This document shows positions 1 through 62,779 of a DNA stretch of 62,779 nt, one piece after another. Positions within the stretch are counted from its first letter, which is position 1. Each line of letters begins with the position of its first letter. The notes under the pieces were generated by a model, which ran no database searches, was not told where the DNA came from, and was given only the letters and a program-made list of their open reading frames with translations. Position numbers and translations under genes: made by a program. The stretch comes from Acidobacteriota bacterium (GTDB lineage Bacteria; Acidobacteriota; Terriglobia; Terriglobales; Acidobacteriaceae): the NCBI GenBank assembly GCA_019351975.1, contig JABBOG010000020.1:1-62779 (forward strand). Direction: 5' to 3'.

Positions 1-70
1 AACCACGCAAAAGCCGCTGCAAAGAATCAAGCTATATACCTTTGGCTAATCAGCTCTAGGGCCGCAGTGA

Positions 71-2599
71 TCAGGAGATGCCGGGGTCGCCGATGGGCAT
101 GCCGGGTGGGGCTTCGATGGGCTTGGCGGGGGTGAACCGGGCGGGATCGCGCTGGAAGTTCTGGATGCGGTCGATCATGGCGGCGCGGTGGATGGCTTCG
201 GCGGTGTCGGTGAGGGGTGGGGCAGAGGTCCATTGCTTGAGCAGGTCGTTGATGTGGGAGAGGGCTATGGCGCGGGCCTGGGTGGAGGCGGCGGGGTTGA
301 CGGCGAGGGCGAGCATGGCTTCGAGGGCGCGGAATTCGACAGCGCGAGCCACCTCGGAAGACATGGAGTGGCCGGCTTCGGGGCGCTGCGCGACGGTGGT
401 GGAGATGGATTCGAGGACGGAGCGGAGCGCGGGGCTGGCGGGGACGCGCATGTGGTACTGGACGAGTCGGCTGGCGCGGGCGGGGTCGAGGAGAACCTGG
501 AGAGTTAGGTCGGCGGCGGACTCAGCGGCGGCGATGGGGTCGAAGGTGAGGCCGGTTTCGGAGGGGAAGGATTCGCCGGTGCGAGGGTAGCCGGGAGGGA
601 CGGGCGGGAGGATTTTGAGCAGCGATTCGGGGAGGGTGAGGGTCTCGGGGGTGAGGGTCTGGAGGACGGCGGTGAGGGCGGCGCGCTGGAGCTTGGGGTC
701 GACGATTTCGGGGTTGGGGAGGCCATCGGGATTTCCAGAGACGGGGCGCTCGTTGTAGCGGTAGTCGAGGCCACCGATGACCTTGATGGTGGCTTCGGTC
801 TGGTAGCGGTGGAAGAGATAGATGGGGACGAGGGCGAGTTCGAGCTGGGACATGGGCGTGCCGGGCGGGATGACGTCGGGGCCGAAGTTTTTGAGGGCTA
901 CGGCGCGGATGGCGAGGATGCGGGTGAGTTCTGTAGCGGGGTCAGCGCCGTTGTCCCAGAGGTGGGCGTGGGGCTGGGCGGAGCCGAAGGGGCGGGCGTC
1001 TTCGTCGGTGATGTAGAGCTGGCCGGAGCGGTCGGCGGTGGTGAGGATGTTGTTGATGGCGGTCTGCTCGGCGGCGGGTGTGGTGTGGGGGGAGAACTGG
1101 CGGTAGCCGTAGTCGATGGCGACTTTGTCCCAGTCGCCGATGTGGTCGGCGTAGGCATGGGAGAGGTCGATGTGGCCGTTGGCGTCGAGGAGGACGTGAG
1201 GGTGGGGGTAGTCCATGACGGAGTCGGACTGGGAGATGCTGGAGGCCGCGAAGTTGTGGGCGAGGCCGAGGGTGTGGCCGGTCTCATGGGCGGCGAGCTG
1301 GCGGATGCGGGCGAGGACCATCTGGAGCATGGGGTTGTCATGCGGATCAGTGGTGCTGGGATTGTAGCCACGCTTGTACGGCGCGAGCAGACCTTCGGCG
1401 ATGAGGTAGTCCTGGCGGCCGCGCAGAGAGCCGAGGGTGACGTTGCCTTTGATGATCTCGCCGGTGCGGGGGTCGGCGACGGCTTCACCGTAGCTCCAGC
1501 CACGGGTGTAGCGATGAACCCACTGGATGATGTTGTAGCGAACGTCCATGGGGTCAGCGTCGGCGGGGAGGATGTCGACGCGGAAGGTGTTGGGTGCCCA
1601 GCCGGCGGCCTGAAACGCCTGATCCCACCAGCGTGCGCCTTCGAGGAGAGCGGAGCGGATGGGTTCGGGTGCGCCGCGATCGACGTAGTACTGGATGGGG
1701 GTGACGGGCTGGCAGGCGGTGATGCAGTTGGGGTCTTTCTTGATGAGGCGATGGCGGAGGATGAAGCGCTGGGTGACGTCGGCACCGAGCGGGGCGGTTT
1801 CGTCGCGGAACATGAGGGGGAAGTAGCCGGAGCGGGGATTGAAGACGCGCGGGGTGTAGCCGGGAGGTGGGAGTTGGATGAAGGAGTGGCGCTCGCGGAG
1901 GGTGATGGCGCGGGGATCGGGGGTGACGTCGCGGACAAATTTGCCGTGCGGAGCGGCGTCGGTGATGAAGGTGAGGGTGGCTTCGACTTCGGTGTTTTTG
2001 GGGAAGGCTTTGGTGTCGTCGAGGGCGATGGTGGAGCGGGAGGGGTCGACGTGGTAGGCGCCTTGTTTGAGGTTGGCGAGGGTCTCGGAGACACGGTGGG
2101 CGTCGTGGAGGAAGAAGTCGGTGGCGTCGACGAGGACGGTACCGGATGAATCTTCAGCGGCGACGGTGAAGCCCCAGAGGACGGACTCGGGGAAGGACTG
2201 GGTGACGGCGAGTTGCTCGGCGGGGTCGGTGGAGGAGCTGCGGAAGTCCTGATTGGACTGGATAAGGAGGACCTTGGGGCCGGTGCGCTCGAAGTGCAGG
2301 ATGCGGCCCTCGGAGACCTGGCCGCGGTCGAGGCCGAGGTCGTTGGAGCCGGTGCCGAAGGGAAGGGAGTCGGTGTAGAGGAGGTCGGGGGAGCGGCCGT
2401 CGGAGTTCAGGTGAGGGACTTCGAGGTAGAGCTTGCCGGTAGCCGCGTCCCAATCGAGAGGAAGGAAGCCGGGGATGTGGCGCATGGCGGCGGTTTTGGC
2501 AGCGATGGTTGGAGTGGCTTGCGGGGTCTGGGCGTAGGTGAAGGCGGGTGCAAGAAGCAGGGCCAGCAGAAAACGTGCGCGCATGGACATTTGTACCAC
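71..2599 (-). CDS. Secreted zinc-dependent metalloprotease, metzincin type (DUF5117/DUF5118-like)
   Basis: This is an 842-residue predicted exported protease. An N-terminal signal peptide with a hydrophobic leucine/alanine core ends near an AYAQ-like Ala-x-Ala site, so it should act in the periplasm or outside the cell. Around residue 438 is the full metzincin motif HExxHxxGxxH (seen as HETGHTLGLAH), giving three histidine zinc ligands and the catalytic glutamate. About 20 residues further on, SVMDY is a good Met-turn. Length and layout fit the large bacterial metalloproteases annotated with DUF5117, DUF5118 and DUF4953; that family name is from memory. The longest reading uses GTG at 2599; ATG at 2590 or 2584 would also keep the signal peptide. 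It is transcribed alone, and a dispersed palindromic repeat lies just upstream. The substrate is unknown. Confidence 0.85.
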   Translation of the reverse strand: MVQMSMRARFLLALLLAPAFTYAQTPQATPTIAAKTAAMRHIPGFLPLDWDAATGKLYLEVPHLNSDGRSPDLLYTDSLPFGTGSNDLGLDRGQVSEGRILHFERTGPKVLLIQSNQDFRSSSTDPAEQLAVTQSFPESVLWGFTVAAEDSSGTVLVDATDFFLHDAHRVSETLANLKQGAYHVDPSRSTIALDDTKAFPKNTEVEATLTFITDAAPHGKFVRDVTPDPRAITLRERHSFIQLPPPGYTPRVFNPRSGYFPLMFRDETAPLGADVTQRFILRHRLIKKDPNCITACQPVTPIQYYVDRGAPEPIRSALLEGARWWDQAFQAAGWAPNTFRVDILPADADPMDVRYNIIQWVHRYTRGWSYGEAVADPRTGEIIKGNVTLGSLRGRQDYLIAEGLLAPYKRGYNPSTTDPHDNPMLQMVLARIRQLAAHETGHTLGLAHNFAASSISQSDSVMDYPHPHVLLDANGHIDLSHAYADHIGDWDKVAIDYGYRQFSPHTTPAAEQTAINNILTTADRSGQLYITDEDARPFGSAQPHAHLWDNGADPATELTRILAIRAVALKNFGPDVIPPGTPMSQLELALVPIYLFHRYQTEATIKVIGGLDYRYNERPVSGNPDGLPNPEIVDPKLQRAALTAVLQTLTPETLTLPESLLKILPPVPPGYPRTGESFPSETGLTFDPIAAAESAADLTLQVLLDPARASRLVQYHMRVPASPALRSVLESISTTVAQRPEAGHSMSSEVARAVEFRALEAMLALAVNPAASTQARAIALSHINDLLKQWTSAPPLTDTAEAIHRAAMIDRIQNFQRDPARFTPAKPIEAPPGMPIGDPGIS

Positions 2600-2615
2600 G
2601 CGCAGACGTTAGGGA

Positions 2616-2704
2616 AGCTCTGATTCGGTCTGAAGCATGTCAGCCCGGGCTGAAGCCCCGCTACTTTTTGTGGAGTTACAGACGGGCTGAAGCCCGTCCC
2701 CTTC
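2616..2704. repeat. Dispersed palindromic repeat, family A, copy 1
   Basis: An intergenic element of about 89 bp that recurs at 22786-22876. Both copies share the opening AGCTCTGATTCGGT, a GAAGCATGTC segment, a first hairpin built on GGCTGAAGCC, a TACTTTT spacer and a second hairpin ACGGGCT-GAA-AGCCCGT followed by CCCCTTC. The two hairpins are conserved while the spacer drifts, as in REP- or MITE-like elements. No coding potential of its own was seen. Confidence 0.75.
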
Positions 2705-2730
2705 GAGCCAGCGAATCAATCAAAGACTTC

Positions 2731-3606
2731 TTAGAGATTGAGGGAGTGGAGGTAGGTGAAGCTCGCCTGGAGGCTTTGCAGGGGCGGGTTTGGGGAGCCG
2801 TCCTGATCGACGAAGAAGTAGCGGATGCCCTGAGCGCGGGCCTGCTCGAGGATGGGACGCCAAGCGATGGTTCCGCTGCCGACGTCGGCGAAGTGGCCGG
2901 GCGGCGGCTCCTGAATGTAGGAGGTGTGGGCGGATGCGGTGCGGTCTTTGAGGTGGAGGAGATGGATGCGATCGCGGTACTTGTTGAGCATGGAGAGAAC
3001 ATCCTGGCCAGCCTGAATCGCCCAGTAGCAGTCGATTTCTAGGCCGAGGAGATGGGGGTCGGTGTTGTCCATAAGCAGGGTAAAGAGGTTGGTGTGGTGG
3101 AAGGGCGCGAACTCGGGGTTGGCGTTGTGGAAGGCGAGGTGCATGCCGGCGGAGCGAACGTTCTCGCCGATACGGTTGAATTCGGCACCAGCGCGCTGCA
3201 TGGCTTGGGGAGAGGCAGTGTATTGCTTTGGGATCTCGGGGCAGACCATGTAGGTGAGGCCGAGGTCGGAGGCGTACGGGATGCGGGATTCGAGTTCGGC
3301 AAAGTGGAATAGGCCGGAAGGAGCGGTGAGGCCGGCGTCTTGAACCATGGTGCGGAGCTGCTTTGCGGGAACGGTGTATTGCTGCCAGAAGAACTCGACC
3401 TGGGTGTAGCCGATGGCGCGGATATGTTGCAGGGCGGAGGGCAGATTGAGTGCAGCGAGCTGGCGAATGGAGTAGAGCTGGACGCCGTAGGACTGGACGC
3501 CAGAGGGATGGGATGGGGTGTTTGCGAAGGCTGGGGCGGGCAGCGGAAGTCTGCTGGCGGTGGCGAGAGATGCGATGCGGGCGAAGTCGCGCCGGTTGAG
3601 GATCAT
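2731..3606 (-). CDS. Tat-exported sugar phosphate isomerase/epimerase-like TIM-barrel protein
   Basis: A 291-residue protein of the xylose isomerase-like TIM-barrel superfamily (AP endonuclease family 2 fold). The N-terminus MILNRRDFARIA is a twin-arginine signal followed by a hydrophobic stretch and an AFA cleavage-like site, so export as a folded protein is likely. Family hallmarks are YGVQLYSIR near the start, LAFHNANPEF in the middle and GLEIDCYWA and LLHLKDR in the second half, where metal ligands usually lie. The ATG at 3606 was chosen because it starts directly with the Tat signal; the longer frame upstream is arginine- and proline-rich and looks non-coding. Acidobacteria carry many exported paralogues of this fold. 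The substrate is not predictable from sequence. Confidence 0.85.
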   Translation of the reverse strand: MILNRRDFARIASLATASRLPLPAPAFANTPSHPSGVQSYGVQLYSIRQLAALNLPSALQHIRAIGYTQVEFFWQQYTVPAKQLRTMVQDAGLTAPSGLFHFAELESRIPYASDLGLTYMVCPEIPKQYTASPQAMQRAGAEFNRIGENVRSAGMHLAFHNANPEFAPFHHTNLFTLLMDNTDPHLLGLEIDCYWAIQAGQDVLSMLNKYRDRIHLLHLKDRTASAHTSYIQEPPPGHFADVGSGTIAWRPILEQARAQGIRYFFVDQDGSPNPPLQSLQASFTYLHSLNL

Positions 3607-3668
3607 GGTGTCTCCGAAGTTGGGTGCCGCTGCGCGAGCTGCTCTTTGGATGTGCTTAGCGGACGTAC

Positions 3669-4043
3669 TTAGCGGACGAAGAGGAGATAGACGCAGAGGG
3701 CGAGGCCGGCGAGGGCGAGAAGCATGGCGACGGCGATGGCGGTGCGAGAGGCTCGGCCTTGAAAGGGCTGGCCGGATTGGAGCTGGCGGACGAGAGCGAG
3801 ATGGCGGATGGTGGCGGCGATCTCCATGGCAACGCCCATGCCGACGAGAGCGATGCCGAACCAGAGGGAGAGGCCGGTGTGGGCCTGCAGGGGGAGGTGC
3901 TGGTTCATCTGGAGTTCGCGGAGGAAGAGACCGAAGCGCGCGACGACGAAGCCGAAACCCATGAGAGCGAGGCCGGTGCGTAGCCATGCGAGGTAGGTGC
4001 GCTCGGCGGCGAGGAGATCGCTGGGGTTCATGTTGTTGGGCAT
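3669..4043 (-). CDS. DUF202 (YidH-like) small membrane protein
   Basis: A 124-residue inner-membrane protein with the DUF202 signature ERTYLAWLRTGLALMGFGF near residue 14, followed by two further hydrophobic segments (residues about 47-67 and 100-122), so three membrane spans. The start at 4043 has an AAGGA Shine-Dalgarno sequence six bases upstream; an in-frame ATG four codons in is a weaker alternative. The cellular role of DUF202 proteins is poorly defined. It is read in the same direction as the exported epimerase-like gene 60 bases downstream and may be co-transcribed with it, but nothing links their functions. Confidence 0.88.
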   Translation of the reverse strand: MPNNMNPSDLLAAERTYLAWLRTGLALMGFGFVVARFGLFLRELQMNQHLPLQAHTGLSLWFGIALVGMGVAMEIAATIRHLALVRQLQSGQPFQGRASRTAIAVAMLLALAGLALCVYLLFVR

Positions 4044-4104
4044 TGGGGTCCTTGTTGGTGCGCGAGCTAGGACAGGATAACGCAGGGAGCAGGGTGCGGG
4101 GGTA

Positions 4105-4140
4105 GAGAAGCGGGTCCTCCGACTGCGGCGAAGGATGACA
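4105..4140. repeat. Short dispersed repeat, family C, isolated copy
   Basis: The sequence GGTCCTCCGACTGCGGCG followed by AAGGATGACA matches units at 58309-58344, 58505-58537 and 58605-58660 (common core GGTCCTYCG then AGGATGAC). It lies upstream of the DUF202 gene and downstream of the DUF3050 gene, outside any coding region. Confidence 0.55.
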
Positions 4141-4164
4141 CGTTGTGAAACTGGTGCGAAGGAC

Positions 4165-4213
4165 GATAGAGGAGATTTGGGCGGGGTGGATGATAGAGGA
4201 GATTTGGGCGGGG
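4165..4213. repeat. Tandem direct repeat of 22 bp
   Basis: GATAGAGGAGATTTGGGCGG plus GG occurs at 4165-4186 and again at 4192-4213, a period of 27 bp, just beyond the 3' end of the DUF3050 gene. The two units are identical. No function is evident. Confidence 0.8.
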
Positions 4214-4232
4214 CCGGAGTTGAGGGGGTGGA

Positions 4233-5063
4233 TTAGGGGATGGATTGGATCTCGGAGAGGATGCCGTCCCAGAGGTTAAGGCGGGCCTGGATGGCGGATT
4301 CGGCGGCAGTGGCTGCTTGTTCCCAGAGGTCGGCGTTGGTGGCGCAGAGGTCGGAGACCATGCGGAGGGAGAGGGGACCGTGGTCTTCGCCGTCGACTTC
4401 GATGTGGCGTTCGAGGTACCAGAGGAAGGTGCTGAGCTGGTTGGCGTGCTGGGTGTTGAGGTCGCGGACGAGGTTGCGGAAGATGTCGGGGATGACGTCT
4501 TCGCGGCCGAAGGTGAAGGCGGCGGCGAGGGCGGGAAGGCTGCCGGAGTGGATGATGCGGAAGGTGGACTCGACGAAGGCGCGGGCGTGGACGGGGGCGT
4601 TGACGGCGCTGAGGAGGACGGACAGGGGGGCTTCGCGGATGATCTCAGGCGGGATGGTGGCGAGGCCGTCGAGGAGGGAGCGGATGGGGGTGGTGTCGGC
4701 GCCGGCGTCGTGCATGGCTTCGAGGTAGAGCTCGAAGTGGCTGATGGGACGGCCCTGGAACTCGTCGGACTCTTCGCCGAGGACGATCTCGTTGATGAAG
4801 CGGCGGCTGGCGGGGAAGGGCGAGGGGAGCCAGGGGACGCGGGTGCAGGTGAGTTGGGACTGGAGGGCCTTGAGGAGCGACATGAAGTCCCAGACGGCGA
4901 AGACGTGGGACTGCATGAAGATGCGGAGATGCTGCGGGGTGCGGATGGAGGCGTAGAGAGGGTGCGCGGTGAGGCGAGCGCGGAGTGGGGCGAGGCGGGA
5001 TTCGAGGGTGTGGAGGGCTTCGGCGGCGTCGGTGGTGCGTTGGGTGTCGATAAAAGTGCTCAC
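4233..5063 (-). CDS. DUF3050 family protein (heme oxygenase/TenA-like helical fold)
   Basis: A 276-residue soluble, mostly helical protein. The segment SRLAPLRARLTAHPLYASI, then FMQSHVFAVWDFMSLLKALQ and FINEIVLGEESDE, is the recognisable DUF3050 pattern; conserved histidines and a W-D pair sit in the first third, and FLWYLERHIEVDGEDHGPLS near residue 210 carries further His, Glu and Asp residues that could bind metal. The fold is related to heme-oxygenase/TenA proteins, but no reaction is known for the family. Translation appears to begin at GTG 5063, with a GATAAT hexamer (reverse complement of 5070-5075) only six bases upstream, so the transcript may be leaderless. It diverges from the ribokinase gene. 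Confidence 0.82.
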   Translation of the reverse strand: MSTFIDTQRTTDAAEALHTLESRLAPLRARLTAHPLYASIRTPQHLRIFMQSHVFAVWDFMSLLKALQSQLTCTRVPWLPSPFPASRRFINEIVLGEESDEFQGRPISHFELYLEAMHDAGADTTPIRSLLDGLATIPPEIIREAPLSVLLSAVNAPVHARAFVESTFRIIHSGSLPALAAAFTFGREDVIPDIFRNLVRDLNTQHANQLSTFLWYLERHIEVDGEDHGPLSLRMVSDLCATNADLWEQAATAAESAIQARLNLWDGILSEIQSIP

Positions 5064-5177
5064 GTCACTATTATCCGATGGCTGGAGGGTGTGGGGGGCG
5101 AGAGTGGTGGAGGAGTTTGGTGCGGTGAAAGCGCGGCACTGCGTATGCTGGGTGTGCGGTGCGGTGAGGTGAGCGTG

Positions 5178-6104
5178 GTGGCGAAGAAGGTTGTGGTGCT
5201 GGGCAGCTTTGTGGCGGATGTGGCGTTTCGTGCGGCGCGGTTGCCGACGTGGGGCGAGACGCTGATGGGGAGTGGGTTTGCGTTGGGGCCGGGAGGCAAG
5301 GGGTCGAACCAGGCGGTGGCTGCGGCGCGCGCGGGGGCTGCGGTGGCAATGATTTCGCGGTTGGGCGAGGATGCGTTTGGGCGGATGGCGATGGAGATGT
5401 GGGCGGAGGAGGGGATCGACGCGACGCGGGTGGGCAGTGGGAATGTGGCGACGGGTGCGGCGGCGATTCTGATAGATGAGGCGCGCGGGGAGAATGCGAT
5501 TGTGGTGGTGCCGGGGGCGTGCTTTACGCTGTCGGCGGAGGATGTGGCGGCGGCGGGCGATGCGATATGCGGTGCGGCGGTGCTGCTGACGCAGTTGGAG
5601 CTGCCTGTGGCGACGGTGGAGCGAGGGCTGCGGATGGCGCGGGAGGAGGGCGTGGTTACGGTGCTAAATCCGGCACCGGCGCTGGCGTTAGAGGACGCGG
5701 TGCTGGGGTTAGTGGACTTTCTGATTCCAAATGAGGGCGAGGCGGGGCTGCTGACGGGAAGGGTGGTGGAGTCGGCGGCGCAGGCGGAGAGTGCGGCGCG
5801 GCAGTTGATGGAGCGGGGTGCGGGGTGCGTGATTGTGACGATGGGAGCGAAGGGTGCGCTGGTGTGCGAGCGGGATCAGGCTGCGGTGTTGGTGGAGGCT
5901 GTGGATGCGGGCGCGGTGGTCGATACGACGGGCGCGGGGGATGCATTTTGCGGGGCGTTTGCGGCGGCGATGTGCGAGGGGCGGACGGTGGTCGATGCGG
6001 CGCGGTTTGGGTGCGCGGCGGCGGGGATTTCGGTGACGCGGGTGGGGACGGCGTTGTCGATGGCGCGCAGGGCGGAGATAGAGGGTATGCTGGCGGGGAG
6101 GTGA
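5178..6104 (+). CDS. rbsK: Ribokinase (PfkB family)
   Basis: A 308-residue carbohydrate kinase, the usual ribokinase length. It should phosphorylate ribose to ribose 5-phosphate with ATP. Evidence: N-terminal VVVLGSFVADV strand, the PfkB signature 1 region GPGGKGSNQAVAAARAGA with the substrate-binding GG, LNPAPA and FLIPNEGEAGLLTG in the middle, and DTTGAGDAFCGAFAAA near the C-terminus, which holds the anion hole and catalytic aspartate. The open frame extends far upstream but without homology. A TATGCT -10-like hexamer at 5144-5149 covers the first ATG, so the start is downstream; GTG 5178 has GAGGTG six bases before it, and GTG 5175 is an alternative. It is coupled to the TspO-like gene, five bases downstream. 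Neighbouring nucleoside genes are absent. Confidence 0.85.
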   Translation: MAKKVVVLGSFVADVAFRAARLPTWGETLMGSGFALGPGGKGSNQAVAAARAGAAVAMISRLGEDAFGRMAMEMWAEEGIDATRVGSGNVATGAAAILIDEARGENAIVVVPGACFTLSAEDVAAAGDAICGAAVLLTQLELPVATVERGLRMAREEGVVTVLNPAPALALEDAVLGLVDFLIPNEGEAGLLTGRVVESAAQAESAARQLMERGAGCVIVTMGAKGALVCERDQAAVLVEAVDAGAVVDTTGAGDAFCGAFAAAMCEGRTVVDAARFGCAAAGISVTRVGTALSMARRAEIEGMLAGR

Positions 6105-6109
6105 GAGCG

Positions 6110-6562
6110 ATGGCCGAGCGGGCGGGCGTGATGCGGGGGTTGACGGCGAATCTGGTGGTGTTCGTAGGGCTGCCGCTGGTGCTGAATGGGGTGATCTTTG
6201 GGTTGGGGTGGCAGCGGCCGAGTGGACCGCAGCCAGGGCTGCCGCCGGGATGGGTGGTGGGGTCGCTGTGGCTGGTGCTGTTTGCGGGGATGGGCGTGGC
6301 GCGTTGGCTGCTGCTGCGGGCACGGGCGGGGGCGGAGTGGGTGAGTCTGCTGGCGCTTTTGTGTTTGCTGTATCCGCTGTATACGGCGGGGCTGCGGAAT
6401 GATCGTGTGGGGCTGGTGGGGAATGTGGTGACGCTGGTGGTTGCGCTTGGCGTGGCGGTGTATGCGTTGCGCAGGGTAAGGGTGGCGGGTGCGTGCGTAG
6501 TGGCGGTTTGCATGTGGCTGCTGTATGCGGCGGCGGCGACGGCGTATGGCATCTGGCGGTAA
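6110..6562 (+). CDS. TspO/MBR-like membrane protein
   Basis: A 150-residue integral membrane protein with about five hydrophobic segments, the size and topology of bacterial TspO (tryptophan-rich sensory protein). The stretch LPPGWVVGSLWLVLF at about residue 45 matches the TspO core pattern of paired prolines, tryptophan and a second W before L-Y/F. Bacterial TspO proteins bind porphyrins or related ligands; that role is family knowledge and not shown here. ATG 6110 follows a strong GGAGGTGAG sequence at the end of rbsK; a GTG at 6101 overlaps the rbsK stop codon and would give three extra residues. Two-gene operon with rbsK. Divergence from classic TspO is appreciable, so the family call is moderate. 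Confidence 0.65.
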   Translation: MAERAGVMRGLTANLVVFVGLPLVLNGVIFGLGWQRPSGPQPGLPPGWVVGSLWLVLFAGMGVARWLLLRARAGAEWVSLLALLCLLYPLYTAGLRNDRVGLVGNVVTLVVALGVAVYALRRVRVAGACVVAVCMWLLYAAAATAYGIWR

Positions 6563-6570
6563 GGCTAGGG

Positions 6571-7800
6571 TTAGCTGGCGGCGAAGAGGTTGGTTTGGAT
6601 TGGTTCGGTGGTGGGGATGCGGGTCGCGGGCTTTTTGCGATCCCAGGTCTCAGAAGCGAGACCTGGGGCACCCGGAGTGTTGCTGGTGCTGGGAGTTTTG
6701 CTGGGGTCGAGGGTGCCGCTGGGTCTCGGAGGGTGGCTGGGGTTGGGAGGGTGCGGGGTGTAGGCGTCGCGGGTGAGGAGGGCGTCGGTGGAGCGCTCGC
6801 CGAGGTGGTGTTTGCGGCAGAGGCGGCGGATGGTGGAGGCCATGCGGTTGCGGTAGGCGGGATCGACGAAGTCGGCGGCGGCGAAGCGGCGGTTGTAGTC
6901 GTCGAGGAGATGTGGAACGTGCTCGCGAACGAAGCTCAGCCAGGTTGGACGCGAGCACGACTTGAGGAACAGCGGATGGGCACCGAGGAAGCTGGCACCG
7001 GCGGCGGCGGCGCGGGTGGCGATGGCTTCAAGCTGCGGGAGGCTGTCGTTGATGCCGGGGAGCAAGGGGGAGCAGAGGACGCCGGCGGTGAGACCGGCGG
7101 CGCGGAGCTTGCGGACGGCGGCGAAGCGGAGGTCGGGGCGCGGTGCGCGAGGTTCGAGCTGGCGGGCGAGGGCGGAATCCGTGGTGGTGATGGTGAGGTG
7201 GAGGACGAGGGTGTTGCGGGCGGCGATCTGCTGGAGGAGGTCGATGTCACGGGTGATGAGGGAGGATTTGGTGATGAGGCCGATACGGTAGCCTTGCTGC
7301 TTGGCGAAGACTTCGAGGATGCTGCGGGTGATGCCGACGCGGCGTTCGACGGGCTGGTAGGGGTCGGTGGCGGTTCCGATGGCGATCTCGTCGGCTGGGT
7401 TGATGCGGCGGAGCTCTTGCTCGAGGAGCCAGGCGGCGTTCTCCTTGAGGTAGATCTCGTGCTCGAAGGCGAGGGCCCAGGGCTGCTGTGGGATGTTGTG
7501 GGTGCCGACGGGCGGGGTGGTGATGGGAGCGGGCTGGAGGAACTCGTGGGTGTAGCGGGCGTAGCAGTACGTGCAGCCGAACTCACAGCCGCGAAAGGGG
7601 TTGATGGAGTAGGCGAGGGAGAGCTTGCGGCGGGAGACGGACTTGTTGAGGATGGAGCGGGACGGCAGGGAGCGGAATTCGATGAGGTGGCCGTCGTCGG
7701 CGTGGGTGGATTGGGCGGCGAGGCGGGCGAGGCCGGTGGGACGCGGGGCGTTGAGGATGGGGAAGAGGGTGGTGGTTGGGGTGGTGTTTAGTTTCGCCAT
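6571..7800 (-). CDS. Radical SAM protein, PA0069/Rv2578c type, with repeat-encoded C-terminal tail
   Basis: A 409-residue radical SAM enzyme. Near residue 70 is NPFRGCEFGCTYCYAR, whose CxxxCxxC binds the [4Fe-4S] cluster that cleaves S-adenosylmethionine; IGTATDPYQPVERR and ITKSSLITRD further along are typical of the SPL-like PA0069 family, whose substrate is unknown. The recognisable domain ends around residue 345 (HLGERSTDALLTRDAY). The last 60 or so residues are proline/threonine-rich, and residues about 375-386 (GAPGLASETW) are encoded by palindromic repeat family B. The tail therefore appears to be acquired by insertion of a repeat near the original stop. Stop codons of this gene and the TspO-like gene converge eight bases apart. 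Confidence 0.88.
   Translation of the reverse strand: MAKLNTTPTTTLFPILNAPRPTGLARLAAQSTHADDGHLIEFRSLPSRSILNKSVSRRKLSLAYSINPFRGCEFGCTYCYARYTHEFLQPAPITTPPVGTHNIPQQPWALAFEHEIYLKENAAWLLEQELRRINPADEIAIGTATDPYQPVERRVGITRSILEVFAKQQGYRIGLITKSSLITRDIDLLQQIAARNTLVLHLTITTTDSALARQLEPRAPRPDLRFAAVRKLRAAGLTAGVLCSPLLPGINDSLPQLEAIATRAAAAGASFLGAHPLFLKSCSRPTWLSFVREHVPHLLDDYNRRFAAADFVDPAYRNRMASTIRRLCRKHHLGERSTDALLTRDAYTPHPPNPSHPPRPSGTLDPSKTPSTSNTPGAPGLASETWDRKKPATRIPTTEPIQTNLFAAS
6642..6675. repeat. Palindromic repeat, family B, copy 1 (inside a coding region)
   Basis: A perfect 10-bp stem CCCAGGTCTC / GAGACCTGGG (6642-6651 with 6658-6667) around the loop AGAAGC, followed by GCACCCGG. The same element is at 58409-58441. 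Comparing copies, the fifth stem pair changes from G-C here to T-A there, a compensatory change that keeps the hairpin. This copy lies in frame within the radical SAM gene. Confidence 0.8.
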
Positions 7801-7923
7801 TTATTCGCCTCAATGGAGATGAGATTAGGCGGGGTTGGAGGTTGTGTCATGGGGTAGTTGGAATTGAGCCTGGATGGAGGCGGCGAAGAGTGGGAGTGCG
7901 GGCGGGTGGAGTAAGCTGTTGCT

Positions 7924-8514
7924 ATGAATGTCGCGCTCCAAGAGACAGAGCTTCCTGTGCGTCTACGCTTCGAGCAGCCGGTTTCGGACGAAGAGCTGCT
8001 GCAGTTTTGCGAGCGGAATCATCTGCTGCGGGTGGAGCGCGATGCGAATGGGGAGCTGATTCTGATGTCGCCGACAGGAACCGACGGTGGAAATGCTGAG
8101 CTGGATATTGCGACCGAGTTGAATCTCTGGGCGAGGCAGGATGGACGAGGACGGGCGCTGGGGCCAAACTCTGGTATCAGACTGCCAGACACGGCGGTCC
8201 TTGCGGCGGATGCAGGTTGGGTGTCGTGGGAGCGATACAACGCGACTGCGGGGCAGTCGGGATTTCGGGAGTTTGTGCCGGAGTTTGTCATCGAATTGCG
8301 TTCGGAGAGCGACCGGTTGGCGGATGTGCGCTCCAAGATGGAGCGGTGGATGGCCTATGGGGTGGAAGTTGGCTGGCTGATTGATCCTTCGCGGAGGGTG
8401 GTGGAGGTGTATCGGCCGGGGCGTGAGGTTGAGGTGGTGGAGGGTGGGAGTGTGGTGGAGGGGGATGGGCCGGTGGCGGGATTTGTGCTGGAGTTGGGGA
8501 TGGTTTGGGGGTAG
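7924..8514 (+). CDS. Uma2 family protein (DUF820, PD-(D/E)XK nuclease-like)
   Basis: A 196-residue protein of the Uma2/DUF820 family, common in cyanobacteria, acidobacteria and planctomycetes. Evidence: the N-terminal VSDEELLQFCERNHLLRVER, GELILMSPTG, then FVPEFVIELRSESDRLADVRSKM with the E-x-R/K-like catalytic strand, and GVEVGWLIDP, in the family's usual order. The fold is restriction endonuclease-like; the biological role is unknown and there is no cognate methylase nearby. A TAAGCT hexamer lies six bases before the ATG. It is divergent from the radical SAM gene and sits upstream of the mini-promoter/terminator unit. Confidence 0.85.
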   Translation: MNVALQETELPVRLRFEQPVSDEELLQFCERNHLLRVERDANGELILMSPTGTDGGNAELDIATELNLWARQDGRGRALGPNSGIRLPDTAVLAADAGWVSWERYNATAGQSGFREFVPEFVIELRSESDRLADVRSKMERWMAYGVEVGWLIDPSRRVVEVYRPGREVEVVEGGSVVEGDGPVAGFVLELGMVWG

Positions 8515-8522
8515 ATTTCCAC

Positions 8523-8551
8523 TTGACCCGCCTTGCACCCTGGTTTATGCT
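8523..8551 (+). promoter_or_regulatory. Strong sigma-70-type promoter
   Basis: TTGACC at 8523-8528 and TATGCT at 8546-8551 with an exact 17-bp spacer. Transcription should begin near 8558. It lies directly before the terminator at 8571-8604, so most transcripts would be only about 45 nt unless they read through into the GIY-YIG-like gene. Confidence 0.7.
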
Positions 8552-8557
8552 CTGCCG

Positions 8558-8604
8558 CAGAACGATTCTAAAAAGCCCTGCCACGCCGCAGGGCTTTTGT
8601 TTTT
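8558..8604 (+). ncRNA. Candidate mini-transcript (promoter-to-terminator unit)
   Basis: The predicted product of the promoter at 8523-8551 ended by the hairpin at 8571-8598. It has no start codon with coding capacity. It could be a tiny RNA, an attenuator leader for the downstream GIY-YIG-like gene, or the remnant of a lost tRNA or ribosomal-protein transcription unit. Existence is inferred only from the signals. Confidence 0.25.
8571..8604 (+). terminator. Rho-independent terminator
   Basis: AAAAGCCCTGC (8571-8581), loop CACGCC, GCAGGGCTTTT (8588-8598), then GTTTTT. An 11-bp perfect stem with a U-rich tail, partly symmetric, so it could work in both directions. Confidence 0.85.
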
Positions 8605-8640
8605 AAAGAATACATCCATAGGACAAGAGGAGACGATGCT

Positions 8641-9426
8641 ATGCCGGTTTACGTTTTTCGCGAAGGAGATTCGAACATATTTAAGATTGGGCTCACCCGA
8701 GACCAGGATGTTAGTCCTAGACGGCGACAACTTAATAGTGGAAGCTCCGCAGGTCTTCGAGAATTCGAAGTAATCCACACAGATAAGCCAAGTGAACTGG
8801 AAGGGTTCCTACATAGCCTGCTCAAGCATCGGAATATCAAACGCCATGGCGGCAAAGAGTTCTTCGAAATGATGTCAGAGAACCACATGCGTGAAGTTCT
8901 AAATCTGGCGGGGCCAATGTTCCAACGGAGCCACTTTGCCTCAAAGTCTGTTAGTTCGTTCGAGAAGCTGCAGTGCGAAGGGAGCATTCGTAAAGCAAAA
9001 CAAACCGACCTCAAACTTGTCAGTAGGCTACGTGAGATAGAAAAGCGTCTTTGGGAAATCGAGGATGAGGCAGTCTTCCTTAGGTTCGAGATGGAAATGA
9101 TCGAATGTGAACTCAAGGCCAGCATCGGGGATGGCCCAGGTATCGACGGCGTCGCGACGTGGGAATCCGCTGTCGTAAGAAAGTTCTGTCTGCCGCTTTT
9201 TCAGGAGCGCGAGCCTGATATTTATCGCCGAGTTCTTGAGCGTTTCGCGACTCTAGATATTAGCGTCTGGCGTGAGCAGGAACCTCAGCTCTATCAGGAG
9301 ATCACGGGTCGCCATCCTAAGCTGGACGTAACCTCTTGGAGACTACAAGACAGTAGATTGTACAAACAGATGCAGACCACCTATTTCACTCCCACTGTCA
9401 CGCGGAAATTCGTGATGCTCGCCTGA
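8641..9426 (+). CDS. GIY-YIG nuclease-superfamily protein (T5orf172/MUG113-like)
   Basis: A 261-residue protein. The first 85 residues match the T5orf172/MUG113 branch of the GIY-YIG fold: VYVFREGDSNIFKIGLTRD, an arginine-rich SPRRRQLN helix, SELEGFLHSLLKHR with the metal-binding-type glutamate, and GGKEFFEM. A helical, charged central part (about residues 115-155) looks coiled-coil and the C-terminus is of unknown type. Base composition is clearly lower in GC than its neighbours, suggesting transfer. ATG 8641 has GAGGAG eight bases upstream. It sits between a mini promoter/terminator unit and the rplA promoter, where rplK would normally be. Whether it cuts DNA is not known. Confidence 0.75.
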   Translation: MPVYVFREGDSNIFKIGLTRDQDVSPRRRQLNSGSSAGLREFEVIHTDKPSELEGFLHSLLKHRNIKRHGGKEFFEMMSENHMREVLNLAGPMFQRSHFASKSVSSFEKLQCEGSIRKAKQTDLKLVSRLREIEKRLWEIEDEAVFLRFEMEMIECELKASIGDGPGIDGVATWESAVVRKFCLPLFQEREPDIYRRVLERFATLDISVWREQEPQLYQEITGRHPKLDVTSWRLQDSRLYKQMQTTYFTPTVTRKFVMLA

Positions 9427-9443
9427 AAGGGCTTCAACCCCTG

Positions 9444-9472
9444 TTGACTCCGTACCCGCCTTCCGGCATACT
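9444..9472 (+). promoter_or_regulatory. Promoter of the rplA-rplJL-rpoBC cluster
   Basis: TTGACT at 9444-9449 and CATACT at 9467-9472 with a 17-bp spacer, about 88 bases before the rplA start. The strength fits a ribosomal protein operon and shows that rplA is not simply read through from the upstream gene. Confidence 0.7.
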
Positions 9473-9559
9473 TAGAAGGTTGTCTGTGCTGCGGTGCGGA
9501 TGAGTCGGGACCACGCCCTTGCGGAACGGTGCATGATGGGGTGGGAGACGAGGGAAGAC

Positions 9560-10270
9560 ATGCCAAAGAAGCTATCCAAGAATATTACGAAGGCGCGCGC
9601 GCTTGTGGAGCAGCGTCCTTATACGATCGGCGATGCGATACCGCTGTTGCAGAAGGCGCATTACGCGAAGTTCGATGAGACGGTTGACCTGACGATGCGG
9701 TTGGGCGTGGACACGCGGCATGCGGACCAGATGGTGCGCGGAACGGTCGTGCTGCCACATGGCCTGGGCGGAAAGAGCAAGGTTGTGGCGGTGATCGCGT
9801 CGGGCGACAAGGTAAAAGAGGCTGAGGCTGCGGGCGCTGAGTTTTTCGGCGGCGAAGAGCTGGTGGAGCGGATCCAGAAAGAGGGTTGGACGGACTTCGA
9901 CGCTCTGATTGCGACGCCGGACATGATGCGCTCAGTGGGCCGGCTGGGTAAGGTGCTCGGACCGCGCGGCCTGATGCCGAACCCGAAGACGGGTACGGTG
10001 ACGACGGATGTTGCAGCGGCGATCCGCGAGATTAAGGCCGGTAAGGTCGAGTTTCGAGCGGACAAGACGGCGCTGGTGCATGTGCCGGTCGGCAAGCTGT
10101 CGTTCAGTGTGGAGAAGCTGCAGGAGAATGCGCTCACGGTGATCTCGTCGGTGATGAAGGCGAAGCCTTCGGCGGCGAAGGGCAAGTATGTGAAGCGGAT
10201 CATTCTGAGCTCCACGATGGGCCCTGGCATTGAGCTTGAGGCTGCAGTGGCGGATGTGGCGGCGAAGTAA
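9560..10270 (+). CDS. rplA: 50S ribosomal protein L1
   Basis: A 236-residue L1, normal length. It binds 23S rRNA at the mobile L1 stalk, helps release deacylated tRNA, and in many bacteria represses its own operon by binding the mRNA leader. Evidence: [25 protein letters not shown] at the start, [29 protein letters not shown], and [20 protein letters not shown], the universal L1 signature. ATG 9560 follows GAGGGAAG; the open frame is longer upstream but lacks homology. L11 (rplK), normally immediately before, is absent; a GIY-YIG-like gene lies there instead. Confidence 0.97.
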
Positions 10271-10431
10271 GGGCAGCTTCCAGGTAGCAGCTTTGAGCTG
10301 CTGGCTAAAGACTGATGAGATTTAGATTTGCTCCCGTGGAGCGTTTAGGCCCGGTGAGATACAGATTGAGCTAGCGGCTCCCGGCTGAGGTTCAGCCAGA
10401 AGCTAAGAGCTAGAAGCTAGAGGCGAATTTT
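10271..10431 (+). promoter_or_regulatory. rplJ (L10) leader region with hairpins
   Basis: A 161-nt untranslated stretch between rplA and rplJ, in the position of the L10 autoregulatory leader. Three clear stem-loops: AGCAGCT-ttg-AGCTGCT (10286-10302), GCTCC-cgt-GGAGC (10330-10342) and GGCTGA-ggt-TCAGCC (10383-10397). The last 30 bases carry AGCTA direct repeats before the start codon. In other bacteria L10/L12 binds this leader and represses translation; that role is inferred here from position and structure. Confidence 0.5.
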
Positions 10432-11154
10432 ATGGCATTGACGAAGGCGAAGAAGAACGCGAAGGTAGCGATGCTGGCGGGCGAGCTGCAGAGCTCGACG
10501 ACGGCGATTATTGGGACGTTCAAGGGGCTGACGGCCTCGAAGGACTTTGAGCTGCGCAAGGTGATCCGGGCGGCGGGCGGAAGCTACCACGTGGTGAAGA
10601 ACAAGCTTGCGGCGAAGTCGGCTGAGGGCACGAAGGTTGAGGCCGCGCTGCAGGGGCTGAAGGGCGTGAGCTCGGTGGCGTACACGTCGGGCGATCCGGT
10701 GGCGCTGGCGAAGGCGCTTTCGACCTGGGTGAAGGATAATGCGGAGTTTACGTTCAAGCTGGGCATTGTTGACGGCAAGGTGATCACGGTTGAAGAGATC
10801 GACTCGCTGGCGAAGCTGCCGGGCAAGGAAGAGCTGTTCTCGAAGCTGCTGTTCCTGATTCAGTCGCCGGCACAGCGTTTGGCTACGGTGATCAATGCGA
10901 CGGGGCGGAACCTGGCGGTCGTTGTGAATATGGCGGCGGAGCAGGGCAAGTTTGGAGCAGCCGCGGCGGAGGCGCCGAAGGCCGAGGAGTCCAAGGCGGA
11001 TGCGCCGGTGGCGGAGACGCCAGCGGAGCAGGCTGCGGCGGCGCATGTGGAGGAGTCGGCGGCTGGAGAACAGCCTTCGGGCGCGGCGGAGCCGGAGAAC
11101 GGAACGGCATCGCAGGCTGGCGAGGCTGCGGCGAGCGAACCGGCAGAGGGATAA
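10432..11154 (+). CDS. rplJ: 50S ribosomal protein L10 with long acidic C-terminal extension
   Basis: L10 anchors L7/L12 dimers to the ribosomal stalk. The first 170 or so residues are canonical (MALTKAKKNAKVAMLAGEL, IIGTFKGLTASKDFELRKVI, SYHVVKNKLAAKS, FSKLLFLIQSPAQRLATVIN). Usual length is about 165-175 residues, but this protein has 240: from about residue 175 there is a tail made almost only of Ala, Glu, Pro, Ser and Gly (about 65 residues, low complexity). The normal C-terminal helix binds L12; the tail is additional and probably disordered. It has the same base composition as its surroundings and no frameshift is needed to explain it. Followed by rplL after 141 bases. Confidence 0.96.
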   Translation: MALTKAKKNAKVAMLAGELQSSTTAIIGTFKGLTASKDFELRKVIRAAGGSYHVVKNKLAAKSAEGTKVEAALQGLKGVSSVAYTSGDPVALAKALSTWVKDNAEFTFKLGIVDGKVITVEEIDSLAKLPGKEELFSKLLFLIQSPAQRLATVINATGRNLAVVVNMAAEQGKFGAAAAEAPKAEESKADAPVAETPAEQAAAAHVEESAAGEQPSGAAEPENGTASQAGEAAASEPAEG

Positions 11155-11295
11155 CAAGTTTCGTCGCAATGTTCACGAGGTGCGCAGTCTGGGCGCAACG
11201 GAAACCTTGTGAAGGTGCGGCAGCCTGAGGCGGAAGATGGCTTTGGGAGAATCAAATCAGTTGTAGTGAAATTTAGAAGTACATTGGAGAGAATC

Positions 11296-11670
11296 ATGGC
11301 GGACATTCAGCAGTTGGAAGATCAGATCGTTAGCCTCAGTTTGCTTGAGGCGTCGGAGTTGGTGAAGAAGCTTGAAGAGCGCCTTGGCGTTTCGGCTGCG
11401 GCTGCGGTTGCAGCGGCACCTGCGGGCGGCGGCGCTGCTGCTGCTGCACCGGTGGAAGAGAAGACCGAGTTCACCGTCATCCTGAAGGATGCTGGCGCGA
11501 ACAAGATCAACACCATCAAGGCTGTACGCGAAGTGACGGCACTGGGTCTGAAGGAAGCGAAGGACCTGGTTGACGGAGCTCCGAAGCCGTTGAAGGAGAA
11601 CATCTCGAAGGAAGATGCAGCTGCTATCGCGAAGAAGTTCGATGGCGTTGCGACAGTCGAGATCAAGTAA
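11296..11670 (+). CDS. rplL: 50S ribosomal protein L7/L12
   Basis: A 124-residue L7/L12, normal length. The N-terminal dimerisation domain (residues 1-30), Ala/Gly/Pro-rich hinge (about 34-52) and C-terminal factor-binding domain ([42 protein letters not shown]) are all present. It recruits translation GTPases to the ribosome as part of the L10-L12 stalk. ATG 11296 has GGAGAG seven bases upstream; the open frame extends 29 codons further upstream but without homology. Confidence 0.97.
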
Positions 11671-11722
11671 GCGCATTTCTGGGGAGATGATGCGGGCGTG
11701 AGTGCTTGTTGAAATCCTCCAG

Positions 11723-11751
11723 TTGCAGCCGAGGCCGGTTTGCGGTATTCT
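11723..11751 (+). promoter_or_regulatory. Candidate internal promoter for rpoBC
   Basis: TTGCAG at 11723-11728 and TATTCT at 11746-11751 with a 17-bp spacer, 55 bases after rplL. The -35 element is imperfect, so it may act as a secondary promoter. Confidence 0.35.
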
Positions 11752-12223
11752 CTTTCATGGGAGACTTCCGTAGCTGCCTCGGCGCAGTGCATGTCGGGAA
11801 GTTTCATCAATTCTTCGTTGATTCACGATGTAGTAGCGCTAGGTTCACTTCGAACATTCGGCAGCTTATAGATTTATCCGGTTCATCCTGGCAATGCGAA
11901 GCAGGTTATGGAGCCGGCCATCCTGTGGTTCGAGCGGCGGGTCCGCAGGGTGCAAACGTGCGACAAGCGGCAAACGTTGAATTTCAGCGAATGGGCTGGA
12001 AGTCATGGGCGGCGATTATCCATCGTTTCTGTATCAATACACTCACTTATAGCGAATGTGCGCTCTACGGGCATGGTGCCCCGCAGGGCGCTTTCGGCGC
12101 TTCAGGGGAGTAATCGGTTTAAGGGGGCGGTTCCATCTGTTGCGCAGGTGCGAGCCAATCCCGATGTGGTCTTTGTAGCAGATTGAGCAGTGATCTGTCA
12201 TGAGCTGGTTGTAAAAAGTTTCC

Positions 12224-12255
12224 ACCCCGCAGAATGCTTCGCTGGGGTTTGTTGT
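12224..12255 (+). terminator. Attenuator-like hairpin in the rpoB leader
   Basis: ACCCC (12224-12228) pairs with GGGGT (12244-12248), and an inner GAA/TTC pairing closes a TGC loop, followed by TTGTTGT. The stem has an internal mismatch and the T-run is interrupted, so partial termination is more plausible than complete stop. Confidence 0.4.
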
Positions 12256-12433
12256 ACGCGCTTCAGGTGCTGTCTCTGCGAGGAGAGGCGGTGCCGGAAC
12301 AGGCGCGCAGAGAGTCCAACGAGGAGGCCGCACGGTGCGGTCCTTCTCCCTTCCGAGGCTGGTGTCCCATGTGGGTGCTATTCGGGGGGCCTCGAGCCAA
12401 GTAACAGGCTAGCTAAACGTAACAGGAGAGAGC

Positions 12434-16939
<4,506 letters not shown>

Positions 16940-17151
16940 CTTTTAGCCTCCGCTGTCATCTCTTAGCTTGTGTAATGGCTTGAGCTGGCGGCGGGGGCGA
17001 GGCGCAAGGATTGAGTGGTGAGCGCGGAAGATGGCGATCATCGCGAAGGTAATAGCAGGAAGACAGCAGCGAAGCTCGCAACAGGGCTCTTGAAGAGAGA
17101 GCGAAACAAAAAGTTGGCATCGAGCTAGGCACTGCACACGGAGAGAAAAAC

Positions 17152-20100
17152 ATGTTCCGCTCCAGCCCCTTTGAAGCAGCAGGTCCGATCACGGACTTTG
17201 ACTCCATTAAGATTCAGCTCGCCTCGCCTGAGAAGATCCGTTCGTGGTCGCATGGTGAGGTAACGAAGCCTGAGACGATCAACTACCGCACGTTCAAGCC
17301 AGAGCGTGACGGGCTTTTCTGCGCACGTATTTTTGGACCGATCACGGACTGGGAATGCCTGTGCGGCAAGTACAAGCGGATGAAGCACCGCGGCGTGATC
17401 TGCGACAAGTGCGGCGTTGAAGTAACGCTGTCGAAGGTGCGTCGCGAGCGGCTCGGGCATATCGAGCTAGCGAGCCCGTGTTCGCATGTGTGGTTCTTCA
17501 AGGGACTGCCGTCGCGTATTGGGCACCTGCTGGATATTTCGCTGCGTGAGCTTGAGGCTGTGCTGTACTTCGAGAGCTACGTGGTGGTCGATCCAGGCGA
17601 TGCTCCGGTGAAGGAGCGCGAGGTCATCAAGGACGAGAACCGCTTCCGCGAGCTGGATCAGCAGTATCGTCCGTCGGGCTTCAAGGCGATGATGGGCGCT
17701 GAGGCGATCAAGGAGTTGCTGAAGCGCGTTGAGGTCAACGAGCTTGCGATTGAGATGCGCGAGCGGATGAAGACCGAGACCTCGCTGCAGAAGAAGCTGA
17801 AGTATGCGAAGCGCCTGAAGGTTGTGGAGGCGTTCCGCCGCTCGGATAACAAGCCGCAGTGGATGATTCTGGATGTGATTCCGGTGATCCCGCCTGAGCT
17901 GCGCCCGCTTGTGCCGCTCGATGGTGGACGTTTTGCGACGTCGGATTTGAACGATCTGTATCGCCGCGTGATCAACCGCAACAATCGTTTGAAGAAGCTG
18001 ATGGATCTGCATGCGCCTGAGGTCATCGTGCGCAATGAGAAGCGCATGTTGCAGGAGGCTGTGGATGCGCTGTTTGATAACGGCCGCCGTGGACGTGTGC
18101 TGCGCGGAGCGAATAATCGTCCGCTGAAGTCGCTGTCCGATACGCTGAAGGGCAAGCAGGGCCGGTTCCGCCAGAACCTGCTCGGGAAGCGCGTGGACTA
18201 CTCTGGCCGTTCGGTGATCGTGGTTGGACCGGAGCTGAAGCTGCACCAGTGCGGCCTGCCGAAGAAGATGGCGCTTGAGCTGTTCAAGCCGTTCATCTAT
18301 CACCGGTTGGAGCAGACGGGCCATTGCACGACGATCAAGCAGGCGAAGGAGATGGTCGAGCAGCAGGACCCGATCGTGTGGGACATTCTGGAAGAGGTCA
18401 TCAAGGACCATCCGGTGATGTTGAACCGCGCGCCGACGCTGCATCGTCTGGGTATCCAGGCGTTTGAGCCGGTGCTGGTTGAAGGCAAGGCGATCAAGAT
18501 TCATCCGCTGGTTTGCACGGCGTTCAATGCTGACTTCGACGGCGATCAGATGGCGGTGCACATTCCGCTGAGCCCTGAGGCGCAGATTGAGGCTTCCGTG
18601 CTGATGCTCGCGTCGCATAACATTCTTTCGCCGGCCAGTGGACAGCCGATTACGGTGCCGACGCAGGATCTCGTTCTGGGTCTGTATTACCTGACGAAGG
18701 CGAAGGTTGGAGCCAAGGGCGAAGGCCGCGTGTTTGCGAATATTGAAGAGGTGTTGATGGCGCTCGAGGCCAAGCAGGTCGAGACGTTGTCGCCGATTCG
18801 TCTGCGGTATACGGGCAATGTGCTGGATATGACGGTCGCCTATGACGATCAGGACATTCTGCACACCGAAGCTGTGGAGTTCAACAAGCAGTTCATCAAC
18901 ACGACGGTTGGACGCGCGATTCTGAACGATGCGCTGCCGGAAGGTATGCCGTATGTGAACGGCCTGATGAAGAAGAAGGGAATTGGTCAGCTGATCAATT
19001 ATCTTTACCTGAATCTTGGCCTTGAGGTGACGGTACATGCGCTGGATCGCATTAAGGAGCTGGGCTTCCAGTATGCGACGAAGTCGGGGCTGTCGGTTGG
19101 TCTGGATGACATGGTCATTCCGGCGTCGAAGTACACCGTGGTGCATGAAGCTGAGAAGCAGGTGATCGCGATGCAGCAGCAGTATCTGGACGGATCGATC
19201 ACGAATCTGGAGCGCTCGAACAAGGTGACGCAGATGTGGTCGGGCGTGACGGAGCGCGTTGCGGACGAGATGTTCAACAACATGAAGCGCGCGGACAAGG
19301 AAGGAGCCATGAACCCGATTTACATCATGGCCGACTCTGGTGCGCGTGGATCGAAGCAGCAGATCCGTCAGCTCTCGGGTATGCGCGGTCTGATGGCGAA
19401 GCCATCGGGCGAGATCATCGAGACACCGATCACGGCGAACTTCCGTGAGGGGTTGACGGTGCTGCAGTACTTCATCTCGACGCACGGTGCGCGTAAAGGC
19501 CTGGCGGATACGGCGCTGAAGACGGCGGACTCGGGCTATCTGACGCGGCGTCTGGTTGACGTGGCGCAGGACGTCATTATCTCGGAGCTGGATTGCGGAA
19601 CGGTGGAAGGCATTTACGTGATGCCGATCATCGAGGCCGGAGAGACGATCGAGCCGTTGCGGGACCGTATCATTGGCCGCGTATCGCTGGAGAAGTTGAA
19701 GGACTTCGAGGGCAAGGTCATCGTCGAGATCAACGACGAGATCGACGAGGATAAGGCTTCGGCGGTGCAGGCTGCGGGTATTGAGCGGGTGAAGATTCGC
19801 TCGGTGCTGACGTGCGAGTCCAAGCGCGGATGCTGCATCCTTTGCTATGGCCGTAACCTGGGTTCGGGCAAGATGGTTGAGATGGGCGAGGCTGTGGGTG
19901 TGATCGCAGCGCAGTCGATCGGTGAGCCTGGAACGCAGCTGACGATGCGTACCTTCCATATCGGCGGAACAGCGTCGCGTGTGCAGGATGCTTCGCACCT
20001 GGAAGCCAAGAACGCGGGTAAGATCCACTTCATCAATCTGGTCACGGTGCGGTCGAAGGAGGGTGGTCTGGTTGCGTTCAACCGTAACGGATCGATCGCC

Positions 20101-21342
20101 GTCATCGACGCAAAGGGACGCGAGAAGGAGCGGTACGCGATTGTGTACGGTGCTAAGCTTCGCGTCGAGGATGGACAGGAGGTCAAGCTCGGCGATGTAA
20201 TCGGCGAGTGGGACCCTTACACGTTCTCGATCCTTACGGAGATCGCAGGTACGGTGCAGTTCAAGGACCTGCAGGAGGGTGTCACGCTCAATGAAGAGAT
20301 CGACGAGGTTACCGGGCTTTCGCGTCTGGTGGTAGGCGATTCTTCGGACGAGAAGCGGCAGCCAGCCATCATCATCAAGAGTGCGAAGGGTACGAAGCGG
20401 TATCTGATGCCGTCTCGTGCTCACCTGATGTTGCAGGACGGCGATGAAGTCACACCGGGCGATATCCTCGCAAAGATTCCGCGTGAGACGACGCGCACCA
20501 AGGACATTACGGGCGGTCTGCCGCGCGTTGTGGAACTTTTCGAGGCGCGCAAGCCTCGCGATCCGGCGATCATCTCGAAGATTGACGGTGTGGTGCGGTT
20601 CGGCGACGTTTCTAAAGGCCAACGCAAAGTGTATGTGACGGCAGATAATGGCCAGGAAGAGGAGTACAGCGTTCCTCGCGGTGTGTATGTCAACGTGCAG
20701 GAAGGTGAACGCCTGCGCGCTGGCGATGCATTGATCGATGGCCCGCGTAACCCGCATGACATTCTTGAGGTGCTGGGCGAACGCGAGCTACAGATGTATC
20801 TCGTGGACCAGATTCAGGAGGTCTACCGTCTACAGGGCGTGTCGATTTCGGACAAGCACATTGAGACGATTGTGCGGCAGATGCTGCGCTGGGTTAAGGT
20901 GGAAGAGGTTGGCGACACGAACTTCCTTCTGGAGCAGCAGATCGACCGCTTCCGGTTCAACGCTGAGAACCAGCGCGTGCTGATCGAGGGTGGCAGACCG
21001 GCCATCGGGCGTCCGCTGCTGCTGGGTATCACGAAGGCATCGCTTTCGACCGACAGCTTCATCTCTGCCGCGAGCTTCCAGGAGACGACGCGTGTGCTTA
21101 CCGAGGCCTCGATCAATGGCTCGGTGGATACGCTGCGGGGTCTGAAGGAGAACGTGATCGTAGGACGGCTGATTCCGGCTGGAACGGGTATGTCGTACTA
21201 TCGCAACGTTCAGCTGTCTCCGGAGCTGGAGGAAGCGGCGGCGCAGGTGCAGCAGGAGGTCACTGCGGCGATCGAAGCCGAGGAGCGTGAGCTGGAACAG
21301 ATGCGCATGGAAGGCGAACAGGAAGAGATGGCCGCGGAGTGA
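17152..21342 (+). CDS. rpoC: RNA polymerase beta-prime subunit
   Basis: A 1396-residue beta-prime subunit, standard size. The catalytic magnesium site [12 protein letters not shown] has Asp461, Asp463 and Asp465. The N-terminal zinc ribbon uses Cys69, Cys71, Cys84 and Cys87 (CLCG ... CDKC), and the second zinc site [11 protein letters not shown] is near residue 890. The bridge-helix/trigger-loop region [13 protein letters not shown] is intact. It lies 212 bases after rpoB, with GGAGAG before ATG 17152, and is followed by a strong terminator. No rpsL/rpsG/fusA genes follow, unlike many bacteria. Confidence 0.98.
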
Positions 21343-21378
21343 CTTCGCGTCACTGCGACTAGCGCTTCGCGCAAAAGC

Positions 21379-21412
21379 GAAAGGGCGGGCTCGAAAGAGT
21401 CCGCCCTTTTCC
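21379..21412 (+). terminator. Rho-independent terminator after rpoC
   Basis: GGGCGGGCTC (21383-21392), GAAA tetraloop, GAGTCCGCCC (21397-21406), TTTT. A 10-bp stem with a single G-U pair, flanked by AA/TT that extend it. It closes the rplA-rpoC cluster. Confidence 0.92.
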
Positions 21413-21473
21413 ATTCTTCGTTGAAGAAAGAAAGTGATTGAAGGCCGGTCTAGTCTGGCGTAGGCTCGGAAGC

Positions 21474-22543
21474 ATGCCAAATGAGCAAGATCCATTGGTC
21501 CAGAGGTCGGGGCTTTCGGCTGAGCTGCGGGAAGTTCTCGCTTTCACTGAAAGCGAGAACCAGAAGCATCGCGACTATTTTCAGATGCTTTATAAGTGGA
21601 CGTCAGGGGCCTTAGCGGTAATGGTAGTATCCATCGGGGCATTGGCGGCCTTCGTAGGATGGCACACCATCGACGACATTAAGAAACAGGCAGGTCTGCA
21701 ACTAGTGAGGAAATAGAAAATATTCGACGGCAAAGTCGCGACACACTCGAAGCGCAAACAGGGCAAATCCAGAAACAAATCACTGCGCGATTGAATGATG
21801 AATTTCGAAGCGAATCTATCCGCCAGACCGTGCAAACAGCCGCCAAGCAGTAAACCGCAGTAGCACTAATGCCAATTATTACTCAAGAGGTGCGTACGCA
21901 AGTAACGGCTGGAGTAAAGTCCGAGCAGCAAACCGTCCAGCACTCTCTGATCGAAGAGGTACACCATTCGGTGGACGACTTAAAGCCGACGATAGACAAA
22001 CGCGTAGACGATTCCGTCCACGAATCAGTGAACGCCGCAGTGACCGCGCAGGTAGATTCGCAGATTGCTCCGCGGCTGAAGCAACTAGAAAACAGCGCTC
22101 AAATATCGACGTTAATCAATCAGGCGGAGGGCGGTGATGCAACTTCCTTTGATACGCTCGTTCAAATGGCGGGGGATCCACAAATTCCGCAGAATGTCCG
22201 TGACCTAGCTTTGAAAGTGGCAAGATCGCTTCTTACCAGCAATGAAAGTGCGCTCTATGTGTCGCGGCACTTCAACAATAATCCTAGCGAAACTCAGGAG
22301 ATTTCCTACCTAGACGATCCCGAACAATTCAGTCGGCAAGCAGCGATCGATTCGCTTCCGGAGGAATATTGGAAAGGTCATTTGGATCGACTGTTTTTGA
22401 TCATGACGTCGGACGTTTCCATCCGCGTTAGAGTGGCTGCGTACAATCGCTTTCACCAAATAACTCAAATTAGCGCCGAGGTTTTAGACAACCAAACGGC
22501 CTTGAAGTGGTGGCGCGAACATCGGAAGGAGTTCGTGAAATAG
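21474..22543 (+). pseudogene. Decayed membrane-anchored coiled-coil protein gene (frameshift plus stop)
   Basis: Three fragments read as one protein. The first (21474-21716) gives a charged N-terminus and one membrane span (WTSGALAVMVVSIGALAAFVG), then IDDIKKQAG before TAG. A one-base shift near 21690-21700 continues as ATSEEIENIRRQSRDTLEAQ and on to a TAA at 21851-21853. Six codons later, in the same frame, ATG 21869 starts 224 further residues that continue the same heptad-rich helix (VTAGVKSEQQ, VDDLKPTIDKRVDDSV) and end in a globular HEAT-like part. So a membrane-tethered coiled-coil protein of about 350 residues seems inactivated twice, unless the sequence has errors. The region is lower in GC than its flanks and begins 60 bases after the rpoC terminator. 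No known family was recognised. Confidence 0.6.
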
Positions 22544-22572
22544 TAACTCGATTCGAGAGCCAAGAAACCCAA

Positions 22573-22631
22573 GATGCCATGAGTGGACCGGCAGGTCACT
22601 TGACCTGCACGATGGGATAAAGTATGGCATC
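22573..22631. repeat. Nested inverted repeat
   Basis: An outer inverted repeat GATGCCAT (22573-22580) / ATGGCATC (22624-22631) encloses a near-perfect palindrome GCAGGTCA-ct-TGACCTGC (22591-22608). It follows the broken coiled-coil gene and has no T-run. It could be an operator or the trace of an inserted element. Confidence 0.5.
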
Positions 22632-22785
22632 AAGGTGCTTGGGCGGCGGGTGGGTCGCTGGAGGGTTTTAGGGGTAAGGGGTGCTTACGGGGACTGCTAA
22701 ACGTCCGCCGATAGTCGTTGTGATTTGAATACTTAGGGTTCAAGAGTATGGCGGGGAGCGGTGGTGTCCTCTGACGGGCTAGGAC

Positions 22786-22876
22786 AGCTCTGATTCGGTT
22801 CGAAGCATGTCCCCTCCGGGGCTGAAGCCCCTGTACTTTTGGGTGTGTTATGGACGGGCTGAAGCCCGTCCCCTTC
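22786..22876. repeat. Dispersed palindromic repeat, family A, copy 2
   Basis: Second copy of the element at 2616-2704, in the same orientation, with the same two GGCTGAAGCC-type hairpins and a drifting spacer. It occupies part of the 591-base gene-free interval 22544-23134. Apart from this copy and the nested inverted repeat, that interval shows only a GGTTG-atg-CAACC hairpin near 23079 and no gene. Confidence 0.75.
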
Positions 22877-23134
22877 AACTGAGCGCCTTCATCTGAGGCT
22901 CTCTATGGCTGCGGTGTAATTCAGAGCTTTGCCGAGCCACTCCTATGCGTTAAGGCTGAAGTGGTGGTGTCCCTCGTCTCCGACGACGAGGAAAGAAAGG
23001 CCTAGTGTGCGCTTTCTGAGTTCTGACTTTACACAGGCTTATGGGCACGCTCAGGGAAAATGTTGAGGGATTTTTTTGGTTGATGCAACCTTCTGAGGCG
23101 GGAAATCCATCTTTGATTCAGGAGTTCCTCTTCC

Positions 23135-24868
23135 ATGATGTTCAGAATGTTTGTTCCCGCACTTGCCGTGCTTGCCGGTGGTACTGCTCTTTTTGCGCAA
23201 ACGATGCCGAGCTTTGAGCTTAGCCGCGATGCCTACCCCGCGTATAGCGCGATGAGCATCGCGCAGGGCGACTTTAATGGCGATGGAAAGGCGGATGTCG
23301 TGGAGGGCGGGGGTAAGACACCGACGACGATTACGCTGCGGCTGGGCAATGGTGATGGGACGTTTCAGGCTCCGATAGCGGTAGGCCAAGCGGACAGCGC
23401 GGAGGTTGCGGCGGTTGCTGCGGCGGACATGAATGGGGACGGAAAGCTGGATGTGGTGGCGTTGTGCATTGGCGGAACGTTCGATGTGTTTTATGGCAAT
23501 GGGGACGGCACGTTCCAGCAAAAGGTCTCGGTTGCGACGATGTACTCGCCGCTCTCGATGACGGTGGGGAATTATTACGGCGATGGGATGCTGGGCGTGG
23601 CGGTTGGCGATGAGAACGGCAATGTGGAGGTGTACAAGAGCGTCGGCGGTGGGAGTTTCTCGATTGGAAATACGGTTCAGGTGAGCACGGGTGCTGCGGT
23701 GTCGCAGGTGAAGGCGGGCGACATGAACGATGACGGCGTGGTGGACCTTGGGGTGTTGACGACGAAGGGCGCGTATGTGCTGTGGGGGGATAACAAGGGA
23801 GGGTTTACGCCGGTGTTGTTGCAGGCGTATTCGGACGGGGCGGACCTGAATGTTAATGATTTGAACCAGGATGGGAAGGCGGACATTCTGGTGTCGTATG
23901 GCTGCAGCGACAGTGCAGCGTGCGCGGGGATGGATGTGTTTTACGCGCAGGGGAACGGGAAGACGATGTATCGGCATTTGTTCAGCGATGGGAGCGTGGG
24001 TGCGGGGTCGTCTCCGTGGGCTGCGGACGTGAACGGGGATGGGATTGCGGATGTGGTGGAGCAGACTTCGACGCCGAGTGGTGTGATGGGGATTTTCGTG
24101 TGGCTGGGACATGCGGATGGATCGTTCCAGCAGACGGCGCAGCAGTTTATTTCGGCACCGGGATCGGCCGGAGGATTGGTTCCGGGAGACTGGAACCGTG
24201 ACGGCATGATTGATTTTGCGCAGACGCAGCCGGGATATGGCGTGACGGAGTTTTACATCAATGGTGGGGAGCGTGCGCCGTGTGCTACGAGCAGCATCAA
24301 CCAGACGGTGACGGTGTGCGTTCCGGTAGATGGGGCGTATGTGCCGAGTCCGGTCATGATTGAGGCGAACGCGTATGACATGGCGCCAGTGACGGCGCTG
24401 CAGGAGTATGTCGATTACAAGCTGGTGTACTCGAAGCATGCGACGAGCTTCAGCACGAGCTTGGAGGAGGCGCTGGGGCCGCATTCTCTGGTGACGAAGG
24501 CGTGGGATGCGCAGGGAAACAGCTATCGCTCGGACAGAAATATTACGGTGTTCAGTGGAACGCCGGGCGTAGCGTGTCCGGCGGCGCTAGGAGCGGCGGC
24601 GATCTGTCTGCCGGAGGGAACGAGTGGCTCGCCGGTGCATGTGCTGGCGAATGGATACACGCCGAATGTGCCGACGGCAGCGCAGCTCTATGTGGATGGC
24701 AAGCTGGTGGTGAACCAGACGGGATGCGTGAATGGTTCGTGCTCAGGTGGGACGTCGTATGTGGACAGCTACCAGAACTTGACGGCTGGGACGCATGATC
24801 TGGTGTTCAAGCTGTGGGATGCGCAAGGGAAGACGTATGTGGCGCAGAAGACGGTGACGGTGAATTGA
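23135..24868 (+). CDS. Secreted FG-GAP/VCBS repeat protein with C-terminal Ig-like modules
   Basis: A 577-residue exported protein. The signal peptide (MFVPALAVLAGGTALFAQ) leads into about six FG-GAP/VCBS repeats, each with a calcium-binding D-x-N-x-D-G motif (DFNGDGKADV, DMNGDGKLDV, DMNDDGVVDL, DLNQDGKADI, DVNGDGIADV, DWNRDGMIDF), which form an integrin-like beta-propeller. From about residue 385 two similar Ig-like modules follow, each opening with C-P/V...V-C-L/V-P and ending in LVxKxWDAQG. Paired cysteines fit extracellular folding. The role is probably adhesion or carbohydrate binding; no catalytic residues are seen. ATG 23135 follows CAGGAG. It is transcribed in the same direction as the VWA and S9 peptidase genes. 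Confidence 0.85.
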   Translation: MMFRMFVPALAVLAGGTALFAQTMPSFELSRDAYPAYSAMSIAQGDFNGDGKADVVEGGGKTPTTITLRLGNGDGTFQAPIAVGQADSAEVAAVAAADMNGDGKLDVVALCIGGTFDVFYGNGDGTFQQKVSVATMYSPLSMTVGNYYGDGMLGVAVGDENGNVEVYKSVGGGSFSIGNTVQVSTGAAVSQVKAGDMNDDGVVDLGVLTTKGAYVLWGDNKGGFTPVLLQAYSDGADLNVNDLNQDGKADILVSYGCSDSAACAGMDVFYAQGNGKTMYRHLFSDGSVGAGSSPWAADVNGDGIADVVEQTSTPSGVMGIFVWLGHADGSFQQTAQQFISAPGSAGGLVPGDWNRDGMIDFAQTQPGYGVTEFYINGGERAPCATSSINQTVTVCVPVDGAYVPSPVMIEANAYDMAPVTALQEYVDYKLVYSKHATSFSTSLEEALGPHSLVTKAWDAQGNSYRSDRNITVFSGTPGVACPAALGAAAICLPEGTSGSPVHVLANGYTPNVPTAAQLYVDGKLVVNQTGCVNGSCSGGTSYVDSYQNLTAGTHDLVFKLWDAQGKTYVAQKTVTVN

Positions 24869-24950
24869 GGTCTGCGGCATAGATGGGGGAGCGGTCTGCG
24901 CGGCAATGGTACTGTGCCAATGTTATAAAGTGGCGGCAGAGGGAATTGGT

Positions 24951-25901
24951 ATGCGTCGGCCGCTCACAGTCCGCTGCTTTGTCGCAGTGTTGGTTTCATG
25001 CGCGATGTCTTGCGGGGCTCAGACGAATAGTGTGATGACGCAGGACGCGGCTGCGTATCGACTCAAGGTGGCTGTCGATGAAGTCAATCTAACGTTTCAT
25101 GCGGAAGACGTGCATGGGCTGCCGGCCCAGAACTTGAAGCTCAGTGACTTGAGGCTGACGGATGATGGCGAGCCGCCGCTGAAGATTCTGGATTTAAAGC
25201 TGCTAGAGAATTTACCGGTGCGAGCAGGCATTCTCATCGACACGAGTGATTCGATGACTGCCGCGCTTCCCTTGGCGCGAAGCATCGCGGCGGCATACGC
25301 GGAGAAGATGTTGCGACGGTCGACGGATCAGGCTTTCGTTGCAGCGTTTGGACGGGTTGAGAATGTTGTGCAGCCGTGGACGAACGACCCTTCGGCGATT
25401 ATGGAAGGGGTTCGCACGGTGACCGGGGCGCGTGCCGATCCAATCTCTGGAACTGCTGTGTACGATGCGCTGTTTCGAACCTGTTTGTATCAGTTCGGTG
25501 CAATCGATCACGGGGCGAGTGGAAACTTCATTCTTCTCTTTTCGGATGGAGCGGACAATGCGAGCTACGTTTCGCTGGCGGACGCCGTTGACATGTGCCA
25601 GCGTAGTAACACGACGATCTATGATTTCCATAGACTTCAGGGAGGAGATGCGGGCGACGCAGAGACGCTGCTCAAGCTTGCGAAAGAGACGGGCGGCCGC
25701 ATGTTTCTCGACGATGGTTCTGCGGAAGGTATTTATGATGACCTGCGAAGCATTGAGGGAGAAATGCGGAACCGTTATCGGCTGATCTACAGGCCGGTGG
25801 CGATGAAGCACGACGGCGCATTCCACAGCGTCGCGTTGGAAGCGCCGGACAGCTTCGACATCCTTGAGGTGCGTTCGGGGTACTATGCGCCGGGGCGCTA
25901 A
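24951..25901 (+). CDS. Secreted VWA protein of the acidobacterial VWFA-related family
   Basis: A 316-residue exported protein matching the acidobacterial VWFA-related family (TIGR03436 by memory). After a signal peptide ending in SCGAQ comes a short beta domain (VNLTFHAEDVHGLPAQNLKLSDLRLTDDG, split by this family's typical spacing) and then a von Willebrand A domain: the MIDAS DTSDSM (D-x-S-x-S), the threonine loop near SGTAVYDAL and LLFSDGADN. The C-terminus RNRYRLIYRP...GYYAPGR is the typical ending. It probably binds a partner through a metal ion. ATG 24951 was chosen because it begins the signal peptide and follows GAGGGA; a TATAAA hexamer lies at 24924-24929. Confidence 0.87.
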   Translation: MRRPLTVRCFVAVLVSCAMSCGAQTNSVMTQDAAAYRLKVAVDEVNLTFHAEDVHGLPAQNLKLSDLRLTDDGEPPLKILDLKLLENLPVRAGILIDTSDSMTAALPLARSIAAAYAEKMLRRSTDQAFVAAFGRVENVVQPWTNDPSAIMEGVRTVTGARADPISGTAVYDALFRTCLYQFGAIDHGASGNFILLFSDGADNASYVSLADAVDMCQRSNTTIYDFHRLQGGDAGDAETLLKLAKETGGRMFLDDGSAEGIYDDLRSIEGEMRNRYRLIYRPVAMKHDGAFHSVALEAPDSFDILEVRSGYYAPGR

Positions 25902-26004
25902 GAAGCGTTGGGTGAAGCGGTGGATTCGCGCGGATGAGGGGTTTTGGGCTAGGCTGGTGGAACTGCTGTCTTGCGCAAAATTTACCTCATAGGAAGTTAC
26001 GACT

Positions 26005-28464
26005 ATGCTGAATCGCCGGTGTCTGTTTGTGTGTTCGCTTGTGGGTGTGTTGGGTGCGCTGCCGTTGATGGCGCAGAGGGTGTACACGGCGCAGGACTAT
26101 ACGCAGGCGGAACGGTGGATGTCGTACAACGTGAATGGGCTGGTGCACCACACGGTACGAGGCGTGGAGTATCTGCCGGATGGGCGGGTGTTTTATCGTG
26201 ATCCCGGGGTGGGCGGGACGCAGTACATGATTGCCGGGCCGGGAGCGGGTGGCGGGAGGTGGACGACTGCTCCTGCGTTCGACAACGCGAAGCTGGCGGC
26301 GGCGCTGACGGACGCCATGGGCGATGAGGGAAAGAAGACACCGGTGGAGGCTGGAGCGCTGGGCGTGACGGGGTATGCGGCCGAGGCGAATGGCGGGTTT
26401 GCAGTGACGACGCGTGATGGGGTGTTCCACTGCGATGCTTCCGTGGTGAGGTGCACGAAGGAGCCGGAGCCGCCGAGCGGCGAGAAGGTTCCGGACAAGG
26501 CAGACACGGCGGGAAACAACGGAGGGAAGAAGAAGGCTGCAGTGGTCGCGAGGCGCCATGCGGGTACGGAGAATGTGTCGCCGGATAAGACGATGGCTGC
26601 GTTTATTCGCGACAATAATCTTTGGGTGCGGACGGTGGCTACGGGCGCAGAGAAGCAGTTGACCGCGGATGGCGTGGAGGACTTTGGGTATGCGACGGAT
26701 AATGCGGGGTGGCAGCACTCGGATGCGGCGATTCTGACGTGGTCGGCGGATGGGAAGAAGATTGCGACGTTCCAGCAGGACCAGCGGAGGACGGGAATGA
26801 TGTACCTGGTGCCGACGACGGACAGGCATCCGGTGCTGGAGGCTTGGCGGTATCCGCTGGTGGGGGACAAGGACGTTACGATGATCGAGCCGGTGGTGAT
26901 CGATGTGGCGACGGCGAAGGTGGTGCGGTTGAAGACGCCGCCGATGGAGCATCGCAGCATGGAGTGCGATGACGTGAGCTGCGATGGCGATGGGAAGTGG
27001 AACGATGTGGCGTTCTCGGAGGACGATGCGCACCTGGGGTTTGTGGCGACGTCGCGGGACCACAAGGATGAGTATGTGCGCGAGGCGGATACGGCGACGG
27101 GAGCGGTGCGCGAGGTGTACCACGAGCATGTGGACACGTACTACGGATGGCAGAGCAAGACGGACTGGAAGTACATGCCGGAGCTGAATGAGTTTTTGTG
27201 GGTGAGCGAGCGGAGCGACTGGGCGCAGCTTTATTTATACGACCTGACGACGGGCAAGCTGAAGAACCAGATTACGCATGGCGATGGGCCGGTGGCCGAT
27301 GTGAAGGCGGTAGACGAGAAGAACCGCGTGATCTACTTCATGGCGACGGGCAAGGAGAAGGGCGAAGATCCTTACTTTCAGAACTACTATCGGGTGGACT
27401 TTGATGGGAAGAACCAGAGGCTGCTGACGCCGGAGGTCGCGACGCATGATGTGACGGCGGCGAAGGACGGAAGCACGTTTGTGGATGTGTACTCGACGGT
27501 GAATACGCCGCAGACTGCGGTGCTGCGCGACAGCGACGGGAGGGTGCTGGTGGGGTTGGGGAAACAGGATATTTCGGCGCTGCTGGCGGAGGGATGGAAG
27601 GCGCCGGAGCGGGTTGAGATGAAGGCGCGAGATGGAGTGACGCCGATCTACGGGATCATGTTCAAGCCGACGACGTTCGATGCGGCGAAGAAGTATCCGG
27701 TGGTGGATTATGTGTATCCGGGGCCGCAGGATGGGTCGTGCTCGGTGTTTGGGCCGCCGGGATTTGAGGCTGCGCGGGGTGATTTGCAGGCGATGGCGGA
27801 CCTGGGATTTGTGGTGGTGTGCATCGATGGAATGGGGAATCCGCACCGGTCGAAGAGCTTCCACGATGCGTATGCGGACAGCCCGGCGGTGATGGGACAG
27901 GCGACGATTCCGGACCAGGTGGCCGGGATCAAGGATCTGGCGTCGAAGGATGCGTGGATCGATCTGGACAGGGTAGGGATCACGGGGCACTCGGGGGGCG
28001 GGAATGCGACGGCTTCAGCGATGTTCCACTTTCCGGATTTCTTCAAGGTGGGATGGGCGGAGAGCGGAAACCACGATCAGCGGGAGTACGAAGATGATTG
28101 GGACGAGCGATGGGCTGGGCTGGAGGTGATTGGACCGGATGGCCAAGACAACTATGCTGCGCAGGCGAACGAGGGGTACGCGAAGAACCTGAAGGGGCAC
28201 CTGATGCTGGTGCATGGAACGATGGACGACAACGTTCCGCCAAACAACACGCTGCTGGTGGTGGATGCGTTGATCAAGGCGAACAAGGATTTCGACATGC
28301 TGATGATTCCAAATGTGCCGCACGGATATATGGCAGCGACGCCGTATGTGATGAAGCGGCGGTGGGATTATTTTGTGCGGTATCTTGCGGGGGGAGTTCC
28401 TGCGATGGACTTCCAGCCGAAGTCGTATGCGGAGATCGTGAAGGCGTATTACGCGGCGCAGTAG
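26005..28464 (+). CDS. Secreted S9 prolyl oligopeptidase family peptidase (DPP-IV-like)
   Basis: An 819-residue exported serine peptidase. The signal peptide (to about residue 24, PLMAQ) is followed by an eight-bladed propeller region (to about 560) and an alpha/beta hydrolase domain. The catalytic triad is Ser663 in GHSGGG, Asp741 in GTMDDNV and His773 in NVPHGYM, the same order and spacing as dipeptidyl peptidase IV. The nucleophile elbow is GHSGGG in place of the more common GWSYGG. It probably removes dipeptides from peptides with Pro or Ala at position 2, in line with a proteolytic lifestyle. ATG 26005 has AGGAAG before it, and a bidirectional terminator follows. Confidence 0.92.
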   Translation: MLNRRCLFVCSLVGVLGALPLMAQRVYTAQDYTQAERWMSYNVNGLVHHTVRGVEYLPDGRVFYRDPGVGGTQYMIAGPGAGGGRWTTAPAFDNAKLAAALTDAMGDEGKKTPVEAGALGVTGYAAEANGGFAVTTRDGVFHCDASVVRCTKEPEPPSGEKVPDKADTAGNNGGKKKAAVVARRHAGTENVSPDKTMAAFIRDNNLWVRTVATGAEKQLTADGVEDFGYATDNAGWQHSDAAILTWSADGKKIATFQQDQRRTGMMYLVPTTDRHPVLEAWRYPLVGDKDVTMIEPVVIDVATAKVVRLKTPPMEHRSMECDDVSCDGDGKWNDVAFSEDDAHLGFVATSRDHKDEYVREADTATGAVREVYHEHVDTYYGWQSKTDWKYMPELNEFLWVSERSDWAQLYLYDLTTGKLKNQITHGDGPVADVKAVDEKNRVIYFMATGKEKGEDPYFQNYYRVDFDGKNQRLLTPEVATHDVTAAKDGSTFVDVYSTVNTPQTAVLRDSDGRVLVGLGKQDISALLAEGWKAPERVEMKARDGVTPIYGIMFKPTTFDAAKKYPVVDYVYPGPQDGSCSVFGPPGFEAARGDLQAMADLGFVVVCIDGMGNPHRSKSFHDAYADSPAVMGQATIPDQVAGIKDLASKDAWIDLDRVGITGHSGGGNATASAMFHFPDFFKVGWAESGNHDQREYEDDWDERWAGLEVIGPDGQDNYAAQANEGYAKNLKGHLMLVHGTMDDNVPPNNTLLVVDALIKANKDFDMLMIPNVPHGYMAATPYVMKRRWDYFVRYLAGGVPAMDFQPKSYAEIVKAYYAAQ

Positions 28465-28483
28465 ACGGCTTTCGTGCAAAGGG

Positions 28484-28511
28484 AAAGCCCGCCGATGTAC
28501 TGGCGGGCTTT
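28484..28511. terminator. Bidirectional terminator between convergent genes
   Basis: AAAGCCCGCC (28484-28493), loop GATGTACT, GGCGGGCTTT (28502-28511): a 10-bp perfect stem with A- and T-ends, shared by the S9 peptidase gene and the lipoprotein gene. Confidence 0.85.
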
Positions 28512-28530
28512 GGTGCGGGATCGGTCGGAG

Positions 28531-29169
28531 TTACTGAACGATCTTGCCGTCTGCGGGTGTTGCCGCGTTGTTGTTCGAGTCGGCGTTGTTGGGTTGAACC
28601 TGCCATCCGTTGGAGGTGTCGACGAGCGTTGCGGTTCCTGTACCGTTGCCGGCGAGGTCGCTTTGTACCTTGGGAAAGGCATTTTCGATCTCGGCGTTCT
28701 TGACCCAATCGGGTGCGTCGGTGAACTTGTAGTGATAGTTGACGGTGGTTGTTGCGCCGGGCTGACCGCTGTTGGGGGTGGAGTTGTCGATGGAGGCGAC
28801 GGTGCGTTTGCCGAAGCAGAAGTTACCGGCACCGGGCTGGTTGGGATCTGCGGTCCAGTCGCTGCGGCCTTTGTCGCTGAGGTCGTAGTTGATCTCCTGC
28901 CTGGAGAGGATGACGACCTTCTTTTCGCTGGTGGTACGGGTGAGCAGACCTTGATCGACGAGTGCTGCGAACGGAGCGTTTTTATCCTTGTCGGAGGCTG
29001 CAACCTGAGTTGGGAACTGCTGGGGATTGGAGAAGAGGCAATCGGGGTGGGCGGAGAAGTAGGAGTCGATGGCCGACTTGTAGTTGGAGGTGTTGTCTGT
29101 CGTTTTTTTGCATCCGGCGACCAGAAAAAGGGTAGCTGCTGCGATGGTTACACGATGAATCTTTGTCAT
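28531..29169 (-). CDS. Predicted lipoprotein of unknown function
   Basis: A 212-residue lipoprotein. The N-terminus MTKIHRVTIAAATLFLVAGC has a clear lipobox (LVAG-Cys20), so it is lipid-anchored. The mature part includes SYFSAHPDCLFSNPQQFP, a charged middle with two possible helix-turn segments (FAALVDQGLLTRT, INYDLSDKGR) that recalls winged-helix-like modules, and NFCFGKRTVASID, then an Asn/Ala-rich tail. Two mature cysteines could form a disulphide. ATG 29169 is preferred over the GTG five codons upstream because that GTG overlaps the GAGGAA ribosome-binding site. It is a single gene. I do not recognise the family beyond this. Confidence 0.75.
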   Translation of the reverse strand: MTKIHRVTIAAATLFLVAGCKKTTDNTSNYKSAIDSYFSAHPDCLFSNPQQFPTQVAASDKDKNAPFAALVDQGLLTRTTSEKKVVILSRQEINYDLSDKGRSDWTADPNQPGAGNFCFGKRTVASIDNSTPNSGQPGATTTVNYHYKFTDAPDWVKNAEIENAFPKVQSDLAGNGTGTATLVDTSNGWQVQPNNADSNNNAATPADGKIVQ

Positions 29170-29332
29170 GGGTAAATTCCTCACTCGCGGTGAGATGCGT
29201 GGTGTAGCGGCTTTGGTTTTGAGCGGTTGGAAGGAATTGTAAGCGAGCGCAATCGGGGGGGGTGGGGGAGGTTTGGGATTGCGCCGGCGGCGGCTTTGGG
29301 CTGCGGGCGCGTAAGCAGGCAGCGTCTCGAAC

Positions 29333-29370
29333 TGTGACAGCGAATTGCAGAAGATTTACAGTCATTTATT
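29333..29370 (+). promoter_or_regulatory. Weak candidate Pho box before phoB
   Basis: At exact 11-bp steps: TGTGA (29333), ATTGC (29344), TTTAC (29355), TTATT (29366). Two units match the stronger boxes before pstC and the porin gene, the others poorly. If real, it implies PhoB autoregulation. Confidence 0.3.
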
Positions 29371-29387
29371 GGTTTGGCATGGGCGAA

Positions 29388-29405
29388 CGCGCTAAGCTTA
29401 GCGCG
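29388..29405. promoter_or_regulatory. Perfect 18-bp palindrome in the phoB leader
   Basis: CGCGCTAAG/CTTAGCGCG is a perfect dyad with no loop, centred 41 bases before the phoB start. The lack of a loop favours a dimeric protein operator over an RNA hairpin. Confidence 0.5.
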
Positions 29406-29437
29406 GAAGCGGTTACGTATCCGCGATTGGAGCGTGT

Positions 29438-30181
29438 GTGAGTCAGGTGATTTTTGTGCTGGAGGACGATGCCGACATTCGGCGGCTGGTGCAGTATCAG
29501 CTGGAGGGTGCGGGATATACGGTGCGTGCGTACCCGGCGATGGGAACGATTGTGCAGGACGCGGAGCGGCAGCGGCCAGCGCTGTTTTTGCTGGATATCA
29601 TGGTTCCGGGCGGCGATGGGCTGGATTTGTGCAGGAGATTGCGCCTGAACACCTCGCTCGCGAGTGTGCCAATCATCTTTTTGACGGCACGAGCGGCGGA
29701 GAACGACCGGGTGCAAGGATTGGAGTTGGGCGCGGATGACTACATTACCAAGCCGTTTGCCATGCGGGAGTTGCTGGCGCGGGTGAAGGCGGTGCTGCGA
29801 CGGTTTGAGCGTCCGGAGCAGACGGGCGGATCGCCGACGCTGAAGATCGATACGCTGGAGATTGACGGGAGCTCGATGCAGCTGCGGGTGAACAATGAGC
29901 TGGTGACGACGACGGCGACGGAGTTCCGGTTGCTGGAGTATCTGGCGCGGCATCCGGGGAGGGTATTCAGCCGCGATCATTTACTGGATGCGGTGTGGGG
30001 CGACGCGCGGTTCGTGACACCGCGGAGTGTGGACGTGTATGTCCGGCGGATACGAGAGAAGATTGAGGTAGACCCGGAGGTTCCCCGGTTTCTGAAGACG
30101 ATGCGGGGAGCGGGATACAGGTTCGATCTTCCGAAGGGAAGAGAGGGAATGGGTCGTGCGCTGGAGACGGCAACCGAGTAG
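29438..30181 (+). CDS. phoB: OmpR/PhoB-family response regulator, probable PhoB
   Basis: A 247-residue regulator. The receiver domain (1-120) has the acidic pocket Glu9-Asp10-Asp11, phospho-acceptor Asp53 (LLDIMVPGGDG), switch Thr83 and Lys105 (YITKPF). The C-terminal winged-helix domain (about 140-235) includes TATEFRLLEYLARHPGRVFSR, split into its usual helices, and VDVYVRRIREKI, the DNA-recognition helix. GTG 29438 starts it, with GGAG just before. Assigned as PhoB because phoR follows directly and the rest of the Pho regulon lies downstream with PhoB-type sites. It would activate phosphate-starvation genes when phosphorylated by PhoR. Confidence 0.9.
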   Translation: MSQVIFVLEDDADIRRLVQYQLEGAGYTVRAYPAMGTIVQDAERQRPALFLLDIMVPGGDGLDLCRRLRLNTSLASVPIIFLTARAAENDRVQGLELGADDYITKPFAMRELLARVKAVLRRFERPEQTGGSPTLKIDTLEIDGSSMQLRVNNELVTTTATEFRLLEYLARHPGRVFSRDHLLDAVWGDARFVTPRSVDVYVRRIREKIEVDPEVPRFLKTMRGAGYRFDLPKGREGMGRALETATE

Positions 30182-30200
30182 GCTGCTGGTGTGGGGTTAA

Positions 30201-31571
30201 ATGGTGCGACGAAGTCTTTATCTGACGCTGTTATGGCGCGCTGCAATCGGCGCGCTGGTGGTGGGCGCGGCGGTGCTGGTGATGCCGCACTGGTGGATGG
30301 TGCTGGTGGTTGGGCTGGTGACGGCGGCGTGGGTGTCGTGGGTGAGTACGCTGGTCGTGACGAATGCAGTCGAGGCGATGGAATCTGCGGCGGGTGCCGT
30401 GGGTAGCGGATTGGGTGAAGGGGGAGTGCGCGAGCCTGCGTTTCGGCAGATGGATGGTTTGGCGTATGCGTTGGAGTTGTCTGCGGCGGAGGTGAAGAAG
30501 CGGTTGGAGGCGAGTGCGGAGAGCCGTGGGCAGCTGGAGGCGCTGCTGGACTCGATGCAGGATGGCGTGACGAGTGTGGACGCTGGAGGAAGGATTGTGT
30601 GGGCGAACCGGCCGATGCAGCGGCTGGTGGCGGAGTCGTCGGGAACGGTGCGCGCGGGACGGTCACTGGTGCAGACGATACGTGCACCGGAGGTGTTGCG
30701 CTGCGTGCAGGAGGCGTTGGAGCAGAGGAAGGTTGCGGAGTTGAGGCCGGTGTCGCTGCAGCCAGGGAGGATCTTTGCGGTGAGCGCAGCACCGATGCCG
30801 GAGGGCGGAGCGGTGGTGGTGTTGCAGGATATTACGCGTATGGAGCAGGTGGAGAGGACGCAGCGGGAGTTTGTGGCGAACGTTTCGCACGAGCTGCGGA
30901 CGCCGCTGACATCGATCTCGGGCTATGTGGAGATGATGTTGGAGGACCAGCGGATCGCGGCGGTTTGTACGCCCCAGATGCGGGAGTTCCTGGAGGCGAT
31001 CTACAAGAGCGCGAAGAGGATGGCGCGGCTGACGGACGATCTGCTGGCGATGGCAAAGGTGGACTCAGGGGAACAAAAGCTGCGGCCTCAGCCAGTGGAG
31101 GTGAGCCTCTTGCTGGGAGAGGCTGAGGACGCTGTGGCAGGATTGGTGCGGGACAGGCAGGGGGAACTGAGCGTCGAAGCGTATCCGGACATTGAGGTGA
31201 TGGCGGATCTGGATGCGATTCTACAGGTTTTTAGCAATTTGATTGAGAACGCGCTGAACTACGGAAAGAGCGGAAAAAAGGGCGCGACTGTGGTGCTGCG
31301 TGCTGCGGTGGTGCCGGGTGTGGTGGAAGAGGTGCAGTTCTGCGTGGAGGATTTTGGCGCGGGGATTGCATCGGAGCATCTGGGGCGGCTGTTCGAGCGA
31401 TTTTACCGGGTCGATAAGGCGCGGTCGAGGGAGTCCGGTGGGACAGGTCTGGGGCTTGCGATTGCGAAGCATATTGTGGAGGCGCACAGAGGCCGAATGT
31501 GGGTGGAGAGTGACTTGGGTCGTGGGAGCAGATTTTGCTTTACGCTGCCGTGCGTTCGAACGGAGCGCTGA
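30201..31571 (+). CDS. phoR: Phosphate-regulon sensor histidine kinase, probable PhoR
   Basis: A 456-residue kinase. Two N-terminal membrane segments (about 10-50) are separated by almost no periplasmic loop, as in PhoR proteins that sense Pst/PhoU state rather than an external ligand. A PAS domain follows (about 108-215; [20 protein letters not shown]), then the dimerisation helix with His230 in [13 protein letters not shown], and an ATPase domain with N box [10 protein letters not shown]1 DFGAG and G2 GTGLGLAIA. It lies 19 bases after phoB in the same operon. It is expected to phosphorylate PhoB under phosphate limitation. Confidence 0.9.
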
Positions 31572-31600
31572 ATGCGGTCGTTATCACCTGCGGCGGCTGA

Positions 31601-31616
31601 TTCACACTCTATTCAT
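31601..31616 (+). promoter_or_regulatory. Upstream half Pho box
   Basis: TTCAC (31601-31605) and TTCAT (31612-31616), exactly 11 bp apart, about 90 bp upstream of the main Pho box. It matches the unit sequence of the other boxes. Confidence 0.4.
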
Positions 31617-31680
31617 AGTTCCTCCCGCGCTTGTGCCTGGCGATCCATCAGGTTCTTCAGGCTCCCGTAGAGATAAGTGA

Positions 31681-31740
31681 TTCATGGCCTTGGGAGGTTT
31701 TATTCATCTTCTATTCATCATTCATTACAGCCTTGTTCAT
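31681..31740 (+). promoter_or_regulatory. Pho box upstream of the phosphate-block porin
   Basis: TTCAT at 31703 and 31714, TTACA at 31725 and TTCAT at 31736, all at exact 11-bp steps, the helical spacing PhoB uses for tandem binding. A further TTCAT at 31681 is in the same phase (22 bp earlier). The interval 31572-31833 contains no gene. Confidence 0.65.
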
Positions 31741-31833
31741 ACAGGGTTGCGAGGATGATGGCACGGACAAACTTGGCAAGGGATTTTATGGGCCATTACG
31801 CGGTATGCGTGCCTTAGCCATCCGTCCAGAGGG

Positions 31834-33747
31834 ATGATGAAACGATACAAATATTTGAGTGCTGCTCTGGTTGCCATGTCGTTTGCGACAGCCCAGCTTC
31901 CTTTGTGTGCCCAGGTGATGGACAACACGGCTTCCATGAGTACGGCGACAAAGAAGCCTCGGCATAAGGTTAAAGAGCATCGAGAGACAGCAGCTGAGAG
32001 GCAGATGCGCGAGCTGGAGGAGTCAGTAAAGGCTCAGCAGGATCAGATCGATGCTTTGAAGGCGCAGGTGGCAGCGAAGAACGGGGATGTAACGGCTGCG
32101 CAGCAGACGGCGGCCAATGCCCAGGCGCAGGCAGCTGCGGCTGCGGCTTCAGCAACCCAGGCGCAAGCCGCGGCAGAGGCGACGTCGACCAAGGTGGATG
32201 CGGTTTCGAGCAGCGTGAGCGATCTGAAGACGACCACGGCGGGGCTCAATGAGACGGTCGTCGCGGGACAGAAGAAGATGCAGAGCGAGATTGAATCGCC
32301 ATCGACGTTGCGGTACAAGGGCGTCGCCATCACGCCGATTGCGTTTACGGCGTTTGAAGGCGTGTGGCGTCAGCACTCTGTGAATTCGGACATCAATACG
32401 CCGTTCAATGCCATTCCATTCCCTGGAGCCAATGAAGGCCATGTGGATGAGATCAACTTCTCTGCTCGCCAGAGCCGTTTGGGCTTGTTGTTCATGGGCG
32501 ATGCGGGGACGTATAAACTCTCTGGCTACTATGAGATGGACTTTCTTGGAGCGGGTACAACGTCGAATAACAACCAGAGCAACAGTTACGTGCTGCGTCA
32601 GCGGCAGATCTGGGGTAAGTTCGAGTCGGCGGGTGGATTTACGCTGACGGGTGGACAGATGTGGTCCCTGGTGACGGAAGACCGCAAGGGAACGGATGCG
32701 CGGACTGAGATCCAACCTCAGACCATCGATTCACAATACCTTGTGGGTTACACATGGACGCGGCAGCCGGCAATTCGCGTGCAGCAGCGCTTCGGCAACT
32801 ATGAGACAGGCGCACTGACGATTGCAGCTTCGGCAGAGCAGGCGCAGATCACCGGTTTCACAGTGCAGGGGTCGGCTGCGCCGACAGAGTATTTCTTCGG
32901 CGGCATCGGCCAAAGCGGCGGTCTGTACAACGCAGCAGCGGCGAATGGCGGAGCCAGCAATATCACGACGTATGCGAACAATGTTGTTCCGGACATCATG
33001 GTGAAGGCTGCGTACGATATTCCCAAGATGCACATCGAAGGCGGCGGCCTGGCACGGTTTATGCGGGACAACTTCCTGCCCGTCCTAACGACTGCGGGAA
33101 CGGCATCGGCAGAGACCTACACGTATGGGACGCAGTATGAGACGCACACAAGCACGGGGGGCGGAGCGTATGGAAGCGTTCGGGTGTACCCGGACAAGTA
33201 CCTCGAGGTTGCGCTGCAGGCAATGGGCGGTCAGGGTGTAGGTCGCTATGGTTCGGCACAGCTTGCGGATGCGACACTGCGTCCGAACGAGACACTGGAG
33301 CCAATTCGTAACTATCACGCTATGTTCACGCTGATGACGCATCCGACACCGAAACTGGACGTGTTTACGTACTACGGTGGTGAGTATGATCAACGGACGG
33401 TGTACACGACCGCCGAAGGAGCACTGATCGGCTACGGCCCGCGCAATATCAGCGATGCCGGTTGCTATGCACTACCGGGCGCACCTTCGACCTCTGCTGG
33501 TGCGGGCGTGGGTGGATCGCTGGGAGCTGCGAACTGCGGCTCACCGACACGATACATCCAGGAGCCGATGATCGGCGTTATCTATCGCGCGATCGACAGT
33601 CCGAAGTACGGACGTCTGCAGTACTGGGCAACCTACAGCTATCTTCAGCGGAATCTATGGTCTGGAGTGGGTAGTGCAATTACGCCGAGCGGACCGCGTG
33701 CTGAGGATCCTATGATCCACATCAGCTTGCGCTACTACATCCCCTAG
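31834..33747 (+). CDS. Outer-membrane channel with N-terminal coiled coil, probable Pho-regulated porin
   Basis: A 637-residue exported protein. The signal peptide ends near LPLCAQ. Residues about 45-145 are a long Ala/Gln-rich coiled coil (RQMRELEESVKAQQDQIDALK, read as heptads) that could form a trimeric periplasmic stalk. The rest is beta-strand-rich with alternating hydrophobic residues (YKLSGYYEMDFLGAG, RQSRLGLLFMG, FTLTGGQMWSLV), aromatic girdles, and a C-terminal strand HISLRYYIP close to the usual aromatic-ending beta-barrel signature. Two cysteines lie in a loop near residue 545-570. A four-unit Pho box about 100 bases upstream and pstS downstream suggest it carries phosphate or polyphosphate across the outer membrane, analogous to OprP/OprO, though homology to these is not evident. 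Confidence 0.75.
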   Translation: MMKRYKYLSAALVAMSFATAQLPLCAQVMDNTASMSTATKKPRHKVKEHRETAAERQMRELEESVKAQQDQIDALKAQVAAKNGDVTAAQQTAANAQAQAAAAAASATQAQAAAEATSTKVDAVSSSVSDLKTTTAGLNETVVAGQKKMQSEIESPSTLRYKGVAITPIAFTAFEGVWRQHSVNSDINTPFNAIPFPGANEGHVDEINFSARQSRLGLLFMGDAGTYKLSGYYEMDFLGAGTTSNNNQSNSYVLRQRQIWGKFESAGGFTLTGGQMWSLVTEDRKGTDARTEIQPQTIDSQYLVGYTWTRQPAIRVQQRFGNYETGALTIAASAEQAQITGFTVQGSAAPTEYFFGGIGQSGGLYNAAAANGGASNITTYANNVVPDIMVKAAYDIPKMHIEGGGLARFMRDNFLPVLTTAGTASAETYTYGTQYETHTSTGGGAYGSVRVYPDKYLEVALQAMGGQGVGRYGSAQLADATLRPNETLEPIRNYHAMFTLMTHPTPKLDVFTYYGGEYDQRTVYTTAEGALIGYGPRNISDAGCYALPGAPSTSAGAGVGGSLGAANCGSPTRYIQEPMIGVIYRAIDSPKYGRLQYWATYSYLQRNLWSGVGSAITPSGPRAEDPMIHISLRYYIP

Positions 33748-33757
33748 TCAGACGGGG

Positions 33758-33802
33758 TATGCAGTCGACCTGCCGAAGTTGGCCGGTCGACTGCATATCT
33801 TG
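33758..33802 (+). terminator. Long hairpin between porin gene and pstS
   Basis: TATGCAGTCGACC (33758-33770) pairs perfectly with GGTCGACTGCATA (33785-33797), 13 bp, with an inner GCC/GGC pairing around GAAGTT. Followed by TCTTG, only a weak T-run. It may partly terminate or stabilise the upstream mRNA and so set a porin-to-PstS ratio. Confidence 0.6.
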
Positions 33803-33857
33803 TTTGCCAAAGCAATAGCACCGGTGGAAAATGATGAAGCGCTCTAAAGGAGGCATG

Positions 33858-34913
33858 ATGAACTTAAAGATGTTTGGAACGGCAGTGTTGGCCAGTTCTC
33901 TCGTGGTGGTGTCAGGAGGCTGTAAATCGGAGCCATCAGATACAGGCGCTGCAAATACGGCAACGGTGAATATCACGGGTGCCGGATCGACGTTTGGATA
34001 TCCGATCTACTCGAAGTGGTTCAGTGAATATGACGCTGCGCATCCTGGGGTGCAGATGAACTATCAGTCGATTGGTTCGGGTGGTGGAATCCGCCAGGTA
34101 TCCGAGAAGGTTGTTGACTTCGGGGCGTCAGATGGACCGATGACGGACCAGCAGTTGGCGCAGTCCAAGGTGAAGCTGATTCATATTCCTACGGTGATGG
34201 GCGCGGACGTGTTGACGTATAACCTGCCGGGCGTGACTACCGATTTGAACTTCGCGCCGGATGTGATTGCCGATATTTATCTGGGACACATCAAGAAGTG
34301 GAACGACCCACGGATCGCGAAGGACAATCCGGGAGTGAAGTTGCCGGCTAAGGAGATTTTGCCGGTATATCGTTCGGATGGTTCAGGAACGACGTATGTT
34401 TTCACGGACTTCCTAAGCAAAGTTAGCCCGGAGTTCGCGTCGAAGGTGGGTAAAAGCACGTCGGTGCGCTGGCCTGGAGGCATTGGGCAGAAGGGCAACG
34501 AGGGCGTTTCAGGGATGATTCGCAATAGTCCCTACTCGTTTGGATACGTCGAGCTGGTCTATGCGGTGCAGAACAAGATGCTGTACGGGCAGGTTCGCAA
34601 CGCAGCGGGCAAGTGGATCAAGCCGTCGACTGAGTCTGTAACGGCGGCCGCGGCGGCGGCATCGAAGGACATGCCGGCGGACTATAGGGTTTCGATTACG
34701 AATGCTGCAGGAGCAGATTCGTACCCGATCTCCTCCTTTACATGGCTGCTGATTCCGGTGCCGTTTAGCACGCCGGAGAAGGGGAAGGTCATGCATGACT
34801 TCCTGGAGTGGATGCTGGATCATGGTGAGGGAGAGGCGGCGAGCATGACGTACGCTCCGTTGCCTGAGCCGGTAATCGCGCGAGTGCGGCAGACGATCAA
34901 CGAAGTGCACTAA
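33858..34913 (+). CDS. pstS: Phosphate-binding lipoprotein PstS
   Basis: The periplasmic phosphate receptor of the Pst ABC transporter, about 351 residues. The start at 33858 was chosen because AAAGGAGG lies just before it (33846-33853); upstream in-frame ATGs at 33831 and 33855 exist. A lipobox SGGC follows a short hydrophobic signal, so it is a lipoprotein. Phosphate-binding motifs are GAGSTFGYPIY, SIGSGGGIRQ, DFGASDGPM and YRSDGSGTTYVFTDFL, in the order expected for PstS. It delivers phosphate to PstC-PstA. No separate Pho box was seen immediately upstream, so it probably depends on read-through from the porin promoter. Confidence 0.95.
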   Translation: MNLKMFGTAVLASSLVVVSGGCKSEPSDTGAANTATVNITGAGSTFGYPIYSKWFSEYDAAHPGVQMNYQSIGSGGGIRQVSEKVVDFGASDGPMTDQQLAQSKVKLIHIPTVMGADVLTYNLPGVTTDLNFAPDVIADIYLGHIKKWNDPRIAKDNPGVKLPAKEILPVYRSDGSGTTYVFTDFLSKVSPEFASKVGKSTSVRWPGGIGQKGNEGVSGMIRNSPYSFGYVELVYAVQNKMLYGQVRNAAGKWIKPSTESVTAAAAAASKDMPADYRVSITNAAGADSYPISSFTWLLIPVPFSTPEKGKVMHDFLEWMLDHGEGEAASMTYAPLPEPVIARVRQTINEVH

Positions 34914-34924
34914 GACGAATCGGG

Positions 34925-34951
34925 GGGCCTGTGCAGCTAGCAGGCCCTCGT
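34925..34951 (+). terminator. Hairpin after pstS
   Basis: GGGCCTG (34925-34931) pairs with CAGGCCC (34941-34947), followed by TCGTTTCG. Moderate strength. It separates pstS from the pstCAB-phoU unit, which has its own Pho box. Confidence 0.5.
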
Positions 34952-34982
34952 TTCGTAGGGGTTTGTGCCTTATGTCTCTCCT

Positions 34983-35022
34983 TGTCATGTAAATTTACGG
35001 TCTGTTCACATTCCTTTCATAA
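34983..35022 (+). promoter_or_regulatory. Pho box and promoter of pstCAB-phoU
   Basis: TGTCA (34983), TTTAC (34994), TTCAC (35005) and TTCAT (35016), each 11 bp apart. TCATAA (35017-35022) could be the -10, with TTTACG 17 bp upstream acting as a -35. That would put the transcript start at about the ATG at 35029. Confidence 0.65.
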
Positions 35023-35028
35023 AGTGAC

Positions 35029-36126
35029 ATGGGGAGCCTACGGCGTAGACAGATGAATGAACCCAAGACAGTTCCGGTAGACCGTCCGCAGATGCAGAAG
35101 GTGGTTGTTCCGCAGGAGAGGGCCGTTCCGACAGAACGAACTGTCGAGACGGCGGCTACTCCGGCCGGACTTTCTGTGGTGCGCAGCTTTCTGCTGGCGA
35201 AGAGCTCTGGCAGATATGCTGACGGCGCGTTTGCAAGTCTGATGGTGGTTTGCGCGCTTAGCGTCTTTGCCATTGTGCTGTTGATCGTGTTTGTGCTGAT
35301 CTCCAAATCCATGCCCTCGATCCATCAGTTTGGGTGGAGATTTTTCGAGACGCGGACGTGGGATCCGGTTTCAGGACAGTTTGGAGCTCTGCCGTTTATC
35401 TATGGCACGGTGGTCTCGTCGCTGCTGGCTGTATTGATCGCGGTGCCACTCGCGCTTGCGGTTTCAATCTTTCTGCTGGATATCTGCCCACGATTTCTGC
35501 GGGGGCCGATATCGTTTTTGACGGAGTTGCTGGCTGCAATTCCCAGCGTAGTGTATGGGCTTTGGGGTGTGTTTGTTTTGGTGCCTATTATTCGCGACCA
35601 GGTGGGACCGGTTTTGGAGAAGTACCTGGGGTGGACCGGATTTTTTGCGGAGCCTAACTTTGGTGTAAGTATGTTTTCGGCAGGTGTGATTCTGGCGATC
35701 ATGATCTTTCCTGTCATCAGCTCGATCAGCCGGGACGTGATGCGAGCGGTGCCTGTGAACCAGCGGGAGGCAGTGCTGGCGCTGGGCGCGACGCGCTGGG
35801 AGATGCTGCGGATTGGGGTGCTGCGGAACTCGCGTATGGGGATTGTGGGATCGGTGATTCTGGGGTTGGGGCGGGCGCTGGGTGAGACGATGGCCGTGAC
35901 GATGGTGATTGGAAATCATCCGGATATTTTGAAGAATCTGCTTGCTCCCGGATATACGCTGGCAAGCGTGATTGCGAATGAGTTTACGGAAGCTACGGGC
36001 GATCTTTATCTGAGTGCGTTGATTGAGATTGGTCTGGCGTTGTTCCTGGTGACGATTGTGGTGAATGCGATTGCGCGGCTGCTGGTATGGGCGGTGATGC
36101 GCGGGAATACGGCGAGGGCGCACTGA
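35029..36126 (+). CDS. pstC: Phosphate ABC transporter permease PstC
   Basis: A 365-residue inner-membrane permease with six membrane segments and a cytoplasmic N-terminal extension of about 65 residues. The EAA-like loop for PstB contact is REAVLALGATRWEMLRIGVL; other PstC hallmarks are FLTELLAAIPSVVYGLWGVFVL, split by two helices, and LGRALGETMAVTMVIGN. ATG 35029 would give a leaderless message from the Pho-box promoter; ATG 35053 (MNEPKTV) is the alternative, with no clear ribosome-binding site for either. The stop overlaps the pstA start by one base. Confidence 0.94.
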   Translation: MGSLRRRQMNEPKTVPVDRPQMQKVVVPQERAVPTERTVETAATPAGLSVVRSFLLAKSSGRYADGAFASLMVVCALSVFAIVLLIVFVLISKSMPSIHQFGWRFFETRTWDPVSGQFGALPFIYGTVVSSLLAVLIAVPLALAVSIFLLDICPRFLRGPISFLTELLAAIPSVVYGLWGVFVLVPIIRDQVGPVLEKYLGWTGFFAEPNFGVSMFSAGVILAIMIFPVISSISRDVMRAVPVNQREAVLALGATRWEMLRIGVLRNSRMGIVGSVILGLGRALGETMAVTMVIGNHPDILKNLLAPGYTLASVIANEFTEATGDLYLSALIEIGLALFLVTIVVNAIARLLVWAVMRGNTARAH

Positions 36127-37016
36127 TGAGTCCATTGCCTGTACGTTCGCGCCATCTGGAGCGGTTGTTGGAGTTGAGACGAAGTGCGACGAACCATGCT
36201 GTGACTGCGCTTGCGGTGGTAAGCACGGTTTTGGTGCTGGTGCCCCTGGTGGCTATCGTGGGATACCTGATTTACAAAGGTGCAAGTTCGCTGAATCTGG
36301 CGTTCTTTACGCATCTGCCTGCGCCAGTCGGGGAAAAGGGCGGCGGCATGGCGAATGCCATTGCAGGTTCAGGCTTGCTGCTTGGGTTAGCTAGCTTGAT
36401 GGGGATTCCACTGGGAATTGGTGCAGGGGTGTATCTGTCCGAGTATGCGCATGGGACCTGGCTGGGCTCAGCGGTGCGGTTTACGGCGGATGTGCTGAAT
36501 GGAGTGCCTTCCATCGTGATGGGCATTGCGGCGTATGCGTTGATTGTGGCGCGGCAGCAGCACTTTTCCGCACTGTCGGGCGGCGTTGCGCTGGCGATCA
36601 TGATGGTGCCGACGGTGACGCGAACGACGGAAGAGATGCTTGCGACGGTGCCGAATCCAGTGCGCGAGGCTGCGCTTGGGCTGGGGATTCCGAAGTGGAG
36701 AACGGTGCTTTCGGTGAGCTTGCGGACGGCGTCGCCCGGGATTATCACGGGATGCATGCTGGCGTTTGCGCGCGTGGCGGGAGAGACTGCACCGCTGTTG
36801 TTTACGGCATTCGGGAACCAGTTCTGGAATTTGTTCAATTTGAACCAGCCGATTGCTGCGCTGCCGTTGCAGATTTATGTGTATGCGATCTCCCCGTATG
36901 ATGATTGGCACAGGCTGGCATGGGCAGGAGCGTTGGTTCTGGTGGTGATGATTATGATCGCAGTGACGCTGGTGCGGATCTTTGCAAACCGGGGCGTACT
37001 CAAGGGAGGACATTAG
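36126..37016 (+). CDS. pstA: Phosphate ABC transporter permease PstA
   Basis: A 296-residue permease partner of PstC with six membrane segments. The EAA-type loop is [20 protein letters not shown], preceded by [14 protein letters not shown], and [14 protein letters not shown] and [15 protein letters not shown] are PstA hallmarks. ATG 36126 shares one base with the pstC stop codon, so the genes are translationally coupled. The end of the gene carries GGGAGG, the ribosome-binding site for pstB, whose GTG start overlaps the pstA stop by one base. Confidence 0.95.
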
Positions 37017-37774
37017 TGGGAGTCGATATTCGCGTGGAAAATTTGAATGCCTGGTACGGTGCGGTGCACACGCTTCATGATGTGAACCTGCGCATTCCGG
37101 CGAATCACGCGACGGCGCTGATTGGGCCTTCAGGATGCGGGAAGTCGACATTTGTCCGGTGTTTGAACCGGATGCATGAGACCAATCCGGCAGCGCGCGC
37201 GGAGGGCAAGGTGATGATGGGCGACGTTGACATCTTCAAGGATGCGACGCCGGTGGAGATTCGACGGCGGGTGGGGATGGTGTTTCAGCGGCCCAACCCG
37301 TTTCCGACGATGTCAATTTATGACAATGTCGCGAGCGGGTTGAAGCTGAATGGATTTCGGAACAAGCGGGTTCTGGATGAGGTGGTCGAACGGTCGCTGC
37401 GGCAAGCGGCGCTTTGGGACGAGGTGAAGGACGATCTGAAGAAGAAGTCCGGCGCGAGTATCTCGGGCGGGCAGCAGCAGCGGTTGTGCATTGCGCGGGC
37501 GCTGGCTGTTGATCCGGAGGTGCTGCTGATGGATGAGCCAGCAAGTGCACTTGATCCGGTATCTACTGCAAAGATTGAGGATTTGATCTTCAAGCTGAAG
37601 AGCCAGTACACAATTGTGATTGTGACGCATAATATGCAACAAGCGGCACGCGTTGCGGAGAATACAGGATTTTTCCTGATGGGCAAACTGGTCGAGTTTG
37701 CAGCGACGACGAAGATTTTCACGAATCCCTCGGATAAACGCACAGAGGATTACATCACAGGGAGGTTTGGATGA
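37016..37774 (+). CDS. pstB: Phosphate ABC transporter ATP-binding protein PstB
   Basis: A 252-residue ATPase driving phosphate import. Walker A is GPSGCGKST (residues 37-45), the Q-loop region is VFQRPNPFP, the signature is SGGQQQR, Walker B is [13 protein letters not shown] and the switch histidine is in [21 protein letters not shown] and the final ITGRFG are diagnostic for PstB. Translation starts at GTG 37016, overlapping the pstA stop, with GGGAGG six bases upstream. The stop overlaps phoU by four bases. Confidence 0.97.
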
Positions 37775-38439
37775 TCCGGATCAAGTTCCAGCAGAGTCTG
37801 GACGAGTTGAAGGAACGGCTGCTGGTGATGGCTGGGCTGGTGGAGCAGGCGATCCAGCGCTCGACGGAGGCGTATTCTTCGCGAGATGCCGGGCTGTGCG
37901 AACTGGTGCGGCTGTCGGAGCCTGCGATCAACCGGATGGAGCGGGAGATCGATCAGCTGGCGCTGGATCTGCTGGCGATGGAGCAGCCGATGGCTGTCGA
38001 TCTGCGCTTTATTCTGGCGGTAATCCGGATCAATGCGGACCTGGAGCGGGTTGGGGATCAGGCGGTGAATATCGCCGGTCGCGTGGTGGATCTGGGGACG
38101 CAGCCACATGTCGATCTGCCGGTAGATATACCGCGGCTGGCGTTGCTTGCGGCGGCGATGGTACGGAAGGCGCTGCAGGCGTTTATCGAGGGCGACGCTG
38201 AGATGGCGCAGGCAGTGTTGCTGCTGGATGATCAGGTGGATGATTTGAACCGCGATGCGTTCCGATCGCTGGGAAATCTGATCAAGGAAAGCCCGGATCT
38301 GGCGCCGCAGGCGCTGAATGCGCTGATTATCTCGCGGAACCTGGAGCGGGTTGGAGACCATGCAACGAACATCGCGGAGGACGTGATCTTCTGGGTGCGG
38401 GGCGCGGATGTGCGGCACCACAGTATGGAAGCTGACTAG
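37771..38439 (+). CDS. phoU: Phosphate signalling regulator PhoU
   Basis: A 222-residue all-helical protein with two PhoU domains, each with the metal-binding motif: [11 protein letters not shown] in the first half and [14 protein letters not shown] near the C-terminus. PhoU links the Pst transporter to PhoR and damps uptake when phosphate is plentiful. ATG 37771 overlaps the pstB stop (ATGA). It is the last gene of the pst operon; the convergent sugar kinase gene begins 20 bases beyond, and no clear terminator separates them. Confidence 0.95.
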
Positions 38440-38459
38440 GGCGTGGTAGGTGCGCGGCC

Positions 38460-39593
38460 TTAGCGGATGGTGCCGCTATGGCTGCCGCTCATGAGTCGCT
38501 CGACTTCGGGAAGCGTGGACATGGATGCGTCGCCGGGGGTTGTCATGGCGAGAGCGCCGTGGGCGATGCCGCAGTTGAGCGACCAGGGGATGCCCTTGTC
38601 TTGCAGCAGGCCGTAGATAAGGCCGGAGGCGAAGGAGTCGCCGCCGCCGACGCGGTCGAGGATGTCCAGATCGTCGAAGTGAAGGCCTTCGTGGGCGGTG
38701 CCGACGGCGTAGGCAAAGGCGCTCCATGCGTTGCGGTTGGCGGAGTGGGGACGGCGGACGGTGGTGGCGATCACATGGAGGTTGGGGAAGTCGGCGGTGA
38801 CTCGCTCGGCCATGGAGCGGAAGGTGTGGAGCGTGTGCCAGGCGGGGGCGTGGGCCGCAGCACTGAGGGTTGAGGCGAGGTCGCCTTCGTGGCCGAAGAG
38901 GACATCGACCATGGGCATGATGGAGCGATTGACTTCGACGGAACGCTGACGGCCGCCGCGTGCTTTCCAGAGGGAGGGGCGATAGTTGCAGTCGAAGCTG
39001 ATGAGGGTGCCGTGGCGTTTGGCGGCGAGGATGGCTTCGCGGACGACCTCGGTTGCGTCTTCGCTGAGCGCAGCCATGATGCCGCCCGTGTGAAACCAGC
39101 GGACACCGTGGTTGGAGAAGATGGCGTCCCAGTCGATCTGACCGGGCTTGAGCTGTGCGATGGCGGTGTGGCCGCGGTCCATCATGCCGAGGCCGGGGCG
39201 GACGCCGAAGCCTCGCTCGAGGAAGTAGATGCCATTGCGGGAGGATCGACCGACGCCGTCGAAGTCGCACCATCGGATGAGGGAGGTGTCGACGCCGCCT
39301 TGCAGGATCAGATCTTCGACAAGGCGGCCGACGGGGTTATCGACGAGCGCTGTGGCGATCGAGGTGCGGAGGCCGAAGCAGCGGCGCAGGCCGCGGGCGA
39401 CGTTGTACTCGCCGCCGCCCTCCCAGACGTTGAAGTTACGTGCGCCGACGATGCGCTGTTCGCCGGGATCGAAGCGAAGCATAACTTCGCCGAGGGAGAG
39501 GAGATCCCAGCGGCAGGTGTCGGGGGTGCGAGGTGTGAGAACGGCAGTGGATTGAGGCTGATGGCCAGTCGGACTGGTGTGTTGATTCGCCAT
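38460..39593 (-). CDS. PfkB-family sugar kinase, 2-keto-3-deoxygluconate kinase-like
   Basis: A 377-residue ribokinase-fold kinase. After a nonconserved N-terminus of about 28 residues comes LLSLGEVMLRFDPGEQRI, typical of KDG kinases, then WEGGGEYNVARGLRRCFG (the GG substrate site), ISFDCNYRPSLWKA and the catalytic RVGGGDSFASGLIYGLL. It probably phosphorylates 2-keto-3-deoxygluconate or a related sugar acid in pectin/uronate breakdown, but specificity within PfkB is hard to read. It is divergent from the M14 gene, with 73 bases between start codons that must hold both promoters. Confidence 0.85.
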   Translation of the reverse strand: MANQHTSPTGHQPQSTAVLTPRTPDTCRWDLLSLGEVMLRFDPGEQRIVGARNFNVWEGGGEYNVARGLRRCFGLRTSIATALVDNPVGRLVEDLILQGGVDTSLIRWCDFDGVGRSSRNGIYFLERGFGVRPGLGMMDRGHTAIAQLKPGQIDWDAIFSNHGVRWFHTGGIMAALSEDATEVVREAILAAKRHGTLISFDCNYRPSLWKARGGRQRSVEVNRSIMPMVDVLFGHEGDLASTLSAAAHAPAWHTLHTFRSMAERVTADFPNLHVIATTVRRPHSANRNAWSAFAYAVGTAHEGLHFDDLDILDRVGGGDSFASGLIYGLLQDKGIPWSLNCGIAHGALAMTTPGDASMSTLPEVERLMSGSHSGTIR

Positions 39594-39653
39594 TCGACCA
39601 TGCTACCGCGAGAGGGTTTGAATGGTGCGACTTCGCGGGTCGAGTGGTTCCGA

Positions 39654-39661
39654 TATATAAA
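39654..39661 (+). promoter_or_regulatory. -10 element of a leaderless M14 peptidase transcript
   Basis: TATATAAA at 39654-39661, five to seven bases before the ATG at 39667, with no ribosome-binding site between. The geometry matches the esterase-like gene (TATAGT then 7 bases) and the ECF sigma gene. No clear -35 was found. Confidence 0.4.
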
Positions 39662-39666
39662 CTCTT

Positions 39667-42666
39667 ATGCGATCCTTCCGTTTTGCCAAGGCTGCCCTTG
39701 CCGTGCCGGTGCTGTCCGTCAGTATCTTTGCATCCGCTCAAGTTACGACTTCAGCGCAAGCTTCGACTTCAGCGCAAGCTGTTCAAGCGATGAATGGGGA
39801 TTATGCACGTGATCCGCATCAGGCGGTGGATCAGGAGTATACGAAGAAGATCCACGAGTACACGACGGATCCGTCGTTTTTGTCGCCGTTAGTGGATTAC
39901 CTGCCGGCGTCGAAGACGGTGCCGACGCCGGAGAAGGTTTTGGGCGATGTTTCGGGTGCGCCGAACATGCTGCCGTATGCGGAGGACACGTACAAGTATT
40001 TTCGGATGCTGGCTGCGAGCTCGCCGCGGGTGCAGGTGGTGACGATCGGACATACGGAAGAGGGCCGCGAGATGATCGCGGTGGCGATTGCGGACGAGAG
40101 CTTGCTGAAGGCGCAGAAGGAGAACGATGCGCGGCTCTCGCAGTTGGCTGATCCGCGCAAGATCGGGATGGACGATGCCAAGGCAAAGCCGCTGATCGAT
40201 GCGTCGTATCCGGTGTACTACATTACGGGGACGATCCACTCGCCGGAGACGGGTGCGCCGACGGCGCTGATGGAGATGGCGTATCGGTTGGCGGTAGATG
40301 ATTCGCCGTATATCAAGTACATACGGTCGCACATGATTGTGCTGATTACACCGGTGGTGGAGGTGGATGGACGCGACAGGATGGTGGACATCTACAAGTG
40401 GCACAGGGCGCACCCGACGGAGGACTGGCCGCACCTGGTGTACTGGGGCCATTATGTAGCGCATGACAATAACCGCGATGCGATGGGCATGACGCTGGAT
40501 CTGACGCAGAATGTGCTGAATACGTATGTTGGGTGGCATGCGCAGGTGCTGCATGATCTGCATGAGTCGGTGCCGTTTTTGTATGACAACACGGTGGGCG
40601 ATGGGCCGTACAACGCGTGGATCGATCCGATTCTGGCGGGCGAGTGGGAGGAGTTGGGGTGGAACAACGTCAACCAGATGCAGGGATTTGGGATGCCGGG
40701 CGTGTTTACGCATGGCGACTTTGATACGTGGAGTCCTGGGTATCTGATGTTCCTGGCGGGTTTGCATAACGGGATCAGCCGGCTATACGAGACGTTTGGC
40801 AATGGAGGCGCGGACACGGAGAAGCGGATTTTGTCACCGGAGGAGTACTCGCGGACGTGGTTTCGGCAGAACCCGCCGCTGCCGGTGGTGATATGGTCGC
40901 AGCGGGACAACAACAACTATGAGGAGAGTGCGCTGCTGTCGACGCTGAGCTATTTTTCCAAAAACACGCATCACTTCCTGGAGGACTACTACGAGAAGAG
41001 CAAGCGGTCGGTAGAGAAGCCTGCGGTGGAGGGGCCGGCGGCGTATGTGCTGCCAGCGAACGATGCGGAGCTGAATCGGCAGGTGCAGTTGCTGGAGGTG
41101 CTGAAGAAGCAGCATGTGGAGGTGAGTCAGCTGACGGAGGCGACGACGGCGAGTGTGCCGGCGGCGAAACGCGGCGATGCGGCGACGAACGAGACGTTTC
41201 CGGCGGGAAGCTTCGTGGTGCGGCTGGACCAGCCGTACTCGCGGATTGCGGATGCACTGCTGGACAAGCAGTACTGGGCGCCGGATGAGGCGCAGAAGCA
41301 TCCGTATGACGACACGGGATGGAGCTTTGGAGCGCTGTTCAATCTGAAGGTCGTGCGGATTACCGATCCCGCGATTTTGACGGCGAAGATGACGCCGGTG
41401 GAAGATGCTGCGGGCTTGTCGGGGAAGGTGAGCGGGAGTGGGCCGGTGGTGGTAGTTGCGAACAGTGGGCAGAGCTCATTGCTGGCGCTGGTGTACAAGC
41501 TGAAGGACGCGCATGTGAGTGTCGCGGAGAAGGCGTTCGATGCGGACGGAAAGCACTTCGGTGCAGGGTCGCTGCTGATTCAGGATGCGCCGGATGGGAC
41601 GCTGAAGCCTGCGCTGGAGACGATGTCGCTGGATGCTGTGCGGATGGCGGCGATGCCTTCGGTGGCGACCCATGCGGTGAAGGCTCCGCGCATTGTGTTC
41701 ATGCACAGCTGGCAGCAGACGCAGACGGAGGGATGGTGGCGCTATGCGTTTGACCATGCGGGCGTGCCGTATGGGTACATCAGCACGCAGACGGCGGCGA
41801 AGGAGGGCGACCTGCGGAGCAAGTATGACGTGATCATCTTTGCACCGGTGGGGTATGCGACCTCGCAGACGATTTTGAATGGGACGCCGATGTACGGGAA
41901 TGCGACGCCGTGGGAGAAGACGGCGTTGACGCCGAACCTTGGGCTGCTGGATTCGACGGCGGACACGCGGCCGGGGCTGGGACTGGAGGGATTAGAGCAT
42001 CTGCGGCAGTTTGTGAAGCAGGGCGGGTTGCTGATTACGAGCGAGGATACGGCGCAGTTTGCGATCGACAGCGGTCTGGCGCCGGGCGTATCGACGGTGC
42101 ATGGTGCGGCGCGGGTGGTGGGGTCTGTGCTCCAGACGACGTTTGTGACGCCGCAGGCGGCGCTGGCGTGGGGATATGGGACGTCGGTTCCGGTGATGAG
42201 CGCGAACGGGATGGCGTTCAATGTGAGCAATGAGCAGGGGCGCGGAGGGTTTGGGCGGATGCTGATGGATCCGTATTCGCAGCGGCCAACGGGACGCGGG
42301 ACGCTGGAGGACAGCGATGTGGTGCAGGGACGAAAGAACGTCGCGCCGGAGGTGCTGCCGAAGGCGAAGCCGTGGGAGGCTGCGCCGCTGAATGAGGAAC
42401 AGATGCGGAACAATCCGGCGGTAATTCCAGCTGCGCTGCGGCCAGAGGTGATCCTGCGGTTTACGGACGCGAAGCAGATGCTTGTATCGGGGCTGCTGGA
42501 CAATGCGAGCTCGATTGCGGAGCGCGCGGTTGTGGTGGACGCGCATCTGGGCGAGGGGAATGTGCTGCTGTTTGCAAATAATCCTGTGTATCGCGGAGAG
42601 ACTGTGGGAAGTTATCCGATGGTATTCAACGCGATTCTTGACTACCAGCATCCAGGACGACCGTAA
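39667..42666 (+). CDS. Secreted M14 zinc carboxypeptidase-family protein
   Basis: A 999-residue exported protein. The signal peptide is RFAKAALAVPVLSVSIFASAQ-like (residues 4-25), followed by a short SAQAxTSAQA repeat. The M14 domain (about 95-360) has the zinc-binding HxxE as His191-Ser-Pro-Glu194 in TGTIHSPETGAPT and a later ligand candidate in LHESVPF (His299). The remaining 600 residues hold a second domain resembling the glutamine amidotransferase-like domains often joined to such proteins (LLITSEDTAQFAID, VVVANSGQSSL). It likely trims extracellular peptides or peptidoglycan. A leaderless start is suggested. A strong terminator follows at 42709-42745. Confidence 0.85.
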   Translation: MRSFRFAKAALAVPVLSVSIFASAQVTTSAQASTSAQAVQAMNGDYARDPHQAVDQEYTKKIHEYTTDPSFLSPLVDYLPASKTVPTPEKVLGDVSGAPNMLPYAEDTYKYFRMLAASSPRVQVVTIGHTEEGREMIAVAIADESLLKAQKENDARLSQLADPRKIGMDDAKAKPLIDASYPVYYITGTIHSPETGAPTALMEMAYRLAVDDSPYIKYIRSHMIVLITPVVEVDGRDRMVDIYKWHRAHPTEDWPHLVYWGHYVAHDNNRDAMGMTLDLTQNVLNTYVGWHAQVLHDLHESVPFLYDNTVGDGPYNAWIDPILAGEWEELGWNNVNQMQGFGMPGVFTHGDFDTWSPGYLMFLAGLHNGISRLYETFGNGGADTEKRILSPEEYSRTWFRQNPPLPVVIWSQRDNNNYEESALLSTLSYFSKNTHHFLEDYYEKSKRSVEKPAVEGPAAYVLPANDAELNRQVQLLEVLKKQHVEVSQLTEATTASVPAAKRGDAATNETFPAGSFVVRLDQPYSRIADALLDKQYWAPDEAQKHPYDDTGWSFGALFNLKVVRITDPAILTAKMTPVEDAAGLSGKVSGSGPVVVVANSGQSSLLALVYKLKDAHVSVAEKAFDADGKHFGAGSLLIQDAPDGTLKPALETMSLDAVRMAAMPSVATHAVKAPRIVFMHSWQQTQTEGWWRYAFDHAGVPYGYISTQTAAKEGDLRSKYDVIIFAPVGYATSQTILNGTPMYGNATPWEKTALTPNLGLLDSTADTRPGLGLEGLEHLRQFVKQGGLLITSEDTAQFAIDSGLAPGVSTVHGAARVVGSVLQTTFVTPQAALAWGYGTSVPVMSANGMAFNVSNEQGRGGFGRMLMDPYSQRPTGRGTLEDSDVVQGRKNVAPEVLPKAKPWEAAPLNEEQMRNNPAVIPAALRPEVILRFTDAKQMLVSGLLDNASSIAERAVVVDAHLGEGNVLLFANNPVYRGETVGSYPMVFNAILDYQHPGRP

Positions 42667-42708
42667 CGAAGGAGGCAAGGTCAAAGGCATAGATGCACTT
42701 GCATTTAC

Positions 42709-42745
42709 GGGCGAGGAGCGAATGAGCTCCTCGCCCAATTTCGTT
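42709..42745 (+). terminator. Rho-independent terminator after the M14 gene
   Basis: GGGCGAGGAGC (42709-42719), loop GAATGA, GCTCCTCGCCC (42726-42736): a perfect 11-bp stem, then AATTTCGTT. The rest of the 307-base interval 42667-42973 holds the AT-rich leader of the TonB receptor gene and no gene. Confidence 0.85.
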
Positions 42746-42973
42746 CTCAGGCGATGGGAGATGACGTGACGGATGATCGCAAGATGAGCGTGTGTACCAG
42801 GCGATAAGCGCGCCGTGGATGCGCTTGGAGGGGTTGCAATTTAATTCACGCTCCTGTAAGAAAGTATCTACACACGAAATACAGGCCCGTTGAGCAATCA
42901 GTTCTAGGCCGACAATATATTTTTTTGTCCTAACAGCCGAATCAAGCTACTACCTTTTGGAGGCAAGCTTTCG

Positions 42974-45900
42974 ATGAGACGTATTGGTGCATTCGCAGTC
43001 GTGTTTTTATTTTCTCTCTGTACGGTTTTTTCTCATGCGCAAAATGCAACGACATCGCTACGCGGCATTGTGAAGGATCCCAGCGGCGCTGTGGTGCCGG
43101 GTGCGACGGTCCTGTTGAGCAATGGAGCGACTGGGCAGAAGCTGAGCACGGTTGCCGGCGCGACGGGCGAGTATCAGATCCAGCAAATTCCGCCGGCGAC
43201 GTATACCGTGACGGTTACGGCTCCGGGGTTTGGAACAAGTTTGAGGCTGGTTGAGTTGCTCGTGAGCCAACCGGCGACAGTGAACTTTGTGCTTTCCGTG
43301 AAAGGCAGCACGGAGACGATTGACGTTACGGAGGCGGCGCAGACGTTGAATACAACGGACGCTGCACTGGGAGGATCGGCTGACAATCAGCTCATTCAGG
43401 CGCTGCCGAGCGAGACGCGCAATGTGCCGGACCTGCTGTCACTGCAGCCGGGCGTGCTGTATCTGCCGCAGGACAACACGAGCCGCACGGGAGCGGTGAA
43501 CGGCGGACGGTCCGATCAGGGCAACATCACCATGGACGGCGTCGACGATAACGACCAGGTGAACGGATATGCGTTTACGGGAGTGCTGCGCGAGACGCAG
43601 GATTCGGTCGAAGAGTTTCGGGTGACGACCAGCAATGCGGATGCGGATGCGGGGCGGTCTTCAGGTGCTCAGGTCTCGCTGGTGACGAAGTCCGGAACGA
43701 ACCAGTTTCACGGCGCGGCGTACGAGTACTTCCGGCCGTCGAATACGGTGTCGAATCAATATTTCAATAAACAGGCGCAGTTGGAGAGCGGTTTGGAGAA
43801 CCGGCCGCCAAAGCTGATCCGTAACATTTTTGGTGCGGATCTGGGTGGGCCGATCAAGAAGGACAAGCTATTTTTCTTCGGTAACTATGAGGGTCAACGT
43901 CAGGCGGAGAGCCAGACGGTGACACAGATCGTTCCCACGGCGCTATATCAGCAGGGCGTGTTGCAGTACACGTCGGGTGGCAATGCAGAGCAGTTGACGA
44001 CGGCGCAGTTTGCAACACTTGACGGACTGAATGGATGTAATGTCTGCGGTTCGGCGACGTATCCGAGTGGCCCGGGAGCCAATCCGAACGCGCTGGCCTA
44101 CTTCAATTTGATGCCTGCGGCGAATGGCATTACGCAGGGTGACGGACTGAACAGCGGGTCCTACACCTTTGCGTCGCCTGCGCCGTTGACGTTGAACACG
44201 ACCATTGTGCGACTGGATTATGTGCCTTCGACGAAGCACAGGATTTTTGTGCGTGGGAATCTCCAGAAGGACACCACGGCGGGAACGGAGCAGTTTCCGG
44301 GACAGGGGCCTTCCTACGAGGAGATCTCGAATAACAAGGGCATCACAGCGGGCGATACATGGACGATTTCGCCGAATCTTGTGAACGATATTCGTTATGG
44401 TTTCGTTCGCGCCGGAACCGGGCATTCAGGTGTCGGTCAAGGGGACTATGTTGATTTCCGCTTTCTTGCGACAGCGACTGCGGAGACGCGTAATACGATC
44501 ACAAGCGTGCCGGTGAACAACATCATTGACAACTTCAACATCACACGCGGACGGAATAATATCGAGATTGGCGTCAACTGGCGGTTGATTCATCAGAACC
44601 GAGCGACGAATGCTTCTTCGTTCAATTCAGCTTCGAGCAATCCGTATTGGTTGAAGGGCAATGCGCCGAGTCCGCAATCGCTGGGTGGAAATGTGGCACC
44701 GCTGGATGGAGGTTTTCAGAACTCCTACAACATTGCGTACGCCAATCTTGTGGGAACAATTCCGTCGGTAACGGATGTCTACAACTATGCTGTGAGCAGT
44801 GCGACGACCGGCACACTACTGCCGGACGGCGCGACGATCGCGCGGCACTTCAAGGCAAATGAATATGAGGCGTTCATTCAGGACTCGTGGCGCGCGCTGC
44901 CGAACCTGACGATCACGGCTGGAGCGCGGTATACGCTTTTGGAGACGCCGTGGGAGACAACGGGGCAGGAAGTAACGCCGTTTGTTCCTGCGACGACGGC
45001 CAATGGCCCGACGACCGATACGCACACCTGGTACCAGGAGCGTGAATCACAGGCGCTGAAGGGGCAGATCTACGAGCCGGATCTATCGTTTGCTCCGGCG
45101 GGGCATTACTACAACAAGCCGGGCTTTTATCCGGAGAACAAGAACAATGTTGCGCCACGCCTGGCTGTAGCGTATTCGCCGGATTCGAAGACATCGATTC
45201 GGGCGGGCGCGGGTATTTACTTCGATCACTTCGGCGAAGGGCTGGTGAATATCTTCAGCCAGTACGGTGAGTTTGGTCTCGCAACTTCGGTGACTGATCC
45301 CTCGAATGTGTACACAGATGCAAGCTCACCGCGCTTTACGGCACGGAATGCGCTGCCGTTCAACAACGGCGTTGCACCTGCGACGACCAGTTATCCGTAC
45401 GTTGCACCCCTCGGGAACTTTGCGATCACGTGGGGACTCGACAGCAAGATCAAGACGCCGTACACGACATCGTACGACTTGTCGCTCCAGCATCAAATGC
45501 CGGCCGGTTTCACGGTCGAAGTGGCGTATGTCGGACGTTTCGGAACGCATCTGCTGCAGAGCCTGGATCTTGCGGAGCCGGTGGATTACACCGATCCGCA
45601 GGGTGGCGGGGACTACTATACGGCCGGAACGGCGCTCTCGAAGCTATCGGATCAGAACGGTGGTGATCCCACTGCGACGGTTCAGCCTATTCCGTACTTC
45701 GAACATGTGTTCCCGTACATGGCGAACATCGTTGTAACGAATCCAAATACAGGAGCGGTTGTTTATAACGGATCCGGCAAATCCGCTACACAAAACATTT
45801 ACTCAGAGGAGTGGGCACCGAATCGCTATGCTGCAGGAGAGACAACAGCTCTGGCAGATATCGATTTCTTCTGCAACTACGGATGCCCGGCTGGGTATCA

Positions 45901-46762
45901 GTCGAAGTTCTGGCAGGATCAGTTCTCCTCGCTGTATGCGCTGTCGAGCATTGGTAAGAGCTCGTATAACGCGGCTCAGTGGACGCTTCGGCATCCTACA
46001 AGCCACGGACTCACGTTGGATGTCAGTTATACCTTCTCGAAGTCTATTGACTGGGGTTCGGATGCGGAGCGGTATACAGAGTTGGCGCCCTCGACCAGTA
46101 ATTTGGTCGCCAACAGTAATATCTTGAACACCTGGAAGCCATATCTGAATAAGGCGGTGTCCGACTTCGATACGACGAGTCTCGTAACGATTGACTGGGT
46201 GTACCAGCTGCCAGTTGGAAAGGGCAAGACATTCCTCGGGACGGCAAACCCCATTGTTCAAGCATTGGTTGGCGGATGGCAGTCCTCGGGAATCTTCCGC
46301 ATGACGACGGGTCTGCCGTGGGATGTGATCGCGCCGGGCTGGTCTACAAACTGGCAGATCGAGTCGTATGGCGTGGTTACTGATCCGACGGTCCATGCGC
46401 AGAAGCACTTCGACGCGAGCGGAAATCCGAAGTACTTCGCGCATCCGAATGCGATCAACGCAGGGATTTATACCGGCGGTCCGATCCGGTTGCCGTATCC
46501 GGGTGAGGCTGGACAGCGGAATAACTTCCGTGGCGATGGCTACATCGATATGGACTCGGGGCTGACGAAGTCGTGGCAATTAGGCCGGTTCGGAGCGATG
46601 GTGTTCGCGTGGGAGGTTTATAACGTGACGAATACGAATCGCTTCGATCCTGTGACGATTCAGAACCAGTTGGCTGGCGGAACGCTTGGAACGGCGAGTG
46701 GTCTGCTTGGCGGCAATAATGCGCCACGACGGATGCAGTTCTCGTTGCGGTATAACTTCTAG
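42974..46762 (+). CDS. TonB-dependent receptor, Oar-like, with carboxypeptidase regulatory-like domain
   Basis: A 1262-residue outer-membrane protein of the type expanded in Acidobacteria. The signal peptide ends near FSHAQN. A carboxypeptidase-regulatory-like/CNA-B beta-sandwich follows (about 25-115; SLRGIVKDPSGAVVPGATVLL), then a plug domain (SETRNVPDLLSLQPGV, YEYFRPSNTVSNQYF), and a 22-strand-type barrel ending in MQFSLRYNF with the terminal aromatic residue. It is expected to import a large ligand, often a glycan or peptide, with TonB energy. No SusD-like partner is adjacent. GGAGG lies 11 bases before ATG 42974. The AT-rich leader (42880-42940) is unlike the surrounding GC-rich DNA. Confidence 0.92.
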   Translation: MRRIGAFAVVFLFSLCTVFSHAQNATTSLRGIVKDPSGAVVPGATVLLSNGATGQKLSTVAGATGEYQIQQIPPATYTVTVTAPGFGTSLRLVELLVSQPATVNFVLSVKGSTETIDVTEAAQTLNTTDAALGGSADNQLIQALPSETRNVPDLLSLQPGVLYLPQDNTSRTGAVNGGRSDQGNITMDGVDDNDQVNGYAFTGVLRETQDSVEEFRVTTSNADADAGRSSGAQVSLVTKSGTNQFHGAAYEYFRPSNTVSNQYFNKQAQLESGLENRPPKLIRNIFGADLGGPIKKDKLFFFGNYEGQRQAESQTVTQIVPTALYQQGVLQYTSGGNAEQLTTAQFATLDGLNGCNVCGSATYPSGPGANPNALAYFNLMPAANGITQGDGLNSGSYTFASPAPLTLNTTIVRLDYVPSTKHRIFVRGNLQKDTTAGTEQFPGQGPSYEEISNNKGITAGDTWTISPNLVNDIRYGFVRAGTGHSGVGQGDYVDFRFLATATAETRNTITSVPVNNIIDNFNITRGRNNIEIGVNWRLIHQNRATNASSFNSASSNPYWLKGNAPSPQSLGGNVAPLDGGFQNSYNIAYANLVGTIPSVTDVYNYAVSSATTGTLLPDGATIARHFKANEYEAFIQDSWRALPNLTITAGARYTLLETPWETTGQEVTPFVPATTANGPTTDTHTWYQERESQALKGQIYEPDLSFAPAGHYYNKPGFYPENKNNVAPRLAVAYSPDSKTSIRAGAGIYFDHFGEGLVNIFSQYGEFGLATSVTDPSNVYTDASSPRFTARNALPFNNGVAPATTSYPYVAPLGNFAITWGLDSKIKTPYTTSYDLSLQHQMPAGFTVEVAYVGRFGTHLLQSLDLAEPVDYTDPQGGGDYYTAGTALSKLSDQNGGDPTATVQPIPYFEHVFPYMANIVVTNPNTGAVVYNGSGKSATQNIYSEEWAPNRYAAGETTALADIDFFCNYGCPAGYQSKFWQDQFSSLYALSSIGKSSYNAAQWTLRHPTSHGLTLDVSYTFSKSIDWGSDAERYTELAPSTSNLVANSNILNTWKPYLNKAVSDFDTTSLVTIDWVYQLPVGKGKTFLGTANPIVQALVGGWQSSGIFRMTTGLPWDVIAPGWSTNWQIESYGVVTDPTVHAQKHFDASGNPKYFAHPNAINAGIYTGGPIRLPYPGEAGQRNNFRGDGYIDMDSGLTKSWQLGRFGAMVFAWEVYNVTNTNRFDPVTIQNQLAGGTLGTASGLLGGNNAPRRMQFSLRYNF

Positions 46763-46786
46763 CGCTGTGCGAAGATGATGGGCCTG

Positions 46787-46822
46787 GCGGGCGGAGCTTC
46801 GAGGCTTCGCCCGCTACGTTTT
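46787..46822 (+). terminator. Terminator after the TonB receptor gene
   Basis: GCGGGCG (46787-46793) pairs with CGCCCGC (46808-46814), with inner GAGC/GGCTT pairing, followed by TACGTTTT. It also separates the receptor from the convergent ECF operon. Confidence 0.75.
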
Positions 46823-46926
46823 GGAATGGAGCTGGAGCTCAGTTTCGGGGAAAGACGGACAAGCGCGAAGTCTCTGCGGGTATGAGAAACAGAGCGATGG
46901 CTTGGGTTTAGTGGATTTCGCCTGCT

Positions 46927-48555
46927 CTAGAATGTGCCGTCCTGCGATGGCGGACGAGGGGGCGCGGGCGGTGTCTGGGCACGCGATGGTGGGCGCGGAG
47001 GTGCGGGCGAAGCCGGGGTGCGGGTAAAGAGTGGCGGATTTGGGGGTAGTTTGGGAAGAGGAGCGACGGTGCTGCGACGGAGGGTGACGTCGCCGTCGGT
47101 GGTGCTGACGGTGACGGTGGGGCCGCCGCCGTTTACTGAACCGCTGAGGGTGTGAGCGTCGGAGGAACCCGATGGAGTGAGGTTGAAGTCGTTCTCCATA
47201 TCACCGTTGCGGTTCTTTGCGTTCGCGTTGAAGCCTGCGTTTCCGGGGAGTCCGAGGTCAACGGAGCCGCGCTGGTTCTGGATGGTGATGGCGTCGAGAG
47301 GTGCGGCGGCGGTTACCTCGATGCTGCCATTGCTGTTTGTGACGTCGATGCTGCCCTGAACGCGGTCAAGGGTGATGTTTTTGTCTGCGGTGCGGAGGAC
47401 GATGGGGCCAAGGAGAGCGGTGGCGTCGAGGCTGTCGTTGTCTACGCTGAACTGGTCGTCGAGGCGGGCGGCGCTGAACTGCGTGCGGCTGGTAATGAAG
47501 TGGACCGGGCCGTTGATGTGCTGGAGATCGGTCGAGCCGAAGAAGTCGCCTTGCATCGTCAAGCTTCCGGAGACGTCGGAGATGTCGACGTCGCCGCTGT
47601 GGCCTTCGATGGAGATGGGGCCGTGGATGCTGTGGAGGGTGATACCGGCGTCGTCGTTATTGATGTGGAGGGTGACGCTGTTGTTGATGCCGCTGAGGTT
47701 GACGTCGCCGTTGTTGGCCGAGAGGGTGATGGGCGCGGACATCTCGTTGATGGTCACGTCACCGCGATTGGCTTGAACGGTGAGCGGCGTGGTGCGTGGC
47801 AGCTGAATGGTGAGATCGGCCTGACCGCCGTCGATGGCATTGATGTCGAGGGTGAGAACGCCGTTGGAGGTGGAGAAGGTGGGTTGCAGCGAGCGTAGTT
47901 TGCGCTCGGCATCGGAGTTCTTCCAGGCGTAGGCCTGGGTATGAAGGCTGATGTGGATTTGGCCGTCACTGCTGGAGCCGGAGACGGTGACGTCGCCGTG
48001 GGGATTACGGATGAGGAGGCTGGAGGTGGAGGCGATGGGTTCGGTGATGGAGTTGTCGGCCTCGTGGCGGTCGCCGAAGATGTGATCGAGGCGGGTATAG
48101 CCGTTGCCGAAGGTGTGGTCGCTCCAGTCGAGGCCGTACTCGATGGAGCGGGAGGCAAGACCGGCGAAGGCGAGAAAGATGAGCAGAGAGACTGCGCCGC
48201 CGCCGAGTGCGCGCGCGGGGGCGACGGTGGGGTTGCGGGCGCGGTCAATGAACCATTCGAGCAGCAGGATGAGGCCGGCGGCGATCAGGATGGCAGGCCA
48301 GAAGCGGCCGTACCAGCGGATGGAGGCGGCCCAGGAGAGATCTCCCAGTTGGGAGAGAAGGAAGACGATGCCTAGAGCGAGAAGAATGAGTGGGCCGACG
48401 ATGGAGCGGCGTTGGAGGCTGCGGCGTTGCGCGCGAAGCTGGTAGCGCATGGCGCGCTGCTGCGCACGCAGATATTTTCGCTGGGAACGCATGGGTCTGC
48501 GGTCGTAGATGGGCGGCGGCTGACCGGGGGGAGGCGGTGGCGGGTAGGCGCTCAT
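46927..48555 (-). CDS. Membrane-anchored DUF4097 beta-helix protein
   Basis: A 542-residue protein and last gene of the ECF operon. A proline-rich N-terminus (PPPPPPGQPPP) and a very basic stretch are followed by three membrane segments (about 52-70, 82-100, 118-135), which resemble LiaI/LiaF-type N-terminal regions. Residues about 180-490 form a DUF4097 right-handed beta-helix of short repeats (GDVTVSGSSSDG, GDVTINEMSAP, GDVNLSGINNS, GPISIEGHSG, GSIDVTNSNG). The C-terminus is proline-rich. DUF4097 proteins are often found with envelope-stress regulators. It starts three bases after the upstream zinc-box gene ends, so it is co-transcribed with the sigma factor. Confidence 0.85.
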   Translation of the reverse strand: MSAYPPPPPPGQPPPIYDRRPMRSQRKYLRAQQRAMRYQLRAQRRSLQRRSIVGPLILLALGIVFLLSQLGDLSWAASIRWYGRFWPAILIAAGLILLLEWFIDRARNPTVAPARALGGGAVSLLIFLAFAGLASRSIEYGLDWSDHTFGNGYTRLDHIFGDRHEADNSITEPIASTSSLLIRNPHGDVTVSGSSSDGQIHISLHTQAYAWKNSDAERKLRSLQPTFSTSNGVLTLDINAIDGGQADLTIQLPRTTPLTVQANRGDVTINEMSAPITLSANNGDVNLSGINNSVTLHINNDDAGITLHSIHGPISIEGHSGDVDISDVSGSLTMQGDFFGSTDLQHINGPVHFITSRTQFSAARLDDQFSVDNDSLDATALLGPIVLRTADKNITLDRVQGSIDVTNSNGSIEVTAAAPLDAITIQNQRGSVDLGLPGNAGFNANAKNRNGDMENDFNLTPSGSSDAHTLSGSVNGGGPTVTVSTTDGDVTLRRSTVAPLPKLPPNPPLFTRTPASPAPPRPPSRAQTPPAPPRPPSQDGTF

Positions 48556-48558
48556 ATG

Positions 48559-49896
48559 CTAGAGGCCATCCTGCGAGGGATTGGAACGGGTGGAGTCGGC
48601 AGGTTCGGTGGAGTTGACATCAGCCCAGGAGGTGCGGGATGGATTTGATGCAGACCCGTCCGTTGTAGAGGCGTTTGTTGGCGCATAGGGAGGCGCGTAG
48701 GCGGGCGAGGCACCGATGGTGCGTTCGAGGAGGAGAAGACCGCCGAAGGTGATGAGGAGGATGGACAGGGTGAGACCGAAGGTGACGGTGAAATATGCAG
48801 CATGCAGGGCGAGCATTATGGCGATCACCATAAGAATGATGGGCCAGCGAAGGATGCAGACGGCGCGGGTGCCTACGCGAAGGCGGCGCGTGAGCGTCCA
48901 GAGAGCAAGGCCAGCGAAGAGCACGGGTGGCCACCAGCGTTCGGTCAGCTTCCAGTCGGGTAAAAGATTACCGAGGAGGACAAGGATGCCGAGACCGATG
49001 AGCCATAGAGCGCCGGTCGGAAACCGGCTAGCTGTGGGGTCGGGCAGTGGTTCGGCGTACGGACTGACGGGAGTGCCGGTGTAGGTTTCGGCGTATGGCA
49101 CGCTGTAGCCGGCTTCTCTTGCGGCCTGCGCTTTGACCTGGGCGGTGATGTTCGCAGCCATCGTTGCGGAGGGATCGGGTGGGGGCGCGGATGGGAAGGC
49201 CGTTGGTGGGACGTAGCCGACCCAGTCCGGGGCTGGGCCTACGGGGATGGGGTTGTAAGGGGCTGCGTTCGGCGCGGAATACGGTGGGACAGGATTCGGG
49301 TTTGGCGACGGGGGAGGGTTTTGGGGCCAGTGCGGAGGTGGTGGCGTGCCGGCGGGTTTTGGCGCGGCGGGGCCCAAGGGGCTGCGGCCGAAGCCCATGC
49401 GCTCACCGATGTCGTTGAAGCCGAAGGCGTTGGGGAGCGGAAGGCCATCCCGGCGTGCGACGGCGGTGTGGTAGGCCTCGAAGACCATGTAGAAGATCCA
49501 GCCTGCGATGAAGAGGCCGAAGATTCCGTTGACGTCGCTGAGAGAGACGAGGACGGCGAAGATGACGAGGTGCACGATGCCTTTGGCGAACTGACCGTTG
49601 TACATGGCACCGACGCCGGGGATAAAGCCGAGAATGGCGGCGAGAACGGGGCTGGGCTCGTCCGGGGCTGGGGGCTGCGGCGGAACGGCTGTCGGGGGGA
49701 CGCTGGAATAGTTGGTGGAGGTTGCGCCAATGCGCGAAGCGAGGCAGGGTTCGCAGAAGACGGCTGCGCCAACGGGGCGGGCTGTTGCAGCGGTGAGCGG
49801 TGTGCCGCAATCCTGGCAGAAACCGCCACGCTCGCTGGAGGCCGCGCTGGGGGTTGGCGGTGTCGTCCATTCGGATTTTGTTGTGTCGTCGCTCAT
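48559..49896 (-). CDS. Zinc-box multi-pass membrane protein
   Basis: A 445-residue protein, third gene of the ECF operon. The N-terminus has a four-cysteine zinc-binding motif (FCQDCGTPL ... FCEPCLASR, residues about 25-52), similar to B-box/zinc-ribbon modules. A TM2-like pair of spans (VLAAILGFIPGVGAMYNGQF, GIVHLVIFAVLV) follows at about 80-125, then a long proline-rich linker (about 150-300) and four C-terminal spans (about 312-415), of which LLLITFGGLLLLE-like segments resemble the LiaI/DUF5668 type. ATG 49896 was chosen since the frame upstream lacks homology and overlaps the anti-sigma gene. It may sense or transmit envelope state, which is inferred from context. Confidence 0.75.
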   Translation of the reverse strand: MSDDTTKSEWTTPPTPSAASSERGGFCQDCGTPLTAATARPVGAAVFCEPCLASRIGATSTNYSSVPPTAVPPQPPAPDEPSPVLAAILGFIPGVGAMYNGQFAKGIVHLVIFAVLVSLSDVNGIFGLFIAGWIFYMVFEAYHTAVARRDGLPLPNAFGFNDIGERMGFGRSPLGPAAPKPAGTPPPPHWPQNPPPSPNPNPVPPYSAPNAAPYNPIPVGPAPDWVGYVPPTAFPSAPPPDPSATMAANITAQVKAQAAREAGYSVPYAETYTGTPVSPYAEPLPDPTASRFPTGALWLIGLGILVLLGNLLPDWKLTERWWPPVLFAGLALWTLTRRLRVGTRAVCILRWPIILMVIAIMLALHAAYFTVTFGLTLSILLITFGGLLLLERTIGASPAYAPPYAPTNASTTDGSASNPSRTSWADVNSTEPADSTRSNPSQDGL

Positions 49897-49909
49897 GTGG
49901 GTAGATTCC

Positions 49910-50620
49910 TTATCTGGCATCCGAGGCAGGATTCCCTGGAGCGTCGTCACTCCGCAGCTCGCTGAGCCGCGACTCGACTTGATACACAGCACGATTGTTC
50001 TGGAATACGCGTGTTGCCGAGGCGTCCAGGTCTGCGATGCTGCGTTTGACGGCGGACGGGGTGAAGTCTGCAGGGCGAAGATCGCGGAGACGGACACCTG
50101 TCAGGTTAAGGGTGAGAGCGATCGAGAAGAAGGCCATCGCAGCCGTCATTGCGATGCGCGGCTGAAAGGTCACACGAGCGCTCTCGATGGAGAAGGTGTC
50201 GCGGAGTTGATTGCGGAGGGAGATCCACGAGTTGCCCCAGTTGCGCGAAGGCTTGATGGAGGGGATGGATGCTGGAAGCTGGGTTGAGGGCCGGGCCAGT
50301 GGAGCTGGTACGGCGACAGTTGAAAGAACCTGCTGCGCTGGGCCGGTGGTCTCGGCCAGGATCTTTGCAAGGAGGCTCTCGGGTGGGGTTGGGGCCTGCG
50401 ACTTCAACATGCTCAGCCAGGCGGCTCCGCGGCGTGCCTCGGCAAGTTCACGGGCGCATTCGCTGCAGCCAGCTACGTGCGTGTCGAAGGCGCGCTGCTC
50501 GGATGCGGTGAGCAGACCGTCCGCAGCGTCGGGAAGCATCGTCTCGCAGACGGCGCAGGTGGGTGGGGAGTCTTCGGAGTCGTCGAAGCCCGTGAAATCG
50601 AATTGGTTCCGGTCTATCAC
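49910..50620 (-). CDS. Anti-sigma factor with zinc-binding ZAS motif
   Basis: A 236-residue protein. The N-terminal anti-sigma domain has the HxxxCxxC zinc motif (HVAGCSECA, residues about 48-56) with an earlier CAVC pair, followed by a helix that typically packs on the sigma factor. One membrane segment lies at about residues 157-175 (IAMTAAMAFFSIALTLNLTG), leaving a C-terminal periplasmic part. It presumably holds the upstream-encoded sigma factor inactive until a signal at the membrane. It starts with GTG immediately after the sigma stop codon (zero bases between), so the two are translationally coupled. Confidence 0.88.
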   Translation of the reverse strand: MIDRNQFDFTGFDDSEDSPPTCAVCETMLPDAADGLLTASEQRAFDTHVAGCSECARELAEARRGAAWLSMLKSQAPTPPESLLAKILAETTGPAQQVLSTVAVPAPLARPSTQLPASIPSIKPSRNWGNSWISLRNQLRDTFSIESARVTFQPRIAMTAAMAFFSIALTLNLTGVRLRDLRPADFTPSAVKRSIADLDASATRVFQNNRAVYQVESRLSELRSDDAPGNPASDAR

Positions 50621-51430
50621 TTACATCACCTGCCCTTCTATACGTTTCAGAAGCCTTGCCAGTTCGCTACGTCCACGACTGATGCGGCTTTTGACGGTGC
50701 CTTGAGGTACACCGAGAATCTCTGCAATTTCTTTGTAGTCCATATCTTCCAGATCTCTCAGGATAACGGCTTCGCGGAGATCGGGCGAGACCTGACTGAG
50801 GGCGTCCTGAATTTGGGCGCGCAGCTGAAGCCCTGAGACCAGCTGCTCCTGTGTTTTACCGCTGTCGGCGAGGCGGTCGGCCTTTGACGGACCGTCCTCT
50901 TCACCATCGAAGCTTTCGTCGAGCGAATCGCTGGCTCGCTCCAGCCGGTTACGGCGGTAGTTATCGACCAGGAGGTTACGGGTAAGGGTCGTGATCCAGG
51001 TTGTAAGCCCTCCTTTGGCCGGGTCAAAGCTGGCCAGATTACGATACATCTTGAGGAAGACTTCCTGGGTAAGATCCTCTGCATCGCTTTGTGATCCGGT
51101 GAAACGATAGCAGATGCCATAAACTCTTCGATGCTGGGAGCGGGCAAGCTGCTCCCATGCCTGGGCGTCTGCTGCGAGGCAGCGGGCGGCGAGATCGGCA
51201 AGCGCCTTCTGCTCGGCAACGGCGGCGGCCCGATCGGTGTGCACCTGCTGTAACTCTGGCTCTTCAGGCAACATACGCGCCACTGGGGGCCGGGCCTCCT
51301 TGACTTGCGATGGCCTTACATCCTGAATTCCTGCAGCGATGGGGCGCACGGTATTTTTGCGAGGGCCGGGTGCGAGGTGCGGTGCGGCTGTCGAACGCCC
51401 AAAGATTGCCGGAATGGTTGCGGCTGCCAT
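50621..51430 (-). CDS. ECF RNA polymerase sigma factor (RpoE-like) with N-terminal extension
   Basis: A 269-residue sigma-70 family factor. Region 2 is at about 90-155 (RVYGICYRFTGSQSDAEDLTQEVFLKMY, shown in two motifs, then LTTWITTLTRNLLVDNYRR), and region 4 at about 205-262 (LSQVSPDLREAVILRD, YKEIAEILGVPQGTVKSRISRGR). The first 75 or so residues are an extra, low-homology extension. The start at 51430 is supported by an ECF-like promoter ending seven bases upstream, which makes a leaderless transcript; ATG 51274 would remove the extension but lacks a well-placed ribosome-binding site. It drives the four-gene operon and likely its own promoter. Confidence 0.9.
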   Translation of the reverse strand: MAAATIPAIFGRSTAAPHLAPGPRKNTVRPIAAGIQDVRPSQVKEARPPVARMLPEEPELQQVHTDRAAAVAEQKALADLAARCLAADAQAWEQLARSQHRRVYGICYRFTGSQSDAEDLTQEVFLKMYRNLASFDPAKGGLTTWITTLTRNLLVDNYRRNRLERASDSLDESFDGEEDGPSKADRLADSGKTQEQLVSGLQLRAQIQDALSQVSPDLREAVILRDLEDMDYKEIAEILGVPQGTVKSRISRGRSELARLLKRIEGQVM

Positions 51431-51437
51431 ACATTTT

Positions 51438-51465
51438 CATACGCACAATGCAACCGTTCAGTTCC
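51438..51465 (-). promoter_or_regulatory. ECF-type promoter of the sigma operon
   Basis: On the minus strand GGAACT (51465-51460), a 16-bp spacer, and CGTATG (51443-51438), then seven bases to the ATG. GGAAC plus CGTA spaced by 16 is a classic ECF pattern, so autoregulation is likely. Confidence 0.65.
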
Positions 51466-51530
51466 ATCGAGCGAGACGAGGATCGATAGATTACAACCAT
51501 GCTAAGCGGAATATTGGATTGCAAATGGAT

Positions 51531-52079
51531 TTAAATGTGGCCGTTGGACGGCAGACGGATGACACCACAGGCGATACGGTTTCCGGAGTCTCCACTGGGG
51601 TCGGACTTCTGGTCGTCGGCGTGGGCGTGGATGACGATGGATGTGCCGCCGTTGCTGAAGATGGAATTGGGTGCTGATGGGTCGAGCGAGATGGAGTGGA
51701 GGAGGAAGGTGGCTTCGCCGGTGTGGTCTTCACCGATGGAGACGCTGCCGGGGAAGTCTCCGTTGTGGTGGCCGGAAGGATTATTGAAGCCGTGGCGCTT
51801 TTTGTGCGGGTTAAAGTGGGGGCCGGCGCCTTCGAAATCCGGAGCGTCGCAGACGGAGTTCTCGTGGATATGGACGGCATGCTGGCCGAAGCGCAGGTTT
51901 TCAAGATCAAGCTTGACCTTTACGCCGTTCTTTACGGTTTTGAAGGTGGCGGTGCCTGCATCCTGCCCGGCGGAGTTGCGGAGTGGAACTTTGATCTGCT
52001 TCAAGGGGCTTTGTGCGGATGCAGCGGTATTTGCGGTGACGCATGCGATTGTTGCAGCGGCAAACAGGGTCAGACGCAT
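51531..52079 (-). CDS. sodC: Periplasmic Cu/Zn superoxide dismutase
   Basis: A 182-residue exported enzyme converting superoxide to oxygen and hydrogen peroxide. The signal peptide ends at about residue 22 (AASAQ). Copper and zinc ligands are visible in order: HAVHIHENSVC, GPHFNP...HG, HHNGDFPG, and IVIHAHADD, with GNRIACGVI at the C-terminus giving the partner cysteine of the disulphide and the loop before the active-site arginine. AGGAGGTAG lies about six bases before ATG 52079. It is divergent from tdk; the sigma operon lies downstream, but a shared function is not shown. Confidence 0.95.
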   Translation of the reverse strand: MRLTLFAAATIACVTANTAASAQSPLKQIKVPLRNSAGQDAGTATFKTVKNGVKVKLDLENLRFGQHAVHIHENSVCDAPDFEGAGPHFNPHKKRHGFNNPSGHHNGDFPGSVSIGEDHTGEATFLLHSISLDPSAPNSIFSNGGTSIVIHAHADDQKSDPSGDSGNRIACGVIRLPSNGHI

Positions 52080-52153
52080 CCGTGCTACCTCCTGATGACA
52101 GGGTCAGGATACGACATTTATCCACTGAGCCGGGAGACGTAGGATAAGGAAAT

Positions 52154-52802
52154 ATGGCAGCCACGCATGTTCCAGGCGCTCTTGAGGTGATTACCGGCCC
52201 GATGTTCTCGGGCAAGTCGGAGGAGTTGACGGCTGAAGCGGGCGCGGATTGCGCGGCAGAGGGTCGCGTGCTTCAAGCCGGACATCGATCTGCGCTACCA
52301 CCGGAGCTCGATTGCGAGCCACAGCGCGCAGACGCACGATGCGACGACGGTGGCGAATGTGGAGCGGCTGCGGGAGGCGCTGTATCCGCTGCTCAACGAG
52401 GTAGAGGTTGTGGGGATCGACGAGGTTCAGTTCTTCGACGCGGAGATTCTTCCGCTGGCGGTGGAGTTGATCGCCCTGGGCAAGCGGGTGATTGTAGCGG
52501 GGCTGGATACGACGTTCGCAGCGGAACCGTTTGGGCCGGTGCCGGACCTGATGGCGATTGCGGATACGGTGACGAAGCTGTCCGCTGTGTGCATGGTATG
52601 CGGTGCGGCGGCGATCCATACGCAGCGGCTGGGGCAGAGCCAGGAGCTGGTGATGGTAGGGGCGACGGGGATGTATGAGGCTCGCTGCAGGGCACACTTC
52701 CGGCCGTTTCTGGATGAACACGCATCGGAACAGCTGGAGCTTGGCGGCGAGTTGAGTGGCTCTACTCGGGGCGCTGCGGCAGGTGGTTCCCGCGCAGGCT
52801 AA
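52154..52802 (+). pseudogene. tdk: Thymidine kinase gene with an apparent frameshift
   Basis: The frame from 52154 gives LEVITGPMFSGKSEEL, the Walker A (P-loop) start of type II thymidine kinase, then becomes nonsense. From 52230 the other frame reads RLKRARIARQRVACFKPDID, exactly the expected continuation, and runs on through VVGIDEVQFFD (Walker B), ViVAGLDTTF and the zinc lasso CMVCG...EARCRAHF to 52802. A single orphan base at 52229 (a gain of one or loss of two bases) separates them. Unless this is a sequencing error or programmed shift, the salvage enzyme that phosphorylates thymidine is lost. The 3' end overlaps the MFS gene by four bases. Confidence 0.8.
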
Positions 52803-54073
52803 GTTGCTTGTAGCGATGGAGATGGGCGCTGGCGGAACGCCCACAGGATGACTGCCATGGCGATGCAAGCGGCGAGGCTGAGGCCTCCGTCAAAGAGATA
52901 CATACCGCGCAGTCCGTGGCTGCTATAGGTACGGCCGTCGAGCACGCCCATGTAGAGGATCGGCAGGACGGTGGCCGAGGTGAGGAGGCTGAACTGCGTT
53001 GCGGCGAGTGGATTCGAGCGCCCGATGGCGGCAAAGCATATGGCGACCGCAGCGGTGAAGCTGAGGGCCTGAACGACGTTTTCGCCAAGGAACGCGATGG
53101 CGAACGTAGCCGGACTTCGAGGAAGCAGAAGGAGCACGAGGGTGAAGAGGCTACCTACTGTACCGATCAGTAGATATAGTGGAAGCGCCTTGATGCGTCG
53201 AGACAGAGGGGGCAGAAGGAGAGCGCCGAGGGCTCCGGCGAGGGAGAGGACGGCACCGCCCATGCGTCCGACGAAGGCGTTGGAGGCGTGAAAGTCGGGG
53301 GCGACGCCGCAGAGTTGGTTGGTGAGGGCGAAAGATCCGGTCGGGGCGGTAAATAGTAGCAGCGTAAGGAGTACTTCGCGCCGCTTGAGGAGAGCGCGGA
53401 GTTCAAGAAGGAGGTTCTTGAAGCCGTTGCGGAGCTGATGGAGGGTGTTGTTGCGCGACGCAGGGGATGCCAGGGGAGGCATGGGAATCCAGGGGAAGAT
53501 GGCTGCGGGAAGGATGACGAGAATACCGAGGAGCGGAGCGATGAGGGCGAGCCGCAGTTGCCGGAGACCTTCGGCAGCGAGTCCGGCCATGAGTCCGTTG
53601 CCGAGAAAGAGGCCGACCTGCGTCCATGCACTGAGACGTGCGCCTTCGTGATTGGGCTCGTCCCCTTCGGCTGCGGCGACGTCTGGAACGACGCCTGCGA
53701 GCCATCCGCCAAGGGCATTGGAGCTGAGAACGGAGGCGGCGTAGGCGATCATGAGGCCGATTTCGAGCAGCAATAGGTGGCTGTGGAGGAGTACGGCGAA
53801 GGTCATGCAGAGACCTGCAAGTGCTGCGAAGAGAGCAGCATAGGCGCGGCGGGAGAAGCGTACGTCGAGCAGCGGGCCAAGCAGGAAGACCCAGAATCCG
53901 GGGGAGAGGCAGGCGGCGCTGACGGCTGCGATTTTGAGTTCGTGGACGCCCTGAGCGGCGAGCATCTGGGGCAGTGGAAGGACGATGAAGCCACCGACGA
54001 GTCCGATCGTGGCGTTCGATAGACCCATCAACCAGACGGGGGCGATACGTGGCTGATTGCGTGGCATCGCCAC
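52799..54073 (-). CDS. MFS transporter, AmpG/PAT-like
   Basis: A 424-residue membrane protein with about twelve hydrophobic segments in the MFS 6+6 layout. Typical features are FLLGPLLDVRFSRR (the motif A-like loop between helices 2 and 3), a central cytoplasmic loop with LLLELRALLKRREVL, and SRRIKALPLYLLIG, the second-half equivalent. Overall layout resembles the AmpG/PAT transporters for muropeptides or acetyl-CoA, but the substrate cannot be assigned. It lies between tdk (3' overlap) and trpD (36 bases upstream of its start), read in the same direction as trpD. Confidence 0.8.
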   Translation of the reverse strand: MAMPRNQPRIAPVWLMGLSNATIGLVGGFIVLPLPQMLAAQGVHELKIAAVSAACLSPGFWVFLLGPLLDVRFSRRAYAALFAALAGLCMTFAVLLHSHLLLLEIGLMIAYAASVLSSNALGGWLAGVVPDVAAAEGDEPNHEGARLSAWTQVGLFLGNGLMAGLAAEGLRQLRLALIAPLLGILVILPAAIFPWIPMPPLASPASRNNTLHQLRNGFKNLLLELRALLKRREVLLTLLLFTAPTGSFALTNQLCGVAPDFHASNAFVGRMGGAVLSLAGALGALLLPPLSRRIKALPLYLLIGTVGSLFTLVLLLLPRSPATFAIAFLGENVVQALSFTAAVAICFAAIGRSNPLAATQFSLLTSATVLPILYMGVLDGRTYSSHGLRGMYLFDGGLSLAACIAMAVILWAFRQRPSPSLQAT

Positions 54074-54109
54074 AGTGTACGGCAGGCGGCTGGGGGTGTG
54101 TCGCTGAGG

Positions 54110-55147
54110 CTACGGTAGTTGCAGCGATTGGACGAGTTGGGTGACGCGGCCGGAGTCGATGGCAGCGGCTGCGAGGGTGATACCGGCTTCGATCGTGGGC
54201 GCGAGGCCGGAGGTGACGAGGACGGCGGCTGCGTTGAGCAGAACGACATCGCGGCGCGGGCCGGTTTCGCCGCAGAAGATAGACTTTAGAATCAACGCGT
54301 TGGTGGCTGCGTCGCCGCCTTCGAGGGCGGTGAGAGGTGCGGTGTAGAGGCCGAAGTCTTCTGGGGAGATGCGGTACTGGGTGATGTTGCCGTTGCGGAC
54401 TTCGGCGATCTCAGTGGGGCCCGAAAGGGCGATCTCGTCGATGCCTAAGAGGCCGGAGGCGCTGTTGCCGTCGCCGTGGACGACCATGGCGTGATGTATG
54501 TCCAAGAGCAGCATGGCTTTAGCGACGAGCGGGACGAGGCGGGAGTGGTAGACGCCCATGACCTGGCGTCGGGCACCGGCGGGGTTGAGCAAAGGGCCGA
54601 GGACGTGGAGGATGGAGCGCACGCCGATGGCTTTGCGGACGGGCATAAGTGCTTTGAGTTGAGGATGATGCGCGGGTGCGAGGAGGAAGCAGAAGTTATG
54701 CTGGCGAAGGGTCTGGGCGGCCTCGGCGGGGGTGAGGTTGACGGGGATGCCGAGGGCTTCGAGGACATCCGCGGAGCCGCAGCGGGAGGTGATGGCGCGG
54801 TTACCGTGCTTTGCAACCTTGGCACCGGCGGCGGCGGCGACGAGGGCGGCGGTGGTGGAGATGTTGAAGCTGTTGCTGGCGTCGCCACCTGTACCGCAGG
54901 TGTCGGTGAGTTGCTCGCGCTCGATTTCGCTGAGGGGAAAGGGGTTAGCGGCGGAGCGGAGGGTAGTGGCGAAGCCTGCGAGTTCGTCGGACGTCTCGCC
55001 GCGGGCGGCGAGAGCGCCGAGGAGGGCGGCGATTTCGACGTCGGAGGCCTCGCTGGCGAGGAGCTTTAGCATGAGCGCAGAGGCGTCCTGGAAGGAGAGG
55101 GTTTCGCGGTATTCGATGATTCGGCGCAGCTCGTGCTGGATGGGCAT
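54110..55147 (-). CDS. trpD: Anthranilate phosphoribosyltransferase
   Basis: A 345-residue enzyme of tryptophan synthesis that transfers phosphoribosyl from PRPP to anthranilate. Key motifs are DTCGTGGDASNSFNIST (PRPP loop, about residue 80), KHGNRAITSRCGSADVLEALG, FCFLLAPAHHPQLK and LGPLLNPAGARRQVMGVY, all intact. ATG 55147 (MPIQHEL) was chosen as the homologous start; the frame upstream lacks similarity. Other trp genes are not in the window, so it is dispersed. The ribosome-binding site is poor. Confidence 0.95.
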   Translation of the reverse strand: MPIQHELRRIIEYRETLSFQDASALMLKLLASEASDVEIAALLGALAARGETSDELAGFATTLRSAANPFPLSEIEREQLTDTCGTGGDASNSFNISTTAALVAAAAGAKVAKHGNRAITSRCGSADVLEALGIPVNLTPAEAAQTLRQHNFCFLLAPAHHPQLKALMPVRKAIGVRSILHVLGPLLNPAGARRQVMGVYHSRLVPLVAKAMLLLDIHHAMVVHGDGNSASGLLGIDEIALSGPTEIAEVRNGNITQYRISPEDFGLYTAPLTALEGGDAATNALILKSIFCGETGPRRDVVLLNAAAVLVTSGLAPTIEAGITLAAAAIDSGRVTQLVQSLQLP

Positions 55148-55291
55148 TGCTTTTGAGCGTAACAAAAGTGCGCGTTGAGGTGGGTTTCGGGCTGCAATCG
55201 GGGGGTGATAGCTCGGTTTCGGGCTACGCAGTTTCAAAGCGAGATCGCACAACTGTTTCGATAATCGCCACCCGATATTTGCTAGACGGAG

Positions 55292-55321
55292 TTGGGAGTC
55301 GCTAGGATGACGGGGTAGATG
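55292..55321 (+). promoter_or_regulatory. Candidate promoter for the suc operon
   Basis: TTGGGA (55292-55297) with TAGATG (55316-55321) at 18 bp. The -10 is weak. It lies about 80 bases before sucC, in the 254-base gap with trpD. Confidence 0.25.
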
Positions 55322-55401
55322 ATGGAGACGTTTGATGCCATCGTAAAAAGCCGCGAGGCGGTGTGAGGGCTGCGAGAGCCTTCGCGAGATTGGGAGCGAG
55401 C

Positions 55402-56574
55402 ATGAAGATCCACGAGTACCAGGCGAAAGAGATTCTGCGGAAGTATGGGGTAGCGGTGCCGGACGGCGAGATGGCGATCTCGATTGAAGAGGCGGACACG
55501 GCGGCGAAGCAGTTGTTCTCGGCGGGGAATGCGGTGGTGGTGGTGAAGGCGCAGATTCATGCGGGCGGGCGTGGGAAGGGCGGCGGTGTGAAGCTGGCCA
55601 AGACGCTGGAGGAGGCTGCGGCTGCGTCGAAGGCTATCTTGGGGATGCAGCTGGTGACGCACCAGACGGGACCGGCGGGGCAGAAGGTGCAGCGGCTGCT
55701 GGTGGAGGCGGGGTCGGCGATTGACCGCGAGCTGTACCTGGGTCTGGTGCTGGATCGGGCGTCGGGGAAGGTGGTGTTTATGGCGTCGCAGGCGGGTGGG
55801 ATGGAGATTGAGGAGGTGGCCCACGATACGCCGGAGAAGATCTATAAGGAGTATGTAGACCCGGCGATTGGGTTTCAGGCATACCAGGCGCGCAAGCTGG
55901 CGTTCAAGCTCGGGCTGCAGCCAGCGCAGATCGGCGAGGCGGTGCGGTTCATGATGGGGCTGTACAAGGCGTTCATCGAGACGGACTCGACGCTGATGGA
56001 GATTAATCCGTTTATTACGACGAAGGATGGGAAGCTGGCGGCGCTGGATTGCAAGATCAACTTCGATGACAATGCGATGTTCCGGCACAAGGACCTGAAG
56101 GAGCTGCGCGATATCAGCGAGGAAGACCCGCTGGAGGTGGAAGCTTCGAAGTATGCGCTGAACTACATCAAGCTGGATGGAAATATTGCGTGCATGGTGA
56201 ATGGCGCGGGGCTGGCGATGGCGACGATGGACATCATCCAGTATGCGGGTGGGTCGGCGGCGAATTTTCTGGATGTTGGGGGTGGGGCGAACCAGGAGCA
56301 GATTGAGAATGCGTTTGGGATTCTGCTGAGCGATAAGAATGTGAAGGCGATCTTCATCAATATCTTCGGCGGCATACTCCGCGTGGATGTGCTGGCTACG
56401 GCTGTTGTGGCTGCGGCGAAGAAGCTGAATGTGCAGCTGCCGATTATTTTGCGGTTGGAAGGCACGAACGTTGAAGAGGGACGGAAGATTATTGCTGAAA
56501 GCGGTCTGAAGGTGCAGATCGGCGCGACGATGAAGGAAGCGGCGGACTTGGCGGTTGCGGCAGCGAAAGGGTAG
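55402..56574 (+). CDS. sucC: Succinyl-CoA synthetase, beta subunit
   Basis: A 390-residue ATP-grasp subunit of the TCA-cycle enzyme that makes ATP or GTP from succinyl-CoA. Evidence: [17 protein letters not shown] at the start, [18 protein letters not shown] (nucleotide loop), [20 protein letters not shown] (metal ligands) and [16 protein letters not shown] with [11 protein letters not shown] at the C-terminal phosphohistidine-interacting domain. GGGAG lies six bases before ATG 55402. The gene is followed after only two bases by the NucS-like gene rather than by sucD. Confidence 0.97.
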
Positions 56575-56576
56575 AA

Positions 56577-57338
56577 ATGTCGCGATCTGGCATCTCCGAA
56601 AATACCCCGGCGTTCGCTATTGAAGAAGCGTTTCGGGCTTTAGGCGGCTCTCAAAAGAGTGCGACAGTCACAGCTTGGGTAAACAGCCGTTACCCCGGTA
56701 GATGGACAGATCGCATCATTGGCCAATACCTACGCGGTTGCTCTGTGAACCAGGCAACTGCGATTCGCCACCATCCCGACTTTCCGCGATTCTTATTTTG
56801 TAAAGGTCGAGGTGAATTTCAGATCTATGATCCATCGATCCACGGCACATATGATCCTCGTGGGTATCCAGAAGGTGAAGGCCCTTCGTCTTCATCCGTA
56901 GGTGACGAACTCAGGCAAGAGATCGCGGAACAGATTGAGCAGCGCGTAGGCACAGAGTTCGCTTATGAGGCCCACCTGCGTGACTATCTGGCAAAGAATC
57001 TGTCCTTGCTGGAAAATGGTTTAGTTCTTTGGAGTGGAAAAGAGGAATCGGCAGTTGAGTACCAGTTAGAAGGACGGCGGATCGACATCCTTGCGAAAGA
57101 TAAAGATGGCATTCCCGTTGTAATTGAACTCAAGCTCAGCAAGGGGCATGAGCGCACGATAGGGCAGGCTCTTTTTTATCGTGCCAAGCTCAAGCAGCTC
57201 CTGGCATTGCAAAGAGTTCGAATAATCATGGTTGCGGCAGAGATTACGGATGAACTCAAGATGGCCTCGGGTGAGGTGCCTGATGTCGATCTCTTTCAAT
57301 ATTCACTCACGATGAAAGTCGATCGTGTAGAGAACTGA
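56577..57338 (+). CDS. NucS/DUF91-like PD-(D/E)XK nuclease with N-terminal winged-helix-like domain
   Basis: A 253-residue protein between sucC and sucD. Residues about 10-105 resemble a small winged-helix domain (SATVTAWVNSRYPGRW, IIGQYLRGCSVNQATAIRHH). Residues about 125-250 match the NucS/DUF91 nuclease domain: FAYEAHLRDYLAKNLSLLE, then RRIDILAKDKDG and PVVIELKLSKGHERTIGQAL, which supply the D...E-x-K catalytic residues (Asp and Glu-Leu-Lys) of the PD-(D/E)XK fold. NucS proteins cut mismatched or branched DNA. It lies two bases after sucC, 21 before sucD, and is lower in GC than both, so it looks recently inserted in the operon. Expression would be constitutive with sucCD. Confidence 0.8.
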   Translation: MSRSGISENTPAFAIEEAFRALGGSQKSATVTAWVNSRYPGRWTDRIIGQYLRGCSVNQATAIRHHPDFPRFLFCKGRGEFQIYDPSIHGTYDPRGYPEGEGPSSSSVGDELRQEIAEQIEQRVGTEFAYEAHLRDYLAKNLSLLENGLVLWSGKEESAVEYQLEGRRIDILAKDKDGIPVVIELKLSKGHERTIGQALFYRAKLKQLLALQRVRIIMVAAEITDELKMASGEVPDVDLFQYSLTMKVDRVEN

Positions 57339-57359
57339 TTACGAAGTGAGGAGAGTGCG

Positions 57360-58247
57360 ATGGCAGTATTGGTTGGTAAGGAAACGCGGTTGATTGTGCA
57401 GGGGATTACGGGGCGTGAGGGAACGTTCCATGCCAAGGGTTGCGATGAATATGCCAAGCAGTTTGGCAACACGCTGGTAGTGGGGGGCGTGACGCCGGGT
57501 AAAGGCGGGACCACGCATGAGGGCTGGCCGGTGTTCAACACGGTGGAAGAGGCTGTGGCTGCGACGGGCGCGAACGCGACGGTGATCTTTGTGCCGCCGC
57601 CGGCGGCGGCGGATGGGATTCTGGAGGCGACGGCGGCGGGAGTCCCGCTGATCGTTTGCATCACCGAAGGCATACCGGTGCTGGACATGGTGAAGGTGTG
57701 GGAGGTGGTGAAGGATTCGAAGTCGCGGCTGATCGGGCCGAACTGCCCGGGAGTGATTTCGCCGGGGAAGGCGAAGATTGGGATTATGCCGGGGCGGATT
57801 CATAAGGAAGGCTCGGTGGGGATTGTGTCGAAGTCGGGGACGCTGACGTATGAGGCGGTGTACCAGTTGACGCAGCGTGGCATCGGGCAATCGACGGCAA
57901 TCGGCATCGGTGGCGACCCCATCATCGGGACGACGCATATTGACGCGCTGCGGCTGCTGAATGACGACCCGGATACCGAGGCGATCATCATGATTGGCGA
58001 GATCGGCGGAAGCGCCGAGGAGGCTGCGGCGGAGTTTATCAAGCAGCATGTGAAGAAGCCGGTGGTCGGGTTTATTGCGGGGCAGACGGCGCCTCCGGGA
58101 CGGCGGATGGGACATGCGGGCGCGATTATTTCGGGCGGCGAAGGGACGGCGGAGAGCAAGATGGCGGCGATGAGTGCGGCGGGGATTCACGTTGTGAAGT
58201 CGCCGGCGGAGATTGGGGATGCGATGGCGGGGTTGTTGGGGAGGTAG
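57360..58247 (+). CDS. sucD: Succinyl-CoA synthetase, alpha subunit
   Basis: A 295-residue subunit carrying the phosphorylated histidine. Evidence: [15 protein letters not shown] near the start (CoA-binding Rossmann domain), [22 protein letters not shown], and [20 protein letters not shown] with the active histidine near residue 246. It normally follows sucC directly; here the NucS-like gene intervenes, and a clear own promoter in the 21-base gap is not possible, so co-transcription is expected. Confidence 0.97.
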
Positions 58248-58308
58248 CGGCGGAATGCGCGCGGGTGACTGAGAGGGTTAGGGCGGTTTGCCGGGGTGAA
58301 GCGTGTGG

Positions 58309-58344
58309 CGGGTCCTTCGACTCGCTGCGCTCGCTCAGGATGAC
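58309..58344. repeat. Family C repeat after sucD
   Basis: GGTCCTTCGACTCGCTGCG, CTCGCTC and AGGATGAC: the variant of family C with an inner CGCTGCGCTCGC dyad. It begins the 440-base gene-free repeat cluster 58248-58687. Confidence 0.6.
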
Positions 58345-58408
58345 GGGCTGGTGGTGAGGCTGGGTTTGGCGGGGTCGTTGTGATGTGAAGTGCGGAGGGT
58401 TGTGGAAA

Positions 58409-58441
58409 CCCATGTCTCAGAGGCGAGACATGGGGCACCCG
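58409..58441. repeat. Palindromic repeat, family B, copy 2
   Basis: Stem CCCATGTCTC (58409-58418) / GAGACATGGG (58425-58434) around AGAGGC, then GCACCCGG. It pairs perfectly, with one compensatory base-pair change from the copy at 6642-6675. Confidence 0.8.
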
Positions 58442-58456
58442 GAGTGGTGCGGGTGC

Positions 58457-58660
58457 GAGAAGCGGATTCCCTGCGGGAATGACAGCAAGAAAGGCAAAAG
58501 CAAAGGCAGGTCCTCCGCTGGGGGGTGAAGGATGACAATTTTGAGGAGCTAAGGAGAAGCAGATTCCCTGCGGGAATGACAGCAAGAAAGGCAAAAGCAA
58601 AAGCAGGTCCTCCGCTGGGGGGGGTGAGAGCAGGTTCTCTGCTGGGGGTGAAGGATGACA
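58457..58660. repeat. Tandem composite repeat, about 97-bp period
   Basis: Two units: 58457-58537 and 58554-58660. Each has GAGAAGC, a hairpin ATTCCC-tgc-GGGAAT, GACAGCAAGAAAGGC, and the family C core CAGGTCCTCCGCTGGGG. The second unit carries an internal partial duplication (CAGGTTCTCTGCTGGGGG) before AAGGATGACA. No coding potential; the cluster probably grew by local duplication. Confidence 0.8.
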
Positions 58661-58687
58661 GGGTTGCAGGGGTTTGGCTTCGTCAGG

Positions 58688-58849
58688 CTAGCGGGCTTGG
58701 CGGGAGTAGAAGGCCCACGCGATGGCGAACATGACGGCGACCATGAAGGCGAGTTCGGCGTGGGGCAAGCTGTGGTAGTAGAGGTTGACGATGGCGTCGA
58801 AGGTCCAGGCGGCGGAGCCAACGGCCCATATCCAGGTAGCGCGGCGCAT
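58688..58849 (-). CDS. Small two-span membrane protein, 53 residues
   Basis: An ORF of 53 residues starting MRRATWIWAVGSAAWTFDAI and ending in FYSRQAR. Hydrophobic stretches at about 5-20 and 33-47, with basic ends, give a hairpin of two membrane spans. The reading is specific to one frame and not low-complexity, unlike the longer overlapping frames, which are Pro/Ser/Arg-rich and probably spurious. No ribosome-binding site was seen. No family recognised. It is divergent from the esterase-like gene. Confidence 0.5.
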   Translation of the reverse strand: MRRATWIWAVGSAAWTFDAIVNLYYHSLPHAELAFMVAVMFAIAWAFYSRQAR

Positions 58850-58928
58850 ATCTGGGTTGGACGCGGATGGTGGCGGATGGATGCTGGGTTGGGAGAGGAT
58901 TGTGCTGTGAGGTGGTGCGGTGGTCGCG

Positions 58929-58934
58929 TATAGT
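58929..58934 (+). promoter_or_regulatory. -10 element of a leaderless esterase-like gene transcript
   Basis: TATAGT at 58929-58934, then seven bases to ATG 58942, with no ribosome-binding site possible. CTGTGA about 18 bp upstream may be the -35. Confidence 0.4.
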
Positions 58935-58941
58935 GCATTTT

Positions 58942-60687
58942 ATGCGCGCAATGGCTGGTCGTTGGTCGAGTGGTTTGATGGGTGCGGTTTTGGCGTTGGG
59001 CGGGGTCTGCGTGGGGCAGACGGTGACGGTGAGCTTTCCGGCGGCGGTGTCGGCGAAGGCGCTGGATGGGCGGGTGCTGTTTTTGCTGTCGAATGACCCG
59101 AGTGCGGAGCCGCGGATGCAGATCAACGATACGATGCAGTCGCAGCAGGTGTTTGGGGTGACGGTGGATGGGATGAAGCCGGGGCAGGCGGTGACGATTG
59201 GGGCGGGCGCGAAGGGATATCCGCGATCCAGCTTGAAGGATGTGCCGGAGGGCGAGTATACGGTGCAGGCGGTGCTGAATGTGTATCAGACGTTTCATCG
59301 CGCGGACGGGAGCGTCGTGAAGCTGGCACCGGACCGGGGTGAGGGGAAACAGTGGAGCGTTGCGCCGGGGAATTTGTACAGCAAGCCGGTGAAGGTGCAT
59401 GTGGCACCGGGGGCGGTGGTGAAGGTGTCCATGGACGAGGTGATGCCGGAGATCAAGCCGATTGCGGACACGAAGTATATTCGGCACATACGGATCCAGA
59501 GTGCGCTACTGACGAAGTTCTGGGGTGTGCCGATGTACCTGTCGGCGGTGGTGCTGGTGCCGGAGGGGTTCGATGCGCATCCGGAGGCGCGGTTTCCGCT
59601 GATGGTGTTTCAGGACCACTATGCGGATGGATTTATGGATTTTCGGACGGAGCCGCCGGATGCGCATTTGAAGCCGGAGTACTCGGATCGGTTTCATCTG
59701 GCGGCGTACAACCGGATTGTGCAGGAGGAGGCTTATAAGAACTATCTGGAGTGGATCGCGCCGAAGACGCCGCGGGTGCTGATTGTGAAGCTGCAGCATG
59801 CGAATCCGTACTATGACGACAGCTATGCGGTGAACTCGGCGAATGTGGGGCCGTATGGGGATGCGATTGAGCATGAGCTGATACCGGCGATTGAGAAGCA
59901 GTTTCGCGGGATCGGGGCGGGGTGGGCGCGGTTTCTGTATGGCGGGTCGACGGGCGGATGGGAGTCGCTGGCGGTGCAGATGTTTTATCCGGATGACTAC
60001 AACGGAGCGTTTGTGGCGTGCCCGGACCCGGTGGACTTTCATGCGTACATGACGCGGGACCTGTACAAGGACGACAACATGTACTACGCGCAGGGAGCGA
60101 ACAAGCGGGTGGAGCAGCCGGCGATGCGGAACTACCTGGGGCAGACGCTGATCTCGATGCGCGACAATGTGGCGTATGAGGCGGCGCTGGGGGATCTGGG
60201 GCGGTCGGGCGACCAGTTCGATATATGGCAGGCGGTGTACTCGCCGGAGGGGAAGGACGGGTATCCGCAGTCGATCTTCGACAAGGATACGGGGGCGATC
60301 GACCACAAGACGGCGGAGTACTGGCGGGAACACTATGATCTGGATGCGATGCTGGAGCGGGAGTGGGCGAGACCTGAGAGTCCGTTGGGGCCGAAGCTGC
60401 AGGGGAAGCTGCACCTCTACGTGGGGTCGGACGATACGTATTTCCTGAACGACGCGGTGTACCTGATGCAGGATTTTCTGGAGAAGACAGGCACGCCGGG
60501 GTATGGGGTTCCGTATGAGGGCGAGGTGAAGTATGGGCCGCGCGCGGAGCACTGCTGGAATGGCGACCCGGACAAGCCGAATGCGATCAGCCGACTGCAC
60601 TACAACCAGATGTATATGCCGCAGATACTGGAGCGGATGGAGAAGACGGCACCGAAGGGAGCGGATTTGACGAGCTGGAGGTATTGA
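58942..60687 (+). CDS. Secreted alpha/beta-hydrolase, esterase-like
   Basis: A 581-residue exported protein. A signal peptide (about residues 5-27) is followed by a beta-rich N-terminal domain to about 190 and a hydrolase domain. The likely nucleophile is Ser in GGSTGGWESLAVQMFYPDDYN (shown by its GxSxGG elbow, about residue 336), the usual arrangement of D-family esterases and related enterochelin esterases. Acid and base residues were not pinned down, though GSDDTYFLND and EHCWNGD near the C-terminus are candidates. The substrate is unknown. ATG 58942 follows a TATAGT by seven bases. Confidence 0.72.
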   Translation: MRAMAGRWSSGLMGAVLALGGVCVGQTVTVSFPAAVSAKALDGRVLFLLSNDPSAEPRMQINDTMQSQQVFGVTVDGMKPGQAVTIGAGAKGYPRSSLKDVPEGEYTVQAVLNVYQTFHRADGSVVKLAPDRGEGKQWSVAPGNLYSKPVKVHVAPGAVVKVSMDEVMPEIKPIADTKYIRHIRIQSALLTKFWGVPMYLSAVVLVPEGFDAHPEARFPLMVFQDHYADGFMDFRTEPPDAHLKPEYSDRFHLAAYNRIVQEEAYKNYLEWIAPKTPRVLIVKLQHANPYYDDSYAVNSANVGPYGDAIEHELIPAIEKQFRGIGAGWARFLYGGSTGGWESLAVQMFYPDDYNGAFVACPDPVDFHAYMTRDLYKDDNMYYAQGANKRVEQPAMRNYLGQTLISMRDNVAYEAALGDLGRSGDQFDIWQAVYSPEGKDGYPQSIFDKDTGAIDHKTAEYWREHYDLDAMLEREWARPESPLGPKLQGKLHLYVGSDDTYFLNDAVYLMQDFLEKTGTPGYGVPYEGEVKYGPRAEHCWNGDPDKPNAISRLHYNQMYMPQILERMEKTAPKGADLTSWRY

Positions 60688-60828
60688 AAGGGCAGGGATG
60701 AGGTTCAGGGATTAGGAGTAGGGAAGTGCGGACGGCGACGGGTACTGAGGGTGATGGCAAAGATGGAGGAGAGACCAAACGAGTGGGGGCGGTTACACTG
60801 GTGGGGTAGGTAGATAAAGGAGAATTAC

Positions 60829-61245
60829 GTGGCACAGAGGACTTTTAGCATTATCAAGCCGGACGCTGTACGCAAGGGCGACACGGGGGCTATTCTCGCG
60901 GAGATACAGAAGGCGGGATTCAAGATTGTTTCGATCAAGAAGATTTCGATCTCGAAGGCGCAGGCTGAGGGGTTTTATCATGTGCACGCGGCGCGGCCGT
61001 TCTTTGGTGAGCTGACGGAGTTCATGAGCTCGGGACCGATTGTGCCGATGGTTCTGGAGAAGGAGAACGCGATTGCGGATCTGCGTAAGTTGATGGGCGC
61101 GACCGACCCGGCGAAGGCTGAGGAAGGGACGATTCGCAAGATGTTCGCGGCGTCGATTGGGGAGAACGCGATCCATGGATCGGATGCTGAGGATACAGCG
61201 GCGTTTGAGATTGGGTACTTCTTTGCAGGGTTGGAGTTGAAATAA
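60829..61245 (+). CDS. ndk: Nucleoside diphosphate kinase
   Basis: A 138-residue enzyme, the usual length, that balances nucleoside triphosphate pools. Evidence: [19 protein letters not shown] at the start, [20 protein letters not shown] (split by its loop) and the active-site histidine in [12 protein letters not shown]. It starts with GTG 60829, seven bases after AAGGAG. A TACACT hexamer at 60794-60799 may be the -10. It is followed by a strong terminator. Not in an operon with the esterase-like gene 141 bases upstream. Confidence 0.97.
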
Positions 61246-61269
61246 GGCTGCTGGATCTGGAAAAAATGT

Positions 61270-61303
61270 GGGGCGTCCGAGAAGGTGCGGACGCCCCTAT
61301 TCT
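61270..61303 (+). terminator. Rho-independent terminator after ndk
   Basis: GGGGCGTCCG (61270-61279), loop AGAAGGTG, CGGACGCCCC (61288-61297), TATTCT: a perfect 10-bp stem, preceded by AAAAAA, so it may also serve the convergent GH8 gene. Confidence 0.85.
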
Positions 61304-61438
61304 CCAAGGGACCATACTGCATTTATCGGCGGGTTGGGGCGGAGCGTTAGGGTGTGTCAGGTGCGGACATATGTGGGTGAGGGTACGTGCCTCCGCGGGT
61401 GGCGCGGAGGGGTTGTTGTGGCGTTGAGATGTTGAGCG

Positions 61439-62764
61439 CTATGGTTTGTAGATGATGAACTGGCCGCTGCAGTAGAGCAGGCTCATCATGTAGAGCATGC
61501 CGTCGTAGTAGCGCTGACCGCCGGAGGGGATGGGGGTGTTCCAGAGGGCGTTGACGAAGGCAGTGGGGATGGGGCCGGGCGTAGCGGCGAGGCCGGAGGT
61601 GGTGGTGGTGGCAAGCATGCCGGTGGAGTGGCGGGTGGAGAGGGGCTTGCCCTGAAGAGTGTACTGGTCAGCGAAGGTGTTGATCCCCTGGCTGAAGAGG
61701 AATTTCTGGATGCGGTCGGTGAGGATGGGCTCGATGGGGGCTTTGTGCCACCAGGAGGAATCGACGCCCCAGTTGCTGGCGGTGCGCCAGGAGTCGTAGG
61801 AGAAGTTGGTGGACATGGGGTTGAAGGAGGTGCGGGGGGTGCCGTCAAAGTTGGCGTAGTCGGGTGCGAGGCCGGTGGTGGGGTTGGTGGCTTTGGGGAA
61901 GAAGGCGCGGCTGGCGGCGGCGGCTTCAGCCCAGAAGGTGCGATCGTCGACGGGACCCCAGCGCGACCAGAGTTCGTAGAAGCCGGGGAGCTGGTAGGAG
62001 GGGTCGGTGAAGTCGTTGTTGCGGCCGTCGGAGGGGACGAAGAGGACCATCTTGTACTGCTCGCTGACCATGGGGCCGCTGGTGCGGGGGTTGTTCGGCA
62101 TGGTGTGGCCGTGCCAGGGGCGGGGGATGAACGGCGGGTCGTTGGGGTGGATGCGGAAGGGCGGCGTGCCGGTCATGAGGGGGTGATGGCGCATGTTGGA
62201 GAGGACGCGGTCGGCCTGGGCTTCATAGTTGAAGACGCCGTGGCCGTTGCCCCAGCGGTGGGCGGCGAAGTAGAGGCTCATGGCGAAGTACTCTTCGCCG
62301 TCGGGAGCGGGGCCGTCGGAGCGCGGTGTGCCGTCGGTGTTCATGGACCAGGCGAAGTAGCCGACGGAGGGGTTTTTGGGGTCGGTGATGAGCATGTAGG
62401 TGTTGGCCCAGTTCCAGATGGCATCGAACTCGCGCTTTTTATTCATCTGGACGGCGATCATCATGCCGTAGGACATGCCTTCGGTGCGGGCGTCGTGATT
62501 GGCGACGTCGGTGATGTAGGCGAGGGGACCGTTGGCGTTGGCACCGACTTCGTAGTAGATGGCCTGGGTGGATTTGTCGCCGTGGAAGAGCTGGTTGAAG
62601 GCGGCGTTGATCTTGGCGTCGATCTCGGGGGCGGTGTGGTGCTGGGCGGCGAAGAGATTGAGGTAGTGGTTGGTGGCGTAGGCACCGGTGCCGTTGACTG
62701 GAGGGGTTTGGGCGAGGGCGGGGAGGGTGAGGCAGATGAGGAGGAGGGTGAGGATGGCTTGCAA
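61439..62764 (-). CDS. Secreted glycoside hydrolase family 8 enzyme (Rex-like exo-oligoxylanase or endoglucanase)
   Basis: A 441-residue exported (alpha/alpha)6-barrel enzyme. The signal peptide ends near residue 19 (PALAQ). The GH8 general acid glutamate is Glu95 in ARTEGMSYGMM, and further conserved stretches are DAIWNWANTYML, GYFAWSMN, PDGEEYFAMSLYFA and FSYDSWRTASNWGVD. The pattern is close to the reducing-end xylose-releasing exo-oligoxylanase group, so xylan breakdown is a fair guess; endoglucanase or chitosanase activity is not excluded. It starts at ATG 62764, near the window end; the 15 bases beyond show GGAG. Confidence 0.9.
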   Translation of the reverse strand: MQAILTLLLICLTLPALAQTPPVNGTGAYATNHYLNLFAAQHHTAPEIDAKINAAFNQLFHGDKSTQAIYYEVGANANGPLAYITDVANHDARTEGMSYGMMIAVQMNKKREFDAIWNWANTYMLITDPKNPSVGYFAWSMNTDGTPRSDGPAPDGEEYFAMSLYFAAHRWGNGHGVFNYEAQADRVLSNMRHHPLMTGTPPFRIHPNDPPFIPRPWHGHTMPNNPRTSGPMVSEQYKMVLFVPSDGRNNDFTDPSYQLPGFYELWSRWGPVDDRTFWAEAAAASRAFFPKATNPTTGLAPDYANFDGTPRTSFNPMSTNFSYDSWRTASNWGVDSSWWHKAPIEPILTDRIQKFLFSQGINTFADQYTLQGKPLSTRHSTGMLATTTTSGLAATPGPIPTAFVNALWNTPIPSGGQRYYDGMLYMMSLLYCSGQFIIYKP

Positions 62765-62779
62765 GGATGGCTCCGGGGG

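What the first reader, a model, noticed from the sequence alone, without database searches (positions are those of the whole stretch)
56577..57338. NucS-like nuclease gene wedged inside the sucC-sucD operon
The gene starts two bases after sucC and ends 21 bases before sucD, is lower in GC than both, and has a DNA-binding-like N-terminal domain joined to a D/E-x-K nuclease. Core TCA genes would give it steady expression. It could be a repair or phage-defence gene using the operon as a safe site.
Basis: partly seen in the sequence, partly recalled or inferred. Interest (0 to 1): 0.7.

Follow-up and report, generated by a model that had tools for sequence, protein, structure and literature searches.

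The report
Nuclease gene lodged inside sucC-sucD operon
One bacterium carries a mobile-looking DNA-cutting gene squeezed between two core energy-metabolism genes, at a junction that in its relatives is either empty or filled with unrelated genes, which suggests that core operons here serve as parking places for travelling genes.

Summary
The protein is a winged-helix-like head joined to a NucS/EndoMS-type catalytic domain with D170/E184/K186/Q197/Y201 intact. It is not EndoMS: the NucS N-terminal domain is missing, NCBIfam cut-offs are missed, the host has MutS. Two-domain relatives occur on conjugative plasmids and in viral contigs. Of 125 measured sucC-sucD junctions only this one holds the gene: 76 are empty (<=40 bp), 24 exceed 300 bp, most with other cargo such as GIY-YIG, 23S-IVP, FAD-monooxygenase or SRPBCC genes. 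So it is a recent arrival in an interchangeable-cargo junction. Control: trpB-trpA is also invaded, atp junctions are not. Some other NucS_C genes of the family also sit in core operons (zwf-pgl, lpd-lipB, after icd-mdh) or RM loci. Best reading: a single-gene DNA-reading nuclease of the mobile/defence pool, expressed from sucCD. Activity is untested.

The parts
55402..56574 (+). sucC (succinyl-CoA ligase beta subunit, 390 aa); ends ...AAKG-stop, whereas the six empty genus loci end ...AAKGVN/VK-stop
   Evidence: Pfam; comparison of gene ends
56565..56571 (+). GAAAGGG in the last sucC codons, purine-rich and Shine-Dalgarno-like, 5 nt before the nuclease ATG
   Evidence: sequence; function inferred
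56577..57338 (+). NucS_C nuclease gene, 253 aa
56607..56831 (+). winged-helix-like N-terminal domain (residues about 11-85; sub-threshold DUF7669 match)
56967..57311 (+). NucS/EndoMS-type PD-(D/E)XK catalytic domain (residues about 131-245), D170, E184, K186, Q197, Y201
57339..57359 (+). 21-base spacer with GAGGAG, Shine-Dalgarno-like, before sucD
   Evidence: sequence; function inferred
57360..58247 (+). sucD (succinyl-CoA ligase alpha subunit, 295 aa)
   Evidence: Pfam

Best explanation
The gene is a horizontally acquired, single-gene, two-domain DNA nuclease (winged-helix-like reading head plus NucS-type PD-(D/E)XK cutter) from a pool carried by plasmids, phages and RM loci. It replaced the short sucC-sucD junction in this lineage. 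It is translated from the sucCD message, starting 2 bases after sucC behind a purine-rich stretch in the last sucC codons, so it is made steadily without a promoter of its own. Its most likely job is to cut foreign DNA recognised by the head domain (defence, or competition between mobile elements). Shown: position, domains, catalytic residues, patchiness, empty/occupied junctions, relatives on mobile DNA. Inferred: transcription with sucCD, translation start signal, nuclease activity, target, benefit.
For: Catalytic domain: 2vld Z 17.1, 1.7 A over 108 residues; 5gke Z 16.7; catalytic residues invariant in the 5 proteins of A1 and the 9 of A2, window included in both. Patchy: 14 of 250 family genomes match at E<=1e-5, window included, and no match in the other 13 reaches the head. 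Only copy in its genome. 7 plasmid records match over >=80% of the query (two are the same strain), one beside an abortive-infection family gene, one beside a DNA methyltransferase gene. 9 of 10 viral-contig loci carry the two-domain protein (L226 and L227 encode the same letters); of the two contexts examined, L230 lies by HNH, terminase, portal and protease genes and L225 about 4 kb from a tape-measure gene. A NucS_C relative lies between a putative hsdS and hsdR, another near an hsdR-like gene; one is an EVE-NucS_C fusion. PADLOC candidate-defence profiles PDC-S02/S11 match the catalytic part. Junction empty in 76 of 125. No promoter-like or same-strand terminator-like site in 55200-58600.
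Against: No activity or expression data. No methyltransferase beside it. The PADLOC match covers only the catalytic half and those profiles are candidates. Two Cupriavidus plasmid relatives sit between an error-prone polymerase (imuA too in one) and LigD/Ku genes, which fits repair as well as defence; two other plasmid contexts show only hypothetical or unknown-function neighbours. No match in 50,697 phage records by tblastn at E<=1e-3. Relatives found within the family share only the catalytic half. The promoter and terminator scans found about what shuffles give, so they say little.
Confidence: 0.55

Rival explanations
1. DNA-repair nuclease: an EndoMS-like or damage-specific enzyme recruited for genome maintenance.
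For: The catalytic domain is closest to NucS/EndoMS; two plasmid relatives lie in cassettes with error-prone polymerase and LigD/Ku genes; one family relative (G130) has ruvB two genes downstream.
Against: No NucS N-terminal domain match, NCBIfam NucS cut-offs are missed widely (48 of 216 bits), the genome has MutS1, and a repair gene would not be expected to be this patchy.
Confidence: 0.2
2. Selfish freestanding homing-type nuclease: it cuts alleles that lack it at the junction and is copied in by repair, like T4 Seg/Mob genes (analogy recalled).
For: Two unrelated nuclease superfamilies use the junction in one genus (NucS_C in the window; GIY-YIG in L021, L027, L030); in G236 a NucS_C unit replaced the zwf-pgl spacer, with a close empty sister; a phage relative sits just before an HNH gene and the terminase.
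Against: Non-nuclease cargo uses the same junction; 0 of 124 other junctions carry this gene; relatives sit beside unrelated flanks, so no common target is seen.
Confidence: 0.1
3. Bystander: selection merely tolerates insertions at this junction; the nuclease has no maintained function.
For: Junctions vary widely, cargo remnants exist (L087, L036), trpB-trpA is also invaded, and a family relative after mdh has an internal stop.
Against: The window gene is intact with its catalytic residues, and two-domain relatives conserve both halves across phyla.
Confidence: 0.15

Closest known systems
EndoMS/NucS (P. abyssi 2VLD, 5GKE EndoMS; paper PMC5290159, passages read)
   Same: C-terminal RecB-like catalytic domain and the D/E/K residues. 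The paper itself notes that the NucS C-terminal region occurs in other domain architectures.
   Different: N-terminal NucS DNA-binding domain replaced by a winged-helix-like head; host keeps MutS.
'Endonuclease NucS domain-containing proteins' on plasmids (Caballeronia, Burkholderia G4, Cupriavidus, Hydrogenophaga, P. aeruginosa)
   Same: Two-domain layout over 86-99% of the query at 29-35% identity; the head alone finds four of these records at 35-42%.
   Different: On plasmids, not inside a core operon; function not described in the records.
EVE-NucS_C and other variable-head NucS_C proteins of the same family
   Same: Homologous cutter with a swapped head.
   Different: Heads gave no match to the one here in the scans run.
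PADLOC PDC-S02 / PDC-S11 candidate defence genes (guilt-by-embedding candidates, PMC10855318, passages read)
   Same: Cutter half matches, E 7e-10 and 1e-8.
   Different: Head half not matched; candidates only.
COG5482 PD-(D/E)XK nucleases with a predicted winged helix-turn-helix (PMC1189080, passage read)
   Same: A nuclease of this superfamily joined to a predicted winged-helix domain.
   Different: The winged helix is C-terminal there, and it is another family; not compared here by sequence.
Freestanding homing endonucleases (recalled)
   Same: Single nuclease gene between conserved genes with empty alleles in relatives.
   Different: No repeat occupancy by the same gene and no cleavage shown.

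Membership tests
EndoMS/NucS mismatch endonuclease | C-terminal catalytic domain with D, E, K (2VLD positions 160, 174, 176 in the alignment; their catalytic role recalled) | tested here: met
EndoMS/NucS mismatch endonuclease | N-terminal NucS DNA-binding domain | tested here: not met
   residues 1-125 give no NucS match in the Pfam and NCBIfam scans, and the aligned range to 2vld and 5gke is 127-246 only; the model head resembles winged helices with middling Z
EndoMS/NucS mismatch endonuclease | passes the curated NCBIfam NucS equivalog cut-off | tested here: not met
   48 of 216 and 24 of 252 bits
EndoMS/NucS mismatch endonuclease | host lacks MutS | tested here: not met
   MutS1 above cut-off in the own genome; usual, not absolute, in the family (PMC5290159 passages)
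EndoMS/NucS mismatch endonuclease | cleaves mismatched dsDNA | not testable with these tools
   needs enzyme assay
NucS_C (PF01939) PD-(D/E)XK nuclease domain | passes Pfam gathering score | tested here: met
   39.3 against 24 bits
Winged-helix-headed NucS_C plasmid/phage group | match over both domains | tested here: met
DUF7669 | passes Pfam gathering score | tested here: not met
   17.2 of 23 bits with the head alone
Restriction-modification system | cognate methyltransferase beside the nuclease | tested here: not met
   neighbours are sucC and sucD; the rest of the genome was not searched for one
PDC-S02 candidate defence gene | whole-length match | tested here: inconclusive
   profile 169-305 of 308 matched; no curated cut-off given
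Freestanding homing endonuclease | empty and occupied alleles at one site | tested here: met
Freestanding homing endonuclease | same gene recurs at the site in relatives | tested here: not met
   1 of 125 junctions
Freestanding homing endonuclease | cuts the empty allele | not testable with these tools
   needs assay

The most novel reading that the evidence does not exclude
In this clade, junctions inside central-metabolism operons (sucC-sucD, zwf-pgl, lpd-lipB, icd-mdh) are a recurrent habitat for single-gene nucleases. NucS_C and GIY-YIG genes swap themselves in place of the intergenic spacer, by a homing-like or illegitimate gene-for-spacer exchange, and are kept because they are co-expressed with genes the cell cannot lose: a distributed, operon-lodged form of defence or selfish nuclease instead of a defence island.
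Probability: 0.15. Interest if true: 0.8.

Novelty: new variant of a known kind. Interest (0 to 1): 0.52.

Why it matters
Defence and mobile genes are usually sought in islands, prophages and plasmids. Here single accessory genes sit inside core operons, at a junction that holds unrelated cargo in close relatives. Searches based on island context would miss them, and it raises a testable question of how genes enter and leave a tight core junction without breaking it. For the nuclease, a NucS cutter with a swapped reading head gives a concrete enzyme to test against phage, plasmid and mismatched DNA.

Tried and rejected
NucS/EndoMS proper: rejected on missing N-terminal domain and missed cut-offs. 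sucC-sucD as a unique hotspot: weakened by my own control. trpB-trpA is 298-680 bp in 6 of 22 measured genus loci; in 4 of these 6 a co-directional ORF of 112-137 aa spans most of the gap (coding not proven; L216 also has a 127-aa ORF on the other strand), L200 has no convincing ORF, and L205 is unresolved because its trpA match starts at residue 96. trpF-trpB gaps were long too in some loci, without a clear co-directional gene. 80 of 81 measured atp junctions are <=109 bp, and the one long value (L190, 301 bp) belongs to an atpA with an in-frame stop. Inverted repeats as the vehicle of the nuclease: tested and absent at the window gene (54 of 100 shuffles at least as strong). Old resident gene: rejected on composition and absence elsewhere.

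Enrichment next to central carbon genes: 7 of 15 NucS_C loci of the family against 2 of 30 IVP loci as control (30 of the 52 IVP matches were held as loci), Fisher p 0.003. The gene panel was built from the NucS_C neighbours themselves, so it is biased towards a positive; one of the two control hits is sucCD itself and the other a 33-41% identical Icd-like protein; two of the seven are convergent neighbours, not operon members; the isocitrate-lyase-like, malate-synthase-like and PdhA-like neighbours fall below NCBIfam cut-offs. Treat as a lead.

The genome-contig scan with the single protein found only three remote catalytic-domain relatives. Phage records gave no match. Phylum search: 7 of 297 genomes at E<=1e-8, window included. 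Papers: searches listed no paper that, by title and start of abstract, describes this junction or a NucS_C protein with a winged-helix head; one search returned nothing. Passages were read of PMC5290159, PMC13391042 (its only hit, DUF913, is irrelevant), PMC1189080 and PMC10855318, and the outline with abstract of PMC4990558. The other listed papers were not opened, and most subscription papers are not held.

The 125 junctions are 25 of 27 fetched genus loci plus 100 family genomes outside the genus, picked mainly from the top of a capped SucD similarity list, not at random. The tree is FastTree on SucC (37 of 121 inner branches starred) and counts changes, not gains. L120 (2031-bp gap) stayed unresolved. 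Only two of ten viral contigs and six of eleven plasmid records were looked at for context.

Full report
Observation. The ORF 56577-57338 (+) encodes 253 aa, begins 2 bases after the sucC stop and ends 21 bases before sucD. Flanking genes are SucC and SucD by Pfam. GC is 0.503 against 0.594 and 0.628; GC3 0.49 is the lowest of 36 non-overlapping ORFs of >=200 aa in the window.

The protein. Pfam finds NucS_C at 131-227 (E 7e-10, above cut-off) and only a sub-threshold DUF7669 at 15-82. NCBIfam NucS equivalogs are hit far below cut-off. The PDB sequence search finds P. abyssi NucS only (E 0.0096), with D170/E184/K186 aligned to D160/E174/K176 of 2vld. An AlphaFold2 model from nine sequences (mean pLDDT 75.5; linker 95-125 under 50) matches the NucS/EndoMS catalytic domain over about 130-245 (2vld Z 17.1, 1.7 A, 108 residues; 5gke Z 16.7). 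The head matches winged-helix proteins with middling scores (4mtd Z 8.2, 6la9 Z 7.3, 2ma3 Z 7.2), so 'winged-helix-like' is all I claim. D170, E184, K186, Q197 and Y201 are invariant in both alignments made. No NucS N-terminal domain was found. A 2017 paper (PMC5290159, passages read) already reports that the NucS C-terminal region occurs in other architectures, and another (PMC1189080, passage read) predicts a winged helix on a different nuclease family of the superfamily, so the combination is known in kind.

Where relatives live. In plasmids 11 records match and 7 cover at least 80% of the query; the head alone finds four betaproteobacterial records at 35-42% identity. Of six plasmid contexts looked at, one has an abortive-infection family gene beside the nuclease, one a DNA methyltransferase gene, two Cupriavidus plasmids an error-prone polymerase and NHEJ genes, and two only hypothetical or unknown-function neighbours. 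In viral contigs 10 loci were found, 9 with the two-domain protein. Of two contexts looked at, L230 has terminase, portal, head-protease, HNH and replication genes around the nuclease, and L225 a tape-measure gene about 4 kb away. In 50,697 phage records there was no match. In the family's genomes 14 of 250 match at E<=1e-5 (window included), and the other 13 match only in the cutter half; heads differ, one being an EVE domain. This looks like a cutter with exchangeable heads in the mobile pool.

The site. SucC was found in 27 of 28 genus genomes and SucD in 225 of 250 family genomes. I fetched 27 genus loci and 100 loci of other genera and measured the sucC-sucD gap in 125 of 127. It is <=40 bp in 76, 41-150 in 14, 151-300 in 11, 301-900 in 18 and >900 in 6. 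Within the genus 10 of 25 exceed 300 bp. Cargo in the 24 long gaps: this nuclease (1); GIY-YIG genes (3; L030 above Pfam cut-off, the other two by homology to it); 23S-rRNA intervening-sequence proteins, IVP (12, one partial); FAD-binding monooxygenases (4, besides L031 at a contig edge); an SRPBCC protein (1, with a remnant in L087, gap 224 bp); two unnamed proteins of 208 and 373 aa; and L120, unresolved. The recognised cargo ORFs lie in the direction of the operon. On a SucC tree long (>300 bp) versus empty (<=60 bp) junctions need at least 19 changes over 106 rows (24 if cargo kinds are told apart). The nearest relatives of the window carry a 267-bp spacer (L020) and a GIY-YIG gene (L021). 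The six empty genus loci end sucC with ...AAKGVN or VK, overlapping or abutting the sucD ATG; the window and several other occupied loci end ...AAKG-stop.

Controls. In the same genus 80 of 81 measured atp junctions are <=109 bp. trpB-trpA is 298 bp or more in 6 of 22, with a plausible co-directional ORF in 4. So invasion of core operons is a wider habit in this clade, and sucC-sucD is one prominent case, not a unique one.

A second NucS_C insertion. G236 of the same genus carries a different NucS_C gene between zwf and pgl (gap 814 bp), while the other 23 measured zwf-pgl gaps are 18-247 bp. Its sister G158 (Zwf protein 99% identical) has 173 bp. DNA identity of about 94% runs to the end of zwf and resumes 24 bases before pgl; the insert stands in place of the old spacer, of which sister and cousin share a part. 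Other NucS_C genes of the family lie after lpd and before lipB and a PdhA-like gene (G224), after icd-mdh (G237, with an internal stop), after scoB (G181), convergent with a sucB gene (G027) or with an isocitrate-lyase-like gene (G163), between a putative hsdS and hsdR (G021), near an hsdR-like gene (G188), near recombinase-like genes below their cut-offs (G238, G050), beside metX (G114), two genes before ruvB (G130), or beside unnamed genes (G109, second locus of G027). Counting adjacency, 7 of 15 are beside central carbon genes against 2 of 30 IVP loci, with the bias noted under Tried and rejected.

How it most likely works. Transcription should come from the suc promoter: no sigma-70-like site or same-strand terminator was seen in 55200-58600, though such scans are weak and shuffles expect only one or two. 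Translation likely starts from the purine-rich GAAAGGG in the last sucC codons, while sucD has its own GAGGAG: inferred. The head would read DNA and the NucS-type cutter would cut it. Because the gene is patchy, on plasmids and in phage contigs, and some relatives lie near RM or abortive-infection genes, foreign DNA is the likeliest target. The host keeps MutS1, so an EndoMS role is unneeded. None of this was assayed.

Verdict. The finding is real and its positional claim correct; the defence reading is plausible (0.55 for a defence or element-competition nuclease acquired horizontally). The protein is a new variant of a known kind. What merits attention is the site: a core TCA junction with interchangeable single-gene cargo, and a second, apparently recent nuclease-for-spacer swap at zwf-pgl.

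Noticed in passing
L023, L034, L046, L063, L084, L093, L094, L096, L097, L102 (sucC-sucD junctions): IVP (PF05635) genes at sucC-sucD are flanked by strong inverted repeats: arms pair better than all 100 shuffles in 10 of 12 loci (L033 not evaluable, L121 8 of 100), while none of the 11 loci with other cargo does. It looks like the stem of 23S rRNA intervening sequences, whose excision by RNase III is reported for Coxiella (PMC4990558, abstract), but placed in an mRNA operon. Shuffles were mononucleotide.
   Followed up: partly
L234-L263: PF05635 genes are present in 19 of 28 genus genomes at E<=1e-10, up to 7 copies each (none in the window's genome); 12 of 30 examined loci have inverted repeats stronger than all 60 shuffles, though in at least 5 of the 30 the script did not locate the gene. 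They may be a mobile stem-loop unit.
   Followed up: partly
L201, L203, L207, L216: trpB-trpA junctions interrupted by single co-directional ORFs, two of them (L203, L207) alike by eye.
   Followed up: partly
L151:4290-9491: A NucS_C gene sits between a putative hsdS (no NCBIfam match) and hsdR in a type I RM operon; L162 looks similar on its upstream side by eye.
   Followed up: no
L277 against L274: Close sister genomes with and without a NucS_C gene between zwf and pgl: a clean natural pair in which the insert stands in place of the spacer.
   Followed up: yes
L025, L029, L031, L042, L050: FAD-binding monooxygenase genes of one family, gap GC about 0.59-0.61 like the host, at sucC-sucD in several lineages: apparently older or better ameliorated cargo.
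   Followed up: no
L011 / L155: An EVE-like NucS_C gene after mdh carries one in-frame TGA, so it looks like a decaying copy.
   Followed up: no
L051, L062, L020: Some 117-267 bp sucC-sucD spacers contain repeat-like hairpin sequences (GGGGCTAAAGCCCC and similar), seen by eye.
   Followed up: no
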